64,000 bases of DNA from Sideroxydans sp. (GTDB lineage: Bacteria; Pseudomonadota; Gammaproteobacteria; Burkholderiales; Gallionellaceae): positions 124,001 to 188,000 of the forward strand of contig JAQTUV010000002.1 in NCBI GenBank assembly GCA_028707175.1, given 5' to 3'. The position numbers and the translations under genes were made by a program. This document shows positions 1 through 64,000 of the stretch, piece by piece. The notes under the pieces are model-generated. The model worked only from the letters and a program-made list of their open reading frames with translations, made no database searches and was not told the DNA's origin. Positions within the stretch are counted from its first letter, which is position 1. Every line of letters begins with the position of its first letter.

Positions 1-1
1 C

Positions 2-178
2 CTTCATTCAGAAGGCCAACCCACTACGATCATCACGCACACATGTACCGCCAGCATCGGCGTGAACGTTTTTCATGGCAGTGCAACAATCACAACTGAG
101 GAGGTGTTGTCCAATGCTGATGCAGCGATGTACATCGCTAAACAACAAGGCCGCAATTCCATCCACTTCATTACATGA
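2..178 (+). CDS. C-terminal end of a GGDEF-domain protein (diguanylate cyclase), truncated by window edge
   Basis: Reading from base 2 gives 58 residues and a TGA at 176-178. The visible part contains TASIGV, then a segment ending NADAAMYIAKQQGRNSIHF. This is the typical final part of a GGDEF domain: the beta-strand TxSxGV and the A-x-x-ALYxAKxxGRN helix. The catalytic GGDEF loop lies upstream of the window, so activity cannot be judged. The protein ends immediately after the domain. The gene converges on the LytR-like regulator with a gap of about 25 bases. GGDEF proteins make cyclic di-GMP, which may matter because the window also encodes a c-di-GMP-binding-type pilus ATPase, though no direct link is shown. 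Confidence 0.88.
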   Translation, partial: LHSEGQPTTIITHTCTASIGVNVFHGSATITTEEVLSNADAAMYIAKQQGRNSIHFIT

Positions 179-203
179 AATAGTCAGACATCTTCCAATC
201 CCC

Positions 204-944
204 TCACATCTGCCTAAAAAGATGCGCATAGCTGCGGCTCACCGCGACCTTCTCCACCCTGTCTTTCAACGAGAGCGACACCTTGCCCAATAGGTCGTGA
301 TGTGCAGAAACGATCTGCTTCGCATTCACGAGTGTTCCACGATGCACTTGCCAGAATTGTTCTGCATCAAGTTGCTCGATGAGGTCTTTGAGCGGGGTGC
401 GCAACAACAGCTCGGCATCGCGAGTAAGGACGGTGGTGTATTTGTCGGCTGATTGGAAGTAACACACCTCATCCACCGCCACCATGCGTACCGTCTGCCC
501 AACTTGGATGCGCAACCAGCGTAGTGGCTCTGGCTTAGCAGGCGTGGCGAGTAACTTCTGTAAACGCGACATCATCGCGTCGGGAACAAACATGCTGCCT
601 TGTTGCAAGCGCTCCACGCAGCGCTCCAAACGTTCATCCGAAACAGGCTTTAATAAATAATCCACGGCAGCTTGTTCGAATGCTTGCACGGCATGGTCAT
701 CGAACGCTGTGACGAAAACTAATCGCGTGGCTGATGTTGCACTCCGCGCGGCATCTAAACCACTCTGCCCCGGCATACGAATATCGAGAAAGGCGATGTC
801 GGGTTTAAGCTCGGTCAATGCGCGCTCCGCAGCAATACCATCATGCACGACTGCGATGATCTTGAGCTCTGGCCATAACTGAACGAGGCGACGGCGCAAG
901 TCCTCGGCAAGATGCTGTTCGTCATCGGCGATGAGGGCTCTCAT
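204..944 (-). CDS. LytTR-family response regulator (AlgR/LytR-like)
   Basis: 246 residues. An N-terminal receiver domain (about 1-120) has the acidic pocket DD at 7-8, the expected phospho-acceptor D54 in FLDIRMP, and K-P in YLLKPV near 106. A C-terminal LytTR DNA-binding domain (about 140-246) contains the typical VCYFQSADKYTTV and FWQVHRGTLVN segments. Its start overlaps the stop of the upstream sensor kinase by four bases (ATGA), so the two are translationally coupled. It is the last gene of the nine-gene envelope operon, which suggests it controls that operon or an envelope response. Family assignment is firm; the target genes are inferred. Confidence 0.93.
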   Translation of the reverse strand: MRALIADDEQHLAEDLRRRLVQLWPELKIIAVVHDGIAAERALTELKPDIAFLDIRMPGQSGLDAARSATSATRLVFVTAFDDHAVQAFEQAAVDYLLKPVSDERLERCVERLQQGSMFVPDAMMSRLQKLLATPAKPEPLRWLRIQVGQTVRMVAVDEVCYFQSADKYTTVLTRDAELLLRTPLKDLIEQLDAEQFWQVHRGTLVNAKQIVSAHHDLLGKVSLSLKDRVEKVAVSRSYAHLFRQM

Positions 945-1933
945 CGTGGCAACTCCAAGATAGCAGCGACACCGCCGTTGTGACCGTTTTGAATCGTCAG
1001 GCGACCACGCTCGCCATACAAAGTCGCCAGTCGGGCACGGATGTTTGCCAATCCTGTCCCGCCCCCCTCTTTGCTGATCAATCCAACGCCGGTATCACTC
1101 ACCTCGATACGCAACAGAGTGTCGGTCAGAGATGCGCGAATTTGAATCTCGCCGCCGCCGATCTTAGGTTCGATTCCGTGACGCACCGCATTCTCTACCA
1201 GCGGTTGCAACAACATCGGCGGAAACACTTTGCTGCGCGCCTCCTCATCTACATCTGTCGTCCAACGCAATCGATCCCCGAAGCGTATTTTCAGAATCTG
1301 TAAATAATTCTCCAGCATCTCCAACTCATCACCCAAGGTGGCGTTGTCGCTCCGTGCGCGCACCAGTGCGATACGTAACCAATCATTTAATCGCTCAAGC
1401 AACTTCTTCGATAGTGCTGGGTCACTGTCGATGAGACTGCTGACGTTCGCCAAGGTGTTGAACAGAAAATGCGGCTCGATCTGCGCTTGCAACATTTTGA
1501 GTTGTGCTTCCATCTGGCGCTTCTCGCTCTCCATCTCGTTCAACCGGCGTTGCTTCACCTCCGCGCCAAGTTGTTCGATACGTTGATTAAGGAGGTAGGC
1601 AATACTGCCGATGCCACCGAAAAACAGCCCGATAATCACTGCCACCCATGCTTGTGGATTGCTCCAATCTCCTGCCCCAGTGATCCAAGCACCTAAGGTG
1701 ACACCGAAGACGATGCTGCCAGGAAACGTGAAGGCTAGCATTCCCCAACGCCAACGCTTGTCGGTGATATGGCATATCACCGATGCATTCGCCGCATAAA
1801 TAGAAAGTCCGATGCACTGCGAAAACACCATGTTGTCCCAGAAGCCTCCGCCAAATCCCACTGCCGTCAACAATCCCGCTATGGCGGTGTTGAACAAGAT
1901 GTTAGCGAAGGTAGTAAAAATAATATTGAGCAT
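941..1933 (-). CDS. LytS/AlgZ-type sensor histidine kinase
   Basis: 330 residues. Three or four hydrophobic segments lie in the first ~115 residues, followed by a coiled-coil-like linker rich in E, K and Q. A His_kinase domain carries the phospho-acceptor H155 in IEPHFLFNT. The C-terminal ATPase domain has an N box (LVENAVRHGIEP) and glycine boxes (DTGVGL, GTGLANIRARL). This arrangement is typical of LytS/AlgZ/YehU kinases that pair with LytTR regulators. It is coupled by a four-base overlap to the regulator downstream and follows the outer-membrane-protein gene by 21 bases. There is no recognisable periplasmic sensor domain, so the signal may be sensed in the membrane. Confidence 0.92.
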   Translation of the reverse strand: MLNIIFTTFANILFNTAIAGLLTAVGFGGGFWDNMVFSQCIGLSIYAANASVICHITDKRWRWGMLAFTFPGSIVFGVTLGAWITGAGDWSNPQAWVAVIIGLFFGGIGSIAYLLNQRIEQLGAEVKQRRLNEMESEKRQMEAQLKMLQAQIEPHFLFNTLANVSSLIDSDPALSKKLLERLNDWLRIALVRARSDNATLGDELEMLENYLQILKIRFGDRLRWTTDVDEEARSKVFPPMLLQPLVENAVRHGIEPKIGGGEIQIRASLTDTLLRIEVSDTGVGLISKEGGGTGLANIRARLATLYGERGRLTIQNGHNGGVAAILELPR

Positions 1934-1954
1934 GATTCGATTATGTTCGCGTCA

Positions 1955-3184
1955 TCAATGCAACGCCACCTTCACCCCCAGCGTAACGCTGCGGGTGAAT
2001 AACGACGATGCCTCTTGCTGAGCTGTGCTACTCGTCACTGTTGCGCTTATAAATCCGCTGACGCGCTCATGCAAAGTTGCCTCGCCGTAGGCACCCAATT
2101 CCTGCCCCACATCGGTCAGGTTGCGCGTGTACATCATGCGCCAGTAACTTTCACTCTCCATCAGATTGCTCTGCCACACCAGATGCACATAGTCACGGCC
2201 CAACAAACGCGGCGCCATGCCCAGTGCTTGGCCTGCCACCAATGGCGAACTCGCTGCGCGCGAGAAATACGCCGCCTCTTGTGCCATGGTGTACCCGTGG
2301 TTGTCACGCAGATATTCAGCGGTCAGTGATTGGCCATCAGGCAAGGTATAGGTCGCGCCAACGAGCGCGGTGTTACGACGAGGTGATGCGGCAAGCACAC
2401 TGAATGGTTGTGCAACATCCGCAGGAGATTGCAATGAAATCAACTGCTCGGACGAGCCGATCTCCGCGTACAGCAAGGTCTCATCCCCCACAGAATACTG
2501 ACCGTGCGCACCATAGAAAGCAGCGTTCAGCGCTGCTTTCGCAACGACTACACCGACTGCATAACCATCACCGCGTTGATCGGCTTTGAGTAGCCACGTG
2601 TTTCGCCATTCATCAGCCGCAGGTGCTACGCGCCCCGCACCGACGACGCGCGCCAAAGTGAAGCTACTCTGCATGTCGGGTGTCCAGGTCACTTTAACCG
2701 TATCCATCCCGATCAACTCACGCATAGGATCGCTGCGCCCATTGTCGAAATAGAACGGACTAGACGGCGAACGGAACTGTGCTGCCCCCCAGTTCAACAC
2801 CTCGCGCCCTGCGGCCACGTTCAATTCCTCGCTGGCACTCACACGCAGTTGCCACTGACTCAAATAGCCGTCATTTTTTTGTGACGTATTCGCAGCGCCA
2901 CGTTGCTGTTGCGCCAGCAAGATAGGGCGTGCAGTGAATCGAAGCACGTCGTTCTCGGCTTTGAAGTTCAAGCGCAACTCTGCCGTATCACTACGTTTTG
3001 GCAAATTGGCGATCTGGTTATTAGGATTCAACACGCTGTCTGTGCGTAGTGTCGTTGCATTGGCATAACCATAGAGCGTGCCATCCCATGAGGTGCTCCA
3101 GTTCGACTCTTCGGCATACCCTGCGCTACTGGCCATGAACAGCAACGAGACCAGATTCACTTTTGATCGAATTCCCACTTTCAC
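1955..3184 (-). CDS. Putative outer-membrane beta-barrel protein of the envelope operon
   Basis: 409 residues with an N-terminal signal peptide ending near SAGYA. The mature part shows alternating polar/hydrophobic stretches and many aromatic residues, as in outer-membrane barrels. Motifs include ELRLNFKAEND, LNWGAAQFRSPSSPFYF and a C-terminal strand VTLGVKVALH. The body resembles DUF1302/porin-like barrels that follow a LolA-like gene in other proteobacteria; that family link is a weak recognition. The longest start is GTG at 3184, directly abutting a GGGGA. A GTG at 3178 has better spacing to that Shine-Dalgarno and may be the true start. The gene lies 10 bases after the small OMP gene. Function is unknown; a channel or receptor partner for the ABC/LolA-like proteins is an inference. 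Confidence 0.82.
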   Translation of the reverse strand: MKVGIRSKVNLVSLLFMASSAGYAEESNWSTSWDGTLYGYANATTLRTDSVLNPNNQIANLPKRSDTAELRLNFKAENDVLRFTARPILLAQQQRGAANTSQKNDGYLSQWQLRVSASEELNVAAGREVLNWGAAQFRSPSSPFYFDNGRSDPMRELIGMDTVKVTWTPDMQSSFTLARVVGAGRVAPAADEWRNTWLLKADQRGDGYAVGVVVAKAALNAAFYGAHGQYSVGDETLLYAEIGSSEQLISLQSPADVAQPFSVLAASPRRNTALVGATYTLPDGQSLTAEYLRDNHGYTMAQEAAYFSRAASSPLVAGQALGMAPRLLGRDYVHLVWQSNLMESESYWRMMYTRNLTDVGQELGAYGEATLHERVSGFISATVTSSTAQQEASSLFTRSVTLGVKVALH

Positions 3185-3194
3185 TCCCCTTTAT

Positions 3195-3668
3195 TCAGTA
3201 CGTCAGCGACAAGCCCGCACTCAGCGCATATCCAACTTTGGTCTTGCTCCCGAACATCACATCATTGCGCAAGGTGACGAAGGGTTTGATCGCATCTGGG
3301 GTGGCTGGCTCCCACCCCAAGTTACTCACCAGACCTGGAGCGTTCAGCACACCTCCACCTTGACCAAAATATCCGATGCTCCCTATCGACATATTGAACC
3401 AACCAAATTTGCGCTGTTCCAGCACGATCCCCACCGCCAAATAATCACCTTGTGATGTGTTGACCCGACTCAGTTCCAGTCCGTATTTCTGCCTATCGTT
3501 CGCATTCAGTAGCAAGCGTGTCCCAGCATGTTGATAGCTCTTTCCCTCCAGCATTCCAAAACCAAGTTGAGGCCGCACAGTCATATCTCCGTCTGCCAGT
3601 GCGTTACTACTAATCAGTGCGAATGCCAGCCAGATCATCGCTCGCATCAAGTGTCTTTCAGCGGTCAT
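3195..3668 (-). CDS. Small predicted outer-membrane barrel protein, unknown function
   Basis: 157 residues. An N-terminal hydrophobic signal (MIWLAFALISSNALA) is followed by short amphipathic beta-type segments with many Gly, Tyr and Phe residues. The C-terminal end, GYALSAGLSLTY, ends in an aromatic residue as OMP C-termini do. Its ATG overlaps the stop of the LolA-like gene by four bases. An alternative start at 3647 (MRAMIWL) would give a tighter signal peptide. I do not recognise the family. Size and pattern suggest an eight-strand barrel. Its place between the LolA-like protein and the larger barrel implies a shared envelope task. Confidence 0.75.
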   Translation of the reverse strand: MTAERHLMRAMIWLAFALISSNALADGDMTVRPQLGFGMLEGKSYQHAGTRLLLNANDRQKYGLELSRVNTSQGDYLAVGIVLEQRKFGWFNMSIGSIGYFGQGGGVLNAPGLVSNLGWEPATPDAIKPFVTLRNDVMFGSKTKVGYALSAGLSLTY

Positions 3669-4408
3669 CGCATCTGCCCCAGATCGAATTCCGATGCGGC
3701 GACTCGCTTCACTTTCACCGATCCGAATTCCATCACCGTCTCCGCATCGATGAGTGCATCTCGAATCGTCATCTTGCTGATGAAGGGAATGCGTTTGCCG
3801 TCATGCTCGATGGTGCTGTCGTATTCGAAATGCGCGGTCTTGAGCAGTTTGCCACTGACCGATTGGAACTCCGCTTTGACACCGACCAAACGTTTGACTG
3901 ATACCCAGTAGCGGATCTTGTCGTAGGTGGCACGTTTGTGTTTCGCCTTCAGGTCTAGCACGTAGCACGGCTCGCCATCGACACTCTCGTTGCCACTCAT
4001 CTGTGCTTCGTAATCGCCTGCGTAGTTGGTCGCGGCGATGTCGCCGTTCGACGCCTGTCCACTCATGCGCTGACGTGGCGAGATGGGAATGGGTTTGGAC
4101 AATCCAGGTTTGGTGAGCCACATATTGCGCTCCACCTGCAATATTCTGGAGCCTTTGGAGCGCACTGGCTCCAACACTTCCGCCACACTGGATTCATCCA
4201 CCGCCTTCACTACGAGACGTTGCGGCTCATCGACCTTGTCACCATCGCGCGAATTGAGCTTGATCTCCCACACGATACCGGGCAACCCGCCACCACGCGC
4301 CTGATCGGAACTGGTTAGGATGCTGTGTGCATCGGGTGCGGCATAGACTGCCCCTACCAGCATTAAAAGTGAGGCGAGTGTGCCTATTTGCGATTTGATA
4401 TTTTTCAT
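3665..4408 (-). CDS. LolA-like outer-membrane lipoprotein-sorting family protein
   Basis: 247 residues with a signal peptide (cleavage near VYAAP). The body resembles the periplasmic family annotated 'outer membrane lipoprotein-sorting protein', a LolA/LolB-like open beta-barrel fold. Visible features are WLTKPGLSKPIPISPRQRMSGQASNGDIAATNY, cited here only as a landmark near residues 97-130, then paired strands with CYVLDLKAK, YWVSVKRLVGVKAEF and KRIPFISKMTI. This differs from the housekeeping LolA at 11989-12603, so it is a paralogue with a specialised cargo. Members commonly sit beside MMPL or FtsX-type exporters, as here. It probably carries a lipid or lipoprotein across the periplasm for the adjacent ABC exporter; that role is inferred from family and context. 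Confidence 0.85.
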   Translation of the reverse strand: MKNIKSQIGTLASLLMLVGAVYAAPDAHSILTSSDQARGGGLPGIVWEIKLNSRDGDKVDEPQRLVVKAVDESSVAEVLEPVRSKGSRILQVERNMWLTKPGLSKPIPISPRQRMSGQASNGDIAATNYAGDYEAQMSGNESVDGEPCYVLDLKAKHKRATYDKIRYWVSVKRLVGVKAEFQSVSGKLLKTAHFEYDSTIEHDGKRIPFISKMTIRDALIDAETVMEFGSVKVKRVAASEFDLGQMR

Positions 4409-4422
4409 GTTCCACCATCCAT

Positions 4423-5403
4423 TCAGTTAAGCGAGTTCGGTTTATCAAAAAATTCAGTGATCGTTTTCACGCTCCACTCAGGATTGAGCGTCAGCATGTT
4501 ATGCCCCATCGCTTTTGCCTGAACGTGCTGCGTTTGCTTTGGCATGAGGGGCATGTTGAATCTCTGTTGATAGGCATAACCAATGAAGCTGCATTCACTG
4601 CTGACCATCATCAGTTGGCCTTGATAGGCGGAAATACCTCGCGTCAGGTCATATTGAAATTTCGCTGGATCATTCAGCACTGGCTTCAACATATTGGCGA
4701 ACGCGCCATAACCCGCGCGATTAAAAGCATCCTGCGGCATCGCCTCTCCATCACATTGATAAGGTGCGCCGGGTTTGGCTCGATTCATCATGCGTGTCAT
4801 CACATAGTCGAAACGTTCGTGCCCATCTTGAGTCGATACAAACGGAGTGCTCGCCAAGTATCCCAACATAGGCAAAGCGTCCCACCAAGATTGCGAAGCT
4901 TTCAGCCTGCTCACGAATTCTATGGCCGTTCGTTGCGTCAACATGCCGGGCTCGACCACGACCGCATGGCTCACCTTTTCTGGGTGTTGCCCCAGATAGG
5001 CGATCACCAACATCGCGCCCCATGAATGTCCAATCAGCCTGACTTTCTCGCTGCCACCGTAATGGGAAACAAGCGCATCCAAATCAGCCAAACTGCTTTC
5101 CAAGGTGAGCACTTCTTGTGCGACGCGGGGTGATAGCCCTGTCCCGCGTTGATCGTAAAAAATCACATGATTCTTTTTTGCCAACGCATCAATCGAGTAT
5201 AGATATTTTGAATCCCCACCCGGCCCGCCGTGCACCACGATAAGCGGCGGAAGCTGACGATCACCCAGTTCCCTCACATGGAATTTGTATCCATCAAGTT
5301 CGACGAAGGGCAATGTCGCATCGTGCTCGACCGTAGGAGTCACCGATACACACCCCGTCAGCATCAACATCAATCCTCCCAGCAAAATATGGCTGCTACG
5401 CAT
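4423..5403 (-). CDS. Alpha/beta-hydrolase lipoprotein (proline iminopeptidase-like)
   Basis: 326 residues. A lipobox, LMLTGC with Cys18, predicts a lipoprotein. The fold is alpha/beta hydrolase, with oxyanion motif HGGPGG at 58-63, the D-Q-R-G-T-G segment at 84-89, the nucleophile elbow GHSWGA with Ser127, and a likely catalytic His in MGHNML near the C-terminus. HGGPGG and DQRGTG are characteristic of the proline iminopeptidase/tricorn-interacting-factor group. A cell-envelope-anchored hydrolase inside an ABC/LolA-like operon is unusual. It may process a peptide, lactone or acyl group handled by the exporter. The substrate cannot be told from sequence. It follows the permease after a 48-base gap that contains a hairpin repeat. 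Confidence 0.88.
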   Translation of the reverse strand: MRSSHILLGGLMLMLTGCVSVTPTVEHDATLPFVELDGYKFHVRELGDRQLPPLIVVHGGPGGDSKYLYSIDALAKKNHVIFYDQRGTGLSPRVAQEVLTLESSLADLDALVSHYGGSEKVRLIGHSWGAMLVIAYLGQHPEKVSHAVVVEPGMLTQRTAIEFVSRLKASQSWWDALPMLGYLASTPFVSTQDGHERFDYVMTRMMNRAKPGAPYQCDGEAMPQDAFNRAGYGAFANMLKPVLNDPAKFQYDLTRGISAYQGQLMMVSSECSFIGYAYQQRFNMPLMPKQTQHVQAKAMGHNMLTLNPEWSVKTITEFFDKPNSLN

Positions 5404-5421
5404 ATCGACCTCGAATCAAAC

Positions 5422-5450
5422 GTGTGGGCACAACAGCGTGCCCACCCTAC
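5422..5450. repeat. Short palindromic repeat between permease and hydrolase genes
   Basis: The inverted repeat GTGTGGGCAC / GTGCCCACCCTAC has a short CAACA-type loop and fills most of the 48-base gap between the permease stop and the hydrolase start. It can form a stable hairpin in either transcript. It looks like a dispersed palindromic unit related in style to the GTAGG...CCTAC elements elsewhere in the window, but its core is different. It may act as an intra-operon processing or stabilising hairpin. Confidence 0.6.
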
Positions 5451-5451
5451 C

Positions 5452-6714
5452 TTAAACATGCCCCAACGCATCGATGATGTCCTTCTTTGCCGCACGTCTT
5501 GCCGGCATGTACGCGGCTAGTGTACCCACCACGCCCATCATGATGAAGGTGAAGAAGATGCGCCCCGTATCCATGTCCACCAGCAAGGGAACAGCGCTAG
5601 CACTGTTGGGCGGTGTGTAGGAAATGTTCGCCACGTTGATACCCCAACGCACGCCCAACGCGATGAGCAAGCCAGTGACACAACCGATCAAGGTGAGCAA
5701 CATCGACTCCAACGTGAACAAACGGATCACACCACTGCGCTTCAGCCCAATGGCGCGCAAGGTACCGATCTCACGGGTACGCTCGATGACGGTCATGCCC
5801 ATAGAATTCGCCACACTCATGATGACGACCGTGATGACGATGCTGAAGATGAAGCCGAAGATCATGTCGAACATGCCGTGCACCTGAGTGTAGAAATCGG
5901 ACAGCTCTTGCCAAGTTTTGATCTCCACCTCATAACCCGCTGCCGAGAGCTTTTTCGACAGCACCTCACGCATCGGCTCGGTCTGCTCCACATCATCAAG
6001 CAACACCGTCAATCTGTCGGCACGTCCTTCTGCATCCAACAGCGATTGCGCCAACGCCAACGAGACAAAGGCAAACTTGTCGTTGCTGCCTGCGTTGCCC
6101 GTGTTGAATGAGTTGCCCAATGTGATGTCGGCAGCATTGGCTTGCCCGCTGAGGGTGTTCACCAACACCTGCGCCTGATCGCCTTCTTTCAGATGCAGCA
6201 ACTCGGCCAGCCCTTCGCTCAAGCCCACCACTTCGGGACGTTCGCTGTCCAAACGCATGCGCATATTGTCGAACATACCGCTGTTGCGCTCCTCCTCGGT
6301 CAGCGCGCCGGAGCGTAGCTTCTCCACCGCTTCCGGCGCGATTCCCTCTGCGATGAAGATGGTGCTAGCGCGGCCATTGCTGGCTAATCCACTCAATCCC
6401 AATCGGGGCGCGACCATCTCGACGTGGGGCCCCTCTTTCGTCATCTTGCTGATAGCTGATACCTCAGCCGCAGTGAGCAGATACTTCTCGGGATCGAGCT
6501 TGCCTTCGGTGCGCATGCCTTTTTTGTAGATCGTCAGGTGACCCAACATCTCGCCGTGGATGGACTGACGACCCAGACCGTCATACACGTTGTGCGTGTA
6601 ACCCGCGAACAGCGAGATGGCCGCAAAACCAAAGGCGATGGCAAGCAAGGTCACCATCGAACGGCGGCGATTGCGCATCAGGCCGCGCAGTGCCAATTTG
6701 AATAAGTTCTTCAT
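5452..6714 (-). CDS. ABC transporter permease, FtsX/LolC-MacB type
   Basis: 420 residues. One N-terminal membrane segment (about 20-40, after RNRRRSM) is followed by a large periplasmic domain (~45-280) and a C-terminal FtsX domain with three membrane segments (about 285-310, 340-360, 385-405). The cytoplasmic coupling motif ERTREIGTLRAIG lies just before the second C-terminal segment. This is the type-VII/MacB-LolCE permease topology, used for mechanotransmission or lipoprotein extraction rather than classic transmembrane pumping. Its start overlaps the ATPase stop by four bases. It is followed by the hydrolase and LolA-like genes, so the exporter probably hands a hydrophobic or lipidated substrate to the periplasm. 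Confidence 0.93.
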   Translation of the reverse strand: MKNLFKLALRGLMRNRRRSMVTLLAIAFGFAAISLFAGYTHNVYDGLGRQSIHGEMLGHLTIYKKGMRTEGKLDPEKYLLTAAEVSAISKMTKEGPHVEMVAPRLGLSGLASNGRASTIFIAEGIAPEAVEKLRSGALTEEERNSGMFDNMRMRLDSERPEVVGLSEGLAELLHLKEGDQAQVLVNTLSGQANAADITLGNSFNTGNAGSNDKFAFVSLALAQSLLDAEGRADRLTVLLDDVEQTEPMREVLSKKLSAAGYEVEIKTWQELSDFYTQVHGMFDMIFGFIFSIVITVVIMSVANSMGMTVIERTREIGTLRAIGLKRSGVIRLFTLESMLLTLIGCVTGLLIALGVRWGINVANISYTPPNSASAVPLLVDMDTGRIFFTFIMMGVVGTLAAYMPARRAAKKDIIDALGHV

Positions 6715-7409
6715 GCCATCACCTCATCACTCACGATATTGCCATCGCGCAAAAGTATCTTTCTATCCACATGATCGAGCAGACGCGGATCATGCGTCGT
6801 AAACACGAAGGTCACCTTGCGCGCACGGTTCATCTCGCGCATCAAGTCCACCACCATGCGGCTATTCTCCGAATCCAGATTTGCAGTCGGCTCATCGGCG
6901 ATAACCAATTTTGGGTTCACCACCAAGGCACGCGCGATGGCGACGCGCTGACGTTGCCCGCCGGAGAGTTTATCTGGCAAGGAATTCACAAAACGTTCCA
7001 GCCCCACATCGACCAAAGCCGCAGCCGCACGCTTGCGCGCTTCAGCTTCTGCGACACCTTGTATCTGCAAAGGCAACATCACGTTCTCTAACGCGGAGAG
7101 GACGGGGACGAGATTGAAGTTCTGGAACACAAAGCCCAGCTTCTGACTGCGAAACTCGGTGAGCGCATCGTCTGCCAGCGCATGGGTGTCTTGGCCGTCG
7201 AAATTCACCGTACCCGCTGTGGGCGAATCGATGAGGCCGATGATGTTCATCAAGGTGGATTTGCCGCTACCGGACGGCCCCCACACGGCAAGGAACTCGC
7301 CCGCATGGATGTCCAAGTCGATGCTGTTGAGCGCATCGATGTGAGTCTCACCCAACATGAAGCGGCGTTTGATGTTGCGTAGTTTCAGGATAGGAGTTGT
7401 GTCGCTCAT
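6711..7409 (-). CDS. ABC transporter ATPase, LolD/MacB family
   Basis: 232 residues, the usual length of the LolD/FtsE/MacB group. Walker A GPSGSGKST is at 44-52, the Q-loop QNFNL begins at 96, the ABC signature LSGGQ is at 148-152, Walker B LVIADE is at 168-173, and an H-loop His lies near 206 (TTHDPRL). It is expected to drive the permease encoded directly downstream, whose ATG overlaps its stop. It follows the DUF2141 gene by eight bases. Subfamily assignment is firm; substrate unknown. Confidence 0.95.
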   Translation of the reverse strand: MSDTTPILKLRNIKRRFMLGETHIDALNSIDLDIHAGEFLAVWGPSGSGKSTLMNIIGLIDSPTAGTVNFDGQDTHALADDALTEFRSQKLGFVFQNFNLVPVLSALENVMLPLQIQGVAEAEARKRAAAALVDVGLERFVNSLPDKLSGGQRQRVAIARALVVNPKLVIADEPTANLDSENSRMVVDLMREMNRARKVTFVFTTHDPRLLDHVDRKILLRDGNIVSDEVMA

Positions 7410-7416
7410 GGTTGCC

Positions 7417-7830
7417 TCACTGCAAGTGAATAGTTTGAGTAGTCACGCCCTCGCCTACTTTGAATGCAGCATCGGCGAACTTGGGCGGACCAAAACGACC
7501 TTTTGCATCGCGCGAGATACCAACAGGCTCTTGGGGGATACCGATGAAGTTGCTGTCCAATACGCGATTGCCATTCACATCGGCGAACGCCGCCACCGCG
7601 TATTCGCCAGGCGCGATATTTGGAATGGATAGCTCCGTCTTGTCGCCTGTGGCAATCACAGCGCTTTGGATGGATTTGCCATCCTTGGTCGGAAAGTCAT
7701 CCGCATTGGAATGAACTGCCACAAACAAACGCTTACCGCTGATGCTCTTGCCGAGTAAAGTCAATTTCAACTCCCCCGCCTGAGCGGTGAGCGAAAAAAC
7801 TATTGCAAACAATAATGCTGTGAATTTCAT
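7417..7830 (-). CDS. DUF2141 family secreted protein, first gene of the envelope operon
   Basis: 137 residues from the ATG at 7828-7830, chosen because it begins a good signal peptide (MKFTALLFAIVFSLTAQA) and is preceded by GGGAGG at suitable spacing. A longer reading frame upstream lacks this. The mature protein is a compact beta-rich domain with GEYAVAAFADVNGNRVLDSNFIGIPQEP, cited as a landmark around residues 75-105. This pattern (Y-A-x-x-x-F-x-D-x-N-x-N-x-x-L-D) defines DUF2141. The family's biochemical role is not established. Its position at the operon head suggests a periplasmic accessory of the ABC system. Confidence 0.87.
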   Translation of the reverse strand: MKFTALLFAIVFSLTAQAGELKLTLLGKSISGKRLFVAVHSNADDFPTKDGKSIQSAVIATGDKTELSIPNIAPGEYAVAAFADVNGNRVLDSNFIGIPQEPVGISRDAKGRFGPPKFADAAFKVGEGVTTQTIHLQ

Positions 7831-7869
7831 AGCGCCTCCCGTGTTGTTAACAGGATGCACTCTAGAGGC

Positions 7870-7878
7870 GACGAATGG
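7870..7878 (-). promoter_or_regulatory. Possible AlgR-type binding site upstream of the envelope operon
   Basis: The minus strand reads CCATTCGTC, one mismatch from the AlgR consensus CCGTTCGTC. It sits about 40 bases upstream of the first gene's ATG. The operon ends with an AlgR-like LytTR regulator, so autoregulation is plausible. A nine-base near match can arise by chance. Confidence 0.25.
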
Positions 7879-7894
7879 GAAGCGCTAGCGCAAA

Positions 7895-7926
7895 GCGATG
7901 AAACGTAGAAAACGGGGAGCGAACTG
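7895..7926. repeat. Direct repeat, copy 1 (GAAACGTAGAAAACG type)
   Basis: This 32-base stretch matches 8711-8742 almost exactly, with the shared core GAAACGTAGAAAACG followed by GGAGCGA. The two copies are in the same orientation about 0.8 kb apart. They flank the DUF2269 gene on either side. The unit is not part of an obvious gene. Confidence 0.6.
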
Positions 7927-7972
7927 CTGATGAGTCCGCCATCCCGGCAAAGACTGTGGTGAAGTTCACCGT

Positions 7973-8050
7973 GTAGGCTGGTGGTAAGCGAAGCGAACCC
8001 CAGCATTGCGGAAGATGAGATGCTGGGGTTCGTACCTCACCCCAGCCTAC
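7973..8050. repeat. Long palindromic element, GTAGGCTGG...CCAGCCTAC type
   Basis: The ends GTAGGCTGG and CCAGCCTAC are inverted. Inner arms AACCCCAGCA and TGCTGGGGTT are also inverted, so nearly the whole 78 bases can fold into one long hairpin with small bulges. It is intergenic, lies just beyond the terminator of the DUF2269 gene, and has the form of a dispersed REP-like element. Its outer GTAGG...CCTAC ends match those of the family inserted in rarA and bioH, although the inner sequence is different. Confidence 0.75.
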
Positions 8051-8076
8051 GTAACTCAGCCTCCCCGATTACAACA

Positions 8077-8106
8077 AACCCCTCGTTCTTCACAGGACGA
8101 GGGGTT
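8077..8106 (-). terminator. Rho-independent terminator of the DUF2269 gene
   Basis: A perfect 10-base stem, AACCCCTCGT / ACGAGGGGTT, with a 10-base loop lies 25 bases past the stop of the DUF2269 gene. On the minus strand it is followed by a moderately T-rich TTTGTTGT. Position and structure fit an intrinsic terminator. Confidence 0.7.
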
Positions 8107-8131
8107 CTGATAATGCATCGGAGTATTCTGC

Positions 8132-8605
8132 TTACGACGGCTTCAACACCATCCAATATAAGTTCAGCAAAGGCAACAAAGTCGCCAAGCTACCCCAAAT
8201 GTTCCAGCGCTTACACAGACGCCAATACTCCGGCGGTATATTGCCGCTGACGGCGAATTCGCGCGCCATGCGCTCTTGCCTTATCTGCGTCGGAATCAAA
8301 ATTGCAGCCCAGATCACGCCGGAAGCGGTAAACAACCACAGCCCCCACGACAACCAGTTTATCTGCATCACATCCATCCCGTGTAATGCGGCATTACCCC
8401 ATCCCGCCGCGAACAGGATCGTCGCTCCGCCCGCAGTGAACACGTAATCGGTGAGAGTGACCTGACGCTGCGCAAAAGCGATGACTTGAGGATTTCGCGT
8501 ACGATCGGCCATGAACTTCCACCAGCCAGTCACAATGATATTGCCCATAAAAATCATCACACCGAACAAGTGCAATGTTTTCAACCAGAGGTAGCTATCG
8601 TCCAA
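8132..8605 (-). CDS. DUF2269 family integral membrane protein
   Basis: 157 residues with four hydrophobic segments (about 8-25, 52-70, 84-103, 135-153). The start LWLKTLHLFGVMIFMGN is typical of DUF2269 proteins, which have a histidine in the first membrane helix. Their biochemical role is not established. The gene stands alone between repeat-rich spacers and has its own terminator. A ligand-binding or redox function suggested by the conserved His is only an inference. Confidence 0.82.
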   Translation of the reverse strand: MDDSYLWLKTLHLFGVMIFMGNIIVTGWWKFMADRTRNPQVIAFAQRQVTLTDYVFTAGGATILFAAGWGNAALHGMDVMQINWLSWGLWLFTASGVIWAAILIPTQIRQERMAREFAVSGNIPPEYWRLCKRWNIWGSLATLLPLLNLYWMVLKPS

Positions 8606-8636
8606 AATTTTCTCCCTAATGAAGTGAACTTAAAGA

Positions 8637-8656
8637 GCACGGCATTAGCACCGTGC
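8637..8656. repeat. Small hairpin upstream of the DUF2269 gene
   Basis: GCACGG and CCGTGC form a six-base stem around an eight-base loop in the 168-base spacer between the DUF2269 gene and the unknown lipoprotein. It could be a leader hairpin or part of a dispersed repeat. No T-run follows on either strand. Confidence 0.4.
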
Positions 8657-8710
8657 CGCCCTATCGCGGTTCGGATTAAACGCTGCTTCAGGGAGTTGTG
8701 AGAGGGCATT

Positions 8711-8742
8711 GCGACGAAACGTAGAAAACGAGGAGCGAGTTG
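8711..8742. repeat. Direct repeat, copy 2 (GAAACGTAGAAAACG type)
   Basis: Near-identical to 7895-7926: GCGACGAAACGTAGAAAACG followed by AGGAGCGA. It is intergenic and upstream of the DUF2269 gene, in the same orientation as copy 1. Confidence 0.6.
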
Positions 8743-8773
8743 TTTGATGTGATGCCCTAAGGCGATTCGGAAG

Positions 8774-9193
8774 TTAGTTATGCACCCCACAAAACCCATC
8801 TAATATTACCGGCTTGCCTGTATAAAGACCGCCCTCCGAATTGGCTCCATTGCTTAAATATAGAACTGAATATTTCAGATCCATATTTCCCGCAAATAGG
8901 TTCATTTTGAATTCATTCCTATCTTCAAAGAGAATACTAACGGAGGCACCAGTAGGCCATGATGCGATAGGAGCGGGATGTAGTGACTTGCTCCATTCAA
9001 CCAAATGTTCCTGAGAGATGCACTGGCTGCATTTAAGATCAGGATAGTTCAAATCTGCATACTTGAAGCAGGTTAGCTTGCTTGACACTAAGCTTGCTTT
9101 AAGTCGCTCAACTTCTACGGGCTTTGTCGTGCATCCCTGAATCGATATGAAGAGCAAAAAAAGCGCAACAACTCTCATATCGAGATATTGCAC
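8774..9193 (-). CDS. Unrecognised small lipoprotein
   Basis: 139 residues. A short hydrophobic leader ends in the lipobox-like SIQGC, predicting a lipoprotein. The mature part contains six further cysteines, including CSQC near residue 55 and FCG at the C-terminus, and no motif I recognise. The start could be 9193 or the internal ATG at 9178 (MRVVALF). The local sequence is visibly more AT-rich than the flanking serS, and the gene lies next to repeats, so it may be a recent acquisition or ORFan. It seems a genuine gene because of the intact signal/lipobox at the right place. Confidence 0.6.
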   Translation of the reverse strand: MQYLDMRVVALFLLFISIQGCTTKPVEVERLKASLVSSKLTCFKYADLNYPDLKCSQCISQEHLVEWSKSLHPAPIASWPTGASVSILFEDRNEFKMNLFAGNMDLKYSVLYLSNGANSEGGLYTGKPVILDGFCGVHN

Positions 9194-9234
9194 TTAAAGC
9201 ATTTCTTCTCAATCAACGCACTCATAAAGACAAA

Positions 9235-10607
<1,373 letters not shown>

Positions 10608-10608
10608 A

Positions 10609-11988
10609 TTATTTTTTCGCTTTTGCATCCAACTCACGCAGATGCGCTAGCTTCTCTGAAATCTTGCCTTCCAAGCCACGCTCGGTAGGTTCATAAAAAC
10701 TCACGGCTGGCATGCCATCGGGGAAGTAGTTCTCACCCGCCGCATAGCCGCCCTCTTCGTTGTGCGCATAACGGTAATCCTTGCCGTAATCGAGTTGTTT
10801 CATCAGCTTGGTCGGCGCATTGCGCAAGTGCAGCGGCACTTCACGCGAACCATCCTGAGCGACAAAAGCGCGGGCGGCATTATACGCGACGTATCCCGCG
10901 TTCGACTTGGCCGCGACCGCCATGTACAACACGGCTTGTGCCAGCGCCAATTCACCCTCGGGCGAACCGAGACGCTCGTAGGTCTGCGCCGCGTCGTTGC
11001 ACAACTGGATGGCACGGGGATCGGCGAGACCGATGTCTTCCCATGCCATACGCACGATGCGTCGCGCCAGATAACGCGGATCAGCTCCACCATCCAACAT
11101 GCGCACCAACCAATACAGCGCAGCATCTGGATTGGAACCGCGCACTGATTTATGTAGCGCGGAGATCTGGTCGTAGAACGCTTCGCCGCCCTTGTCGAAG
11201 CGGCGCATCTTTTGCGCCAGCGTGGCATCGAGGAACTTCGTATCAATCTTGTTGAGTTTGGCCGCGCTCGCCGCCGTTTGTAATTGCTCCAACACATTGA
11301 GCAAACGCCGCGCATCACCATCGGCATAACCGATGATGCGCTCCTTTGCTTCATCGCTAAATTGCAAACCTTCCGCCTGTAGGTCGGGCTTCAGCCCGAC
11401 AGCTTCGCTATGCCTCCCATCTTGTTGTCGGGCTGAAGCCCGACCTACAAATGACAATTGAGCACGCGACAGCAATTGCCCCATCTCTTCTTCGGACAAC
11501 GACTGCAACACATACACCTGCGCGCGCGACAACAACGCGTTGTTCAACTCGAAGGAAGGGTTCTCGGTGGTCGCACCGATGAAGGTGACCAAGCCTTGTT
11601 CGACGTAGGGCAGGAAAGCATCTTGCTGTGACTTGTTGAAACGATGCACCTCGTCCACGAACAGGATGGTGTGACGACCATTCTGTTGCAGCGTGAGTTC
11701 GGCTTGGGCGATTGCTTCACGGATGTCCTTCACACCGGACAACACCGCCGACAGCAGCACGAACTCGGCATCGAAAGCCGATGCCATCAAACGCGCCAGC
11801 GTGGTCTTGCCCACACCGGGCGGCCCCCACAAGATCATGGAGTGCAACTTGCCCGATTGGAACGCCAGACGTAACGGCTTGCCTTCACCCAGCAGATGCG
11901 ACTGCCCGATGACTTCGTCGATATGCTGCGGACGCAGACGTTCGGCGAGGGGAGCAGCAGGTTGGTGGGGTGCGAACAGATCGGACAT
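10609..11988 (-). CDS. rarA: Replication-associated recombination protein A (AAA+ ATPase) with an in-frame palindromic-repeat insertion
   Basis: 459 residues. It is an AAA+ ATPase of the RarA/MgsA/WRNIP1 family, acting at stalled replication forks with DNA polymerase and SSB. Walker A GPPGVGKTT is at 55-63 and Walker B ILFVDEVHRF at 108-117. The sensor-1 region GATTENPSFE begins near 138 and the lid/C-terminal domain has YADGDARRLLNVLE. Between RAQLS and EGLQFSDEA, residues 181-204 are encoded by a palindromic repeat and read VGRASARQ...GLKPDLQ. This stretch is not part of the family. It lies in the lid region just after the arginine-finger segment and keeps the frame. Otherwise the protein looks intact. 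The gene lies one base after lolA's stop. Confidence 0.94.
   Translation of the reverse strand: MSDLFAPHQPAAPLAERLRPQHIDEVIGQSHLLGEGKPLRLAFQSGKLHSMILWGPPGVGKTTLARLMASAFDAEFVLLSAVLSGVKDIREAIAQAELTLQQNGRHTILFVDEVHRFNKSQQDAFLPYVEQGLVTFIGATTENPSFELNNALLSRAQVYVLQSLSEEEMGQLLSRAQLSFVGRASARQQDGRHSEAVGLKPDLQAEGLQFSDEAKERIIGYADGDARRLLNVLEQLQTAASAAKLNKIDTKFLDATLAQKMRRFDKGGEAFYDQISALHKSVRGSNPDAALYWLVRMLDGGADPRYLARRIVRMAWEDIGLADPRAIQLCNDAAQTYERLGSPEGELALAQAVLYMAVAAKSNAGYVAYNAARAFVAQDGSREVPLHLRNAPTKLMKQLDYGKDYRYAHNEEGGYAAGENYFPDGMPAVSFYEPTERGLEGKISEKLAHLRELDAKAKK
11378..11449. repeat. Palindromic element inserted in frame within rarA (72 nt)
   Basis: Outer arms TGTAGGTCGGGCTTCAGCCC and GGGCTGAAGCCCGACCTACA are perfect inverted complements around a 32-base centre. 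The length of 72 preserves the reading frame, and the element encodes residues 181-204 of RarA. The arms are nearly identical to those of the bioH copy and are read in the same frame in both genes. Confidence 0.95.
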
Positions 11989-12603
11989 TTATTCGCCTAA
12001 GACATCCGCACCTTTAGGCGGCACGAACTTGAAACGTTGCGGCGACATCGGCGGATTGTTCAGCAGCTCAGAGAAGCGCAACACGGTGTGATTCCCGAAT
12101 GCGTCGTGTAGCTCCATCACCACCAACTGCGATTTGGAATCGAACGCCATGAGTATCTTCTCGAATGTCGTCTCATTCGATTTGGGTTTGGCTTGTAGCC
12201 ATTCCAAGCCATTGCGTCCTTCGATGTTGGATAGCGCAAATCCGCGCTCGATCTCGTTACTACCCGAAAGTAATGCGGCAGGGCTGCTACCCAGTGCAGC
12301 GTCCAAACGCTTCACTGTGACTTGGTTGAGGTCGGCGTCGTACATCCAGAATTTCTGCCCATCACCCACGATGAGTTGCGCGTAAGGCTTGCGGTATTCC
12401 CAACGGAATTTGCCGGGGCGCACGAACTGCATGGTGCCAGACGCGGACTGCAAGACTTTGCCGTTCTTGTCTTGCACTTCTTGCGTGAAATTGGCTTGCG
12501 CCGAGCGTGTGGCGGTGATGAAGGATTTGAGTTTATCGGTAGCAGCAGCATGCGCTTCCAACGCTGCCAGACACAATGCAGCCACAAGGATTTTTCGGAT
12601 CAT
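11989..12603 (-). CDS. lolA: Outer-membrane lipoprotein carrier protein LolA
   Basis: 204 residues from the ATG at 12601-12603, chosen because it starts a clear signal peptide (MIRKILVAALCLAALEAHA). The upstream extension overlaps ftsK and lacks such a leader. The mature part fits LolA: TRSAQANFTQEVQDKNGK, then GKFRWEYRKPYAQLIVGDG and the FWMYDADLNQVTV strand. It carries lipoproteins from LolCDE to LolB in the periplasm. It is positioned between ftsK (one base gap) and rarA, as in many proteobacteria. Confidence 0.95.
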   Translation of the reverse strand: MIRKILVAALCLAALEAHAAATDKLKSFITATRSAQANFTQEVQDKNGKVLQSASGTMQFVRPGKFRWEYRKPYAQLIVGDGQKFWMYDADLNQVTVKRLDAALGSSPAALLSGSNEIERGFALSNIEGRNGLEWLQAKPKSNETTFEKILMAFDSKSQLVVMELHDAFGNHTVLRFSELLNNPPMSPQRFKFVPPKGADVLGE

Positions 12604-12604
12604 C

Positions 12605-14881
12605 TTATTCCTGTCTTGCAGGTGCGAGGACTTCGCGGTTGCCGTTAGATTGCATGGTCGATACCAACCCTGCCTTCTCCATCGCTTCGATGAGGCGCGC
12701 AGCACGGTTGTAACCGATACGTAGGTGACGCTGCACCAAGGAGATGGAAGGGCGGCGTGTCTTCAACACGATCTCGACCGCTTGGTCATACAACGGGTCG
12801 GCTTCGGCGTTCGCACCACCATCCAGCTCACCGCCGCCATCACCTTGCTCATCAAGCGAATTCAATACGCCATCAATGTAGTTGGCTTCGCCTTGTGACT
12901 TCAGATATTCGATGACGCGATGCACTTCTTGGTCGGACACGAAGGCACCATGCACGCGCTGAGGATAACCTGTTCCTGGTGGCAAATAGAGCATATCGCC
13001 TTGTCCCAACAAGGCTTCCGCGCCCATCTGGTCGAGGATGGTGCGTGAGTCGATCTTGCTCGACACTTGGAATGCGACACGTGTCGGCACGTTGGCTTTG
13101 ATGAGTCCGGTGATCACATCCACGGATGGACGTTGTGTCGCCAGCACCAGATGGATACCTGATGCACGCGCCTTCTGCGCTAGACGTGCGATGAGTTCTT
13201 CCACCTTCTTGCCCACCACCATCATCAGGTCGGCCAACTCGTCGATGAACACAATGATGAATGGCAACTCTTCCAATGCCTCTGGGTTCTCTGGTGTGAG
13301 CGTGAACGGATTGGTCAGCGGCGTACCTGCTTTGATCGCATCGCGCACTTGCTGGTTGTAGCCCGCGATGTTGCGCACACCAAGCGAGGCCATCAACTTG
13401 TAACGTTTATCCATCTCTTGCACACACCAGTTCAGACCGGATGCAGCTTGGCGCATATCGGTGACCACAGGCGCCAATAGATGAGGGATGCCTTCATAAA
13501 CGGAGAGCTCGAGCATCTTGGGATCGATGAGCAACAAGCGCACTTCTTGTGGCGTGGATTTGTAGAGGATGCTCAGGATCATGGCATTGATGCCAACGGA
13601 CTTACCCGAACCCGTCGTACCTGCCACCAGCACGTGCGGCATCTTGCCTAGGTCAGCCACGATGGGCTTGCCGGAGATATCTTTACCCATCGCCATGGTG
13701 AGCGGCGAGTTCATGTCGGCATACACCTTGGAGCCCAATATCTCAGAGAGGTGCACCATCTGGCGTTTCGGGTTGGGCAACTCCAAGGCCATGTAGCTCT
13801 TGCCGGGGATGGTCTCGACCAAACGGATGCTGACTACGGACAAGGCGCGCGCAAGGTCGCGCACGAGGTTGGTGATCTGACTGCCCTTCACACCCACATC
13901 GGGATCGATCTCGTAACGAGTGATAACGGGGCCGGGATAGGCGCCCACTACTTTCACGTTCACGCCAAAATCTTTGAGCTTGCGCTCGATGAGGCGCGAA
14001 GTGAATTCCAGCGTCTCCGCACTCACCAACTCCACCTCTTGTGTCGCTTCATCCAACAGATGCAAAGGGGGCAAAGGCGAATCCGGCATGTCGGCGAATA
14101 GGGAGACTTGTTTTTCCTTTTCCACGCGAGTGGACTTCTGCACTTCGACGACGGGCATCTCGATGTGGATGGGTTGGTGGTCTTCCACACGCTTCTTTTC
14201 CACTTCGACCAGTGCATCGCGCTGAAGCATCGCTTGCGCACCAATACGCTTATCTTGACGTGTCTGCCACGCATTGCGCGCCCATTGATAAGCGATCTCG
14301 ATTTTCTCACCCAAGTTATCCACCAACCGCAACCAAGACAATCCGGTGAACAAACTAAAGCTGACCGCCATCAACACCAAGAGCAATAAGGTGGCCCCCG
14401 TAAATCCTAAACCCAGCGCCAACACCTTACCCAAGACTGCGCCGAACATCCCGCCCGGCGCTAAAGGCAACGCAACCGACCACGTGTGTAAGCGCAATGC
14501 CTCAAGCGCGCTACTTGAAAAAAGCAGCACGACAAACCCCAAAAGCGAAACCCATAACGTGCGTTGATCGAACAAACTGTCTGCGCGCATATGACGATAG
14601 CTAACCCACACGCGTTGCAACAGTAAGCACACCAACCACCACGCAGAAAAACCAAAGAGATAAAGCAGAATGTCTGATAGCCAAGCACCCGCCACCCCGC
14701 CAGGGTTTTGCGTGACGGCGCCCGTCATACTATGAGACCAAGAAGGGTCGGAGCGACTAAAACCAAACAAGACTAGGATGAAGTAAGCAGCGAGGGCAAC
14801 CAGTAATAACCAACGGGACTCACGCAACAACCCAAGCAGTCGCTCAGGCAGAGGAGTCCGCGAGTTATCTTGCACCGCCAT
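12605..14881 (-). CDS. ftsK: DNA translocase FtsK
   Basis: 758 residues. Four or five membrane segments lie in the first ~190 residues, followed by a short charged linker (~200-280). This is the compact FtsK/SpoIIIE form rather than the long-linker E. coli form. The motor domain has Walker [14 protein letters not shown] (around 425) and a Walker [14 protein letters not shown] (around 540). A C-terminal winged-helix gamma domain (about 690-758, [20 protein letters not shown]) recognises KOPS. It pumps DNA at the septum and activates XerCD at dif. Its start overlaps the stop of the NarL-type regulator by one base (TGATG). Confidence 0.97.
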
Positions 14882-15576
14882 CAGATGGCCTTGTTCTTGC
14901 CAGTATCACTGTCTGCATCAGCGATAAAACCAAAACGGCGCGCCGTGCTCACCGCATCCACACGCGCACTCACATGCAAAGCCTGATAGATCGCCGCCAC
15001 ATGGATCTTGATCGTGCCTTCAGCTAGATCCATTTTTTGAGCGATATCCTTGTTGCTCAGACCTTCACTCAAATTCTGGAGCACCTCAAGCTGACGTGGT
15101 GTTAGGCCAAACTTACTCGCTCGCTGGCTACGCTTGTCAGCCAACGGTATACCGGCATCCATTCTGGAAACCGCCTGCATCAACAACTGAGGAGGGACAT
15201 AGATGCCACCGTTCATGACGATCTGCAAGGCAGACAACATGACTTTGCTCGGGAGCATCTTGGAGATAAACCCCATTGCCCCTAGGTTCATCACGTCTTC
15301 GATGTCATCACGCTGCTCAGAACCAGAAATCACGACCAAGGGAATACTTGGAAAGCGCTGATGGAATAATTGAAGTGATGCGACACCTTCACTGTCCGGC
15401 ATGTTGAGGTCCAACAAGGCGAGATCCAAATCACTATTGATAGTTGCCAGTTGTACCGCCTCCGCAAAATTACCGGTATCCAATATTTCCACATCTGTGC
15501 CAATCTGTTGGAGCACATAACGCATTCCATCGCGGAATAGCGCATGATCATCAACCAGCAATACTTTGATCTTCAT
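14881..15576 (-). CDS. NarL/FixJ-family response regulator
   Basis: 231 residues. The receiver domain has acidic residues DD at 9-10, phospho-acceptor D56 in ALLDLNMP, and a later S/T and K in the usual places (VISGSE, ISKMLP). A LuxR-type HTH (about 160-225, [22 protein letters not shown]) follows. It lies 88 bases after the hybrid kinase on the same strand, so the two are likely partners. It is translationally coupled to ftsK by a one-base overlap, but there is no evidence that it regulates ftsK. Confidence 0.93.
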
Positions 15577-15664
15577 TCACGTCTCCATACCCAAACAGAC
15601 ACCGTTTTTGTAACTCACAAACACCGTGTATGACTTCAATTATTATGATTTGTGATCATACCAT

Positions 15665-17482
15665 TCACGCCTGACTATGCGACATGGAGATGTGCAATAC
15701 AGACCTTAGGCGATCGGGGGAAACGGGTTTATGTAACAAACTGGCGCCTGTCGTTTTAATCACTTTAAGCGTATCTGCACCCGTATCACCCGTCACCACC
15801 AAAACTGGCACATCTGACCAAGACTGCCGTAACAAACGCATCACATCGACAGCGGTCTCGTTGCTAGGCAATCGATAGTCACATAGCAAGATATCTGGTC
15901 GTTTCCCAACATGTTCCAACTCAACCATCAGTGCGCTGCCTGAGTCCCCCCTCACCACATCACACCCCCAGTCTTGCAACAATTCTGTAGTAAATTCTCG
16001 AATATCGACATCATCTTCAACGTAGGCAACCAATTTACCGCTGATGTCTTCAGCGACTTTCGCTATGCCAAATGGCATCGCCAACTCGCTCATCTCCCCC
16101 TTGTCCAAGGAGAAGCTAAATGTAGAGCCCTTACCTAATGTTGATTCGACTTTAACGACACACCCCAACAATTGCTCAACACGACGCACAATCGCCAATC
16201 CCAAACCTAAGCCATGTCGACGGTCACGATTCGGATTCCCCACCTGAAAATATTCATCGAATATCTTCTCTAAATTAGCCTCGCTGATCCCAATACCCGT
16301 GTCATGCACAACAAACTCGACTTTTTCATCCTCACACCGACAGCCCAGTGTAACCTTGCCTCTTTCCGTATAACGAATCGCATTTGCGATTAAATTTCGC
16401 AACATTCGCTCAAGCAAGAATGGATCACTATGCACAATAACGCCACATGACTGGCGGATCGCTGGCTGACCATCACAATTAGGTAGCTCTAGAATCAGCC
16501 CTTTGGATTCGGCTAGCGGCGCAAAATCATCATACAAACGATCAAATAACCGAAAAACAGCAAAACTCTGTAGGCGCGGCTCAATGACGCCCGCCTCAAA
16601 ACGAGACACATCTAGCAGGTCATCAAACATTTCAACCAATGAGTTAACAGATTTCTCGATCTGCCCTGCCAATCTCACGCTAACGGGCTCATGAACCACG
16701 CCTTGCAAGGTGTCGGTAAATAATCTCAATGCTTGTAATGGTTGGCGCAAATCATGGCTGGCAGTCGCCATAAATTTCGTTTTGGCTTGATTGGCCTGCT
16801 CTGCAACAGCCAATGCTTTCGCAATCTCATCCTCGCGGGTACGCAAAACAACAAGCAATGCTTGATTCTCAAATCGCTGTAATAGAGAAGCCTCAAAGGT
16901 ATTCATCAGCTTGATTCCAGCATCAATCAAAAACACCACATAGATCACAAGCATCAAGGCTAAAAGCCAATGTTGCTGATCACCTTCCCAGGCAACCAAG
17001 AAAATAAGGGGTGTCAATAAAAATGCAAGGTATAGAAAGAAGGCAGGGCGATGCACAGGATTGATCGTGACAGCCCCCGCAGACAGCCCCATTGCCACAC
17101 AGATGATCAGCGCCTGCGAACCGACATCACCGGGGACAAACACAATAGTCCAACCGCCCCCCCATACAGCAGCGGCTAAGCTTGTATGCAATTTGAATCG
17201 CTTATCCCACTTGCGACAACACTGCATATCCTCGACGCAATCTCGATTGAGCCACCATTGGACGAATTCGATCAGATGCATAGTAAAAACTAACGCCACC
17301 CACCCGATCATGGCCTCGTGCGAGACCTTCTCCCACATCATCCAAGTTAGCAAGACGGCTAACAACATCTGGCTCCCGAGCATGGTGGGATACATCGCGA
17401 TACGTGCACGCACCTGTTCACGCCGTACCGCTAGATTGTCGGCATTGATATCGAAACGTAGCAAGCCGGAAATAAATTTCAT
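15665..17482 (-). CDS. Hybrid sensor histidine kinase/response regulator with membrane sensor
   Basis: 605 residues. The N-terminal ~190 residues contain five to six membrane helices, with no recognisable periplasmic domain. A HisKA domain carries H243 in ATASHDLRQPLQ. The HATPase domain shows NLIANAIRYTERG, DTGIGIS and GLGLGLAIVRR. The C-terminal receiver domain has acidic VEDDVD and a phospho-acceptor Asp in LLCDYRLP, near residue 535. This HDLRQPLQ-type kinase commonly pairs with an orphan LuxR-type regulator, as here. Its start overlaps the SCO1 stop by four bases. Co-transcription with SCO1 and a TauE/SafE-like gene hints at a respiratory or copper signal; that is inference. Confidence 0.92.
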   Translation of the reverse strand: MKFISGLLRFDINADNLAVRREQVRARIAMYPTMLGSQMLLAVLLTWMMWEKVSHEAMIGWVALVFTMHLIEFVQWWLNRDCVEDMQCCRKWDKRFKLHTSLAAAVWGGGWTIVFVPGDVGSQALIICVAMGLSAGAVTINPVHRPAFFLYLAFLLTPLIFLVAWEGDQQHWLLALMLVIYVVFLIDAGIKLMNTFEASLLQRFENQALLVVLRTREDEIAKALAVAEQANQAKTKFMATASHDLRQPLQALRLFTDTLQGVVHEPVSVRLAGQIEKSVNSLVEMFDDLLDVSRFEAGVIEPRLQSFAVFRLFDRLYDDFAPLAESKGLILELPNCDGQPAIRQSCGVIVHSDPFLLERMLRNLIANAIRYTERGKVTLGCRCEDEKVEFVVHDTGIGISEANLEKIFDEYFQVGNPNRDRRHGLGLGLAIVRRVEQLLGCVVKVESTLGKGSTFSFSLDKGEMSELAMPFGIAKVAEDISGKLVAYVEDDVDIREFTTELLQDWGCDVVRGDSGSALMVELEHVGKRPDILLCDYRLPSNETAVDVMRLLRQSWSDVPVLVVTGDTGADTLKVIKTTGASLLHKPVSPDRLRSVLHISMSHSQA

Positions 17483-18066
17483 TTCAGTGCCAGCAGCAAT
17501 CTGATGTCTTGAATGATCATCTCTGGCTTTTGTGCGAAGGGCGAAAGCAAAACATATTTTTTTGATGGTGAGATCAGAAAGGTTCCAGCGGAGTGATCTA
17601 AAGTGTAGCTGCCACTTTTTGTAGGCTGCTTTTGATACTGAATATTGAACGCTTTAGCCGCTGATGCTGTGGCCTCTGCATCTCCCAGCAAGCCCACAAA
17701 GTTGGGATGGAACGCAGGTGGATACTGCGCCATCAGTTCCCGCGTATCGCGCTCAGGATCCAGCGTCACAAACAACACCTGCACCTTGTCCGCATCTTTA
17801 TCCAACATACGCATCACCTGTGCCATATCTGCCAAGGTGGTTGGGCAAACATCCGGACAATGTGTGTAACCAAAGAACAACGCCACGACTTTACCTTGAT
17901 AGTCAGCCAAGCTACGCGGCTTACCCGCTGCATCGAATAAATGGAAATCGGCTTGCGCGTATTTAACGGTAACGTCACTCGCCTTGAAGGGAGACGGAAG
18001 TTTGGGTTCGCCACAGCCAGCAATCATCGCCAAGCAGAGTAAGAAAAAATATTTACGCAGCCACAT
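17479..18066 (-). CDS. SCO1/SenC family copper chaperone lipoprotein
   Basis: 195 residues from the ATG at 18064-18066, preceded by GGGAG. Upstream extension is within the neighbouring gene and lacks a signal. A lipobox (LAMIAGC, Cys18) indicates membrane anchoring. The thioredoxin-like domain has the copper-binding CPDVC motif at Cys70/Cys74 and the conserved distal His in LDHSAG, so all three Cu ligands are present. SCO1 proteins deliver copper to the CuA or CuB sites of terminal oxidases. The start overlaps the TauE/SafE-like gene by 14 bases. cbb3 assembly genes ccoS and ccoI occur at the far end of the window. Confidence 0.94.
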   Translation of the reverse strand: MWLRKYFFLLCLAMIAGCGEPKLPSPFKASDVTVKYAQADFHLFDAAGKPRSLADYQGKVVALFFGYTHCPDVCPTTLADMAQVMRMLDKDADKVQVLFVTLDPERDTRELMAQYPPAFHPNFVGLLGDAEATASAAKAFNIQYQKQPTKSGSYTLDHSAGTFLISPSKKYVLLSPFAQKPEMIIQDIRLLLALK

Positions 18067-18763
18067 GACACGCTCCCGACCAACCGTGAACCGCAAATGT
18101 GTAGCCCACTTTATATAAGCCATACACACCAAAACTTACCACGATAATTCCCGCCACTAATCGCACATGCGGCGATTGCACCCAGCCTTTTACACTTTCC
18201 CAGAAGAGTCCGATGGCCAACAAATTGGGCAATGTCCCCAATCCGAATGCCGCCATGATAAGTGCGCCCTGAGTCGCACTGCCACTGGCGAGCGCAGTCA
18301 GCAATACGCTATACACCAAGCCACAAGGTAACCATCCCCAAAGCGCACCTAAACCTAATGCGCGCGGCACAGTGTTTACGGGAAGCAAACGAGTGGTGAG
18401 CGGTTGCAAACGTTGCCACAACACGCCACCCACCCGCTCAAGTCGCCGTACTGCACCCCATACGCCGGCCAGATACAGCCCCAATAAGATGAGCATCACA
18501 CTCGACAAGCCGAACAGCAGATGTTGCACAGGCAATGCATCGCGCATCAACAAACCAGCTTGTCCGATCACCCCAACCAATGCTCCTGCGAGGGCGTAAC
18601 TAGCAATGCGACCAGCACTGTAGGCAAGGTGAAAGGGCCATCGCGTTTTTTCTTTTGGCACTTGCGTGGTAAAGATACCCACGATGCTGCCGCACATACC
18701 CAAGCAATGTACGCCGCCCAACAGGCCGACCATTAGCACCGCGAATAGACTGAACTCACTCAT
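18053..18763 (-). CDS. Sulfite exporter TauE/SafE-family (UreH-like) membrane protein
   Basis: 236 residues with six predicted membrane helices. The N-terminal motif GGVHCLGMCGSI carries the conserved H-C-x-x-M-C-G of the UreH/DsbD-like membrane domain found in the 'urease accessory/cytochrome biogenesis' subgroup. Members are often located beside cbb3 oxidase assembly genes and are thought to move copper or reductant; that role is not proven. Overlaps with bioD upstream (8 bases) and SCO1 downstream (14 bases) place it in a continuous transcript. The substrate is inferred from the SCO1 neighbour. Confidence 0.88.
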   Translation of the reverse strand: MSEFSLFAVLMVGLLGGVHCLGMCGSIVGIFTTQVPKEKTRWPFHLAYSAGRIASYALAGALVGVIGQAGLLMRDALPVQHLLFGLSSVMLILLGLYLAGVWGAVRRLERVGGVLWQRLQPLTTRLLPVNTVPRALGLGALWGWLPCGLVYSVLLTALASGSATQGALIMAAFGLGTLPNLLAIGLFWESVKGWVQSPHVRLVAGIIVVSFGVYGLYKVGYTFAVHGWSGACHVAA

Positions 18764-19436
18764 TGGCGAGCGACTGCGGGAGGAAATCTAACTGCAAATA
18801 CGTCGCGGCCGCCGCTGCATCAGGCGTAAGTTGAAAGGGGATGACACCCAAAAGCGGCGCTTTGATTCGTTCGCGTATCGCATCGATATTTTCTTGCAAC
18901 GCGGGCATGTCAGCATCCAACACGTTCGCCACCCATCCGGCACATTCAAGCTGTGCCTCATCAATGGCGCTCACGGTAAGCAAAGCATGATTGATACAAC
19001 CCAAGCGCATGCCCACCACCACAATGACGGGCAAATCTAATTGTTTAACTAAATCGACACTGTCTTGTGTTTCGTTAAGCGGTACGCGAAAACCACCCAC
19101 CCCTTCCACGACGACTTCGTCCGCTTGCCCTGCCAATTCATCATAGGAAGTGAAGATGCGCGCAAAGTCGATGCGCGCACCCGCGTGACGAGCCGACAGA
19201 TGCGGCGCAATCGCATGAGGGAAGCAGTAAGGATTAACTTGCCCGTAACTCGCCCGGACCGTACTCGCGGTACGCAAGCGTTTCGCATCGTCGTTATGAT
19301 CGTCATCGTCACAACCTGCGGCAACCGGCTTAAAACCAACGACTCGCCTACCTTGTGCCGCAAAAGCGTGTAACAAGGCGCAACTCACTAAGGTCTTGCC
19401 CACACCAGTATCGGTGCCCGTGATGAAGTAGCTCAT
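18756..19436 (-). CDS. bioD: Dethiobiotin synthetase
   Basis: 226 residues from the ATG at 19434-19436, which overlaps the bioC stop (ATGA). The P-loop GTDTGVGKT spans 7-15, and the later motifs VVVEGVGGFRVPL and GMRLGCINHALLT match the family. It closes the ureido ring by ATP-dependent carboxylation of DAPA. It is the last gene of the bioB-F-H-C-D run. bioA (DAPA synthase) is not in the window. Confidence 0.96.
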   Translation of the reverse strand: MSYFITGTDTGVGKTLVSCALLHAFAAQGRRVVGFKPVAAGCDDDDHNDDAKRLRTASTVRASYGQVNPYCFPHAIAPHLSARHAGARIDFARIFTSYDELAGQADEVVVEGVGGFRVPLNETQDSVDLVKQLDLPVIVVVGMRLGCINHALLTVSAIDEAQLECAGWVANVLDADMPALQENIDAIRERIKAPLLGVIPFQLTPDAAAAATYLQLDFLPQSLANE

Positions 19437-20302
19437 AGCTTGAAATCCGTTTTGATGATGGAGCGTCCGTCTTGCAGGGTCTTGGGCGCAGGCTTCCATG
19501 CATGGCCGTAGATGATTTCGAACGTGGCGGGCAATTTACCATCACGGCGCAACTTTTCGTAATTCTGTGTGATGCGCTGCCATGTCGCCTTACCCATCAT
19601 GCCTTGTGCTCTGCCTGCGGTGGCATTGTTGGCGCCGATACTCTTCAAGTCCTGCATCACGGCACGTACGTCGTCATAGGTCAGCGTGAGCTTCTCCATC
19701 TCCATCACCGGATCGGCAAAGCCCGCCGCGACCAACATATCACCGATGTCGTGCATATCGGCGAAACGGTTGATGTGGTTATAACCATCCACACCATCGA
19801 AAGCGACGCGTAGTTCGTGCAAGGTATCCACACCAAAGGTGGAAAACATGAGCAGCCCTTCCGTTTTGATGATGCGATTCAGTTCGACAAACGTAGCAGG
19901 CAGATCATTGCACCATTGCAATGCAAGGTTAGACCACACCATCTCGACGCTATTGGTGGCGATGGGTAATGACTCCACGTCAGCGCATAAATAATTTTCG
20001 CGCGGCGTGCTAAACAATTTTTTCCACCAACTCGATGTACCTCGCGAGGCTTGCAACATACCAATAGCAATATCGAGTGAAGTGATATCCGCCTTAGGGT
20101 AACGTTCGCCCAGTTGGCGAGTGCCCCATCCTGTGCCGCTACCGACATCAATCAGACGTGTCGGCTTTAGTTTCACATAGTCGAGTTTTTCTAACATGCG
20201 AATGCACACCTCACGCTGCAACACAGCGGACGCATCGTATTGCAGGGCTGCACGACTAAAGGCGCGGCGCACTTGCTTCTTGTCTATTTCGAATTCATTC
20301 AT
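19433..20302 (-). CDS. bioC: Malonyl-[acyl-carrier protein] O-methyltransferase
   Basis: 289 residues. The SAM-binding motif I is LIDVGSGTGWGTR near residue 53, after the conserved RRAFSRAALQYDASAVLQ N-terminus typical of BioC. Motifs ADVESLPIATNSVEMVWSNL and later FSTFGVDTL complete the methyltransferase fold. BioC methylates malonyl-ACP to let the fatty-acid cycle build the pimeloyl chain, and BioH removes the methyl later. It overlaps bioH by eight bases and bioD by four bases. Confidence 0.96.
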   Translation of the reverse strand: MNEFEIDKKQVRRAFSRAALQYDASAVLQREVCIRMLEKLDYVKLKPTRLIDVGSGTGWGTRQLGERYPKADITSLDIAIGMLQASRGTSSWWKKLFSTPRENYLCADVESLPIATNSVEMVWSNLALQWCNDLPATFVELNRIIKTEGLLMFSTFGVDTLHELRVAFDGVDGYNHINRFADMHDIGDMLVAAGFADPVMEMEKLTLTYDDVRAVMQDLKSIGANNATAGRAQGMMGKATWQRITQNYEKLRRDGKLPATFEIIYGHAWKPAPKTLQDGRSIIKTDFKL

Positions 20303-21086
20303 TCAAAAACTTTCTCACTTGCGCGACAAATAATTCGGGGTGCGATAAGAACGGGGTATGCGCTGCACCTTCGATCTCGACGACTTTTGCATTCGGGATC
20401 ACCTGTGCTAGGTAATAAGACGCCTCAGGTGGAGTGAGTTTGTCGCGCTGCCCCGCAATCAACAAAGTGGGCTGCTGTATTTGCCCTATTTCATTACGTT
20501 GATCCACATCGCGCAATATTTCCAAACCGCCACGCAAGGCATCCATATCCGGTTCGCCACGGCTGAAGAGTTGCTCACGTAACTTGCTCAATAATTCGCG
20601 CTCGTTCTCGCTGCCACGCAACTGCAAAGAAATAAAACGACGTAGCGTCGTTGCGTGATTCTGCTCCAACTCTGCGGCGAACTTCTTCAGCACCTCAGCA
20701 GGTAATCCAAACAACCAATCGTCTCGCTCAGTAAAGCAGGGGGTCGTTGTCACTAAAACCAGACTCTTCACTTTGGCTGGCTCACGCACTGCCCAGCGCA
20801 TCGCCACTTGCCCACCCAATGACCAACCACATACGTTTACGGGTGATGCAAAAGTTGCGGATAGTTCGCCAACAATAGCATCCATCTGTAGGTCGGGCTT
20901 CAGCCCGTCAAAGCGTTGTCGGGCTGAAGCCCGACCTACACTTAGACCAAATCCAGGCAAATCCACGCAATGCACTTGATGCGTCTGCGCCAAGCGTTGA
21001 GCCACCTCACTCCACACCCCACCGTGCATTCCCCATCCATGAATCAATACCAGCGGGGCTCCACTTCCTATCGTCTCAATGTGCAT
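20295..21086 (-). CDS. bioH: Pimeloyl-[acyl-carrier protein] methyl ester esterase with an in-frame palindromic-repeat insertion
   Basis: 263 residues, alpha/beta-hydrolase fold. Landmarks are HGWGMHGGVW near 16-25, the nucleophile elbow GWSLGG with Ser89, catalytic Asp in AGQRDKLTPP and His in GAAHTPFLSHP. These match BioH, which ends pimelate elongation by cleaving the methyl ester. Residues 50-67 (VGRASARQ...GLKPDLQ) come from a palindromic repeat inserted after LPGFGLS, where E. coli BioH has a short loop. The catalytic triad is intact, so the enzyme is probably functional. It is preceded by a 65-base spacer containing a degenerate repeat. Confidence 0.93.
   Translation of the reverse strand: MHIETIGSGAPLVLIHGWGMHGGVWSEVAQRLAQTHQVHCVDLPGFGLSVGRASARQRFDGLKPDLQMDAIVGELSATFASPVNVCGWSLGGQVAMRWAVREPAKVKSLVLVTTTPCFTERDDWLFGLPAEVLKKFAAELEQNHATTLRRFISLQLRGSENERELLSKLREQLFSRGEPDMDALRGGLEILRDVDQRNEIGQIQQPTLLIAGQRDKLTPPEASYYLAQVIPNAKVVEIEGAAHTPFLSHPELFVAQVRKFLNE
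20887..20940. repeat. Palindromic element inserted in frame within bioH (54 nt)
   Basis: Arms TGTAGGTCGGGCTTCAGCCC and GGGCTGAAGCCCGACCTACA are perfect inverted complements around a 14-base centre. The length of 54 preserves the reading frame and encodes BioH residues 50-67. The arms equal those of the rarA copy, and both genes read them in the same frame. Confidence 0.95.
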
Positions 21087-21095
21087 AGCACATTT

Positions 21096-21140
21096 CCCTC
21101 ACCTCAATCCTCACCCCGAGGGAGAGGAGGCAACCGCCTC
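21096..21140. repeat. CCCTCAC...GAGGGAGAGG-type repeat remnant between bioF and bioH
   Basis: The spacer contains CCCTCACCTCAATCCTCA followed by CCCCGAGGGAGAGGAGG and then GAGGCGGTTGCCTC (read on the minus strand), which forms a small hairpin. The CCTC/GAGG inverted style resembles widespread 'CCCTCACCC...GAGGGAGAGGG' intergenic units. It is imperfect and may be decayed. Confidence 0.45.
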
Positions 21141-21151
21141 GCTGCGCGAAT

Positions 21152-22312
21152 TTATAATTCCTGTGCAAGCTCATGCAACGCTCCTATCAAGCTATCCACA
21201 TCACCCTCGCTGTGCGCCGCAGACAATGTGATGCGCAAACGTGCCGTACCCTGTGGCACGGTGGGTGGGCGTATCGCAGCCACCCAGATACCACGCTCAC
21301 GCAAGCCCGCACTCAATTCCAAAGCACGCTGATTGTCACCAATCAACACAGGCTGAATAGCGGTGTCGGAAGGCATTAACGACCACGGCAAATCTGCCAG
21401 ACCGTTGCGTAATTTTGCAATCAGCAATTTCAGATGCACACGCAACTCATTTCCCTGCTCAATGAGTTGCAAACTTTGTGACAGCGCAACCGACAATGCG
21501 GCAGGCGATGCGGTGGTATAAACATAGCTATTCGCATGATTGACCAAGGTGTCGATCACCACTTGCTCTGCTGCGACGAACGCACCAGATACACCCGCCG
21601 CTTTACCCAAGGTCGCCATATAGATGATGCGTTCTGAAGCAATGCCAAAATGAGAAAGTGAGCCGCGCCCTTGCTCTCCCAGAACACCAAAGCCATGTGC
21701 ATCGTCCACATACAACCATGCGTCATATCGCTCACACAGCGCCAACATTTCACGTAAAGGGGCGAGGTCGCCATCCATGCTGAACACCGCATCGGTGATG
21801 ACCAACTTTCTACCCTTGCTTGTTTCACTCAATAATTTTTCCAACTGCGCCATGTCGCCATGCCGATAGCGCTTCACTTCCGCACGCGACAACAACATCG
21901 CATCATTGAGCGAAGCGTGATTGAGCTTGTCAGCAAACACCGTATCACCCTTGCCCACCAAGGCTTGCACCACCCCCAGGTTAGCCATATAGCCTGTGGA
22001 AAAAAGCAGTGCGGCAGGTTTATCCACGAAGGCAGCGAGTTGTTGTTCGAGCTGGTGATGCGGCTCGAAATGCCCACTCACCAGATGAGCAGCACCTGCG
22101 CCCACACCCCACTCCTGCGCACCGTTTTGCAATGCACTAATAAGCTCTGGATGATTGGCAAGACCGAGGTAATCGTTGCTACAGAAGGCGAGATAGGGCG
22201 TTCCATCGACGATGATGTGGGGCGACTGCGGTGTGGTCAGTGTGCGGCGTGCACGCAACAATCCTTGCGCGGCACGATCGACCAACTCCTTGTGCAATTC
22301 TGAAAATGACAT
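21152..22312 (-). CDS. bioF: 8-amino-7-oxononanoate synthase
   Basis: 386 residues from the ATG at 22310-22312. A TTG three codons upstream is possible, and no strong Shine-Dalgarno decides between them. The PLP-dependent fold type I pattern is clear: LAFCSNDYLGLANHP, GAAHLVSGHFEPHHQLE, VDDAHGFGVLG and the PLP-lysine region MATLGKAAGVSGAF. It condenses pimeloyl-ACP/CoA with L-alanine. It sits between bioB (about 43 bases upstream) and bioH. Confidence 0.95.
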   Translation of the reverse strand: MSFSELHKELVDRAAQGLLRARRTLTTPQSPHIIVDGTPYLAFCSNDYLGLANHPELISALQNGAQEWGVGAGAAHLVSGHFEPHHQLEQQLAAFVDKPAALLFSTGYMANLGVVQALVGKGDTVFADKLNHASLNDAMLLSRAEVKRYRHGDMAQLEKLLSETSKGRKLVITDAVFSMDGDLAPLREMLALCERYDAWLYVDDAHGFGVLGEQGRGSLSHFGIASERIIYMATLGKAAGVSGAFVAAEQVVIDTLVNHANSYVYTTASPAALSVALSQSLQLIEQGNELRVHLKLLIAKLRNGLADLPWSLMPSDTAIQPVLIGDNQRALELSAGLRERGIWVAAIRPPTVPQGTARLRITLSAAHSEGDVDSLIGALHELAQEL

Positions 22313-22355
22313 TCGAGGCAACTATCTAGACTGCAAAAATTTTGATGATTCGGCT

Positions 22356-23351
22356 TTAGTGCTTTTCAGCAAACGGATACATCCCCAACTTATCCATCAA
22401 CGCACGGTCACGCTCAACGTCTGGGTTACCCGTGGTCAGCAGTTGATCGCCGTAGAAAATGGAGTTGGCACCTGCCAAGAAACATAAGGCTTGCACCGCA
22501 TCGCTCATCTGTTGGCGGCCTGCGGAAAGACGTACGCGCGCAGTTGGCATGGTGATGCGTGCCACGGCGATGGTGCGTACGAAATCAAGCGGGTCTAGAT
22601 CGGCGGTATCTGCCAATGGCGTGCCCTCTACTTTGACCAAATTGTTAATCGGCACACTTTCGGGATAGGGATTCATATTGGCGAGTTGTGCAACAAGGCC
22701 CGCACGTTGCGTCAGATTCTCTCCCATACCGACGATGCCACCACTACATACATGCATACCCGCATTGCGCACTCGGTCTAGCGTATCGAGGCGGTCTTGA
22801 TAATCACGGGTGCTGATGATGTCGCCATAAAATTCGGGCGAGGTATCAAGGTTATGGTTGTAGTAATCGAGACCTGCGACGCGTAGTTGCTCGGTCTGCT
22901 CATCGTTCAGCATACCTAAAGTGGCGCACGTTTCCATACCCAAGCCGCGCACGGCCTTCACCATCTCGACCACGGATTCCATATCTTCTTTGGAAGGTTC
23001 ACGCCATGCCGCGCCCATGCAGAAGCGATCCGCACCCGCTTCTTGCGCCGCCTTAGCTGCCTTCACCACTTCACTGACTTCAAGCATCTTGCGGTTCTCG
23101 ACACCTGCATCATGGAAAGCAGATTGTGGGCAGTAGCCGCAATCTTCCGAGCAACCGCCTGTCTTAATCGACAACAGCGTAGAAAGTTGCACAGCGTTTG
23201 GATCGAAATGTTCGCGATGAATTTGTTGCGCGCGGAACATCAAGTCAGAAAATGGCAGATTGAACAATGCCTCTACTGCTTCGACGCTCCAGCGTTCTGG
23301 CGTGGTTTTGGGTTTGATAGGGCGGATAAATTCAATGGGGTGAGTTTGCAT
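22356..23351 (-). CDS. bioB: Biotin synthase
   Basis: 331 residues from the ATG at 23349-23351; a TTG six codons upstream is an alternative. The radical-SAM cluster ligands CxxxCxxC are Cys67, Cys71 and Cys74 ([13 protein letters not shown]). Further conserved segments [10 protein letters not shown] and [15 protein letters not shown] match BioB, which inserts sulfur into dethiobiotin. It is the first gene of the bio run and is divergent from comF across a 63-base gap. No BirA-type operator was recognised there. Confidence 0.96.
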
Positions 23352-23414
23352 ATCAGTATGGTCTTGCAAGTAGAATGATGGAACGAAACCCCGTTTTTAC
23401 AGGATAGTTGCGAC

Positions 23415-24143
23415 TTGTCCATTTTATCTCATCACCTGCCGAACATTAGCTCAAAATTGAGGCAATTCATTCCTGAACAGCCTTGTTTTTTGTGCGGCGC
23501 GATGAGCCGTTCAGGTCTATGTTGCGCAGCGTGTGATGCAGACCTACCCCGCCTAGCGGCCGCACATTGCCCGACTTGCGCCCTGCCCACCCCAAACGGG
23601 GATTTGTGTGGACGTTGCATACAGCACCCACCCCATTTCGATCGCACGGTTGCCGGATTCAGCTACAGCTTTCCCATCAATCAACTCATCAAGGCACTCA
23701 AATTCAACGAGCAACTCGTATTGGTCAATTTTCTAGCGGATGAGGTGGCTAGCCAAGTACGCATTCGTCCGGACTATTTGCTTGCACTCCCATTGCACCC
23801 ATTACGACTCAGCGAGCGCGGCTTCAATCAATCTCAACTATTGGCAGCACGCATCGCCAAAAAATTAGACATCCCATTACTCAACGATGCATGCGCACGA
23901 GTACGCGACACACCGCCACAATCGTCGTTACCTTGGAAAGAGCGTGACAAAAATATGCGCCAAGCTTTCAGCGTCACAACAAAAATTGACTTACAGAATA
24001 AACATCTGGCCATCGTGGATGATGTACTGACCACAGGCGCATCCATCGGCGCGCTAGCTGCTACGTTCAAGCAAGCAGGGTGTGCTGAAGTCAGTGCGTG
24101 GGTGATGGCACGCACGCTGCCACACCATGAGGGAAACGAATAG
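23415..24143 (+). CDS. ComF family phosphoribosyltransferase-like protein
   Basis: 242 residues starting at a TTG (23415-23417), with AGGA upstream. The N-terminal cysteine-rich zinc ribbon has pairs at 24/27, 37/40, 52/55 and 65/68. The PRPP-binding-like loop is LAIVDDVLTTGAS near residue 200, and NQSQLLAARIAKKL fits ComF/GntX. The family supports DNA uptake in naturally competent bacteria and, in E. coli, use of DNA as nutrient; its exact chemistry is unclear. It is divergent from bioB and converges on the msh locus. Confidence 0.9.
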   Translation: MSILSHHLPNISSKLRQFIPEQPCFLCGAMSRSGLCCAACDADLPRLAAAHCPTCALPTPNGDLCGRCIQHPPHFDRTVAGFSYSFPINQLIKALKFNEQLVLVNFLADEVASQVRIRPDYLLALPLHPLRLSERGFNQSQLLAARIAKKLDIPLLNDACARVRDTPPQSSLPWKERDKNMRQAFSVTTKIDLQNKHLAIVDDVLTTGASIGALAATFKQAGCAEVSAWVMARTLPHHEGNE

Positions 24144-24163
24144 CAATTTACTTCAGCGATTCG

Positions 24164-25222
24164 CTAGAGTGTCTTGATCTTTTGCTCTACGTAGGCGGTT
24201 AATTCAGCATTCAAGGTGCGCGAGGCGATGGATCGCTCATATGCCACTTTAGCTTCATCACGGCGAAGTAATGCTTGTAACGAAAGTCCGTAGCCCATCC
24301 ACCACGCCCCGTTGCCGGGGTGAATCTTGAGTGCCGCCGCATAGTGTTCGACAGCTTTTTGGTGTGCGCCTTGGCGTTGCAGCAACGCCGCCAAGAAAGC
24401 TTGATATTCGCCATTTGCCTTCGCACCATCCAGATTTTTATTCAGCGTTGCAACCGCCTGCTCTATCGCACCTAATTCCAATTGTATCCGCGCCAAGTTC
24501 ATGCTGAACCCCAAGTGAGACGGCATGATAGCTAAACCTTCTTGCAGTAATTTCACCGCATCGTCACCGCGTTTGATCTGTATCAATAATGCTGCCGACG
24601 CTAAGCGTGCAGATTCATTTTGCGGATTGAGTTGTAAGGCAACACCATAACCTGCCAAGGCATCTGCCTCGCGGCCTTGCTGTTGCAACAACTGCGCCTT
24701 TCGATATTCCGCATCCGAACGTTGCGCCTCACTCACCAATTTGAGCGGCTGCTCAGCATTCGCATTAGAGGTGACGCTGGATGAACTCATGACCGGCACG
24801 AACACCTCATCGACTGTCTTTGAATTTCTCGTAGCGATATTGTCGCGCGGCGATTTTGCAGGAGGGAATTCACTTAGCTCCATGCTCATTTTGGATACTG
24901 GCTCTCCGACCAGCGCCAAAGCGGCCTCATAATTTTCAGCCTCAGCCGCTTGCGCACGGATGTCCCGGATATACACGACAAGTGCGATAAAAGTGACCAA
25001 GATCAGCAGCCCCCACAGGACAGGCTTGAGCCAATCCCAATAGCTGTTAGCGTGCAATGGCTCGGCATAAACTAATGTCTCACTAAACGATGAATGTGAC
25101 ACACGTCGTTCTGGCCTATCCCAGACCAAGCTAGGTGCGCCACGGCGCTCTAGCTGGCCCAATATTTGGTTCTGTACACCGCGATGTTCTAACCGATCCA
25201 ACACTTGATTGATAAGACTCAT
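24164..25222 (-). CDS. mshN: MSHA biogenesis protein MshN-like (TPR protein)
   Basis: 352 residues from the ATG at 25220-25222, which overlaps the mshM stop by four bases. The N-terminus MSLINQVLDRLEHRG matches the MshN start. One membrane segment (around 68-88) follows, then a periplasmic region with about five tetratricopeptide repeats (~170-345). It is likely a scaffold for assembly or stability of the secretin or pilotin, by analogy with other TPR proteins of type IV pili. It is the last gene of the msh transcript and converges on comF. Confidence 0.88.
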   Translation of the reverse strand: MSLINQVLDRLEHRGVQNQILGQLERRGAPSLVWDRPERRVSHSSFSETLVYAEPLHANSYWDWLKPVLWGLLILVTFIALVVYIRDIRAQAAEAENYEAALALVGEPVSKMSMELSEFPPAKSPRDNIATRNSKTVDEVFVPVMSSSSVTSNANAEQPLKLVSEAQRSDAEYRKAQLLQQQGREADALAGYGVALQLNPQNESARLASAALLIQIKRGDDAVKLLQEGLAIMPSHLGFSMNLARIQLELGAIEQAVATLNKNLDGAKANGEYQAFLAALLQRQGAHQKAVEHYAAALKIHPGNGAWWMGYGLSLQALLRRDEAKVAYERSIASRTLNAELTAYVEQKIKTL

Positions 25223-26172
25223 AGTCCGGCCACCCAAACCGCTGCGATCCCTGCAAATCCAAATGCACTGCCATACATCGCCAAAGGAAACCAGTCATAA
25301 CGCACCTCTGGTGTATCGGCAGCAGCCTGTGCCACATGCGAAGCAGTAATAATCTGCCGCCCCTCAGCAAAGCCCAGCATCAACGCTTTATGCGCCACGA
25401 TATTCACCAACCGGGGCGTCCCTCCACACACACGATGCAGCTTGGAAACAGCACCTCGACCAAACAACGTCTCCCCTCGATAACCCGCGACCAATAGACG
25501 GTGACGTAGATATCGATCAAGCTCTGCACGATTCAACCCCTTCAACACATATTGGAAACTGATGCGTTGACGCAATTGGCGCACTGAGTGATGGCTCAAA
25601 CGATCATTCAATTCGGGCTGACCGAATAGCACCACCTGTAACAATTTTCGCTTTTCCGTTTCCAGATTGGTCAGCAAACGCAACACCTCCATACTTTCCA
25701 AAGGCATCGCTTGCGCTTCGTCCAAACACACCAACACACGTTTACCTTCATGTGCAAAATTGAGTAGCGTGCGCGTCAATTCTTTCAGTAACTGATGCTG
25801 ATCGGCATCGTGAGGCAGATCGATACGAAATTCCTCCGCCAAAGCCATCAGCAAACTACGTGGTTCTAGATATGGATTGGGTAGATAGGCGGTAATGAAC
25901 TGCAACTCATGCTTGGCTTCCATCGACTCGTCTTGCGTGCCGATGATAGTCGTCGCACGACGCCCTTGATTCAGAATGGAAAGGAATTTGCGACACAGGA
26001 GCGTCTTACCATTGCCCACTTCACCCGTCACTTTGATGAAGCCCTCACCGTTACGAGCGGCGACCAGCAACATGTTCAGACCATCTTGATAATTCGAGCA
26101 GGCAAAGAAGTAACTCGTATCCGGCGTCAGCGAGAAGGGAGCTTCTTTTAATCCAAAGTGCCCGAGATACAT
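25219..26172 (-). CDS. mshM: MSHA biogenesis protein MshM (ExeA-type AAA ATPase)
   Basis: 317 residues. The start YLGHFGLKEAPFSLTPDTSYFF is typical of ExeA/GspA-like ATPases. Walker A TGEVGNGKTLL (near 50) and Walker B VLVCLDEAQAM (near 143) are present, with sensor-type LVNIVAHKALMLGF further on. A C-terminal hydrophobic segment (WFPLAMYGSAFGFAGIAAVWVAG) anchors it. The ExeA family uses ATP to help insert the secretin through peptidoglycan. It is four bases overlapped with mshN and follows mshL by 10 bases. Confidence 0.93.
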   Translation of the reverse strand: MYLGHFGLKEAPFSLTPDTSYFFACSNYQDGLNMLLVAARNGEGFIKVTGEVGNGKTLLCRKFLSILNQGRRATTIIGTQDESMEAKHELQFITAYLPNPYLEPRSLLMALAEEFRIDLPHDADQHQLLKELTRTLLNFAHEGKRVLVCLDEAQAMPLESMEVLRLLTNLETEKRKLLQVVLFGQPELNDRLSHHSVRQLRQRISFQYVLKGLNRAELDRYLRHRLLVAGYRGETLFGRGAVSKLHRVCGGTPRLVNIVAHKALMLGFAEGRQIITASHVAQAAADTPEVRYDWFPLAMYGSAFGFAGIAAVWVAGL

Positions 26173-26182
26173 GATGCGCTTT

Positions 26183-27865
26183 CTATCTGGACAGGGCGTT
26201 CACACGATCACGACTACGCGCGATATCGTCGGACCAGTCCTTGTCGCTGTCGACAATGGTCGGTTTCAGCAAGATGACCAATTCGCGCTTTTGATTAACC
26301 TGACTGACTTGGCCAAAAATCGATTTAGGCAATCCTGGCAAGCCAGAACGATCATCAAATGAAGCTTGGCGCATCAAACCTCCGATCGCCACGATCTGAC
26401 CTCCTCTCGCACGCACGATACTGTCCGTCTCAGAAACCGAACTCGATGCCAAGGGCAGGTTATAGATATTCGAACTACCATTAGACGTACCTAGGTTCAC
26501 TGTCTTATTCACAGTCGTCACGGTGCTAACAGAGGGATGAACATGCAAAATGATCTCCCCGTTTTCATCGATACGCGGCGTCACATCCAATGCGATACCG
26601 GAGAAGAAGGGCTGCACTTTGACAGTTGGCGAAGTACCGGCCACACCCGTTGTCGCCTGCGTTCCCCCGCTGACTTCCGTCACAAAGAATTCGTCCGTAC
26701 CGACTTTCAACACAGCCTTCTGATTATTCAATGTCGCGATACGCGGACTAGATAAGACATTCACATCGCCTTGCGATTCGAGGAAGTTAAGCAGTGCCGC
26801 AAAATTGCTGGTCTGAAAGGCTAAACCAAACAGCGAGCCGCCAGTTACCCCAGAAGGCAACGCAGTCACATCTGTTGGCAAAAACGAAGCACCAGGTGTT
26901 GCACTCAACATCGGATTAGAGAGGAGCGATGCTGACGGATTGGCTGGACTCAAAATACTACCTGCCGACCCCATACCGATTGATGCGACATTTTTTGAAT
27001 TATTGATAAAGGCAGCCCAATTCACTCCTGACTGGAAAGAATCATTCAACTGCACTTCTACGATCTTCGCCTCCAAGATCACTTGGCGCTCAACAGATAA
27101 TTGGGAGGCTTTTAGATAGGCTGATACATTTCTCATCGCATCTGGCGTCGCACTCACGACAATCACACCAGACATCGGACTGATGATGACGCTACTGCCT
27201 TTTTCTTGCCCCACAATAGCCTTCAATGCCGCACTCAATTCTTCCCAGAAATCTGCTTTGGACGTCATGCTGACTTTGCTGCTGTCTCGATTCGAGCTGC
27301 TACTAGCGCCACTCGTACCTGTCGTTGCGCCAGCCATCCCCAATGTGTTATCCCCCACTGAACCAGACATCACGCGCAAAGAAGATTTACCTTCACGCTG
27401 TCCCGTCAAATAATTCACTTGGAAAATACGCGTTTGCACGCCCATCGCTTGCACATAGATGCGCGTCCCAACCACTTTGTATTCGTAACCATACATTTCA
27501 CGTATTGCTTCCAAGGCATCGAATACAGTGACATCTTTAAGGTTGAGCGAGATGTTCCCTGTCACTTCTGGCGGCAACAACATGCTGTAACGCGTCCCCG
27601 ACACGATCGCCATAAACACTTGCTGTACCGACGTATTGCTCACAGCCAAATCGAACCTGGCTTCGACAGGGGCATTATCAACAGGAACAGGCGTAGCCAA
27701 TGGTGGTAACAAGGCATTGTCAACCTCCTCCTGCTTGCTTGGCTGTGCGCCAGCTTTGACCGCATCATCCAATGCCGCGTTGATATTTTTCTTGGCAGTC
27801 GACTGACCCGTGCTTGCGCACCCCCCGATCAGCAATGCTGCAAGTAAGATGAATATCGTTTTCAT
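26183..27865 (-). CDS. mshL: MSHA pilus secretin MshL
   Basis: 560 residues from the ATG at 27863-27865. The leader ends in a lipobox (LLIGGCAST), so it is a lipoprotein. An N-terminal STN/secretin-N part (ISLNLKDVTVFDALEAI) precedes an N1-type domain with a Gly/Ser-rich linker, then the secretin core with VERQVILEAKIVEV, NVLSSPRIATLNNQKAVLKVG and the C-terminal GGLMRQ and LVILLKPTIV. It forms the outer-membrane pore for the pilus. Start overlaps the mshK stop by four bases. Confidence 0.95.
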   Translation of the reverse strand: MKTIFILLAALLIGGCASTGQSTAKKNINAALDDAVKAGAQPSKQEEVDNALLPPLATPVPVDNAPVEARFDLAVSNTSVQQVFMAIVSGTRYSMLLPPEVTGNISLNLKDVTVFDALEAIREMYGYEYKVVGTRIYVQAMGVQTRIFQVNYLTGQREGKSSLRVMSGSVGDNTLGMAGATTGTSGASSSSNRDSSKVSMTSKADFWEELSAALKAIVGQEKGSSVIISPMSGVIVVSATPDAMRNVSAYLKASQLSVERQVILEAKIVEVQLNDSFQSGVNWAAFINNSKNVASIGMGSAGSILSPANPSASLLSNPMLSATPGASFLPTDVTALPSGVTGGSLFGLAFQTSNFAALLNFLESQGDVNVLSSPRIATLNNQKAVLKVGTDEFFVTEVSGGTQATTGVAGTSPTVKVQPFFSGIALDVTPRIDENGEIILHVHPSVSTVTTVNKTVNLGTSNGSSNIYNLPLASSSVSETDSIVRARGGQIVAIGGLMRQASFDDRSGLPGLPKSIFGQVSQVNQKRELVILLKPTIVDSDKDWSDDIARSRDRVNALSR

Positions 27866-28419
27866 TTGACGCCCCCATCCTTGTTCACTTCGGGTACACA
27901 AACCACCGCCCCCTGTTTGGCTCTTGCTTTATGTTTGCGCGGCGCGACTCGCTCACGCTTTGCGACCTTAACACCTGCCGGTTTCTGTATCGGTTGCAAC
28001 CCAGTACGCTTGATACAAGCCATCTCATTTTTTGTCATTTTCACACTAGGAAACATGTGCAAGACTTGTCGTCCTTCTGGCCCCATCAAAACCACACAAG
28101 TCTCGCTCACCACTGTCAGAACGGCATCACCATATTTCTCGCCCAAAACCACTTCCACCCCATTAATGATGGCCGACTCGTGATTGGGTGACAAAATCAC
28201 TGACTGCAGACCTTTACCCGACTTTTCCGATAAGCGCCCCATGCCTGCTTCACCGGAGTCTCCCGCATCGCCCGTGCGTCCGTCACCCGAAACAAGATTC
28301 GGCACCAAATCGATAGCAGGGCGTGTTGGATCGGTGAAGGTCGCAGCGACCGATATCCCACATCCCAACAATCCAAGCATCATAAGAAGAGCTTGTGCGC
28401 TCTTTAGACCTGTAGCCAT
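27862..28419 (-). CDS. mshK: MshK-like periplasmic protein
   Basis: 185 residues. An N-terminal signal or anchor (about 8-26) precedes TDPTRPAI, a motif typical of MshK/PilP-like inner-membrane or periplasmic proteins. A short beta-domain (SVILSPNHESAIINGVEVVLGEKYGD) like GspC/MshK follows, with a basic K/R-rich tail. MshK probably links the inner-membrane MshI/J complex to the MshL secretin. It overlaps mshJ by 16 bases and mshL by four. Confidence 0.82.
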   Translation of the reverse strand: MATGLKSAQALLMMLGLLGCGISVAATFTDPTRPAIDLVPNLVSGDGRTGDAGDSGEAGMGRLSEKSGKGLQSVILSPNHESAIINGVEVVLGEKYGDAVLTVVSETCVVLMGPEGRQVLHMFPSVKMTKNEMACIKRTGLQPIQKPAGVKVAKRERVAPRKHKARAKQGAVVCVPEVNKDGGVK

Positions 28420-29081
28420 GTTTTATCCAGACTCAATGTGTACAACGTCAAAGTCAGCTCCGCATTGGGATACTGGACAACCTTCATCGTAGCCATCCCC
28501 CAAAACATCTGCGTAGGCAAGGCTTCCAAAGCATTCAGATATTGCAAGATGTCAACGTAGCTACCTCGTACAGTCATACGTACACCGTGCTTGTAAATCT
28601 GCCTATCTTGCCCATCGACCACCTCAACCACCTTATCGTCGGTCACGGCAGGCTCGATCAATAGTGAGACCGGCAACGTTTCTAACCCTACGAGTTGCAA
28701 ATGAATATTTTTCCCTAGCACTTGCTCTAATAAATGAGCCATTCGGTCAGGCGACACCAATTTATCTTGCGTCTCTTTCAGATAAACATCTCCGCGCGCA
28801 AGTCCATCTTTGATTTCTAATATGCGTTGGCGTTGTGGCGCGAATTCATCTGCCCGCTTAGCTTCGAGCAATCCATCCAACTGCGCTTGAATCTCTTTCA
28901 TCTTCTCTTGCTGCTGTTGCATCTTCGACGACATGCTGCGCTGTTCAGCCAGCAAGGGATCTAGCAAAAATGTATTGATCACGGATACCAATCCAAAAGC
29001 AAGTGCCGCAAAAATCAACACCCGCTCCCGGATGGACATCGCATCCACCTTTGAAACCATTGTCGCCCACTTGCTTTTCAT
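28404..29081 (-). CDS. mshJ: MSHA biogenesis protein MshJ (PilO/GspM-like)
   Basis: 225 residues. A single membrane segment at about 20-42 follows a cytoplasmic start, MSIRERVLIFAALAFGL. A periplasmic coiled coil (Q/E/K-rich, ~45-105) and a C-terminal ferredoxin-like domain with GSYVDILQYLNALEALP complete a PilO/GspM-like architecture. It overlaps both neighbours by four to sixteen bases and should pair with the PilN-like product encoded just upstream. Confidence 0.9.
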   Translation of the reverse strand: MKSKWATMVSKVDAMSIRERVLIFAALAFGLVSVINTFLLDPLLAEQRSMSSKMQQQQEKMKEIQAQLDGLLEAKRADEFAPQRQRILEIKDGLARGDVYLKETQDKLVSPDRMAHLLEQVLGKNIHLQLVGLETLPVSLLIEPAVTDDKVVEVVDGQDRQIYKHGVRMTVRGSYVDILQYLNALEALPTQMFWGMATMKVVQYPNAELTLTLYTLSLDKTWLQV

Positions 29082-29713
29082 CTCTCGCCCCCCTGTTCGG
29101 TAATGGCACTCGACTGCAATGTGAACTCTAGGTAACTGTTCGCTGATGACTTGTCTTCACCCCCTGTACTTTGCCTCATTTGCAAAACTGCGAATGTCTT
29201 ACCTCGCATAATCTCTTCCTTGTTCATGCGCTGAATAAAGATAGGAAGCGATTGAGGATTGGTCGTCGCGCCTTTTATACCCATCGTCGCACCATCCCCC
29301 TTGATATCAAAGCCGGTAAGCCACAACCCATTTACTGCTTGTCGGGAAAAAGCGCGCATGAACTCAGAATAGCCGCGCGTATTACCTATTGCTCCGCTCT
29401 TTAACGTATCAATGAGCTCGTTCTGTTTGGCCGATTGCGCCTCCAATATGGCAAGCTCTTCATTCAAGATTTCATTGGCACGTGATGGAGAGAACTGATT
29501 CGCATATTCGGCAAAGCGCCGTTGCTCTGCTTCATAACGTGTTGTCATAGCCTGCTTCTGCAACCCCATTTGATGCACTTGATAGCGCGCATAAGCATAG
29601 AACAGCATTGACCCAACTATGATCAATCCCAAAGCCTGCAACATCGTCACCAAAGAGAAGTGTTTCTTCTGCTTGAGAAAGATAGGATTAAAAAGATTGA
29701 TCTGTTGGCTCAT
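29078..29713 (-). CDS. PilN-like MSHA biogenesis protein (second MshI gene)
   Basis: 211 residues from the ATG at 29711-29713, overlapping the mshI stop by four bases. It starts MSQQINLFNPIFLKQKKHFS, the PilN/MshI2 signature (x-x-INLLxPxxx). A membrane segment at about 22-44, a coiled coil and a small periplasmic domain (QAVNGLWLTGFDIKG) follow. The short N-terminal INLF motif should dock into the PilM-like MshI. This split mshI plus pilN-like arrangement matches systems that have two MshI-type genes. Confidence 0.88.
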   Translation of the reverse strand: MSQQINLFNPIFLKQKKHFSLVTMLQALGLIIVGSMLFYAYARYQVHQMGLQKQAMTTRYEAEQRRFAEYANQFSPSRANEILNEELAILEAQSAKQNELIDTLKSGAIGNTRGYSEFMRAFSRQAVNGLWLTGFDIKGDGATMGIKGATTNPQSLPIFIQRMNKEEIMRGKTFAVLQMRQSTGGEDKSSANSYLEFTLQSSAITEQGGER

Positions 29714-30669
29714 AGCGCTTTCTTCTCCAAACGCAGGGCAGCTCCCAACGCGAGTAAAGCGTGGCAAGTGAATTCAGCCTCCAGCAACTCGGGCGCGCCC
29801 GTGATATCCATCTTCTGCGATAGATCCAACGCCTCTACGACAATGCCTAAATTCTCCGATATCGACGACACCAAACCTAATTCCACGGGCGCTGACACCA
29901 ACATCCGCTCAATTTGAATGTGATGAAACTGGCGATCAAAGTAGTCGAGCGAGCGTTGTAGCTCCAACTCGACACGATCATGGTGCTGACGGCGTACCGA
30001 TTCATCCGCATCCTGCAGTTGACCTAAAGAAATATCGATACGACGGGCCAAAAACAGTTCTCCATCGCACGTCATGGTCAATAGCCCGCCATCCTCATTA
30101 AAAGACAGCAATGCCAATCCGCGCCCCTCCGTTTCGAAAAGTGCGGCGATATTGCGCTGTGCCATCTCAGGGATATCGATGACCTCCAAATCCAATCTGG
30201 ATTTCTCGAATAGGCTGATACGTTTGCGGATAGTCTCGTTCGATGCCGCGATAGCATATAGAGACTGAGGACGGTCACTTCCATATTTGTTAGCGGGAAT
30301 CTGCAACACATCGACCGTTGCATCATCGATGTGATAACTCAGTGAGTCCTTGATCTTCCATCGGATGGCGGTCTTTAATTCATCCACTGGCACATTCGGG
30401 GCTTCAACCAACATCAGCTGGTATTCGTTAGGCGACAACACCGTGGTGAAGCGCCCTCCCATCAGTTCGGGAGAATCCTTCCGAATTCGCTCTAGCGTTG
30501 CCGTATTCACTTTTTCCACAGGAAAGAAGGAGCACCGGGTCACTTGCGGGCGCTCCCCAACGTACTGAGCTTGCGCTAAATAAATCCCTTTGCTGCCCAT
30601 CGAGACAGCACTCCACCCCGCATTGCGATTGCGTCGTTGAAAGAACGATAAGGCATTGGGCAGTTTCAT
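29710..30669 (-). CDS. mshI: MSHA biogenesis protein MshI (PilM-like actin-fold protein)
   Basis: 319 residues with no signal or membrane segment. The order of segments matches PilM/MshI: N-terminal WSAVSMGSKGIYLAQAQYV, EAPNVPVDELKTAIRWKIKD, EVIDIPEMAQRNI and RRIDISLGQ. It is a cytoplasmic actin-fold protein that binds the PilN-like tail and transmits assembly state. It is preceded by a ~190-base gap with a hairpin, so its half of the locus (mshI to mshN) may have its own promoter. Confidence 0.9.
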   Translation of the reverse strand: MKLPNALSFFQRRNRNAGWSAVSMGSKGIYLAQAQYVGERPQVTRCSFFPVEKVNTATLERIRKDSPELMGGRFTTVLSPNEYQLMLVEAPNVPVDELKTAIRWKIKDSLSYHIDDATVDVLQIPANKYGSDRPQSLYAIAASNETIRKRISLFEKSRLDLEVIDIPEMAQRNIAALFETEGRGLALLSFNEDGGLLTMTCDGELFLARRIDISLGQLQDADESVRRQHHDRVELELQRSLDYFDRQFHHIQIERMLVSAPVELGLVSSISENLGIVVEALDLSQKMDITGAPELLEAEFTCHALLALGAALRLEKKAL

Positions 30670-30755
30670 AATCAGCGCAGATTGAGTTAAGCAACCTTTA
30701 ATACGGTTTAAGAGTAATTGGCATTTTCACCTTCATAGGACAAACCAAACTTTAA

Positions 30756-30781
30756 ATAAGAGGGGGGTATCCCCTTTATTT
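30756..30781 (-). terminator. Possible terminator or hairpin after mshQ
   Basis: AATAA-G-AGGGG and CCCCTTTATT pair with one bulged G in the 193-base gap between mshQ and mshI. On the minus strand a T/A-rich TTATTTAAAG follows. It could partly terminate the upstream msh transcript. The rest of the gap shows nothing I can name. Confidence 0.4.
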
Positions 30782-30862
30782 CTGCTATTCATCTAAACAT
30801 AAAGGAGAATCAAACGAGCATCATCTATCCCATTTGAAGATGCTGCTCTTGATCACTTAATC

Positions 30863-33800
30863 TCAGTAAGACTCCCTCAAATAGATGATTTGGTTCTTAC
30901 CTTGATAGATGCCAAAGGTCGCCTGTCCAGAGATTGCCGCTTCCAGATAAGGATGAACGGCAGGTAGCGTAATCGTTGCCACCCCCGCTTTACGAGAAGC
31001 AGGAGGATTCAGAGTGATATCCATCTTGCCCCCCGTTACAACACCCGCAGAGGCAACCCCTGTGCTGCCTGTTTTGAGGCTCGCTTTGTCTTTTACATCG
31101 TAATTGGCAGATAGCGCTAGGTTAGTCACACTGTCGGTCACACTCCTGATCCAGCCATTTGCGGCACTAAAGTAGCGCACTTCCGCCATCATCGTCAGGG
31201 GCAACAGTTCTGATCCATAAGTGTTGTAGAACTTAACTTGCCCACTCACCACCGTCACGCCGCCTTCCACCGAGGCAACACCTCGCTCAGAAGACACCCC
31301 ATCTGTATCGACTGCGCGAATGAATACATCACTAGGCATAGTTGGTTTAGTTGCAAAGGTAAATTTCGGTGCCCCTGTGTTACTTACCAACGCACCATTC
31401 AAAGTCCGTGCGTTGCTACCTCCTGCTGCGATGCTCGTCGTACCCCCCATTGCGCCAACCCCAGCCGCTACGGCCACACCACCCGTGCTATCTACTGCAC
31501 TCAAGTCGATTTTCTTAGCAAAACCACCTTGATAATTGCTGAGCTGCTCGTTGTTTCCATTCATTGCTTGCACCGTCACGGCTTGTAGAACTTGTCCCGA
31601 ATACACCATTCCTCCAGAAGCACACGCCAAACCTGTGGCACATGCAATCGGCCCTGCAACGATGGTATTGAAATGGTGCGCTTTAAAACGACCAGCATTC
31701 GCACTCATTCCAGTCGTTCCACTGACCTCCCCCATAAATTGACTACTGTCAGCTGAGATCTTGAGTACACCCGCTTCGCTCCAAGTCAAATCATTGACCG
31801 TCTTGATTCCAGAAACAAAGTCGCTACGCATAAAGGATAAGGAGCCACTCAACACACCACTGGATGGGCATAAACCAGCAACCAGCGGCGCAACGCAGGT
31901 ATGCGAAAGTGTCACTTGTTCAGACTGATGGCTTGCGCCACTGTTGGCAGAACCTGCCGTTGAGAAACTCGGTGTGACATTGCCATTCGCGGACATCGCC
32001 CGAACAGTCGCGCTAAATCCCGTGCCAATTTGAGTGGCTGAATCCGTTCCCGCGACCGCTAACACCGTCCCAAAACCATCTGTAGCACTGGCGGCTGTAC
32101 CAGCCGCACAATCCCCAGAACCTGCGGCACACACATCTACAGCAAAATGATGTGGCAACACCTTAAATGCATTTGAGTTGCCCAACAGATTTGCCCCGTT
32201 CAAAGACTTCTGAATTCGCAAAGTGATTTGGCCGACATCCTCATAGCTAAAACTGATCGAGGAAGTCGAGTTGCCATTGCCATCAAAAATTAAATCGATG
32301 CCGGTGTAGCTGGTATTACCCAGCCAATTGCCTCCGTTGTTGTTTGCTTGTACTGCTGTACCGTTCACGCGAAACAAATTACCTGTAGCGCAGGTGCTAG
32401 GATCATTACATTCGTAGCCGAAATTAATCGTCTGAACACCGGTCAGGCCAGCAGTACAAGCACCTGTTGTTGAGTTTTTCTTCACCGCACGCAACAGATA
32501 TTGCGCAGATGCCACACCAGCCTTTTGCACCGGCACGGTTACTTCGGCGCCATCGGCGGCCTCCGTCAAGATAAAGCCAGCATCAGAGAATGTCATCGCG
32601 CAACTCTCGGTCGTGCCAACAAAACACCGAGCTGCATTTTTCGCTGAAGGCGTCGTGCCAGTTGCCGTAAGTGTCAATACGCCTGCTGTCGTTTGTGTCA
32701 CCTCCAGTGTTGTCGTGCCCGCTAAGAACGTCTTGCTCACTCCATTCACTGTCGTCGTCACCGAGCCACTGGACAAGGTGCTACAAGCCGCATCTGCACA
32801 GGCTTTCACCGTCACGGTTTCCGGTGCACAAGTCAGCCCCACACCGCTGTGTTCGATGCGAATGTGATCTAAGCCACCAATCATCACCGGCGCCGCTTTC
32901 ACGGCTGCGTCATACATCACACTGGATGGCGGTGTTGTTGCCGAGATGTATTCGGCCTGCACATCGCTGTAATAAGCCGTTGCACTGGAAGGGATCGCCG
33001 CCCCCACGATGGCGTCATAGGTGAGCGTGATGCTTTTACCAGGCGCGAGTTGTTTGGCTGCTGCAAAAGTCCAGGTCAATTCTTCGCGATTCGTATCGCC
33101 CGTATAGCCTGTGAATTTAGGCGGATTAAAGACCGTTGGCGTCACCGCGACCAACTTGGTTGCAGCCGTATCATCAGTCGAAAAAACACTTGTCCCCAAC
33201 ACAAAGCTGAAACGTTCTGCTGCCGTAGTCCCCGCAGCAAAAGGCAATTCATCATGAACGATAATGTCACTCGCCGGTACACTCCCGACATTTGCCACCG
33301 TCACCACATATGTCACACGACCGCCCGCTGCAACTGACCCTGGCGACACCGTCTTTGTTACAGCCAATTCCGCTTGATGGCGTACTGAACTGGTCACGCT
33401 CGCCACCAATCCTGAAAGGAAGGTCGATGCTTTGATCTTGGCAGCATTGACAATATCCATCCCATCTACGATGCCGCTGCCAAGCTGCACATCAAACGTG
33501 ACAACTCCAACGATCCCCGGATTGAGCGTCGTCGAAGTAAATGTCATATCTTGGCCAGTCACAGTCGGAACGAGGCTCATACCATCCCGCAATGCTGTTC
33601 CAGTCACGAAACTCGTACCAACGGGTAGGGTATCAACCAACGACACCCCGGTCAGCGGAGTTGCACTAATGTTTTTGTAATCCAAGCGATAACGGATCTT
33701 GCTGTTCGGGGCGATGCTACCGTTCGCATAGGGAACGCACGTCGCCCCTGCATACACACAATCCACCTTGACCGCTAACGACATCGGCGCGAGGATTTTC

Positions 33801-35791
33801 ACCGGTGCCGAACCAATGGTTTCTGACATGCTGCTGTTCAATGTGGTACCGCCTGGGCCACCGGCATACCACACATCTGCATTGTTCAAATATGCCGCAG
33901 CAGAAGACGGAACATTCCCCCCCACGGTGGCATTGAAAGTAACAACCAACTTACCCCCGACTGGGATACTTCCTGTCTTGAATTGAAATTGCACTTTTTC
34001 TCGCGCTGTCGCCGTGGCCGGATTGGTCACAACCACAGTGGGCGCCAATGCGGTCGCTGCGCCAGCTGCTGTCGTACTTGTAGCAACGACACTTCCCGCC
34101 ACATATGAGAAACGATCAGACGCTGCCGTACTCAATCCACTGGTCGGCAGATAGTCATACACATTAATGGGGATGGAGGTCGTAGCCATCACAGCCGTGC
34201 CACCATTGTTGGGGATGGTAATGGTGTAACTGACTAATTCACCTGCGAAACGTGTCGGCGTGCTGGTTGATTTTCCGATCCATAAGTTTGCCTGCGTCGA
34301 AACTGTCGCAATCGCAGTCGAAGTCACTCCATTTGGAATACTGGTACTTTTAAGGGTCGCCGTATTATCAATCGCCGTGCCATCCGTAGGCTTCGTAGCT
34401 ACCAATACGTCATATTGGATCTTACCGCTCGCGCCCGAGGCCAGCGTGGCGATCTTGGGGAAAGTCATTACTTTGGGTGTACCAGCCACAGCGGGGGCGC
34501 CGATGGTCGTGCCACTCAATTGCACATAACTACCCGTCACATAGGCGACGCCTGCTGCTAGTGCATCGGTCAGCACTACATTGGTCTGCGTAGCGCCCCC
34601 CGTATTCAGATAGAAGATCTCATAGCGCAGTTTTAGATTAGCAATCGCAGGAACGACACCTGCGGCGATCGTCGTTGGCGTGCATGTCGCGCCTGAACAT
34701 GCACCAACCAATTGTTTCACCAGCATCAGGTTCGAATTCGATGCTGCAACGGCTGGGCAGTGATAACGCCAATGATTGAATTCGCCAGGCGCCTTCGCGG
34801 CTCCGCCTCCCACATCCATACTGGCATCGCCACCGAACACTTCTGAATTATTGATGATGCCTGAGGCGGGCATCGTTGCTGTCAAACGTAAAGTAATTCG
34901 CACGCTAAACAACTCCCCCACGGTCACTTTCCCTGCTGCAAAACGAACCGCATTGGTATTGCTCGGCAACGGATTATCGGGTGACAGGTTATATCCCGCC
35001 AAAGTCGGTGTGCCGCCTACGCAGCCACCGACACCACCTGCAACACCAGCCGCAGTCCCTTTCATCGAACCCATATAGCTGATGCGCTGCCAAGGACCAA
35101 CCGATCCTGTGGCATCCTGCTGAATAAAGGTGTCCGGCCCCGCCACGGGCGACACGCCGCCCGTGGTCACATAGTTGACCGCAGGTGGTGCCGCACAATT
35201 GGTGTTGGTGCTATCGCGATTCCCCCCCACATACTTAGCGACCATCGCGGCATCCCAAGCGTTATGTGTACTGCTTGGCAACGAGATGCCCGAACAACCC
35301 GTTTTACTGGGTAATGCCGTGCCATTCGCCGCAGTGATCACCGTGTTGGCTGGGGAGACCGCTGTGCGTGCGTCTGTGGAAAAAAAGATGCCGGTGTCTG
35401 AATAGAGCGGCACTTGTGTTGGGCGTACCGCAGCAGGCCCTGGAGGTGAAATCTCAGTATACGTACCATCGGTGTTCAACCGAATGAACTGAGCATCTGT
35501 CACTACCGTTCCCGCAGGGATGTAGTCAGTGACGAATCCGCCGCCACCAATGTTGCCGCCATTGTCCGTCGGCGTGAATTGAATGATGTAGCTTATCTCA
35601 TCGCCAATTTGGAGGTTTTGCCCAGATGAGAGCCTTGAAAGGATCAATGCACGTGTCGCGGCATCAAAATATTTGGTCGTTTCCAATTGCCCCACATAGT
35701 CAGCACGGGCAGGAAATGCAAATATCAATCCCAGAAAAAGCGCCAGCCATACGGAACTGAATATTTTTTTATTCAATAGGTTGATCGTCAT
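30863..35791 (-). CDS. mshQ: MshQ-like giant adhesin with DUF11 repeats and DUF6701 domain
   Basis: 1642 residues from the ATG at 35789-35791 (GGAG at good spacing); a longer upstream reading lacks it. A signal peptide (to about ARADY) leads into an N-terminal Gly/Thr-rich region (~30-350). Four DUF11-like modules start near 355, 500, 670 and 805, each opening with a form of NLxxxKxxxP and holding TYxVxxxN. From about 970 the sequence HIRIEHSGVGLTCAPETVTV begins the DUF6701 domain that defines MshQ. It is probably a surface or tip adhesin of the MSHA pilus. It stands between mshP and mshI, and classic MshQ has a LamG-like domain where this one has DUF11 units. Confidence 0.9.
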   Translation of the reverse strand: MTINLLNKKIFSSVWLALFLGLIFAFPARADYVGQLETTKYFDAATRALILSRLSSGQNLQIGDEISYIIQFTPTDNGGNIGGGGFVTDYIPAGTVVTDAQFIRLNTDGTYTEISPPGPAAVRPTQVPLYSDTGIFFSTDARTAVSPANTVITAANGTALPSKTGCSGISLPSSTHNAWDAAMVAKYVGGNRDSTNTNCAAPPAVNYVTTGGVSPVAGPDTFIQQDATGSVGPWQRISYMGSMKGTAAGVAGGVGGCVGGTPTLAGYNLSPDNPLPSNTNAVRFAAGKVTVGELFSVRITLRLTATMPASGIINNSEVFGGDASMDVGGGAAKAPGEFNHWRYHCPAVAASNSNLMLVKQLVGACSGATCTPTTIAAGVVPAIANLKLRYEIFYLNTGGATQTNVVLTDALAAGVAYVTGSYVQLSGTTIGAPAVAGTPKVMTFPKIATLASGASGKIQYDVLVATKPTDGTAIDNTATLKSTSIPNGVTSTAIATVSTQANLWIGKSTSTPTRFAGELVSYTITIPNNGGTAVMATTSIPINVYDYLPTSGLSTAASDRFSYVAGSVVATSTTAAGAATALAPTVVVTNPATATAREKVQFQFKTGSIPVGGKLVVTFNATVGGNVPSSAAAYLNNADVWYAGGPGGTTLNSSMSETIGSAPVKILAPMSLAVKVDCVYAGATCVPYANGSIAPNSKIRYRLDYKNISATPLTGVSLVDTLPVGTSFVTGTALRDGMSLVPTVTGQDMTFTSTTLNPGIVGVVTFDVQLGSGIVDGMDIVNAAKIKASTFLSGLVASVTSSVRHQAELAVTKTVSPGSVAAGGRVTYVVTVANVGSVPASDIIVHDELPFAAGTTAAERFSFVLGTSVFSTDDTAATKLVAVTPTVFNPPKFTGYTGDTNREELTWTFAAAKQLAPGKSITLTYDAIVGAAIPSSATAYYSDVQAEYISATTPPSSVMYDAAVKAAPVMIGGLDHIRIEHSGVGLTCAPETVTVKACADAACSTLSSGSVTTTVNGVSKTFLAGTTTLEVTQTTAGVLTLTATGTTPSAKNAARCFVGTTESCAMTFSDAGFILTEAADGAEVTVPVQKAGVASAQYLLRAVKKNSTTGACTAGLTGVQTINFGYECNDPSTCATGNLFRVNGTAVQANNNGGNWLGNTSYTGIDLIFDGNGNSTSSISFSYEDVGQITLRIQKSLNGANLLGNSNAFKVLPHHFAVDVCAAGSGDCAAGTAASATDGFGTVLAVAGTDSATQIGTGFSATVRAMSANGNVTPSFSTAGSANSGASHQSEQVTLSHTCVAPLVAGLCPSSGVLSGSLSFMRSDFVSGIKTVNDLTWSEAGVLKISADSSQFMGEVSGTTGMSANAGRFKAHHFNTIVAGPIACATGLACASGGMVYSGQVLQAVTVQAMNGNNEQLSNYQGGFAKKIDLSAVDSTGGVAVAAGVGAMGGTTSIAAGGSNARTLNGALVSNTGAPKFTFATKPTMPSDVFIRAVDTDGVSSERGVASVEGGVTVVSGQVKFYNTYGSELLPLTMMAEVRYFSAANGWIRSVTDSVTNLALSANYDVKDKASLKTGSTGVASAGVVTGGKMDITLNPPASRKAGVATITLPAVHPYLEAAISGQATFGIYQGKNQIIYLRESY

Positions 35792-35911
35792 TTCCACTCC
35801 AACAAAACTCACGCCAATGCGGCCCCTTAGCACTTAGCGGCAACTCTTGGTGAATCTTTAGGGGAAACGCTTATGCCGGATGCGCGAACCACGCTCATCT
35901 AAACCATTCAA

Positions 35912-36400
35912 TCACCAAGCCAGCTTTACATTGATGACGCGCTCGACATAACTTTGATCATTCGGAATACCCATCGTCGCCACAGAACTCACCGCATAGA
36001 CCCAAACCGTCGATGTCCCCTCTACAAACGATGCAGACGAGCAATTAACGCGAACAGTGAAAGCGGATAAAGTCTCACCTGCCAACTCATTTGCTGCGAA
36101 CGTCCTTGCGGGTGAGGCGGCTTCACACCCCGCCCAACGCGTTCCCGTCGGCATTTGAGTCACGTTGTGTACCGACCATTCCACACCAGCACGTGCCGCT
36201 TGATACGCGCGCGCGCCCATCACATCCATCATTTCGCTCTGATGCTGTACGGTAGAGAACGACACCATCGCCACGCCCAGGAAGGACAACACCACCAATA
36301 AGAAGATGGCGGTAATGATGCTGAAACCACCTGAACGTGCAGGTGGTTTCGCCAACTGGCAAAATCCAAAATCGGAAACCCTCTGTAATTTATTTTTCAT
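35912..36400 (-). CDS. mshP: MSHA biogenesis protein MshP
   Basis: 162 residues. A prepilin-like start has a long leader, then GGFSIITAIFLLVVLSFLGVAM, a hydrophobic helix without the usual Glu5. This atypical PilX/MshP N-terminus is followed by QAARAGVEWSVHNV. The C-terminal part has paired cysteines and WVYAVSSVA. It is a minor pilin-like protein expected at the pilus tip complex. It overlaps mshO by four bases; the 120-base gap to mshQ has no clear gene. Confidence 0.88.
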   Translation of the reverse strand: MKNKLQRVSDFGFCQLAKPPARSGGFSIITAIFLLVVLSFLGVAMVSFSTVQHQSEMMDVMGARAYQAARAGVEWSVHNVTQMPTGTRWAGCEAASPARTFAANELAGETLSAFTVRVNCSSASFVEGTSTVWVYAVSSVATMGIPNDQSYVERVINVKLAW

Positions 36401-37248
36401 GGCGCGTTGCTCACATGGATCTCGTTGATCAGACGCACGCTCTCGCCCCCACTCGTAATCTCCAAGTTGACCATCACCAAACCGAAACGTTGATTGGCCA
36501 ATTCATAATTAATCGAACAATCACTCACCTTATCCGCCAGCACTGCGCGTTGACCGCCAATAGGGGGATAGGTATAGATCGCATTGACGCCATATTTGGC
36601 ATAGCGCACCAACTCGCATGAGCCATTCCCTCCAACATTGCCACAGGCTCCACCCCCAGCTGCTTCGCAGGCAAACATGACTGCGCCCTCGATTACATCG
36701 AAGCGTTGCGAAACTAGTTGCGCCTCCACCGGCAAACCAGATGACAACGTGATACTCGTGGCCACATTACCGACACCGACTACCCCACTCACCCCGCGCA
36801 GATGTGCGCCATAGGCTAAACCTGCCGTTGCATCCGTGCTGCCCATGATGATACGGTCGCCGACCACTGCACTCGCCCCGCCGATTACCTCAAAGGTTTT
36901 ATCTACGCCATCAAAAACTAGCGCATCACTGCCCACAATTGCAGGATCTACAGCTGCACGGTAGCGACCGCCATCTTTGGTTGGTAAAAATTCGATTGCC
37001 TTCATCCCTGTACCTTGCGGCCTCACACTATTAGGGACTGAAATACGGATGTCCCGCGACATCCGACGCATGGCAGTGTCGGCGATGTCCGTCAGTTCCG
37101 CCCTACGCGAACTGTCGATATACCCCTGCACGGGCGCCTTGATGAATATTGCGACCATGCCTGCAATGATTCCCGTGATGACGATTACCACGATCATCTC
37201 GATGAGCGTAAAGCCTTTAGATGTAAGTTGACTCGATATTTTTCCCAT
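36397..37248 (-). CDS. mshO: MSHA biogenesis protein MshO (minor pseudopilin)
   Basis: 283 residues from the ATG at 37246-37248. The prepilin cleavage motif is SKG|FTLIEMIVVIVITGIIAG. The long C-terminal body includes YIDSSRRAELTDIADTAMRRM, a feature of MshO, and a cysteine pair (CEAAGGGACG). It is a large pseudopilin likely part of the initiating minor-pilin complex, analogous to PilW/GspK. It is separated from mshD by one base. Confidence 0.92.
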   Translation of the reverse strand: MGKISSQLTSKGFTLIEMIVVIVITGIIAGMVAIFIKAPVQGYIDSSRRAELTDIADTAMRRMSRDIRISVPNSVRPQGTGMKAIEFLPTKDGGRYRAAVDPAIVGSDALVFDGVDKTFEVIGGASAVVGDRIIMGSTDATAGLAYGAHLRGVSGVVGVGNVATSITLSSGLPVEAQLVSQRFDVIEGAVMFACEAAGGGACGNVGGNGSCELVRYAKYGVNAIYTYPPIGGQRAVLADKVSDCSINYELANQRFGLVMVNLEITSGGESVRLINEIHVSNAP

Positions 37249-37249
37249 A

Positions 37250-37732
37250 TCAATAAGCCGTCTTATAACCCGCAATAGAGATCGTATTATTCTGGGGATC
37301 ACTCACGGTAACGGTAATAAGAACTGCGCTCCCCGCGACAATCCCCCCCAAGGCAGTATCCACGACGGTGATCGACGCGTTGTAATTACCCAATCCCGCC
37401 ACCGCTGAACCACTTAAGTCACTGATGCCGGCCATACCCGTAGTGAAGTTGTGATAATCACTTACGATGTGAGTGTCTGCACGATTCAAAGGCGTAACTA
37501 CCGCATGAGCGACACCAGATGTAGGAAGGAAGTCCTGCAACTCGACCTCTTCTAATAACGATTCGGCAACCGCAATGGCTTGTTTATGCACCAATGGGTC
37601 TGCACTATGAGCAGTGACTTGATTCATCACCAACAAAATACCTGTGAGTGCCACGCTGATGATGACGATAAAGATGATGAGTTCAATGAGGCTGATACCC
37701 CTTTGTATCAAGCGAGAAGTATTAGTGAACAT
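37250..37732 (-). CDS. mshD: MSHA pilin protein MshD
   Basis: 160 residues from the ATG at 37730-37732. The leader motif is RG|ISLIELIIFIVIISVALTG, with the conserved Glu5. The region ending HKQAIAVAESLLEEVELQDF matches MshD/PilV-type minor pilins. It overlaps mshC by 11 bases. Confidence 0.91.
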   Translation of the reverse strand: MFTNTSRLIQRGISLIELIIFIVIISVALTGILLVMNQVTAHSADPLVHKQAIAVAESLLEEVELQDFLPTSGVAHAVVTPLNRADTHIVSDYHNFTTGMAGISDLSGSAVAGLGNYNASITVVDTALGGIVAGSAVLITVTVSDPQNNTISIAGYKTAY

Positions 37733-38138
37733 AGCCCGTCTCCGCCTCGACCACGAACGCTGCGCCCCCTCCCACACTGACACTGCCACTCACCGCAAGC
37801 GCCCCCCCCATCGCATTCACAGGCTGCCCAAGCGCATTGAAGTGGAACGTATTGGTCGCCACTACCGCCTCGACTTCACACAGCACGTTTCCCGCTATAA
37901 GCGTAATTGCACAATTTGAATGGGCCGCATTTTGAATGGTGACGGAAACTTGCCGATGTTGTGCGATAGCGACTTTCTGCGCATAGCGCACCGCTGATTT
38001 AATCTGATCTTCCGCACCACGCTGCTTAAAGGTGTTCACATCAAAGAATCGTGGGAGCACGGACACCGCGAGGATGCCGACGATAACGATGACAGTGATG
38101 AGCTCCACCATCGTGAATCCGCGTTGATGCGTAGCCAT
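37722..38138 (-). CDS. mshC: MSHA pilin protein MshC
   Basis: 138 residues from the ATG at 38136-38138. The leader motif is RG|FTMVELITVIVIVGILAVS, then LPRFFDVNTFKQRGAEDQI. The body has paired cysteines (NCAITL, CEVEAV). It is a minor pilin of GspH/FimT type. It lies ~180 bases after the major pilin gene, with a strong hairpin between them. Confidence 0.9.
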   Translation of the reverse strand: MATHQRGFTMVELITVIVIVGILAVSVLPRFFDVNTFKQRGAEDQIKSAVRYAQKVAIAQHRQVSVTIQNAAHSNCAITLIAGNVLCEVEAVVATNTFHFNALGQPVNAMGGALAVSGSVSVGGGAAFVVEAETGYVH

Positions 38139-38259
38139 GATCAAATTGTATGTGTTCGAATGTCAGGACAAGGATCGAATAGCAACATTTTTCGCTCGCA
38201 CTTCAATTGTTACCCCAATAAGCATGGAGCCTTGAGTAACAACCTACTGCCCCCAAACT

Positions 38260-38285
38260 CAAACAGGGGGCAAGCCCCCTGTTTG
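38260..38285 (-). terminator. GC-rich hairpin downstream of the major pilin gene
   Basis: CAAACAGGGGGC and GCCCCCTGTTTG form a perfect 12-base stem with a two-base loop 31 bases past the pilin stop. It lacks a following T-run on the minus strand. It is more likely a transcript-stabilising or attenuating hairpin that lets pilin mRNA exceed downstream genes. Terminator activity is possible but not established. Confidence 0.5.
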
Positions 38286-38315
38286 ATCTCTATTCACGCC
38301 ACTTATCCAAAAACT

Positions 38316-38690
38316 TTAGTTAATTCCAGTAACGGAAAATGCAGATGTAAATGTCGATCCACCATTAGTGTAAGTAAGTACACAGCCTGTTGCGGTCGCA
38401 CCTGCGGTAACTGCAGACGCAGTAATTGAATACCCAGTAGGCAATCCCCCTTCGATCAAGCTAGCACCCGATGAGCAATTATTCACCCCCACACCACTTG
38501 CCGAATGCAACATCCGCACACCATAGTTAATCGAGTTTCCCGATGATATTCCACCCGCGACCCCGCTCACTGCTGCTTGAGCCGCATCTTGGCGGAGATC
38601 AAAAAATTTGGGCAATGCTGTTGCTGCCAAAATTCCCAAAATAACGATCACAACGATCAACTCGATCAATGTAAAACCTTGTTGTTTCAT
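38316..38690 (-). CDS. mshA: MSHA-type major pilin
   Basis: 124 residues. The short leader MKQQG is cleaved before [20 protein letters not shown]. The body has AALPKFFDL-type helix residues ([19 protein letters not shown]) and a disulfide pair (NNCSSG and GCVLTY) framing a D-region. AGGAG lies just upstream of ATG. Short length, isolated position with a long leader region and flanking hairpin mark it as the abundant subunit. MshB can look similar, so 'mshA' rather than 'mshB' is inferred from the single copy. Confidence 0.88.
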
Positions 38691-38734
38691 AGTAATTCTC
38701 CTTTTTGTTTTGGGGGCGCACCCCGATCAACTAC

Positions 38735-38749
38735 ACAACTCGCACGCCA
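38735..38749 (-). promoter_or_regulatory. Possible sigma-54 promoter upstream of the pilin gene
   Basis: The minus strand reads TGGCGTGCGAGTTGT, close to the -24/-12 form TGGCAC-N5-TTGC. It lies about 45-60 bases upstream of the pilin ATG in the 185-base leader region. The -12 GC is GT here, so the match is partial. Type IV pilin genes are sigma-54 dependent in several bacteria. Confidence 0.3.
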
Positions 38750-38875
38750 AGGCCATCACCGCAGTGTTGATTTTTGGTAGTGAGCTGTACCTTATTCGAC
38801 AACAATCCAAAAAACTTTAATTATTTATTGAGGACGCTTTAATGATGTAGTCCTGCTTTCGTATGAAAGTCGCTC

Positions 38876-39502
38876 TCAGGTGCACAACTTTGGCAGAAAA
38901 ATTAAGAAAATAACGGTGATATAAATTCCGCCAAGCATGAAAAAAATCCCGAATTTTCTTAAATGCCGATCCACTATCGATTCAACCATATCTCGCTGCA
39001 TCTCTAACGGTTTCAGCGCTTTCCTCATCGATATCCATTGATTTGCATGGTTTTCCAAACCACGCAACAAGCTCGGGCGAAGTAATAAAAACAAACCAAT
39101 AAAGATCGCGCCGAGTGAGCTTAATAAACCAATCAAGACTGCCGCATCTAACAAACCAAGCAGCAATGAAGGAGGGTAGTTGGCGCTTTGGGAGAATACG
39201 CGCTCTGCGACTGCACGATCGAGTTGAACTACTAGGTAATACAAAATATACAGTGCGCCAATCAGCAAGACTGCGCCCGACTGTCGATGATATCGATAGA
39301 ACCAATGATCGATGCGGTAGCTATTTTCCAATGACTTATCAAAATTTCGGGTTGACACCCAGCGGTTGAGAAACAGACTGAGATGATGGAAATATTGCGG
39401 GCGAAAAACCATCAGCGCACCCACACCAACTGCTACCACGCTGACCAACATGAGAAAGAGTCCCGCCGATTGAAAGAGCCATAGCTGCAACGTGCCATCC
39501 AT
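38876..39502 (-). CDS. Unrecognised membrane protein within the msh locus
   Basis: 208 residues from the ATG at 39500-39502, two bases after the mshF-like stop. Four hydrophobic segments lie at about 10-30, 72-92, 115-142 and 185-205. Charged loops contain FLNRWVSTRNFDKSLE and WISMRKALKPLEMQRDMVE. The two halves look related (F-x-x-x-L-x-N-x-W-x-S-x-R in each), which suggests an internal duplication. I do not recognise it among classic Msh proteins. Its place between the pseudopilin and the major pilin implies a role in pilus biogenesis or signalling. Confidence 0.78.
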   Translation of the reverse strand: MDGTLQLWLFQSAGLFLMLVSVVAVGVGALMVFRPQYFHHLSLFLNRWVSTRNFDKSLENSYRIDHWFYRYHRQSGAVLLIGALYILYYLVVQLDRAVAERVFSQSANYPPSLLLGLLDAAVLIGLLSSLGAIFIGLFLLLRPSLLRGLENHANQWISMRKALKPLEMQRDMVESIVDRHLRKFGIFFMLGGIYITVIFLIFLPKLCT

Positions 39503-39504
39503 CC

Positions 39505-40038
39505 TCAATCCATCCAATGATAGGGAGTGACGGGAGCAAATAAGGTCTGGGTTAACTCTGTACTCCCATCTAGCCTTCCTAATGCGGGCTCATAGCCTAA
39601 ATGAACGTGAAAACGAATCCATGTTTGACCATCGGCAGCAGGTTGGAAGTAATCATGACGATCAAGCACGTAGATCAAATCGCGCGACTTCAAGTCGAAG
39701 ACCCACCCACCTGTTGGAAAGCTACTCGCACTCGGATCATAAAATTCCCCCTGATAGTTCGGAGGTGCCGCTTGTAGCCACTTGATCGGATTGTCACTCG
39801 CCAAAATGCTCAGCGCTTTTGGAGCGTCACCACCACGCGACATCAATGCACCATACCGAAAAATAAGCGCGCTTTGCACGGCCCCTTCAACTTGTTGCAT
39901 CGCTGTCTTTTCAGCCTGCTCCTGATAAAAAGGGACTCGCTGCAGAAATATTCCGAGCAACACGGCGATGATACTGATGACAACAAGCAACTCAATCAGA
40001 GTGAACCCTTTTGCGCGCAGCGGTTGCCAACCTTCCAT
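39505..40038 (-). CDS. mshF: Pseudopilin, probably MshF-like
   Basis: 177 residues from the ATG at 40036-40038, preceded by GGAGAG; an upstream extension is unlikely. The leader ends RAKG|FTLIELLVVISIIAVLLG. The following FYQEQAEKTAMQQVEGAVQSAL resembles MshF, located after mshG in the classic order. The C-terminal domain is beta-rich with WVFDLKSRDLIYVLDR. MshF assignment rests on position and this helix, so is moderate. Confidence 0.78.
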   Translation of the reverse strand: MEGWQPLRAKGFTLIELLVVISIIAVLLGIFLQRVPFYQEQAEKTAMQQVEGAVQSALIFRYGALMSRGGDAPKALSILASDNPIKWLQAAPPNYQGEFYDPSASSFPTGGWVFDLKSRDLIYVLDRHDYFQPAADGQTWIRFHVHLGYEPALGRLDGSTELTQTLFAPVTPYHWMD

Positions 40039-40097
40039 GAACTCTCCGCCCACAAACGAACTGGGGGACTTTCGTCTTGAGACTTCAATTTTTCTCG

Positions 40098-41333
40098 TCA
40101 TTTGTGCAACGCTGCTTTCCCAAGATCCCACATCGGCAAGAAAATCCCCAACGCCAGAATCAATACCATGATGCCAAGTGCGACGATCATGATAGGTTCG
40201 ATCTGTGCGCTCAACGTCTTGATCTCATACTCGACATCTCGCTCATACATGCTGGCGACCTCGAACATCAGCCCATCCATATCCCCCGTCTCTTCGCCAA
40301 CCGCTATCATTTGCAAAACGGTGGGATTGAAGACACCCGATGCATTCGCAGTCCGCAAGATACTTTCGCCGCGTTCAACACCATCGCGCATCTGCTCTAC
40401 TTTGCTGCGCATATATTCGTTATCGACGACCAAGCCAACGGTATTGAGCGCCTGAACGATAGGGATGCCACTTTTAAACGAGAGCGCCAAACTACGAGCG
40501 AAGCGTGACAATGTGCCTTTGAAAATGATCTTGCCTGCGATAGGTAAACTAAATTTGTAACGATCCCATTTGTATCGTCCGTCTACCGTATTGATCCACG
40601 CACGGAAACCGATCACAGCACCAATTATCATCGCCAGCAAAAGCGGCCACATCTGCACCATGAAATTGGAGAATCCCATCAAAATTCGGGTCATCAAGGG
40701 CAATTCCGTGTGGAAGCCGTCAAAAACTTTTGCAAATGCAGGGATGACAAACAGATTAACGATCACTAAGGCAATGGCCATCGCAATCACAACAAACATG
40801 GGATAACGCATCGCTGATTTGATACGTTCATTCATGTCTTTCTCAAATTCGAGATGCTCATAAAGTCGCAAGAAAGTTTGATCTAACATGCCCGTCATTT
40901 CACCTACTTGCACCATACTTAAATAGAACGGCGAGAAAATCTTGGGATGTCTGCGCATTGCGGTAGATAACTCACGACCGCTATCCAGACTCTCGCGAAG
41001 ATCCTGCAACATGGCGGTAAAAGTGGGATTTTGCGAGGACTCTTGCAAGCCTGCTAATGCACGCATGATGGGCACCCCCGCTTTGAGTAGGGTGTACATC
41101 TGACGTGAAAAAAGCATCAACTCCAAAGGATCGACCGTGTCTTTTTGAGAGAGGCGTTGCCACAGCGTAAGACCGCTTGCCTTGTTGCGTAAATTGCGTG
41201 ATAACTTGATTTCAGTCGGCGTAATCCCACTATTCATCAACTGATCGGCAATAACGCCACTGTCCGCCCCTTCCAGCGTGCCCTGAACCATATCGCCACG
41301 AGTGCTGCGCCCTTTGTAGCTGAAGACTGGCAC
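40098..41333 (-). CDS. mshG: MSHA inner-membrane platform protein MshG (PilC/GspF-like)
   Basis: 411 residues. It contains the two repeated GspF domains: FSRQMYTLLKAGVPIMRAL near 85 and FARSLALSFKSGIPIVQAL near 285. Three membrane helices are placed at about 180-200, 220-245 and 385-405. N-terminal YKGRSTRGDMVQGTLEG is typical. It converts ATPase motion to pilin insertion. It is two bases after mshE. Confidence 0.95.
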   Translation of the reverse strand: MPVFSYKGRSTRGDMVQGTLEGADSGVIADQLMNSGITPTEIKLSRNLRNKASGLTLWQRLSQKDTVDPLELMLFSRQMYTLLKAGVPIMRALAGLQESSQNPTFTAMLQDLRESLDSGRELSTAMRRHPKIFSPFYLSMVQVGEMTGMLDQTFLRLYEHLEFEKDMNERIKSAMRYPMFVVIAMAIALVIVNLFVIPAFAKVFDGFHTELPLMTRILMGFSNFMVQMWPLLLAMIIGAVIGFRAWINTVDGRYKWDRYKFSLPIAGKIIFKGTLSRFARSLALSFKSGIPIVQALNTVGLVVDNEYMRSKVEQMRDGVERGESILRTANASGVFNPTVLQMIAVGEETGDMDGLMFEVASMYERDVEYEIKTLSAQIEPIMIVALGIMVLILALGIFLPMWDLGKAALHK

Positions 41334-41335
41334 GC

Positions 41336-43039
41336 TTAGTCCTCAACTTGATTACTAATGCGCATCACTTCGGTGACACTAGTGTGCCCCAACCTCATCT
41401 CGTTCAATGCGGCATCAACTAAGGTGCGTCCTTTTAGATGATCGCGCGCCGCTTGCATAAACTTGGTGTTCTCTTCATGAGCTGCGGCATCAACAAGATC
41501 TTGAGTCATTTCCAACATCTCATACACCCCCATGCGGCCGTGATAACCCGTACCATTACAGTGCGAACATCCTCGTCCACGCATGAGCTTTCCCCAACTA
41601 TCTCGCATCACGCCTTCTGACTCCAGCCATTCGACTTCTTGAGGGGTGGGCTCATGTGGTTCGCAGCAGCTATCACAGACACGGCGTAATAGTCGTTGCG
41701 CCAATACCGCTTGCACCGAAGAAGCAACCATGTATTTCGGCACATTCATATCGACTAAACGGAACAAGGTACCAGCTGAATCGCGAGTGTGCAGCGTGGA
41801 GAAAACCAAGTGGCCGGTCATCGCCGCACGCATACCAATCTGTGCCGTTTCTGCATCACGCATCTCCCCAATAAGAATCACGTCGGGGTCTTGCCGCAAA
41901 GATGATCGCAACACTTTAGAGAAAGTAAGTTCGATCTTTTCGTTCACTTGCACTTGAGTGATACCCGGCAGACGATACTCAACGGGATCTTCTACGGTAA
42001 TGATCTTTTGATCGACAGTATTGATTTCGGCCAACCCTGCATACAGAGTCGTAGTTTTACCCGAACCAGTCGGACCAGTGACCAGCACCATCCCATTACT
42101 GCGCTGAATGATCTCGCGAAAACGCTTCAACATGTCCGGCGGCATACCCAGCTTATCTAATGTTAGGAAGCTGCCACTCTGGTTGAGTAAACGCATAACG
42201 ACAGATTCACCATATTGCGTGGGGAGTGTAGAAATACGAATATCCACAGCTTGATCTCGCACACGGATGTTGAATCGCCCGTCTTGAGGTAGACGCTTTT
42301 CAGAGATGTCCAATCCCGACATCAGCTTTAAGCGCAATACGATAGACGCTGCGATTTTACTGTCGGCTTCGGTTTGCAAATGCAAGGCACCATCGATACG
42401 AAAACGAATCTGCAGGCGTAACTCTTGCGGCTCGATGTGTACGTCCGAAGCCCCTATCTGCGTGGCATCTTCAAACATGGTCTGCAACAATTTAACGACA
42501 GGCGCTTCTTCAATCCCCACCGTATCACTCAGCGCGCCGAAATCTACATAACCTTCGCCTAGATCTTCTGATATCTCTCGCGCCAAACCGCTAATCTCGT
42601 CAGTGCGGCGATACACACGATCAATGGTCTCCAGCAATTGCCCTTCGGTCACCACTGCCACGTCGATGTCTCGCTTGAGGACACGCGATATTTCGTCAAA
42701 AGCGAACAGGTCGGTTGGATCGGTCATACCAATCAGCAGTGCACCATTACGCTCTTCTAAAGCGAGCGCGCGAAAACGCCGCGCTTGATTCTCTGGCAAG
42801 CGGCGCACAATCTCTAGGTTGGGGTTGTAATACTTAAGGTTGATGTAGGGAATGTTAAGCTGTTTGGCCAGCGCCTCAGAGATCTGGTCTTCGGTGATGA
42901 AACCGTTATCCACCAGCACACGACCTAGCTTACGCCCAGTGCGCTTCTGCTGATCCAGTACGAGTTGCAACTGGTCGAGTGAGATAAGTTTTTGCTGTAC
43001 CAGCAAGTCGCCTAAGCGAACTTTTTCCGGACGCGCCAT
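41336..43039 (-). CDS. mshE: MSHA pilus extension ATPase MshE with c-di-GMP-binding MshEN domain
   Basis: 567 residues. The N-terminal MshEN domain (5-70) has two copies of the c-di-GMP-binding pattern: RLGDLLVQQKLISLDQLQLV and LGRVLVDNGFITEDQISEAL. The GspE core has Walker A TGPTGSGKTTTLY near 325, Asp-box and Walker B VILIGEMRDAET, His-box HLVFSTLHT, and a tetracysteine zinc motif (CDSCC and CSHC). It polymerises MSHA pilin, and in Vibrio MshE this is triggered by c-di-GMP. A GGGGGG Shine-Dalgarno precedes ATG. It is the first gene of the msh locus, divergent from trmL across 81 bases that must hold its promoter. Confidence 0.96.
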   Translation of the reverse strand: MARPEKVRLGDLLVQQKLISLDQLQLVLDQQKRTGRKLGRVLVDNGFITEDQISEALAKQLNIPYINLKYYNPNLEIVRRLPENQARRFRALALEERNGALLIGMTDPTDLFAFDEISRVLKRDIDVAVVTEGQLLETIDRVYRRTDEISGLAREISEDLGEGYVDFGALSDTVGIEEAPVVKLLQTMFEDATQIGASDVHIEPQELRLQIRFRIDGALHLQTEADSKIAASIVLRLKLMSGLDISEKRLPQDGRFNIRVRDQAVDIRISTLPTQYGESVVMRLLNQSGSFLTLDKLGMPPDMLKRFREIIQRSNGMVLVTGPTGSGKTTTLYAGLAEINTVDQKIITVEDPVEYRLPGITQVQVNEKIELTFSKVLRSSLRQDPDVILIGEMRDAETAQIGMRAAMTGHLVFSTLHTRDSAGTLFRLVDMNVPKYMVASSVQAVLAQRLLRRVCDSCCEPHEPTPQEVEWLESEGVMRDSWGKLMRGRGCSHCNGTGYHGRMGVYEMLEMTQDLVDAAAHEENTKFMQAARDHLKGRTLVDAALNEMRLGHTSVTEVMRISNQVED

Positions 43040-43120
43040 AATTCCCCCCTTGAATTCAAATTCGCTACCTTAATCTTGAGCGTGGTATACACACGCTGCT
43101 CTACTTACAGCTAACCAAAC

Positions 43121-43582
43121 ATGTTCAACGTCATTCTGTATCAGCCTGAAATACCGCCCAACACAGGCAATATCATTCGCTTATGTGCCAATACCGGCGC
43201 GCGTCTACATCTGATACGCCCGCTTGGTTTTGAGCTTTCCGACAAACATTTACGCCGTGCTGGCTTGGACTATCACGAGTTTGCCGAGCTGCAAGTCCAT
43301 GACAGTTTGCAAGATTGCCTAAAACAAATACCTGATTCTCGCCTGTATAGTTTTACCACCAAGGGTGCAAAACAATTCAACGAAGTAAGCTATAAATCTG
43401 GCGATGCTCTGCTCTTTGGACCAGAAAGTCGCGGCTTACCGAGCGAGATTTTGGATGCATTAACGCCAGACCAACGACTTCGATTGCCGATGTTGCCGAA
43501 CAATCGAAGCCTTAATCTATCGAATACCGTCGCGGTTGCGGTGTTTGAGGCGTGGCGGCAATGCCACTATGCAGGGAGCTGA
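43121..43582 (+). CDS. trmL: tRNA (cytidine(34)-2'-O)-methyltransferase TrmL
   Basis: 153 residues. It is a SPOUT methyltransferase with the family start MFNVILYQPEIPPNTGNIIR, then LLFGPESRGLP and the C-terminal knot motif LPMLPNNRSLNLSNTVAVAV. It methylates the wobble ribose of tRNA-Leu species. It is divergent from mshE and converges on gpsA. Confidence 0.96.
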   Translation: MFNVILYQPEIPPNTGNIIRLCANTGARLHLIRPLGFELSDKHLRRAGLDYHEFAELQVHDSLQDCLKQIPDSRLYSFTTKGAKQFNEVSYKSGDALLFGPESRGLPSEILDALTPDQRLRLPMLPNNRSLNLSNTVAVAVFEAWRQCHYAGS

Positions 43583-43590
43583 ACGGAGCG

Positions 43591-44619
43591 TTACTGGGGA
43601 GTGCGATAAATACCGGTTGTGGAAAACTCCTCGCCCGGCTGCCGACTCAATAGCGCTTCGACTGCCTTGTCTGCCGCCAGATGCTCATACAACACGCGGT
43701 ACACAGCTTGGCATATCGGCATCTCAACGGATTGCTTGAGGGCTATTTTTTGGACTTCCCGAGCGGTATAGACACCTTCTGCGACGTGCCCTAGCTCGGT
43801 AAGGATAGTAGAAAGTGAATGTCGCTGAGCCAACAACATGCCGACTTGACGATTACGAGAGAGATCGCCGGTACAGGTCAGAATTAAGTCGCCCACACCA
43901 GACAAGCCACCCAATGTTTCTGCACGACCACCCATCTGTAGCCCCAAACGAGTCATCTCAGCAAGACCGCGCGTCAGCAAAGCAGCGCGTGCGTTCAAGC
44001 CCATCTGCATGCCATCACAAATACCCGCCGCGATGGCTAATACATTCTTGATGGCCCCCCCAATTTCGACACCGACCACGTCTGTGCTGGAGTAGATACG
44101 CAAACGTGAGTGATGTAATTCTTTTGCCATACGCTGCGCAAAATCACCATCCCCAGAAGCAAGCGTGAGGGCAGTAGGTAATCCCCGTGCCACTTCTTGT
44201 GCGAAGCTGGGCCCAGTCAAGGCTCCACGCGGGAAAACAGCGGGAAGGCTTTCGGCAACAATTTGATGCGGTAGTAATGAGGTGAGCGTCTCGATACCTT
44301 TACACAACCAGATGACACCCGGCAATTTGTCGGCATTCGCAAAATGAGTTGCGATCTGTTGCATCACGGGACGCAAACCTGAAACGGGGACTGCCGCGAT
44401 GATGAGCTCTACATCGTCCAGTGCTTGACTAAGATCCGCACTGACCTTGAGTTGCGCGGGCAAAACGATATCTGGGAGATAACGCTGATTACGTTGCGCA
44501 CTACGCATCGCCTCGACTTGCACTGCATCACGCGCCCACAGAGTGACATCGTGACGGGTTGCGAAACTGATTGCGAGTGCTGTCCCCCATGCGCCAGAAC
44601 CTAAGACTGCAATCTTCAT
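43591..44619 (-). CDS. gpsA: Glycerol-3-phosphate dehydrogenase [NAD(P)+]
   Basis: 342 residues. NAD-binding GSGAWGTAL is at residues 7-15. Later motifs include VSGLRPVM, GPSFAQEVARGLPT, VGVEIGGAIKNVLAIAAG (with the catalytic lysine) and SRNRQVG. It makes sn-glycerol-3-phosphate for phospholipids. It lies downstream of secB and the SH3 gene, matching the common secB-gpsA pair. Confidence 0.97.
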   Translation of the reverse strand: MKIAVLGSGAWGTALAISFATRHDVTLWARDAVQVEAMRSAQRNQRYLPDIVLPAQLKVSADLSQALDDVELIIAAVPVSGLRPVMQQIATHFANADKLPGVIWLCKGIETLTSLLPHQIVAESLPAVFPRGALTGPSFAQEVARGLPTALTLASGDGDFAQRMAKELHHSRLRIYSSTDVVGVEIGGAIKNVLAIAAGICDGMQMGLNARAALLTRGLAEMTRLGLQMGGRAETLGGLSGVGDLILTCTGDLSRNRQVGMLLAQRHSLSTILTELGHVAEGVYTAREVQKIALKQSVEMPICQAVYRVLYEHLAADKAVEALLSRQPGEEFSTTGIYRTPQ

Positions 44620-44627
44620 TGTTACTC

Positions 44628-45059
44628 CTAATCACCCCAAACATCGACTGCTTTTACATAGCCCATGGTGCTGTCACGATGACGCACTTTGACCCAAGCA
44701 CCGTTATTACCTAGCCATTCCAGCCCCAACTGACGCGGTGCAGTAAAAGCGATCGGCGCGCTGTCATCCCAAGTGGTGCGAATAACCGTTTTATCAGCCG
44801 TCACCACGACATAGCGTTTGCTACTCAGATTACGTTTTTCGATCCACAGCATCGTGCCTGATGCATCACGCACCTTGACCCAATTTTCTAGCACCACAAT
44901 TTGCTCAAGCGGTAGATAACGTGTGGCAACGAATAGCTTGTTTGCTTGCAAGGAATTGGCGTCGTACATGATGGCTGGTTCTGCTACCGATGCGAATTCG
45001 AATGCGGCAAGCATCGGGCTTGCCGCAAGCAGACACAAAGCGGTGAGCAGACGTGGCAT
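44628..45059 (-). CDS. SH3-domain exported protein
   Basis: 143 residues with a signal peptide (cleavage near MLAAF). Two bacterial SH3-like segments follow: AIMYDANSLQANKLFVATRY at about 29-48 with WVKVRDASGTMLWIEKRNL, and TVIRTTWDDSAP at 90-101 with WVKVRHRDSTMGYVKA. Such small double-SH3 proteins are often encoded between secB and gpsA in betaproteobacteria. A peptidoglycan-binding role is assumed from the fold. Its start overlaps the secB stop by one base. Confidence 0.85.
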   Translation of the reverse strand: MPRLLTALCLLAASPMLAAFEFASVAEPAIMYDANSLQANKLFVATRYLPLEQIVVLENWVKVRDASGTMLWIEKRNLSSKRYVVVTADKTVIRTTWDDSAPIAFTAPRQLGLEWLGNNGAWVKVRHRDSTMGYVKAVDVWGD

Positions 45060-45553
45060 CAGTGTTTGACAGCGGCAGCGGCAGTGGCAGTGGCCTCAGC
45101 GGCTTGCTGTTTTTGTTGCTGATAGATCGCTTCAAAATTGATCGGATTGAGCAATACTGGCGCAAACCCTCCGCGCACAGACAGATCGGACACCACTTCA
45201 CGCAGGTAGGGATACAACAGATTTGGACACATCACAGCCAACACGCCTTCGACTTCTTCAACAGGGATGTTGCGCACTTGGAAGATGCCCGCTTGTTTAG
45301 CCTCGATCAAGAACATAACTTTGTCTTGTTCTGGCAGCTTGGCGGTGATCGTGGCCGTCACAACTACTTCAAAAATGCCTTCTTCGACCACAACTGCTTG
45401 CGATTGCAACTGCAAGTCGATCTGTGGATTGACGCGCTCTAGAAAGATCGCAGGTGCATGGGGGATCTCCAAAGATAAATCTTTGACATAGAGCTTTTCG
45501 ATATTAAACACAGGTGCTTCTGAGGAGGGTGTAGTTGCAGCTTCAGTCATCAT
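45059..45553 (-). CDS. secB: Protein-export chaperone SecB
   Basis: 164 residues. Core motifs are FNIEKLYVKDLSLEIPHAP near 16, FLIEAKQAGIFQVRN, and NLLYPYLREVVSDLSVRGGF. The tail is alanine-rich. The tetrameric chaperone holds preproteins for SecA. grxC is 10 bases upstream in the transcript. Confidence 0.96.
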   Translation of the reverse strand: MMTEAATTPSSEAPVFNIEKLYVKDLSLEIPHAPAIFLERVNPQIDLQLQSQAVVVEEGIFEVVVTATITAKLPEQDKVMFLIEAKQAGIFQVRNIPVEEVEGVLAVMCPNLLYPYLREVVSDLSVRGGFAPVLLNPINFEAIYQQQKQQAAEATATAAAAVKH

Positions 45554-45563
45554 AATTCCTTTG

Positions 45564-45821
45564 TTATTTATTCAAGAGGGGCATCAAACCACCCGCACGA
45601 TCTAAAGCAAACAGATCGTCACAGCCGCCAACATGGGTGGTATCGATAAATATTTGCGGCACAGTACGCCGTCCTGTTTTTGCTTCCATCTCAACACGGC
45701 GCGTGTCATCCAAGTCGATGCGGATCTTTTCGATTTGTTCGACACCTTTACTTTTGAGTAAACGTTCAGCGTTCACACAGTAAGGGCACACGGCTGTGCA
45801 GTACATGACAATGTTGGGCAT
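45564..45821 (-). CDS. grxC: Glutaredoxin 3 (GrxC-type)
   Basis: 85 residues from the ATG at 45819-45821. Active site CPYC follows MYCTAV. TVPQIFI with the cis-Pro and GGCDDLFALD complete the fold. It is a dithiol glutaredoxin using glutathione. The order rhodanese-grxC-secB is common in betaproteobacteria. Confidence 0.95.
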   Translation of the reverse strand: MPNIVMYCTAVCPYCVNAERLLKSKGVEQIEKIRIDLDDTRRVEMEAKTGRRTVPQIFIDTTHVGGCDDLFALDRAGGLMPLLNK

Positions 45822-45826
45822 AGGTT

Positions 45827-46240
45827 TCAGCGCTTCAAAGGAAGGTTGGCTTTTTGCCAAGCCATGACACCGCCGGTGAGCAATGTCGCTTTAGCAAAAC
45901 CTTGTTTATTCAAAAAGGCCGTTGCACCCGTCGCACGCGCACCACTTCGGCAAACCACCAAGATAGGCATGTCGCGATACTTTTCCAACTCGCCGATACG
46001 ATCTTTCAGTTGTCCCGTTGGAATCAAACGGCTGTTCATGATGTGACCTTGATCGTATTCACCTTGCTCACGCACATCTAAGATGATTGCGTTCTCACGG
46101 TTCATCAACTGCGTCGCACCTGCCGTATCGACTTCCTTAATGCCGCGCAAGCGATTGCCATAGAAAGACCAGAACAACATGTAGCCGCTAATGAAGGTCA
46201 GCGAAACGGTTAAAACATTATTTTCTAGGAACTGCCACAC
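45827..46240 (-). CDS. Membrane-anchored rhodanese-like protein
   Basis: 137 residues if the start is the GTG at 46238-46240, which has GAGGAG eight bases upstream; an ATG at 46255 sits inside that Shine-Dalgarno and is less likely. A membrane anchor spans roughly 10-27, then a rhodanese domain with DVREQGEYDQGHI and the catalytic loop VVCRSGARATGA (Cys). It is expected to transfer sulfane sulfur. The gene overlaps the pglL stop by ~20 bases and leads into grxC. Confidence 0.9.
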   Translation of the reverse strand: MWQFLENNVLTVSLTFISGYMLFWSFYGNRLRGIKEVDTAGATQLMNRENAIILDVREQGEYDQGHIMNSRLIPTGQLKDRIGELEKYRDMPILVVCRSGARATGATAFLNKQGFAKATLLTGGVMAWQKANLPLKR

Positions 46241-48017
46241 GACGGTACTCCTCATATTTTTGGGTGGCGAATTCTAGCAGAGGCGCGAAGCGGACTGGGT
46301 CTTGTGAGGCCAATTCCAACAACTCTTCGCGTACTGACGGATATTCACCGGGATATGACCAAATGGCGTTCGCCATGATGTTGGTCGCTTTTTCTGGCTG
46401 ATTCTCCCATGCCAAAAAGATGGCCTGATGATATGTCACCGTGGCATTCGGGATGTATTGCACGGCACGCGCATTTAACGATGCTTTTTCGGCTAAATGA
46501 TCGTTGCTTGAATCCATCATGTTAGCGATGAATAACTCCGCATAGGGACTGAGTAGTGGGTAGTTATAAACAGCCATCAACTCATCATGTGATGCTTTGG
46601 CCATGTCGATATTTTTTACCGCCGCACTACGATAAAAGAAAGCACGTTCTAAATGTTTATAGCCTTGAAACGCCTGCACCAGAGAAATAACACCCAGCAC
46701 CAAAATCGCTAGCACAGACGCCCTACCCACCAGACGCAACTCCAGTCGGTAGTAGGTCTTATCAAACAAACCCAACAACACCGCTGCAATGCCGATGAAA
46801 TAGAGATACCACAGCGGATACTCAAGCAGGCTATGAATAGCCATAACACTTAATAGTGAGTAACCCCACCAATGCTCTAAATCAACTTTGATGTCGCGCA
46901 CCACGGACTGCCAAAGCCATATGCCTAAACTACCGAGCAGCACTGCGATACCCACAAGTCCTGTTTCTGCGGCAAGCTGAAATAGGATGTTGTGAGAGTT
47001 GTTATAAAGCCCTGTGATGACTGGATTCTGTAACTCAGCCCCCAGCAAGAAGTGTTGGTAAGCAAATTGCCCAAAACCCGCTCCAAAAAGCGGAAATTGC
47101 ATGAGTATCAACATTGCTTCATGCCAGATGTGCACCCGAATACCACTCGAAGTCGCACCTGCCTCGCCGAACAATCGCTCTGCCGAGGTAACACTGCCGG
47201 ATGCTCCTTCCAACCAAGAGATTTGCACAATAAAGTGCATCAGCAAAAAACCCACCCACAGCATCGCCGCATAGATAAACACAGGGCGCAAAGAACGATC
47301 TCGACGTTGCCACAACCAAGCCAACGCCAAAGCGAAAGTCAGATACAGCCAAGCACTTCGTGAACCTGATAAGACCAACACAAACAACATAGGTAAGGCG
47401 AGCACACCTGCCTGCCAATGACGCATGATCTGCTTGGCATAAAGAAAGCCTAATGAGAACAGCCCTAAGGAAATGAAGTTCGCATAGTGATTGGGTTGCG
47501 CTGTATTCCCATAGACGGATAGCGAAGACTTTGCCGTCACGATATGACTCAGTATCGAATTCCAACGATAGTGTTGGATGACGCCTGCTAGCGTATTGAG
47601 TTCTGCGCCAATGACCAAAAACACCGCCAGCATCGTCACCACCACAGATATTCCCAACTGCTCTCGCAATTGATAACCCAGCATCATGAGTAATCCTGCA
47701 AACAGGAAATACAGGGAGAGCAAAAGCAAATGATCAAAATGAATGATGCGCCCCAAGAAAAACTGCGCCATCGCGACCAGCATCAAGCCTATCGGCAACA
47801 TAATGATTCGTGGCACTTCGGGAGTCTGCCAGTAGCGCTCTGTTAGCAATAAAGGCAATGCACACACGCCCAGCAAAGCCGCACCCCATTCTTGGTAAAA
47901 CGTGGTGAGGGGGTAAGCGTGGTGGTAATACAAAAAAGGCAAAACCCACATCAGGCCAACGAAGGCCAAACTGATGTGGGCAAGGCTAAACGAAGAGGGG
48001 AGATATTTTTTTAGCAA
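46218..48017 (-). CDS. PglL/Wzy-type O-oligosaccharyltransferase or O-antigen ligase
   Basis: 599 residues starting at a TTG that overlaps the upstream stop by seven bases. About ten to twelve membrane helices. The N-terminal WVLPFLYYHHAYPLTTFYQEW is typical of PglL_A domains. The Wzy_C ligase region has SGSRSAWL and a large loop ending GFGQFAYQHFLLGAELQNP with an important His. A C-terminal region with short TPR-like segments completes the PglL pattern. PglL glycosylates pilins and other periplasmic proteins. Pilin-like substrates (the msh pilins) exist in the same window, but this link is inferred. Confidence 0.88.
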   Translation of the reverse strand: MLKKYLPSSFSLAHISLAFVGLMWVLPFLYYHHAYPLTTFYQEWGAALLGVCALPLLLTERYWQTPEVPRIIMLPIGLMLVAMAQFFLGRIIHFDHLLLLSLYFLFAGLLMMLGYQLREQLGISVVVTMLAVFLVIGAELNTLAGVIQHYRWNSILSHIVTAKSSLSVYGNTAQPNHYANFISLGLFSLGFLYAKQIMRHWQAGVLALPMLFVLVLSGSRSAWLYLTFALALAWLWQRRDRSLRPVFIYAAMLWVGFLLMHFIVQISWLEGASGSVTSAERLFGEAGATSSGIRVHIWHEAMLILMQFPLFGAGFGQFAYQHFLLGAELQNPVITGLYNNSHNILFQLAAETGLVGIAVLLGSLGIWLWQSVVRDIKVDLEHWWGYSLLSVMAIHSLLEYPLWYLYFIGIAAVLLGLFDKTYYRLELRLVGRASVLAILVLGVISLVQAFQGYKHLERAFFYRSAAVKNIDMAKASHDELMAVYNYPLLSPYAELFIANMMDSSNDHLAEKASLNARAVQYIPNATVTYHQAIFLAWENQPEKATNIMANAIWSYPGEYPSVREELLELASQDPVRFAPLLEFATQKYEEYRRVAVPRK

Positions 48018-48220
48018 CTACCTTTAACACCGAAACGAGCAAGGATGCCATTCAATGGGCAAATTTGCGTGAAGCCACTTTGGAATAAATTCAAACCAAC
48101 GAAGGCTGTGAAGAATAAGAAATAGCTGCTGACAAATAACGGACTCGCTTCCGCGCCCAATGCCAAAGACAGTAAAACAAAAAAACCCGCGACGATGCGG
48201 ACGATACGTTCTGCGTTCAT
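48011..48220 (-). CDS. DUF2892 family small membrane protein
   Basis: 69 residues: N-terminal MNAERIVRIVAGFFVLLSLAL, a second hydrophobic helix (SSYFLFFTAFVGLNLFQSGF), then TQICPLNGILARFGVKGSC. The NxERxVRxxAG start and C-P-x-x-x-x-L motif are typical of DUF2892, the membrane part of YgaP-type rhodaneses. Here the rhodanese is encoded separately two genes downstream, a split YgaP-like pair. Confidence 0.88.
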   Translation of the reverse strand: MNAERIVRIVAGFFVLLSLALGAEASPLFVSSYFLFFTAFVGLNLFQSGFTQICPLNGILARFGVKGSC

Positions 48221-48262
48221 AATTAAAATTCCTTAATGGTTGCGGATTCTACTCGAAAAATA

Positions 48263-48299
48263 TTAAGCCCTTACCCCCTCAAGGGAAGTAAGGGCTTAA
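48263..48299 (-). terminator. Rho-independent terminator of the RND efflux operon
   Basis: TTAAGCCCTTAC and GTAAGGGCTTAA form a perfect 12-base stem with a 13-base loop, directly after the RND pump stop. On the minus strand it is followed by TATTTTTCG. Confidence 0.85.
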
Positions 48300-48302
48300 G
48301 GC

Positions 48303-51300
48303 TTATTGATACTTTTTATACAGTGAGGCGTAATACAGCACAGGGATGACCACTAGTGTCAGCATAGTAGACACCAAGATGCCGAAGATTAACGACAGCG
48401 CCAGACCGTTGAAGATCGGGTCATCCAAGATGAACAGAGCGCCCAACATCGCGGCCAATCCTGTTAATACGATGGGCTTGGCACGTGCGCTGGCGGCTGC
48501 GATCACGGCATGTTGCGGATCGACTCCGTCACGTAACTGCAAGTTGATGAAGTCCACCAACAGGATGGAGTTACGCACGATGATGCCCGCCAAGGCAATC
48601 ATGCCGATCATTGAGGTCGCGGTGAATTGCGAACCAAACAGCGCATGCCCAGGCATCACACCGATGATAGTGAGCGGGATAGGTGCCATGATGATGAGCG
48701 GCACGGTATAACTCTTGAACTGTGCCACCACCAACAGATAGATCAGAATCAATCCCACACCATAGGCGATACCCATGTCGCGGAAGGTCTCGAACGTGAC
48801 CTGCCATTCACCATCCCACTTCAAGGCATAGCTCTTGTAAGGGTCGGATGGCTGATGGAAGAACCATGATTGCAATTCACCGCCTTGTGTCAGCGCCATA
48901 TCGTCCGTCTTACCATTGATGTCGAACATTCCGTACAGCGGACTATCCAGATCACCTGCCATATCGCCCGTCACATACACCACGGGCAGCAGGTCCTTGT
49001 GATAGATGGGATAGTCGCGCTGCATCTGAATGACTTGCACCAGATCCGAGAGTGGGATCAACGCGCCGTCTTTGGCGCGCACTTTCAGTTTCAGCACGTC
49101 GTCGATACGGCTTCGTTTTTCCGCTGGTAGCGCCATGCGCAATGGCGGCGCATATTTAGCATTCTCTTCGTGCAAAGAGGTCACATCCTGCCCAGCCAAT
49201 GCAACCTGGATGGTGTCAGCGATGTTCTGCGTGGAAACACCCAAAATAGCAGCTTTGCTTTGCATCACACGCAACATTAGCTTGGGCGTGGCCTCAGTCA
49301 CCGTATCGTCGATACCAACGATGTCCGCTGTTTTGACGAACTGTTCGCGCACCTTGCCTGCGACTTCACGTGCACCTTGGTAGTCAGGCCCATAGATCTC
49401 CGCCACGATTGGCGACAGCACTGGCGGACCTGGCGGCACTTCCACCACTTTCACCTTGGCGTTCCATTTTTTAGCGATAGCTTCGATGGGTTCGCGCACC
49501 GCCGTAGCGATCTCATGACTGCTACGATCACGATGGTGCTTATCTTGCAGATTAACTTGGATATCGCCCTGCTCCGGCGCATTACGCAAATAATATTGGC
49601 GAACCAGACCATTAAAATTGATGGGCGAGGCTGTACCTGCATAAGCTTGGTAGTCAGTCACTTCTGGCACGGTCGAAAGATAGGAACCGATCTCACGCAT
49701 CACACCTGCAGTCTGTTCCAATGCCGTACCACTGGGCATATCCACAACCACCTGAAACTCTGACTTGTTGTCGAACGGCAACATCTTCAATACAACCAAT
49801 TTCACCACCGTCAACGACACCGCGATCAGCAGCGCCACCAAGATGCCCAACCACAATTTGCGGCGAGCAGGAATGCCGTGCACACCGTTCAAAAAGGGCG
49901 TGAGCAGATTGCGGAAGAAGTGTGCGATCTTGGTATCACGCTCATCCTTTACTACCGCATGGTGCGCATCGGACAACTTGTGTGCTAACCACGGCGTAAC
50001 GACAAAAGCGATGGCCAACGAGATCAACATACCCATGCTCGCGTTGATCGGGATCGGACTCATATACGGCCCCATCAATCCCGACACAAAAGCCATCGGC
50101 AACAACGCAGCGATCACCGCCAAGGTGGCGAGGATGGTCGGACTACCAACCTCGTCCACCGCTTCAGGGATAATTTCCGATAATGATTGATGTTGCGCCA
50201 ACTCTCGACGACGGTGGATGTTCTCCACCACTACAATCGCATCATCTACCAAAATGCCGATGGAAAAGATGAGTGCGAACAAAGACACGCGATTCAAGGT
50301 GAAGCCATAGGCCCAAGACGCGAACAACGTCAACGCCAACGTCAGGATGATCGCGATACCCACAATGGCCGCTTCTCGCTTGCCTAACGCGAACCATACC
50401 AAAGCGACCACCGCAAATGTCGCGAAGAATAGCTTTTTGATGAGCTTCATCGCCTTATCGTTGGCCGTCTCACCATAGTTACGTGTGATAGTGACTTTCA
50501 CATCATCGGGAATAACACTGCCTTTTAATTCCTCAACACGTTGCAGAAGTCTCTCTGCGACATCAACAGCGTTCTCGCCCGGTTTCTTAGTTACACTGAC
50601 AGTGACTGCTGTGAACTCACCTTGTCCCACTATACCTTTGTCACCGGCAGCGACACCCGACCCCATCCAGACATAGTTCGAGGGCAATTCAGCCTCATCG
50701 CGCACCTGTGCCACATCATGCAAAAACACGGGCTTACCATCGAACGTGCCGATAACTAACTGGCGCACTTCGCTTGCGTCACTCAAGAAGTTATTGGTCT
50801 GCACCAACACTTCGCGGTTGCTCTGCACCAAAGTACCCGCACTTTGCGACACATTAGCGACCTGCAATGCGGCACGCACTTCCTGCAAAGAGATCTGATA
50901 AGCATTCAGTGCTTCAGGATTGAGCAAGATACGTACTGCACGTTGACTCGCCCCTAATGTGGCGACCTCGCGCGTACCATTCACCCGTTTCAATTCTGCT
51001 TCCATGGCATGTGCGACTTGTGTCAATTCCAGTCCGCCACCCAACGACTCTTCACGCCACAAGGTCAACGCCAAGATGGGCACATCGTCGATGCCATGCG
51101 CCTTAATGATGGGTTGCATTACCCCCAAGGTCGGAGGCAACCAGTCTGCATGAGAATTGATCACGTCATACAACTTCACCAGCGAAGTGACGTGCTCTTC
51201 CCCGACTTTGAATTGCACCGTGAGAACCGACATGCCGGGCTGCGACGCGGAATAGACATGATCTACGCCAGCGATCTGCGACAACACCTGCTCCGCTGGG

Positions 51301-51506
51301 GTAGAGACCGTACGCGCCACGTCCTGTGCCGATGCGCCGGGATAAGCGATGAGAACGTTCGCCATGGTCACGTTAATCTGCGGCTCTTCCTCACGCGGTG
51401 TCACGGCCACAGCAAAGATGCCCAACAACATCGCCACAATGGCGAGCAGTGGCGTCATCTGCGAATGCAAAAAAGTGCGGGCGATACGCCCTGAGATGCC
51501 CATCAT
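48303..51506 (-). CDS. RND efflux transporter permease (AcrB/HAE1-like)
   Basis: 1067 residues, the usual length of RND pumps. Twelve membrane segments fit: one near the N-terminus and clusters at about 345-560 and 890-1060. Two large periplasmic loops lie between. The N-terminus with TPREEEPQINVTMANV and AYPGAS is typical. LVDDAIVVVENIHRR carries the proton-relay Asp pair in TM4. The subfamily (TPLLAIVAMLLG, REEEPQI) is the short-linker group found beside small adaptors, and not a heavy-metal CusA (no Met clusters seen). Its start overlaps the adaptor stop by four bases. The substrate is unknown; the neighbouring regulator is of BigR type. Confidence 0.94.
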   Translation of the reverse strand: MMGISGRIARTFLHSQMTPLLAIVAMLLGIFAVAVTPREEEPQINVTMANVLIAYPGASAQDVARTVSTPAEQVLSQIAGVDHVYSASQPGMSVLTVQFKVGEEHVTSLVKLYDVINSHADWLPPTLGVMQPIIKAHGIDDVPILALTLWREESLGGGLELTQVAHAMEAELKRVNGTREVATLGASQRAVRILLNPEALNAYQISLQEVRAALQVANVSQSAGTLVQSNREVLVQTNNFLSDASEVRQLVIGTFDGKPVFLHDVAQVRDEAELPSNYVWMGSGVAAGDKGIVGQGEFTAVTVSVTKKPGENAVDVAERLLQRVEELKGSVIPDDVKVTITRNYGETANDKAMKLIKKLFFATFAVVALVWFALGKREAAIVGIAIILTLALTLFASWAYGFTLNRVSLFALIFSIGILVDDAIVVVENIHRRRELAQHQSLSEIIPEAVDEVGSPTILATLAVIAALLPMAFVSGLMGPYMSPIPINASMGMLISLAIAFVVTPWLAHKLSDAHHAVVKDERDTKIAHFFRNLLTPFLNGVHGIPARRKLWLGILVALLIAVSLTVVKLVVLKMLPFDNKSEFQVVVDMPSGTALEQTAGVMREIGSYLSTVPEVTDYQAYAGTASPINFNGLVRQYYLRNAPEQGDIQVNLQDKHHRDRSSHEIATAVREPIEAIAKKWNAKVKVVEVPPGPPVLSPIVAEIYGPDYQGAREVAGKVREQFVKTADIVGIDDTVTEATPKLMLRVMQSKAAILGVSTQNIADTIQVALAGQDVTSLHEENAKYAPPLRMALPAEKRSRIDDVLKLKVRAKDGALIPLSDLVQVIQMQRDYPIYHKDLLPVVYVTGDMAGDLDSPLYGMFDINGKTDDMALTQGGELQSWFFHQPSDPYKSYALKWDGEWQVTFETFRDMGIAYGVGLILIYLLVVAQFKSYTVPLIIMAPIPLTIIGVMPGHALFGSQFTATSMIGMIALAGIIVRNSILLVDFINLQLRDGVDPQHAVIAAASARAKPIVLTGLAAMLGALFILDDPIFNGLALSLIFGILVSTMLTLVVIPVLYYASLYKKYQ

Positions 51507-52522
51507 TTCTTCACCGCCATGCCAGCTTTAATCGGATCTATCGATACGCGCTCACCCTCGGTAAGCCCAGCCAACACCTCGATCTCACCCTTTTCCGTTG
51601 TTTCGCCGAGACGCACTTGACGTAGACGTGCCCCTCCCTTGTCATCGACCACATACACCGCGACCACTTCACTGCGACGTAACACCGCAGAATTCGGGAT
51701 CAACAACTTTTTCTCTTTGCCTATTGCAAAATGTGTTCGCACAAACATCCCTGGGTAAATACCCTTTTCGTTAACCGGCAAGTTCACCCTTACTTGCGTA
51801 CTGTGGGTTCGCGCATCAGCCGAAGGTTGCACTGTCACACTGGCCACCTTAAGCCAACGATGCAATTCAGGTACTTCAACCTTTGCGGACGGGCGCTGAC
51901 CGATCTCTGCCAACTTGTACTGCGGAACATTAGCAATGATGCGCAACTCGGAAGGATCGAAACCTGTCATCAGCGGTTTGCCCACACTGACCATTTCTCC
52001 CATTTCCACCATTCGTGCCGATACGACACCTGCATAAGGTGCAATAACTGATGTGTAGCTCTTCGACAAAGCGGATTGCTGTGCCCCCGCCGCACTCGCC
52101 TTAGCCTGCGCAGCCGCCATTTCATAGTCCGCTTTAGCTTTGTCTAAGGCGGCTTGGCTGATAAATTTTTGCGCGAACATCTGCTGCGAACGTTCGTAAT
52201 TTAATTTAGCGTTGTTCAACCCTGCTTGCGACTGCGCCACCTGCGCATCGCTACCCGCCAAGGCTTGATTCGCCTCACTCTCATCAATGCGTAAAATGAC
52301 TTGGCCTTTGCTCACACGGTCACCCACATCGAACAAAACGGCTTTGACTCTCCCCGAGATCTGTGCCGACACCGTCGCTTGGCGCGTTGCCTCCACCACC
52401 CCGTCAACGCTATAGGTCTGCTCCACTTCACGGAGTTGAACCAAAGCTGTGGCTACGGGCTCGGCCGCGTAAGCAGATGTCAACAATGACAGTCCAACCA
52501 GAAAACCAAGATTTCGTTTCAT
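51503..52522 (-). CDS. RND efflux periplasmic adaptor (membrane-fusion protein)
   Basis: 339 residues. A signal peptide (to about AYAAEP) is followed by beta-barrel, lipoyl and alpha-hairpin domains. Lipoyl half motifs are QISGRVKAVLFDVGDRVSKG near 50 and VIAPYAGVVSARMVEMGEMV near 155, and the coiled-coil hairpin (about 90-150) is rich in A, Q and K. It bridges the RND pump to an outer-membrane channel, which is not encoded here. A strong promoter with an operator-like palindrome precedes it. Confidence 0.94.
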   Translation of the reverse strand: MKRNLGFLVGLSLLTSAYAAEPVATALVQLREVEQTYSVDGVVEATRQATVSAQISGRVKAVLFDVGDRVSKGQVILRIDESEANQALAGSDAQVAQSQAGLNNAKLNYERSQQMFAQKFISQAALDKAKADYEMAAAQAKASAAGAQQSALSKSYTSVIAPYAGVVSARMVEMGEMVSVGKPLMTGFDPSELRIIANVPQYKLAEIGQRPSAKVEVPELHRWLKVASVTVQPSADARTHSTQVRVNLPVNEKGIYPGMFVRTHFAIGKEKKLLIPNSAVLRRSEVVAVYVVDDKGGARLRQVRLGETTEKGEIEVLAGLTEGERVSIDPIKAGMAVKK

Positions 52523-52561
52523 AGATCACCAGCAAAGAAGTTGAAATAATTTAAGGCGCGC

Positions 52562-52590
52562 ATATTAGCGATTTCTAATATTCAACGCAA
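52562..52590 (-). promoter_or_regulatory. Sigma-70 promoter with overlapping perfect palindrome (probable ArsR-family operator) for the RND operon
   Basis: On the minus strand, -35 TTGCGT (52590-52585) and -10 TAATAT (52567-52562) have a 17-base spacer, 40 bases upstream of the adaptor ATG. A perfect inverted repeat, ATATTAG-N6-CTAATAT (52562-52581), covers the -10 box and the spacer. A repressor bound there would block RNA polymerase. The BigR-like ArsR gene just upstream is the obvious candidate. Confidence 0.75.
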
Positions 52591-52605
52591 GCAACAGCAA
52601 AACAA

Positions 52606-52626
52606 AAGGGCGCATAACGCGCCCTT
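52606..52626 (-). terminator. Terminator of the arsR-type gene
   Basis: AAGGGCGC and GCGCCCTT form a perfect eight-base stem with a five-base loop 33 bases after the regulator stop. On the minus strand TTGTTTTGC follows. It separates the regulator from the RND promoter. Confidence 0.75.
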
Positions 52627-52659
52627 GCAGTCTAACCGATTGATTAGATAGCAGGAGCT

Positions 52660-52962
52660 TCAAACCGAGCAGAACACATCGCGCATCATACCCACCAGTT
52701 TCACGGTGCGCGGATCGTTGATACGGTAATAGACACGGTTAGCGTCCTTGGTGGTGACCAATACGCCTTTGTCACGCAGGATGGCGAGATGTTGCGAGAT
52801 ATTGCTCTGGGTGGTGCCGACTTGATCGACAATGTCCTGCACACTCAACTCACCCGCAGCCAACACACACAGAATCTTCAAGCGCAAAGGATGCGCCATC
52901 GCCTTCATGGATTCTGCCGCGAGAATGATGTGCTCTTCTTTATCAATCAGTTTTTTACCCAT
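52660..52962 (-). CDS. ArsR-family repressor with the two-cysteine BigR/SqrR pattern
   Basis: 100 residues from the ATG at 52960-52962, chosen because GGGGAGG precedes it; a longer upstream reading frame lacks family homology. The winged-helix core shows MAHPLRLKILCVL, ELSVQDIVDQVGTTQSNISQHL and VYYRINDP. Cys32 in the RLKILC helix and Cys98 in DVFC near the C-terminus occupy the positions of the sulfide-reactive pair in BigR/SqrR. No CxC metal motif of ArsR/SmtB is seen. It probably represses the RND operon downstream in response to reactive sulfur or oxidants; the pairing is inferred. Confidence 0.88.
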   Translation of the reverse strand: MGKKLIDKEEHIILAAESMKAMAHPLRLKILCVLAAGELSVQDIVDQVGTTQSNISQHLAILRDKGVLVTTKDANRVYYRINDPRTVKLVGMMRDVFCSV

Positions 52963-53077
52963 ACCATCCTCCCCAGGAAAGTCGGCTCGCGAATGTCCGA
53001 TGGCGAAATCGGCTAAAATCACGGCCAAGTGAATTAGTGAATCCTTATTTTGATAGCTTACTAGAGAAAAAGCCAGC

Positions 53078-54628
53078 ATGCCCAACCGTTCTACTCCGAC
53101 AATCAAACCCGTCCTTCTACTCATCTTGGATGGCTTCGGCTATCGCGAAGATACCGATTTCAACGCGGTCGCCTCTGCGCGTAAACCCAACTGGGACAAG
53201 TTGTGGAGCACTTACCCGCACACACTCATCCACACCTCCGAACTGCACGTTGGTCTGCCCAAAGGACAGATGGGTAATTCTGAGGTCGGGCATCTGAACA
53301 TCGGTGCAGGTCGCGTCGTCTATCAAGACCTATCCAAGGTGGACTTCGGCATCGAGGATGGCACTTTCTACAGCAACCCTGCACTGGTGCAGGCAGTTGA
53401 GAGCGCAAAACATGATGGCAAAGCTTTGCACATCATGGGCTTGCTCTCCGCCGGCGGCGTACACAGCCACGAATCTCACATCCATGCGATGGTAGAACTA
53501 GCGGTACGCGCGGGATTGAAGAAGGTATTCATCCACGCATTCCTCGATGGACGCGACACACCGCCCCGTAGTGCGGCGCAATCATTGCAATTGCTGCAAG
53601 AAAAGTGCGCCCAACTGGGTGCTGGCCGCATCGCCACCATCGTTGGACGCTTCTTCGCGATGGACCGCGACAACCGTTGGGATCGCGTACAGATCGCCTA
53701 CGACATGCTGACCTCAGGCACAGCGCCCTTCAGCGCCGCTTCTGCACAAGCCGGGTTAGATGCCGCTTATGCACGTGGCGAGAACGATGAGTTCGTACAA
53801 GCCACTGTCATCGGTGAACCTGCTGCGATGCAAGATGGCGACGCCGTGGTGTTCATGAACTTCCGCGCCGACCGTGCACGCGAGATCAGCCGCGCGTTGA
53901 CCGATGCGGATTTCAGCGGCTTCACCCGTGCTCGATTCCCCAAATTGTCCAACTACACGACCTTGAGTAGCTACGGTGAAGATTTCCATTACCCCTGCGC
54001 TTACACGTCCGACACCATCCATAACGGTTTCGGTGAATACCTGTCGAATCTGGGCTTGAAGCAACTGCGCATCGCCGAAACCGAGAAGTACGCCCACGTG
54101 ACTTACTTCATGAACGGCGGCAAGGAGCAACCTTATGCTGGTGAAGACCGCATCCTCGTGCCCTCGCCCAAGGTCGCCACCTATGATTTGAAGCCCGAGA
54201 TGAGTGCGTTCGAAGTGACCGACAAACTAGAAGCCGCTATCCGCAGCAAACAATATCAGGCGATCCTATGCAACTACGCCAACGGTGATATGGTCGGCCA
54301 CAGCGGCATCATGGATGCAGCAGTCAAAGCCGTCGAAGCGCTGGACACGTGCATCGGGCGCGTGGTGAATGCGATGTTGGAGAGCGGCGGCGAAGTACTC
54401 ATCACAGCCGACCACGGCAACGCGGAACAAATGATCGACCGCACCACCAACCAAGCGCACACCGCCCACACGCTCAATCTCGTGCCTTTCCTCTACATCG
54501 GGCGCCAAGCCGAGATGGCCGAAGTAGGCACAGGCGCGCTGCAAGATGTCGCCCCCACTCTGCTGGCGATGATGGGCGTGCCACAACCCGCCGAGATGAC
54601 CGGCAAATCCCTCATCAAACTGCTGTGA
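53078..54628 (+). CDS. gpmI: 2,3-bisphosphoglycerate-independent phosphoglycerate mutase
   Basis: 516 residues, typical length. The catalytic Ser68 lies in [10 protein letters not shown]. The alkaline-phosphatase-fold metal sites include LILDGFG (Asp18) and the C-terminal [11 protein letters not shown]. Motifs [23 protein letters not shown] and NFRADRARE are all present. It interconverts 3- and 2-phosphoglycerate with two Mn ions. It is the first of a gpmI-envC-ctpA run, divergent from the ArsR gene. Confidence 0.97.
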
Positions 54629-54636
54629 TCTTGACG

Positions 54637-55743
54637 ATGCGTTTGGCACTGCTGACGTTGTTACTAACGTCGGCTGTCGCCTTCGCATCGCAGCAAGACG
54701 ATCTGGAGAAACTGCGCCAGCGTATCTCATCCTTGCAAAAGGATTTCGCGAAAGCCAACGAATCAAAAGCTGAAGTCGCTGACGATTTGCGTGAGTCGGA
54801 ACGTGCTATCAGCGACAGCAACCGCGCGCTCGAACAATTGGCTCAGCAACAACGAGCTGCTAAGGAAGACCTCGCCCAATTACAACAGCGAGCCAGCACA
54901 TTGCGGGTCGATATGCGCGACCAACAAGCCTTGCTAGGACGCTTGCTCTATCGCCAATACCTCGAAGGAGGGGAGCACGACCACCTCAAGCTCTTATTGA
55001 ATGATGTTGATGCTAATCAACTGTCGCGCGACTTACATTACTACCAATACATCGCACGTAGCCGTGCCGACACCATGAAGTCCATACGCAGCAACTTGGA
55101 CAAACTACGTGAGGTCACTGATGAGGTGCGCGGAAAAAGTGAAGAGGTCACCGCACTACAAGCTGAGGAATTGCAAGGTTTGAAGAAGTTGGAACGTGAT
55201 AAACACGCACGCCAACAAACACTCAACAAAATTTCCGCACAACTCAAACAACAGCGTCGCGAAATTGGACGTTTGCAACGCAACGAGGCTCAACTATCAC
55301 AATTGGTAGCCAAGCTGGCGCACATGCTGCCTACTATCGACGGCAAGCCTTTCAAGACACTCAAAGGTAAGTTGAGCTTGCCTGTCAATGGGAAACAGAC
55401 GAACCAGTTCGGCGTACGCCGCACAGAAAACAGCCTGATGTGGACAGGTTGGTTTCTGCGTGCATCCGCCAACCAAGCTGTCAAAGCCGTCGCCTCAGGA
55501 CGGGTTGTATATGCTGATTGGCTACGCGGCTACGGCAATCTGATCATCCTCGATCATGGCCAAGGTTATATGAGCCTCTATGGCAACAATGAGACTATTT
55601 TTAAACAAGTTGGGGATAGCCTTCATACAGGAGACACTATTGCTAGCGTGGGCAACAGCGGCGGCAATGAGGAATCGGGTTTATACTTCGAACTCAGGTT
55701 TGAAGGAAAGCCCATCAACCCAACGCCCTGGATGAAGCGCTAG
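54637..55743 (+). CDS. EnvC-like murein hydrolase activator (degenerate LytM/M23 domain)
   Basis: 368 residues from the ATG at 54637-54639, eight bases after gpmI. A signal peptide (to about AVAFASQQ) is followed by a long coiled coil (~25-245, rich in Q, L, R and E), then an M23/LytM domain (~270-368). The zinc-binding histidines are lost: the GxHxGxD site reads MWTGWFLRAS and HxH reads LYFELRF. This is the EnvC/NlpD pattern of an activator, not a peptidase. It should switch on a septal amidase during division. The gpmI-envC-ctpA order is common in proteobacteria. Confidence 0.93.
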   Translation: MRLALLTLLLTSAVAFASQQDDLEKLRQRISSLQKDFAKANESKAEVADDLRESERAISDSNRALEQLAQQQRAAKEDLAQLQQRASTLRVDMRDQQALLGRLLYRQYLEGGEHDHLKLLLNDVDANQLSRDLHYYQYIARSRADTMKSIRSNLDKLREVTDEVRGKSEEVTALQAEELQGLKKLERDKHARQQTLNKISAQLKQQRREIGRLQRNEAQLSQLVAKLAHMLPTIDGKPFKTLKGKLSLPVNGKQTNQFGVRRTENSLMWTGWFLRASANQAVKAVASGRVVYADWLRGYGNLIILDHGQGYMSLYGNNETIFKQVGDSLHTGDTIASVGNSGGNEESGLYFELRFEGKPINPTPWMKR

Positions 55744-55858
55744 CATCAAATAGCACCCAAGCACTTCAGCTTTCAATAAGGGAAACGCAGTTCATCAAAG
55801 TGGTCAAACGTAAAGCAGGGAAGGCTTAAAACCAACCTAGCCAACTAAGGAAAAGATA

Positions 55859-57250
55859 ATGAGTCGTCGCTTTAAAGAATTTGGCTTGATTGGCATTGGC
55901 CTAGTGGCAGGTGTACTTGTCAGTCTTAATTTCTCTGCAAATGCAGAACGCGACACCCCCCTTCCAATTGAGGAATTGCGTGCATTCTCCGATGTGTTCG
56001 GGCGAATCAAAAGTGATTACGTCGAGCCTGTAAGTGACAAAAAACTTATCACCGAGGCAATCAACGGCATGTTGAGCGGACTTGACCCGCACTCTGCCTA
56101 TCTGGATGCAGAAGGTTTCAAAGAACTACAAGTCGGCACGCAAGGTGAGTTTGGCGGACTTGGCATCGAGGTCGGCATGGAAGAAGGCTTGGTGAAAGTC
56201 ATCTCCCCTATAGAGGACACCCCCGCATTCAATGCAGGCATCAAGAGTGGCGATCTCATCATTAAACTCGATGACACCTTAGTTAAAGGTCTCACTCTCA
56301 ACGATGCCGTGAAACGCATGCGAGGCAAACCCGGCAGCGACATCATGCTAACCATCGTTCGCAAGAATGAAACCAAACCTTTGCAAATCAAAGTGACCCG
56401 CGCTGTCATCAAGGTTCAAAGCGTGAAATCTAAATTGATCGATCCTGGCTACGGGTTTGTGCGTATCACTCAGTTCCAAGAACATACCGGAGAGAATCTA
56501 GCAACTGCACTACAGAATCTGCGCAAACAGAACAACGGGCCACTACAAGGTCTGGTACTCGATCTGCGCAATGATCCAGGCGGCTTGTTAACCGGAGCAG
56601 TCGGCGTCTCGGCAGCATTTCTGCCCAAGGATGCATTGGTCGTTTACACCGAAGGGCGTACCGAGGATGCAAAGATGCGCCTGATGGCCAATCCAGAGTT
56701 TTACTTGCGCGGCAGCGGAAAAGACGATTACCTGAAAGACCTTTCAGGAGAATACAAGAGCGTTCCAATGGTCGTGCTGATGAATGGCGGATCGGCTTCT
56801 GCATCTGAGATTGTGGCTGGCGCACTTCAAGACCACAAACGTGCAGTCATCATGGGGACACAATCATTCGGCAAGGGATCAGTGCAAACCATCCTCCCTT
56901 TAGGCAACAATACCGCGATCAAACTAACTACGGCTCGCTACTACACGCCTGGCGGCCGCTCCATCCAAGCAAAGGGAATCGTACCGGACATCGTAGTAGA
57001 AGATCCCGCGACGGCAGGAATGGAAAATGCGTTTCGACTACGTGAAGCTGATTTGGATAAACATCTAACGAATGATCGTCAACCAGAAGAGAAAAGCGAT
57101 GCTCCAAAATCTGGTGGCAAGGTGGCCCCCAAAGCTAAGGAGAGCGACGGTAGCAAACCAGAGATTGTAGAGTTCGGCGCAAAAAATGATTACCAGTTGA
57201 ACCGCGCACTCGACTTACTGAAAGGCGCGAGCATCTTCAGGGGGAAATGA
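55859..57250 (+). CDS. ctpA: Carboxyl-terminal processing protease (S41 family)
   Basis: 463 residues. An N-terminal signal anchor (about 9-28) precedes a PDZ domain (~95-175, GGLGIEVGMEEGLVKVIS). The catalytic dyad is Ser314 in GGSASASE and Lys339 in SFGKGSVQ, 25 residues apart as expected. The tail is Lys/Pro/Ser rich. It degrades periplasmic proteins, often murein hydrolases or their activators, which fits the EnvC-like neighbour. AAGGAAAAG precedes the ATG. Confidence 0.95.
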   Translation: MSRRFKEFGLIGIGLVAGVLVSLNFSANAERDTPLPIEELRAFSDVFGRIKSDYVEPVSDKKLITEAINGMLSGLDPHSAYLDAEGFKELQVGTQGEFGGLGIEVGMEEGLVKVISPIEDTPAFNAGIKSGDLIIKLDDTLVKGLTLNDAVKRMRGKPGSDIMLTIVRKNETKPLQIKVTRAVIKVQSVKSKLIDPGYGFVRITQFQEHTGENLATALQNLRKQNNGPLQGLVLDLRNDPGGLLTGAVGVSAAFLPKDALVVYTEGRTEDAKMRLMANPEFYLRGSGKDDYLKDLSGEYKSVPMVVLMNGGSASASEIVAGALQDHKRAVIMGTQSFGKGSVQTILPLGNNTAIKLTTARYYTPGGRSIQAKGIVPDIVVEDPATAGMENAFRLREADLDKHLTNDRQPEEKSDAPKSGGKVAPKAKESDGSKPEIVEFGAKNDYQLNRALDLLKGASIFRGK

Positions 57251-57254
57251 AGCG

Positions 57255-57659
57255 ATGAATCCGTTTGAGCTACAGAAACAACGCGTACTGGTATTTGCCG
57301 ATGCACCCGAGAACCAGCTCGAGCAAGCATTCCTTTTATTAAGCGGATTAGATGATCTGCAAGTTGAGAACGGCCCAACTTCAAATAGCCTTCTCATTCG
57401 ATACAGCGTTGAACACTATTCACTCGAAGGGCTAGAAAAAGCGCTTCTCAAGGAGGGCTTCACCTTCAATTATGGCTGGGTAAGGAAATTAAAAAATGGA
57501 TTCATCCATTATTGCGAAGATGTGCAATATCACAATTTAAAATCGCCAGAGCCACGCACCAAGAACAACTCGCAAGAGGTTTTCATCAAAGCCTATGAGC
57601 ATCATCCGCATGGCGATCACGACTACACCAAAGCTCCCTCGTCGCACCAATCGAAATGA
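57255..57659 (+). CDS. Conserved-type small protein of unknown function downstream of ctpA
   Basis: 134 residues, no signal or membrane segment. The first ~85 residues could form a ferredoxin-like fold: beta (RVLVFAD), helix (NQLEQAFLLLSGL), beta (SLLIRYSVEHY), helix (LEGLEKALLKEGF). The tail is His/Lys-rich (YEHHPHGDHDYTK), which might bind metal. I do not recognise the family. It lies four bases after ctpA and 27 bases before moeB, so is probably co-transcribed. Confidence 0.75.
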   Translation: MNPFELQKQRVLVFADAPENQLEQAFLLLSGLDDLQVENGPTSNSLLIRYSVEHYSLEGLEKALLKEGFTFNYGWVRKLKNGFIHYCEDVQYHNLKSPEPRTKNNSQEVFIKAYEHHPHGDHDYTKAPSSHQSK

Positions 57660-57686
57660 TCCTCGGCGTTCAGCCGAACTCTTCCC

Positions 57687-58436
57687 ATGAATGATGATCA
57701 GCTACTTCGCTACAGTCGCCACATTTTATTGCAGGAAATTGGCATCGAAGGACAACAGAAACTATCTGGTGCTCACGCACTAATCATTGGTGCAGGCGGT
57801 CTGGGCTCACCTGTGGCCCTGTTTCTCGCCGTAAGCGGTGTCAACAACATAACCCTCTGCGATAACGACACCGTTGATCTCACCAACCTGCAACGCCAGA
57901 TTGCACATCGCACTACCAGTATCGGCAAGACAAAAGTTACCTCAGCCAAAGAGACGCTGTTAGAGATCAATCCAGAAGTAAATGTGGTGGCGCTGATAGA
58001 ACGCGCGGATGAACTACGACTCGCAGAGTTGGTTGCACAGGCTGATGTGGTGCTAGATTGCAGTGATAACTTCCCTACGCGCTACGCGCTCAATCGTGTC
58101 TGCCACACACTCAAGAAACCTCTCGTATCAGGCGCTGCAGCCCGTTTTGATGGGCAAGTGAGTGTATTCGATTTTCGTCGTGACGACACACCCTGCTATG
58201 AATGCTTGTATCCAGAACGGATGGAAAGTGAGGAGACGCGTTGTGCCGTACTCGGCATCTTCGCACCACTGGTCGGCATCGTGGGCAGCATGCAAGCCGC
58301 GGAAGCCCTCAAACTATTGATGGATATAGAGACGACCTTGTGCGGAAGGTTGCTGACGATAAACGCGCTCAACATGGAGGTGCGCACAATGCGGCTTTCA
58401 AAAGATACAAACTGTGCGGTCTGCCGTCACGACTGA
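57687..58436 (+). CDS. moeB: MoeB/ThiF-family adenylyltransferase
   Basis: 249 residues. The nucleotide-binding IGAGGLGSPVALFL is near residue 34. NLQRQIAHRT and DCSDNFPTRYALN are E1-like. Structural zinc ligands are C170/C173 (CYEC) and C243/C246 (CAVC). There is no rhodanese domain. It activates the C-terminal glycine of MoaD or ThiS. MoeB versus ThiF is not settled by sequence alone. A GCGGTC/GACCGC inverted pair spans its last codons. Confidence 0.9.
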   Translation: MNDDQLLRYSRHILLQEIGIEGQQKLSGAHALIIGAGGLGSPVALFLAVSGVNNITLCDNDTVDLTNLQRQIAHRTTSIGKTKVTSAKETLLEINPEVNVVALIERADELRLAELVAQADVVLDCSDNFPTRYALNRVCHTLKKPLVSGAAARFDGQVSVFDFRRDDTPCYECLYPERMESEETRCAVLGIFAPLVGIVGSMQAAEALKLLMDIETTLCGRLLTINALNMEVRTMRLSKDTNCAVCRHD

Positions 58437-58451
58437 CCGCACGGTCATCTC

Positions 58452-59696
58452 TTAATCAGGCAGCGCAATCTTATTACCCGTGCTGAACTGGTAATCCTTA
58501 AAGATGTGTTCCGCACTCAACGACTGATACGTTCCATCTGCCGCTTTGCGGGTGGTGTCTTTCAAACGGTAGGTCAAGTGTCCACAAGTCCAACATTTAA
58601 AATTGCGCATGTGAGTGCATAGACATGTCTTGTCCATGACGATGACTTTTTTGTCGTCCGGATGTGCCGCTACCTCACGGTTGTAAGCCTCGATGTAATC
58701 ACAACGACCATTCGCATCCAACAGATAACCGTAAGATTCGCACCCTGGGCGTATTCCTGAGCCGATGGAGGGACTGTTCTTCAACATGCGCATTGGATAG
58801 CCGGTGGGTGAAGTACCATTTACTTCGATGTCGTCTTCGCTGGCTTTGAAATACTCTTGGCGCACGTCTTCTGGCAATCCACATTCTTTAGCAACGGTGA
58901 AGCGCGTCGCGACTTGCACTGCACCCGCGCCCTCTTCCAAAAAGCTTGCAGCATCGCCGCCAGTGAAGATACCGCCCGCAGGGATAACAGGGATGTCCAG
59001 CTTCTCTGTCCGCAGGTATTGATGAATCTCATTGGTGATTGTGCGCAAATCATATTGCGCCCAATCCATACCAAAACCCAAATGTCCACCTGCCAATGGG
59101 CCTTCGACCACGATGTAATCAGGGAGACGATTGGTCTTCACGTTCTTACGCAAAAACAATTGAAGTGCGCGCAAGGATGACACGATGATGCCCAACTTCA
59201 CATCACGGAAACGCGGATGATCTTCAATCAAACCGAACGACCCCAAGTGCAGACCGGCCGCCAATGTGATGCCGTCGATGCCGGCACTCATCGCCTCATG
59301 CAGACGCACACGCAAAGTATCTCGTGGCGAATTCATGGTGAGCTTTTCCATCACGTTGATGAAAACCATACCAGGGCCGCGTTTGCGCTCCATGGTATTG
59401 CTCACATGCAATCGTGTGGATTCGGCAACGTGCCCAAGATCGAACTTGACCAAAGATTTATCGGAGTTGTCGATATTCGCTTTGTACTGCTGCAACTTCT
59501 CTTTTACAAAGCCCGTGTCGTAACGACGATCCGACACGGTCGGCAACATAGCATCGGAAATGTGACCAACGCCGCCTAGGCGAGCCGCTTCCAAAGCGAG
59601 ATCTGCCGTGGAGATATCCACCCCCATACCGCCGATCATGATGGGAACCAACTCGTGTTTGCCTAACTTTAGGCGGTAATCGTCTACTTTTTTCAT
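58452..59696 (-). CDS. Nitronate monooxygenase-like FMN enzyme with C-terminal Cys cluster
   Basis: 414 residues from the ATG at 59694-59696 (GGGA at better spacing than the ATG two codons upstream). The TIM-barrel FMN domain shows PIMIGGMGVDIS, LAAGLH, PLAGGHLG and PVIPAGGIFTGGDAASFLEEGA, as in 2-nitropropane dioxygenase/NMO-like proteins. The C-terminal ~60 residues carry Cys358, Cys360, Cys368 and Cys371 (CLC...CWTC), a likely zinc or iron-sulfur site not found in ordinary NMO. It converges on moeB. Substrate unknown; flavin reduction is the only safe claim. Confidence 0.87.
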   Translation of the reverse strand: MKKVDDYRLKLGKHELVPIMIGGMGVDISTADLALEAARLGGVGHISDAMLPTVSDRRYDTGFVKEKLQQYKANIDNSDKSLVKFDLGHVAESTRLHVSNTMERKRGPGMVFINVMEKLTMNSPRDTLRVRLHEAMSAGIDGITLAAGLHLGSFGLIEDHPRFRDVKLGIIVSSLRALQLFLRKNVKTNRLPDYIVVEGPLAGGHLGFGMDWAQYDLRTITNEIHQYLRTEKLDIPVIPAGGIFTGGDAASFLEEGAGAVQVATRFTVAKECGLPEDVRQEYFKASEDDIEVNGTSPTGYPMRMLKNSPSIGSGIRPGCESYGYLLDANGRCDYIEAYNREVAAHPDDKKVIVMDKTCLCTHMRNFKCWTCGHLTYRLKDTTRKAADGTYQSLSAEHIFKDYQFSTGNKIALPD

Positions 59697-59731
59697 ATGC
59701 ATTCCCAGAAAGTCTGGGGTCTCCTCCGTAA

Positions 59732-59754
59732 AGCGGCTTGATTTTTTTGCCGCT
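59732..59754. repeat. Hairpin between hemN and the NMO-like gene
   Basis: AGCGGC and GCCGCT form a six-base stem around a T-rich 11-base loop, 12 bases after the hemN stop. It lacks a T-run after the stem on the minus strand, so is a weak terminator candidate. A second short stem, CCCAGA-AAG-TCTGGG (59704-59718), lies at the NMO-like gene's Shine-Dalgarno. Confidence 0.4.
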
Positions 59755-59765
59755 GTTTATGCTCG

Positions 59766-61160
59766 CTATATTACCTTGGAATAGCGCGCATGTTCGGTGC
59801 GCGTGCGCAGGTATTTGTCGAAGACCATACAAATATTACGGATGAGCATGCGCCCTTTGGGGGTCACAGTGATCCACTGAGGAGACAACTTGATCAATCC
59901 TTCTTTCTCGTACTCCTGCAACTCTTTCATCTCTATTGAGAAATACGTATCGAAATCGATCAGATAAGAAATATTCAACGACTCTTTAGATATTTCAAAA
60001 TGGCACATCAGAGCTTGGATAATTGCTCGACGCACCAAATCATCGGCATTCAATTCCATGCCTCGCATTATCGGCAGCTGATCGCGATCCAGTGCATCGT
60101 AATAGTCTTCTAACTCTCGATAGTTCTGACTATAAGTCGGCCCGACCTTGCCAATGGCACTTACGCCCAAAGCAACTAGATCACAATCTGAATGTGTGGA
60201 ATACCCTTGGAAATTCCGATGGAGTCGACCTTGTCGTTGCGCAACCGCCAACTCATCTTCAGGTTTCGCAAAATGGTCCATACCGATATAGACATACCCT
60301 GCGCCCGTCAATTTAGCGACTGCCATACTCAAGATATCCAGCTTCATTTGCGCCGAAGGTAGTTCGTCTTCATTGATTCGGCGCTGAGGCTTAAACAAGG
60401 TTGGCATGTGGGCATAGTTATAGATGGAAAGGCGATCCGGATCGCTTGCAATAACGCGATCCAGCGTAATTCCAAATCCTTCTAATGTTTGCCTTGGCAA
60501 ACCGTAAATCAAATCGATACTGACTGATTTGAATCCATTGGCGCGAGCCGCTGTAATGACTCGCAGAGTTTCTTCTTCACTTTGGATGCGATTAACAGCT
60601 TTTTGCACCTCGTCATCAAAATCTTGGACGCCAACACTGATTCGATTAAACCCAGCACCACCTAGCAGCGCGATGGTTTCATCACTCACTTTACGGGGAT
60701 CAATTTCGATGGAATATTCTCCATCAGGGACTAATTTGAAATTAGTGCCAATCGCCGCCATCACTTCACGTATTTCTTCGTCACTCATGAAGGTTGGCGT
60801 GCCTCCCCCAAAGTGCAATTGTTCCACCACTTGCCGCTCCCCCAACAACTGGGCTTGCATCTTCATCTCTTTAATTAAGTAGCGGACATACTCAGCGGAC
60901 TTGCTACGATCCTTAGTGATGACCTTGTTACATGCACAGTAAAAACACAACGTGTTGCAAAATGGAATATGGATATACAAAGACAGTGGGCGGCTGACAC
61001 CACCAATCTCGCGTTTTGCCACCCACTGGCTATAGCTTTCCGCATTAAATGCTTCAACAAACCGATCTGCGGTTGGGTACGAGGTGTAGCGCGGCCCGTT
61101 TTTGTCGAGCCGTCGAATCAGCTCTAGGTCAACTACCAATTGATTGACTGCGTCGTTCAT
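59766..61160 (-). CDS. hemN: Oxygen-independent coproporphyrinogen III dehydrogenase
   Basis: 464 residues from the ATG at 61158-61160 with GGAGGC upstream; the longer frame is rejected. The radical-SAM motif CNTLCFYC has Cys68, Cys72 and Cys75. NGPRYTSYPTADRF is the typical start, and FGGGTPTF and GMDHFAKPEDEL are HemN-specific. It makes protoporphyrinogen IX without oxygen. The upstream FNR box suggests anaerobic activation. Confidence 0.96.
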   Translation of the reverse strand: MNDAVNQLVVDLELIRRLDKNGPRYTSYPTADRFVEAFNAESYSQWVAKREIGGVSRPLSLYIHIPFCNTLCFYCACNKVITKDRSKSAEYVRYLIKEMKMQAQLLGERQVVEQLHFGGGTPTFMSDEEIREVMAAIGTNFKLVPDGEYSIEIDPRKVSDETIALLGGAGFNRISVGVQDFDDEVQKAVNRIQSEEETLRVITAARANGFKSVSIDLIYGLPRQTLEGFGITLDRVIASDPDRLSIYNYAHMPTLFKPQRRINEDELPSAQMKLDILSMAVAKLTGAGYVYIGMDHFAKPEDELAVAQRQGRLHRNFQGYSTHSDCDLVALGVSAIGKVGPTYSQNYRELEDYYDALDRDQLPIMRGMELNADDLVRRAIIQALMCHFEISKESLNISYLIDFDTYFSIEMKELQEYEKEGLIKLSPQWITVTPKGRMLIRNICMVFDKYLRTRTEHARYSKVI

Positions 61161-61212
61161 CACTGCCTCCATAAATGAGGCGCGTACTATGCCATCTCCC
61201 TGCCTAGATGAC

Positions 61213-61226
61213 TTGATATATGTCAA
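61213..61226. promoter_or_regulatory. FNR-binding site between hemN and fnr
   Basis: TTGATATATGTCAA matches TTGAT-N4-ATCAA at nine of ten positions. It lies 53 bases upstream of hemN and 54 bases upstream of fnr, so it can serve either divergent gene. Activation of hemN and autoregulation of fnr are the usual arrangement. Confidence 0.8.
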
Positions 61227-61279
61227 AATAGACAAGTATATAAACCCCTTCGCCGACTACGGCTTTAAGTGACCTCACA

Positions 61280-61999
61280 GTGCCGCCGCCCACCGCTCCT
61301 GAACTAAAGATCGCTTGCTCAAATTGCAATCTGCGCGAAATTTGCTTACCTGTCGAATTGACTGAGGGCGAGATGCACCGATTGGAAGACCTAAGCAATA
61401 ACAAGCGTAGCTATCCATCCGGCGGATACCTCTACAGAACCGGAGATAGATTTAAGTCATTACATGCCATTCGTAGCGGCTCATTTAAGACACGCGTCCT
61501 ACATGAAGATGGCCGTGAACAAGTCACCGGATTCCTGATGGCAGGTGAAATCATTGGCTTGGATGCTATTAGCACCGACCTGCATACCTGTGAAGCGGTA
61601 GCCATGGAAGAGAGTGAAGTGTGTGAACTCCCCTTCAATAAATTAGAGGAACTTAGCCGCGACATTCCCAGCTTGCAACGTCACTTGCACAAGATAATGA
61701 GTCGAGAAATCGTGCGCGACCAAGGCATTATGTTGCTGTTAGGATCAATGCGAGCCGAAGAACGTTTGGCTGCATTTTTACTTAATTTATCCAGCCGAAA
61801 CGCCGCACACGGCATGTCTGCCACCCAATTTAAACTTCGCATGTCTCGCTTAGAGATTGGCAGTTATTTGGGCCTAAAGCTCGAGACGGTTAGCCGCACC
61901 TTCTCACACTTCCAAGAAGAGGGATTAATACAAGTCAAAGCGCGCGCTGTAGAACTGCTTGATCTGCAACGACTACGCACTCTTGTTGGAAAGTCTTGA
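61280..61999 (+). CDS. fnr: FNR-type oxygen-responsive transcription factor
   Basis: 239 residues starting at a GTG. The [4Fe-4S] ligands Cys13, Cys16, Cys22 and Cys104 are all present (CSNCNLREIC and HTCEA). The cNMP-fold domain spans ~25-150. A C-terminal HTH has ETVSRTFSHFQ with the Glu-Ser-Arg DNA-reading triplet of FNR. It activates anaerobic genes when the cluster is intact. Neighbours hemN and ccoS/ccoI are typical FNR targets. Confidence 0.96.
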   Translation: MPPPTAPELKIACSNCNLREICLPVELTEGEMHRLEDLSNNKRSYPSGGYLYRTGDRFKSLHAIRSGSFKTRVLHEDGREQVTGFLMAGEIIGLDAISTDLHTCEAVAMEESEVCELPFNKLEELSRDIPSLQRHLHKIMSREIVRDQGIMLLLGSMRAEERLAAFLLNLSSRNAAHGMSATQFKLRMSRLEIGSYLGLKLETVSRTFSHFQEEGLIQVKARAVELLDLQRLRTLVGKS

Positions 62000-62084
62000 T
62001 GCGACCAACTGCCGCATTCCTTTATTGTACTGAAATGAGTATCCTGCGCACCGCAATCAAAACACGTTAGGGAGATTAATAGAC

Positions 62085-62585
62085 ATGACACATCCATACC
62101 AAGCCACCCCTGAAGAAATGACTCGCGCGAAATGGCCACATGAGATCTTTCTCATCAATTTGGTGTTCAACCATATTCTTGTATTTGCATCCACATTTGG
62201 TGTGTTCAGCACTTTCCCCCTGATGGTGCTGATTGTTCCACTCACTTCTTTTGCAATTACGGGCTACATTTTATTTAAAGCCAAAAAGGTTGCTGCGGGG
62301 GACGATACCGCCTTTGTTAAAGCACATTGGGTTGTAGCCAATAAGCGCAATACTCACTTCATGTGGCTACTCACTGCGACCTGCATCATCGTTGGCGGCG
62401 GGTTCTGGTTATCCAAAATCATGGGGTGGTCAAAGATCGCCACCATCGCATTGTTGGGCGGCGTCGGCCTGCTGCCTTTCATGGTTTCGTTACTTGTGCT
62501 GATCGTGTTGGGAAATGATTCTATGTATCAAGCACGTCATCACAAATTTCCACGTGGATCGACTCCTTCCGCCGATGCTGCGTAA
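62085..62585 (+). CDS. Four-helix membrane protein of unknown function
   Basis: 166 residues. Hydrophobic segments lie at about 21-41, 44-64, 90-109 and 117-142, with a cytoplasmic-looking positive loop (KAKKVAAGDD...VANKRNTHF) and a basic tail. I do not recognise the family. GGGAG precedes the ATG. It is 86 bases after fnr and 23 bases before the next unknown gene, pointing to an FNR-related respiratory role; this is inferred from position only. Confidence 0.78.
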   Translation: MTHPYQATPEEMTRAKWPHEIFLINLVFNHILVFASTFGVFSTFPLMVLIVPLTSFAITGYILFKAKKVAAGDDTAFVKAHWVVANKRNTHFMWLLTATCIIVGGGFWLSKIMGWSKIATIALLGGVGLLPFMVSLLVLIVLGNDSMYQARHHKFPRGSTPSADAA

Positions 62586-62608
62586 CTATTCATCACTTAA
62601 ATGCAAAC

Positions 62609-63286
62609 ATGAAAACTGAAAACAAAATTTACTGGGGCATCGGAATTTTTTCCATTGTCATCATCTTTGGCGCGTTCTTAATCCCTGGGGACCGCCCCGA
62701 AAAAGAAGATCTGCCCTGGCATATCGAACATCCCACCACAGATACCGTGCGTGTGTTTGGATTGACATTGGGAACCTCAACACCCGCAGAGGCTGAGGCC
62801 CGATTCAAAGAACAAGCTGAACCAAGCCTATTTAAATCACCCGAAGGCGTAATGAGTGCAGAAGTGTTTTTCGAGCAGATCAATCTGGCAGGATTACGCT
62901 CGCGCGTCGTGTTAACTGTAGATCTCTCAGAAACTGAAATGAAAGAGATGTATGCGCGTGGTTTACGTATGGCAGGAACAGGGAGTGGCAAAAAAATCAC
63001 GCTGACACCTGAAGATGTAGCGCGCCTGCGCAGCCTCCCCATCAGCAGCATGACGTACATGCCAGGGGTTCGCGTCGAAGAACCATTATTCTTGAAACGT
63101 TTTGGCAAACCCAACCAAGTCGTCAAGGAAACTAAAACTGGAGCGATTCACTGGCTGTACCCTCAGAATGGACTCGATCTAACCTTGGGTGGTGGCGAGA
63201 AACCTGTACTTCAATACGTGTCACCAAGCAAATTCGATGCGCTGGTGAAACCGTTGCTAGCCAACGGCGAATTGATCACTCAATAG
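62609..63286 (+). CDS. Membrane-anchored periplasmic protein of unknown function
   Basis: 225 residues. An N-terminal anchor (about 8-26) is followed by a soluble domain with RVFGLTLGTSTPAEAEARF near 49-67, MKEMYARGLRM, and KRFGKPNQVVKETKTGAIHW at about 164-183. The LGTSTPAEAEARFG-like start resembles periplasmic proteins annotated only as hypothetical in Nitrosomonadales; I cannot name the family. It overlaps the end of ccoS on the other strand by 11 bases. Confidence 0.78.
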   Translation: MKTENKIYWGIGIFSIVIIFGAFLIPGDRPEKEDLPWHIEHPTTDTVRVFGLTLGTSTPAEAEARFKEQAEPSLFKSPEGVMSAEVFFEQINLAGLRSRVVLTVDLSETEMKEMYARGLRMAGTGSGKKITLTPEDVARLRSLPISSMTYMPGVRVEEPLFLKRFGKPNQVVKETKTGAIHWLYPQNGLDLTLGGGEKPVLQYVSPSKFDALVKPLLANGELITQ

Positions 63287-63473
63287 TTTTCTTATCCGCA
63301 TCTGGCCGCTTGGTCGGATGCGGCATCATGTCCTCATCGTCATCCATCAAGATACGATTGCCACTACCTTCCATATCCTCGTACTGCCCTTTCTTCACCG
63401 AGAAGATAAGCACCACAACGAGAATGACTCCGAAGAACATCATGCCGGGAATCAAGCTGTAGATCACTTCCAT
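63276..63473 (-). CDS. ccoS: cbb3-type oxidase assembly protein CcoS (FixS)
   Basis: 65 residues. A single membrane helix (about 5-27) is followed by the short charged tail of CcoS, including SVKKGQYEDMEGSGNRIL. CcoS is needed for cofactor loading of cytochrome cbb3. It follows ccoI by four bases. Confidence 0.92.
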   Translation of the reverse strand: MEVIYSLIPGMMFFGVILVVVLIFSVKKGQYEDMEGSGNRILMDDDEDMMPHPTKRPDADKKTIE

Positions 63474-63477
63474 CTTT

Positions 63478-64000
63478 TTATCTCACTTTTGAATTTGGTT
63501 TAACTTCATCTTTGAACAAAGTACGGATACGTGCGGCATTTCCAATCACGATAAGCGAGCTGATAGGCATGGTGATTGCGGCAGCCAATGGAGTCACCTT
63601 GGCCATCATCGCCAATGGCACCATGATGATGTTATACACGAATGAAAGTCCGATGTTTTGTTTGATGGTGCGCAAGGTACGGCGTGACAATTGAGTTGCC
63701 TGCAATACTTTATTGAGCTCATTATGCATTAATACAATGTCAGCACTCTCTACAGAGACATCCGTACCTGACCCCAATGCGATACCCACGTCAGCACGAA
63801 TCAAAGCGGGCGCATCGTTCACACCATCGCCCACCATCGCAACTATCGCACCCGCCTGTTGTAGTTCGTGGATGACACGGTCTTTATCTTGTGGCAACAC
63901 TTCCGCGATGACTTCCATACCACCTAACTGTTTGGCGATGGCTTCGGCAACAGGCCGCCTATCTCCGCTCAACAATGTCATTTTGATGCCACTGGTGCGC
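63478..64000 (-). CDS. ccoI: C-terminal part of a P1B-type copper ATPase (CcoI/FixI), truncated by window edge
   Basis: The last ~174 residues are visible: the P/A-domain end SGDRRPVAEAIA, hinge motif MVGDGVNDAPAL, and the last membrane helices FVYNIIMVPLAMMAK and MPISSLIVIGNAARIR. The N-terminal metal-binding domain, CPC helix and phosphorylation site lie outside. Linked to ccoS, it is CcoI, the pump supplying copper to cbb3 oxidase. Confidence 0.92.
   Translation of the reverse strand, partial: RTSGIKMTLLSGDRRPVAEAIAKQLGGMEVIAEVLPQDKDRVIHELQQAGAIVAMVGDGVNDAPALIRADVGIALGSGTDVSVESADIVLMHNELNKVLQATQLSRRTLRTIKQNIGLSFVYNIIMVPLAMMAKVTPLAAAITMPISSLIVIGNAARIRTLFKDEVKPNSKVR

Follow-up and report, generated by a model that had tools for sequence, protein, structure and literature searches.

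An in-frame palindromic REP doublet in bioH of a Sideroxydans sp. and the different repeats that fill the same BioH loop across the Gallionellaceae

The bioH gene of a Sideroxydans sp. is interrupted, without a stop or a frameshift, by a GTAG-type REP doublet, and the gene has kept its conserved residues and remains under purifying selection. In other Gallionellaceae the same loop of BioH is filled by other repeats. We consider it very probable that a mobile hairpin of the RAYT-type, filtered by selection, has survived here in a permissive loop. The features under study lie in a window of 64,000 nucleotides (positions 124,001 to 188,000 of contig JAQTUV010000002.1, assembly GCA_028707175.1) and are collected in Table 1.

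Table 1. Location of bioH, rarA and REP elements in the window
Feature	Positions	Strand	Basis or remark
bioH, pimeloyl-ACP methyl ester esterase, 263 aa	20295..21086	-	TIGR01738, AF2 fold
GTAG-type REP doublet (REPIN/BIME-like), in frame in bioH	20887..20940	-	two inverted 22-nt halves, 8-nt spacer, outer T and A
Half-REP 1, as bioH reads: GTA GGT CGG GCT TCA GCC CGA C	20918..20939	-	0 mismatches
Half-REP 2, inverted	20888..20909	+	one mismatch
Second REP doublet, in frame in rarA, 24 codons, 70 nt	11379..11448	-	half-REP matches, ORF reading
rarA/mgsA, AAA+ ATPase, 459 aa	10609..11988	-	MgsA_C, AAA_assoc_2, AAA matches
Third REP doublet, between ORFs, outside any gene	10552..10606	.	half-REP matches

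A preliminary description had observed a palindromic repeat in frame inside bioH, and the window sequence confirms this. The palindrome proper occupies 52 nt (20888-20939), and a T at 20887 and an A at 20940 bring it to 54 nt; the 54-nt copy with identical 20-base arms described earlier is thus right if both outer bases are included. A single base differs between the two 22-nt halves, GTAGGTCGGGCTTCAGCCCGAC, and their outer 20 bases are identical. The peptide added to BioH, VGRASARQRFDGLKPDLQ, stands between LPGFGLS and MDAIVGEL, as had been stated. GTAG is present at one end of each of the two imperfect palindromes, as in a GTAG-type REP, and the segment forms a strong predicted hairpin (RNAfold z -12.1). 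At up to three mismatches, the 22-mer half-REP has six matches in the window against 0 expected from 100 shuffles. Comparison with a relative lacking the insert (G105) shows that about seven native linker residues are missing beside the REP, so the event is closer to a replacement than to a pure insertion. When the 6-nt flanks of 54 doublets of the genome were inspected by eye, no target-site duplication, by which a MITE would be recognised, stood out, and the outer T...A simply extends the palindrome.

The segment is one member of a repeat family of which the Sideroxydans genome (G000; 2.89 Mb in 19 contigs, 99.94% complete) contains about 200 half-copies. The best named relatives of its BioH among contigs are Gallionellaceae, the top three being Sideroxydans MAGs. 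At up to three mismatches the half-REP has 223 matches in G000 versus 2 for the reversed pattern, and at two mismatches 193; since some of the 223 may overlap on both strands, their number is best given as about 200. Forty-two strict doublets, i.e., inverted units separated by a short spacer, are present. At loci L086, L087, L094 and L079 REP doublets form tandem arrays with a spacing of about 76-180 bp.

REPINs and RAYTs are the subject of PMC3116915 and PMC2817692. In general, REPINs are linked to a RAYT and regarded as mainly extragenic, and they resemble the bioH doublet in consisting of two inverted REPs with a short spacer. G000 differs from these systems in having no detectable RAYT: the cognate gene expected for a GTAG-type REP was found neither with the PF01797 profile nor with a relative's RAYT protein as the query. 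The genome thereby holds an orphan REP population of about 200 halves. PF01797 matches are present in 20 of the 34 genomes of the genus. Of eight RAYT loci in relatives, seven (L287-L293; query family NF047646) carry GTAGGTCGGGTTA-type repeats on their flanks, and the eighth (L294) is flanked by another GTAG repeat. The GTAGGTCGGGTTA-type repeats share the start of the stem with the REP of G000 and have a different loop. Since no RAYT was detected in G000 and the RAYT loci of relatives are flanked by like-stemmed repeats, the mover is assigned by kinship: the doublet, a non-autonomous GTAG-type REP, would have been carried here by a transposase of the RAYT type (HUH/Y1), now undetectable in this genome. 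According to passages of Di Nocera et al. (2013; PMC3733652), REPtrons can be absent owing to deletion, and the missing RAYT therefore weakens the claim about the mover more than the identity of the REP.

The interrupted protein is a BioH by its family model (TIGR01738, 233.3 bits versus a cut-off of 206.95), by its fold (the AF2 model matches the BioH structures 4nmw, 4etw and 1m33 with TM of ~0.9) and by Ser89, Asp215 and His243, which we take to be catalytic and which are invariant across 53 aligned BioH. The surrounding ORFs, named by motifs, are presumably other bio genes. The mean pLDDT of the model is 94.2; the lowest block, residues 51-60 in the insert, has 67, and all other blocks have at least 88. 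In the AF2 model of a relative's BioH with a GWVERSDTH-type insert the values are 63 and 57 in the loop and at least 87 elsewhere. The predictions thus agree with the earlier proposal that the insertion lies within a loop. In the model, helix B starts at P64, within the REP-coded PDLQ, and the doublet would be transcribed and translated as 18 extra residues just before and into this helix.

Over 233 codons (the first 19 were not compared), the dN/dS of bioH was 0.147 to G105, 0.116 to G069 and 0.068 to G099, with dS saturated in the last comparison, and 0.086 in a control pair; bioH is under purifying selection. The ratios to the two nearest relatives are somewhat above that of the control pair, as might be seen if bioH were decaying and the insert marked a pseudogene. 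We hold such decay to be very improbable, given the full-length ORF with its TIGR01738 score above the cut-off, the three invariant residues and the bio ORFs nearby (recognised from motifs). The gene is thus not broken by the insert, as the fold also indicates. Removal of the segment from the mRNA or the protein, as with an intron or an intein, is extremely improbable: the strong hairpin is the one feature that would fit it, while the segment is open in frame and self-splicing elements are far longer than 54 nt. By analogy, the palindromic insert of a Rickettsia guanylate kinase, described in passages of PMC2229807 as translated in an active enzyme with changed substrate affinity, would also argue against removal.

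In-gene copies elsewhere in G000 were sought in 40 stretches, around the 42 strict doublets, bioH and four single sites, which hold 54 doublets at up to two mismatches per half. Fifteen of these lie inside 14 ORFs taken as genes and named by Pfam matches or, where these left the name undecided, by our own reading: mutS, an HI0933-like flavoprotein, rarA, recG, an FtsX-like permease, a CusB-like adaptor (between two domains), a hypothetical ORF without a Pfam match (L078), folC, purL, mutL, a UvrD/RecB-like helicase (two copies), a PD-(D/E)XK protein, a nitrogenase-like protein (near the C-terminus) and bioH. By the assigned names, six of the 14 ORFs are DNA repair or recombination genes, a bias that PMC3733652 describes for other host bacteria. 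The mutS (L063), mutL (L084) and recB-like (L088) loci carry further repeat peptides (PSPAGGRGAGGEG...RLRERA, QAGEGLGVRV and RPQAGEGAGVRA); these are of a second repeat type, so the same repair genes appear to be open to invasion by different families of repeats.

All 15 in-gene doublets have a length of 1 mod 3, which becomes 3n with the outer T and A, compared to 19 of the 39 other doublets (Fisher 3.1e-4; 14 of the 39 are 0 and 6 are 2 mod 3), the 39 not being independent, since some are tandem copies. All 15 also read GTA GGT CGG and are stop-free as read. These results support the selection after insertion that the preliminary description had suggested; most other in-gene insertions would have been purged by it.

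The copies in bioH and rarA do share one frame, GTA GGT CGG, as had been noted, and this agreement had been offered as a sign of constraint on the ground that three frames exist in principle. For these two copies the argument fails: one alternative frame opens with TAG and in both copies the third runs into a spacer stop, so that the shared frame is forced and their agreement is no evidence by itself. We therefore rejected the coincidence as evidence. What survives of the argument is a bias among the informative copies of the genome: the third frame is stop-free in 12 of the 15 in-gene doublets and is used in 0 of the 12 (p 2.4e-4 at even odds). A purely permissive filter does not predict this one-frame bias, which counts against such a filter.

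Several copies depart from the usual frame. In G000, three doublets near ORF starts were excluded from the 15: one in a cytochrome c ORF (L061) is in the usual frame, and those in a FliP ORF (L062) and in L095 (no Pfam scan) are in the other frame and are probably upstream of the true start. Five more ORFs with the other frame (L070, L075, L080, L090 and L093) have no Pfam match. The rule is broken in RarA of G111 and G097, whose first arm uses the other frame and gives CGSGFNPT. Replication in G045 and G145 covered 40 loci with 41 doublets, and ten ORFs were scanned with Pfam, leaving out open ORFs on L307, L314 and L318 and the second ORFs of L304, L306 and L316. Three clear in-gene copies were found, all in the usual frame (an AAA/cyclase-like protein, between domains; a biotin ligase; EarP). 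Pfam gave no match for six of the scanned ORFs, of which L324 and L325 use the other frame, and an acyltransferase ORF was in the other frame with the REP ahead of the domain. In-gene doublets seem much rarer in G045 and G145 than in G000. The biotin ligase ORF of G045 (L316), which carries the in-frame GTAG REP at residues 200-214, adds another biotin-related gene to those interrupted in the family.

BioH was found in 142 of 150 genomes of the family; 109 loci were fetched and 103 parsed, the linker being taken from the conserved Ser to GWSLGG and called native at up to 28 residues. The comparison of orthologues with and without an insertion, proposed as a check in the preliminary description, yielded 33 native and 70 longer linkers. 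By genus, the linker is expanded in 44 of 48 parsed genomes in g12, 10 of 28 in g1 and 5 of 6 in g15. Sorted by hand-written peptide patterns, the fillings are a GTAG REP of the same family as in G000 (9), GWVERSDTH (6), PSPxGRG (10), GKxxGS (27) and others (18). Genome-wide repeat status was tested for the GTAG REP, GWVERSDTH, CCCTCTCCC...GGGAGAGGG and the RarA repeat, and not for the 27 GKxxGS and 18 other rows; at least three different genome-wide repeats fill the BioH loop, two GTAG-tagged and one not. The GTAG-tagged GWVERSDTH repeat was matched in 83 of 150 genomes. The CCCTCTCCC...GGGAGAGGG palindrome, which has no GTAG tag, has a match in 117 of 150, and the BioH insert itself is among its listed places in G027 and G011.

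The mean hairpin z is -3.8 for longer linkers versus -0.17 for native ones, and values below -2 are seen in 44 of 70 versus 3 of 33, with 26 of the 70 expanded linkers showing no clear hairpin, a point against the mobile-hairpin reading. Relative to a native reference of 252 residues, positions 45-65 take 81 of the 84 gap events spanning 5 aa or more (64 of 102 BioH proteins) and three fall outside; two g8 linkers are long through reference position 68, outside the loop. Among the named loci L123-L173, whose titles point mostly to Sulfuricella, Methylophilaceae and other groups, nearly all printed linkers have 23-30 residues. The longest among those printed, 63 residues with a GWVERSDTH-like repeat, belongs to a Betaproteobacteria MAG, DeMMO1_2 (L172). 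The BioH loop would thus appear to be a permissive landing place, filled by different repeat families in relatives, and the insertions would survive because it tolerates very different in-frame fillings.

For two of the repeats, occupation of the loop goes with their abundance in the genome. The REP of G000 is found in the BioH loop of 8 of 12 REP-rich genomes versus 1 of 91 others (Fisher 1.8e-8), REP-rich meaning at least 25 matches, a cut picked after the counts were seen; a rank test without a cut gives 2e-6. In the other four REP-rich genomes the linker is also expanded, with a different filling. The GWVERSDTH repeat has 8 to 96 matches in each of the five genomes of that type versus a median of 2 in the others (p 0.001). 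The nearest BioH rows, G105, G069, G099 and G081, have a native linker (branch supports 100 and 97), and judged by these four rows the REP in the bioH of G000 is a gain. With the linker left out of the BioH tree, the nine rows that carry the REP require 9 changes, at least 6 of them forced by well supported branches. The copy of G000 is of a CTTCAG sub-type and differs from the remaining eight, which are ATTCAT-like; two or more origins are therefore likely, and a single insertion may be common to several g12 rows with the same spacer residues.

All nine BioH copies of this REP start directly after the same Ser codon; native linkers have AGY here without exception (33 of 33). Such a boundary, exact in all nine, is more precise than loop tolerance needs and tells against it. 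It suits instead a targeted insertion, in which the elements would recognise bioH DNA (the AGY Ser codon, here AGT or AGC, and the following bases) and prefer the site; the number of tree changes fits as well, and since the GWVERSDTH repeat is also GTAG-tagged, related transposases could have moved both. Yet the same loop is occupied by CCCTCTCCC...GGGAGAGGG, without GTAG ends, GWVERSDTH-type copies begin a few codons past the Ser, and the rarA site has no obvious motif in common with the bioH site by eye. Furthermore, eight of the nine copies are of one sub-type, some with common spacer residues, so that shared descent or transfer accounts for some of the coincidence. We therefore judge targeting unlikely: the preference suggested earlier would fit the shared boundary and is undercut by reuse of the site, and since different repeats, one without GTAG ends, reuse it, the permissive loop is favoured over one transposase's target.

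A selected benefit, with the hairpin or peptide improving BioH through the helix start, ACP contact or an effect on mRNA or translation, appears quite unlikely. It could account for the single frame of the 12 informative copies (if both frames were otherwise equally good), for the predicted start of helix B in the REP-coded residues and for the prevalence of expansion in g12, but the peptides at the site vary widely among genomes, the four nearest rows lack the insert, and dN/dS in the REP lineage is not lower. Taken as a whole, the first interpretation keeps its loop, its intact and constrained gene and its selection after insertion, and loses its frame argument from two copies. Under the permissive loop that we prefer, the frame bias, the Ser boundary and the missing native residues leave room, at low probability, for a selected or targeted reading.

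The RarA linker shows a pattern that resembles that of BioH, with one linker and several repeats. Thirty loci, the best-scoring of 150 genomes and thus a biased sample, were inspected by eye: 11 linkers are native, 6 hold a GTAG REP doublet (by peptide), 1 a partial one, 11 a VRPELVEG-type repeat or its remnant and 1 something else. The VRPELVEG repeat has no GTAG tag and a match in 133 of 150 genomes, and its listed places in G002 and G034 are within rarA. At loci L258-L274 it enters the RarA linker as CCGTTCG..CTGAGC.TGTCGAA, read as RPELVEG/STSSARTG. In G000 RarA has as many native residues as relatives without an insert, so this insertion looks clean. A tentative and rather doubtful extension is that in both landing loops palindromic repeats swap over evolution as interchangeable linkers under positive or stabilising selection, more than just debris that is tolerated, in one frame because a PDL-ending peptide would be usable as a helix start.

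The element itself is of a known kind, since intragenic GTAG REPs have been published: passages of PMC3733652 describe GTAG-tagged palindrome doublets inside ORFs, many of DNA repair or recombination, and different REPs near the same recB site in two Xanthomonas species, and propose loops or linkers as tolerant places. Sideroxydans and Gallionella are absent from the main text of that paper. Relative to these passages, the site shared by several families over many genomes and the comparison of frames used with frames open are new here. A literature search, mostly outside subscription journals and limited to the best-ranked matches, returned no report of in-gene repeats in BioH or Gallionellaceae; nor did the literature searched show a single loop occupied by several repeat families within one bacterial family, or a comparison of the frames used with those open.

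Judging from passages of PMC2229807 and PMC10969869, the Rickettsia RPE are, like the BioH REP, palindromic and in frame inside conserved genes; they differ in length (~105-150 bp) and host, and are likened to it by mode of action, not as members of the family. The REP-like RPE-4 and RPE-6 are placed by the relevant passage of PMC3733652 among CGTC repeats, not GTAG. Enterobacterial RU/ERIC in-gene elements, as described in part of PMC2759123, are also small mobile repeats that add peptides to genes, but have 103-168 bp and other hosts, and the likeness is one of description, not of sequence.

A shared peptide frame can stem from stop codons alone and should be tested on informative copies. 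If our reading is right, the BioH loop would be a natural replicated experiment on mobile DNA becoming protein, with many related genomes, several repeat families, one site and native relatives as controls, and it would make testable the old question of whether palindromes lying inside genes can serve as parts of a protein or are just neutral debris.
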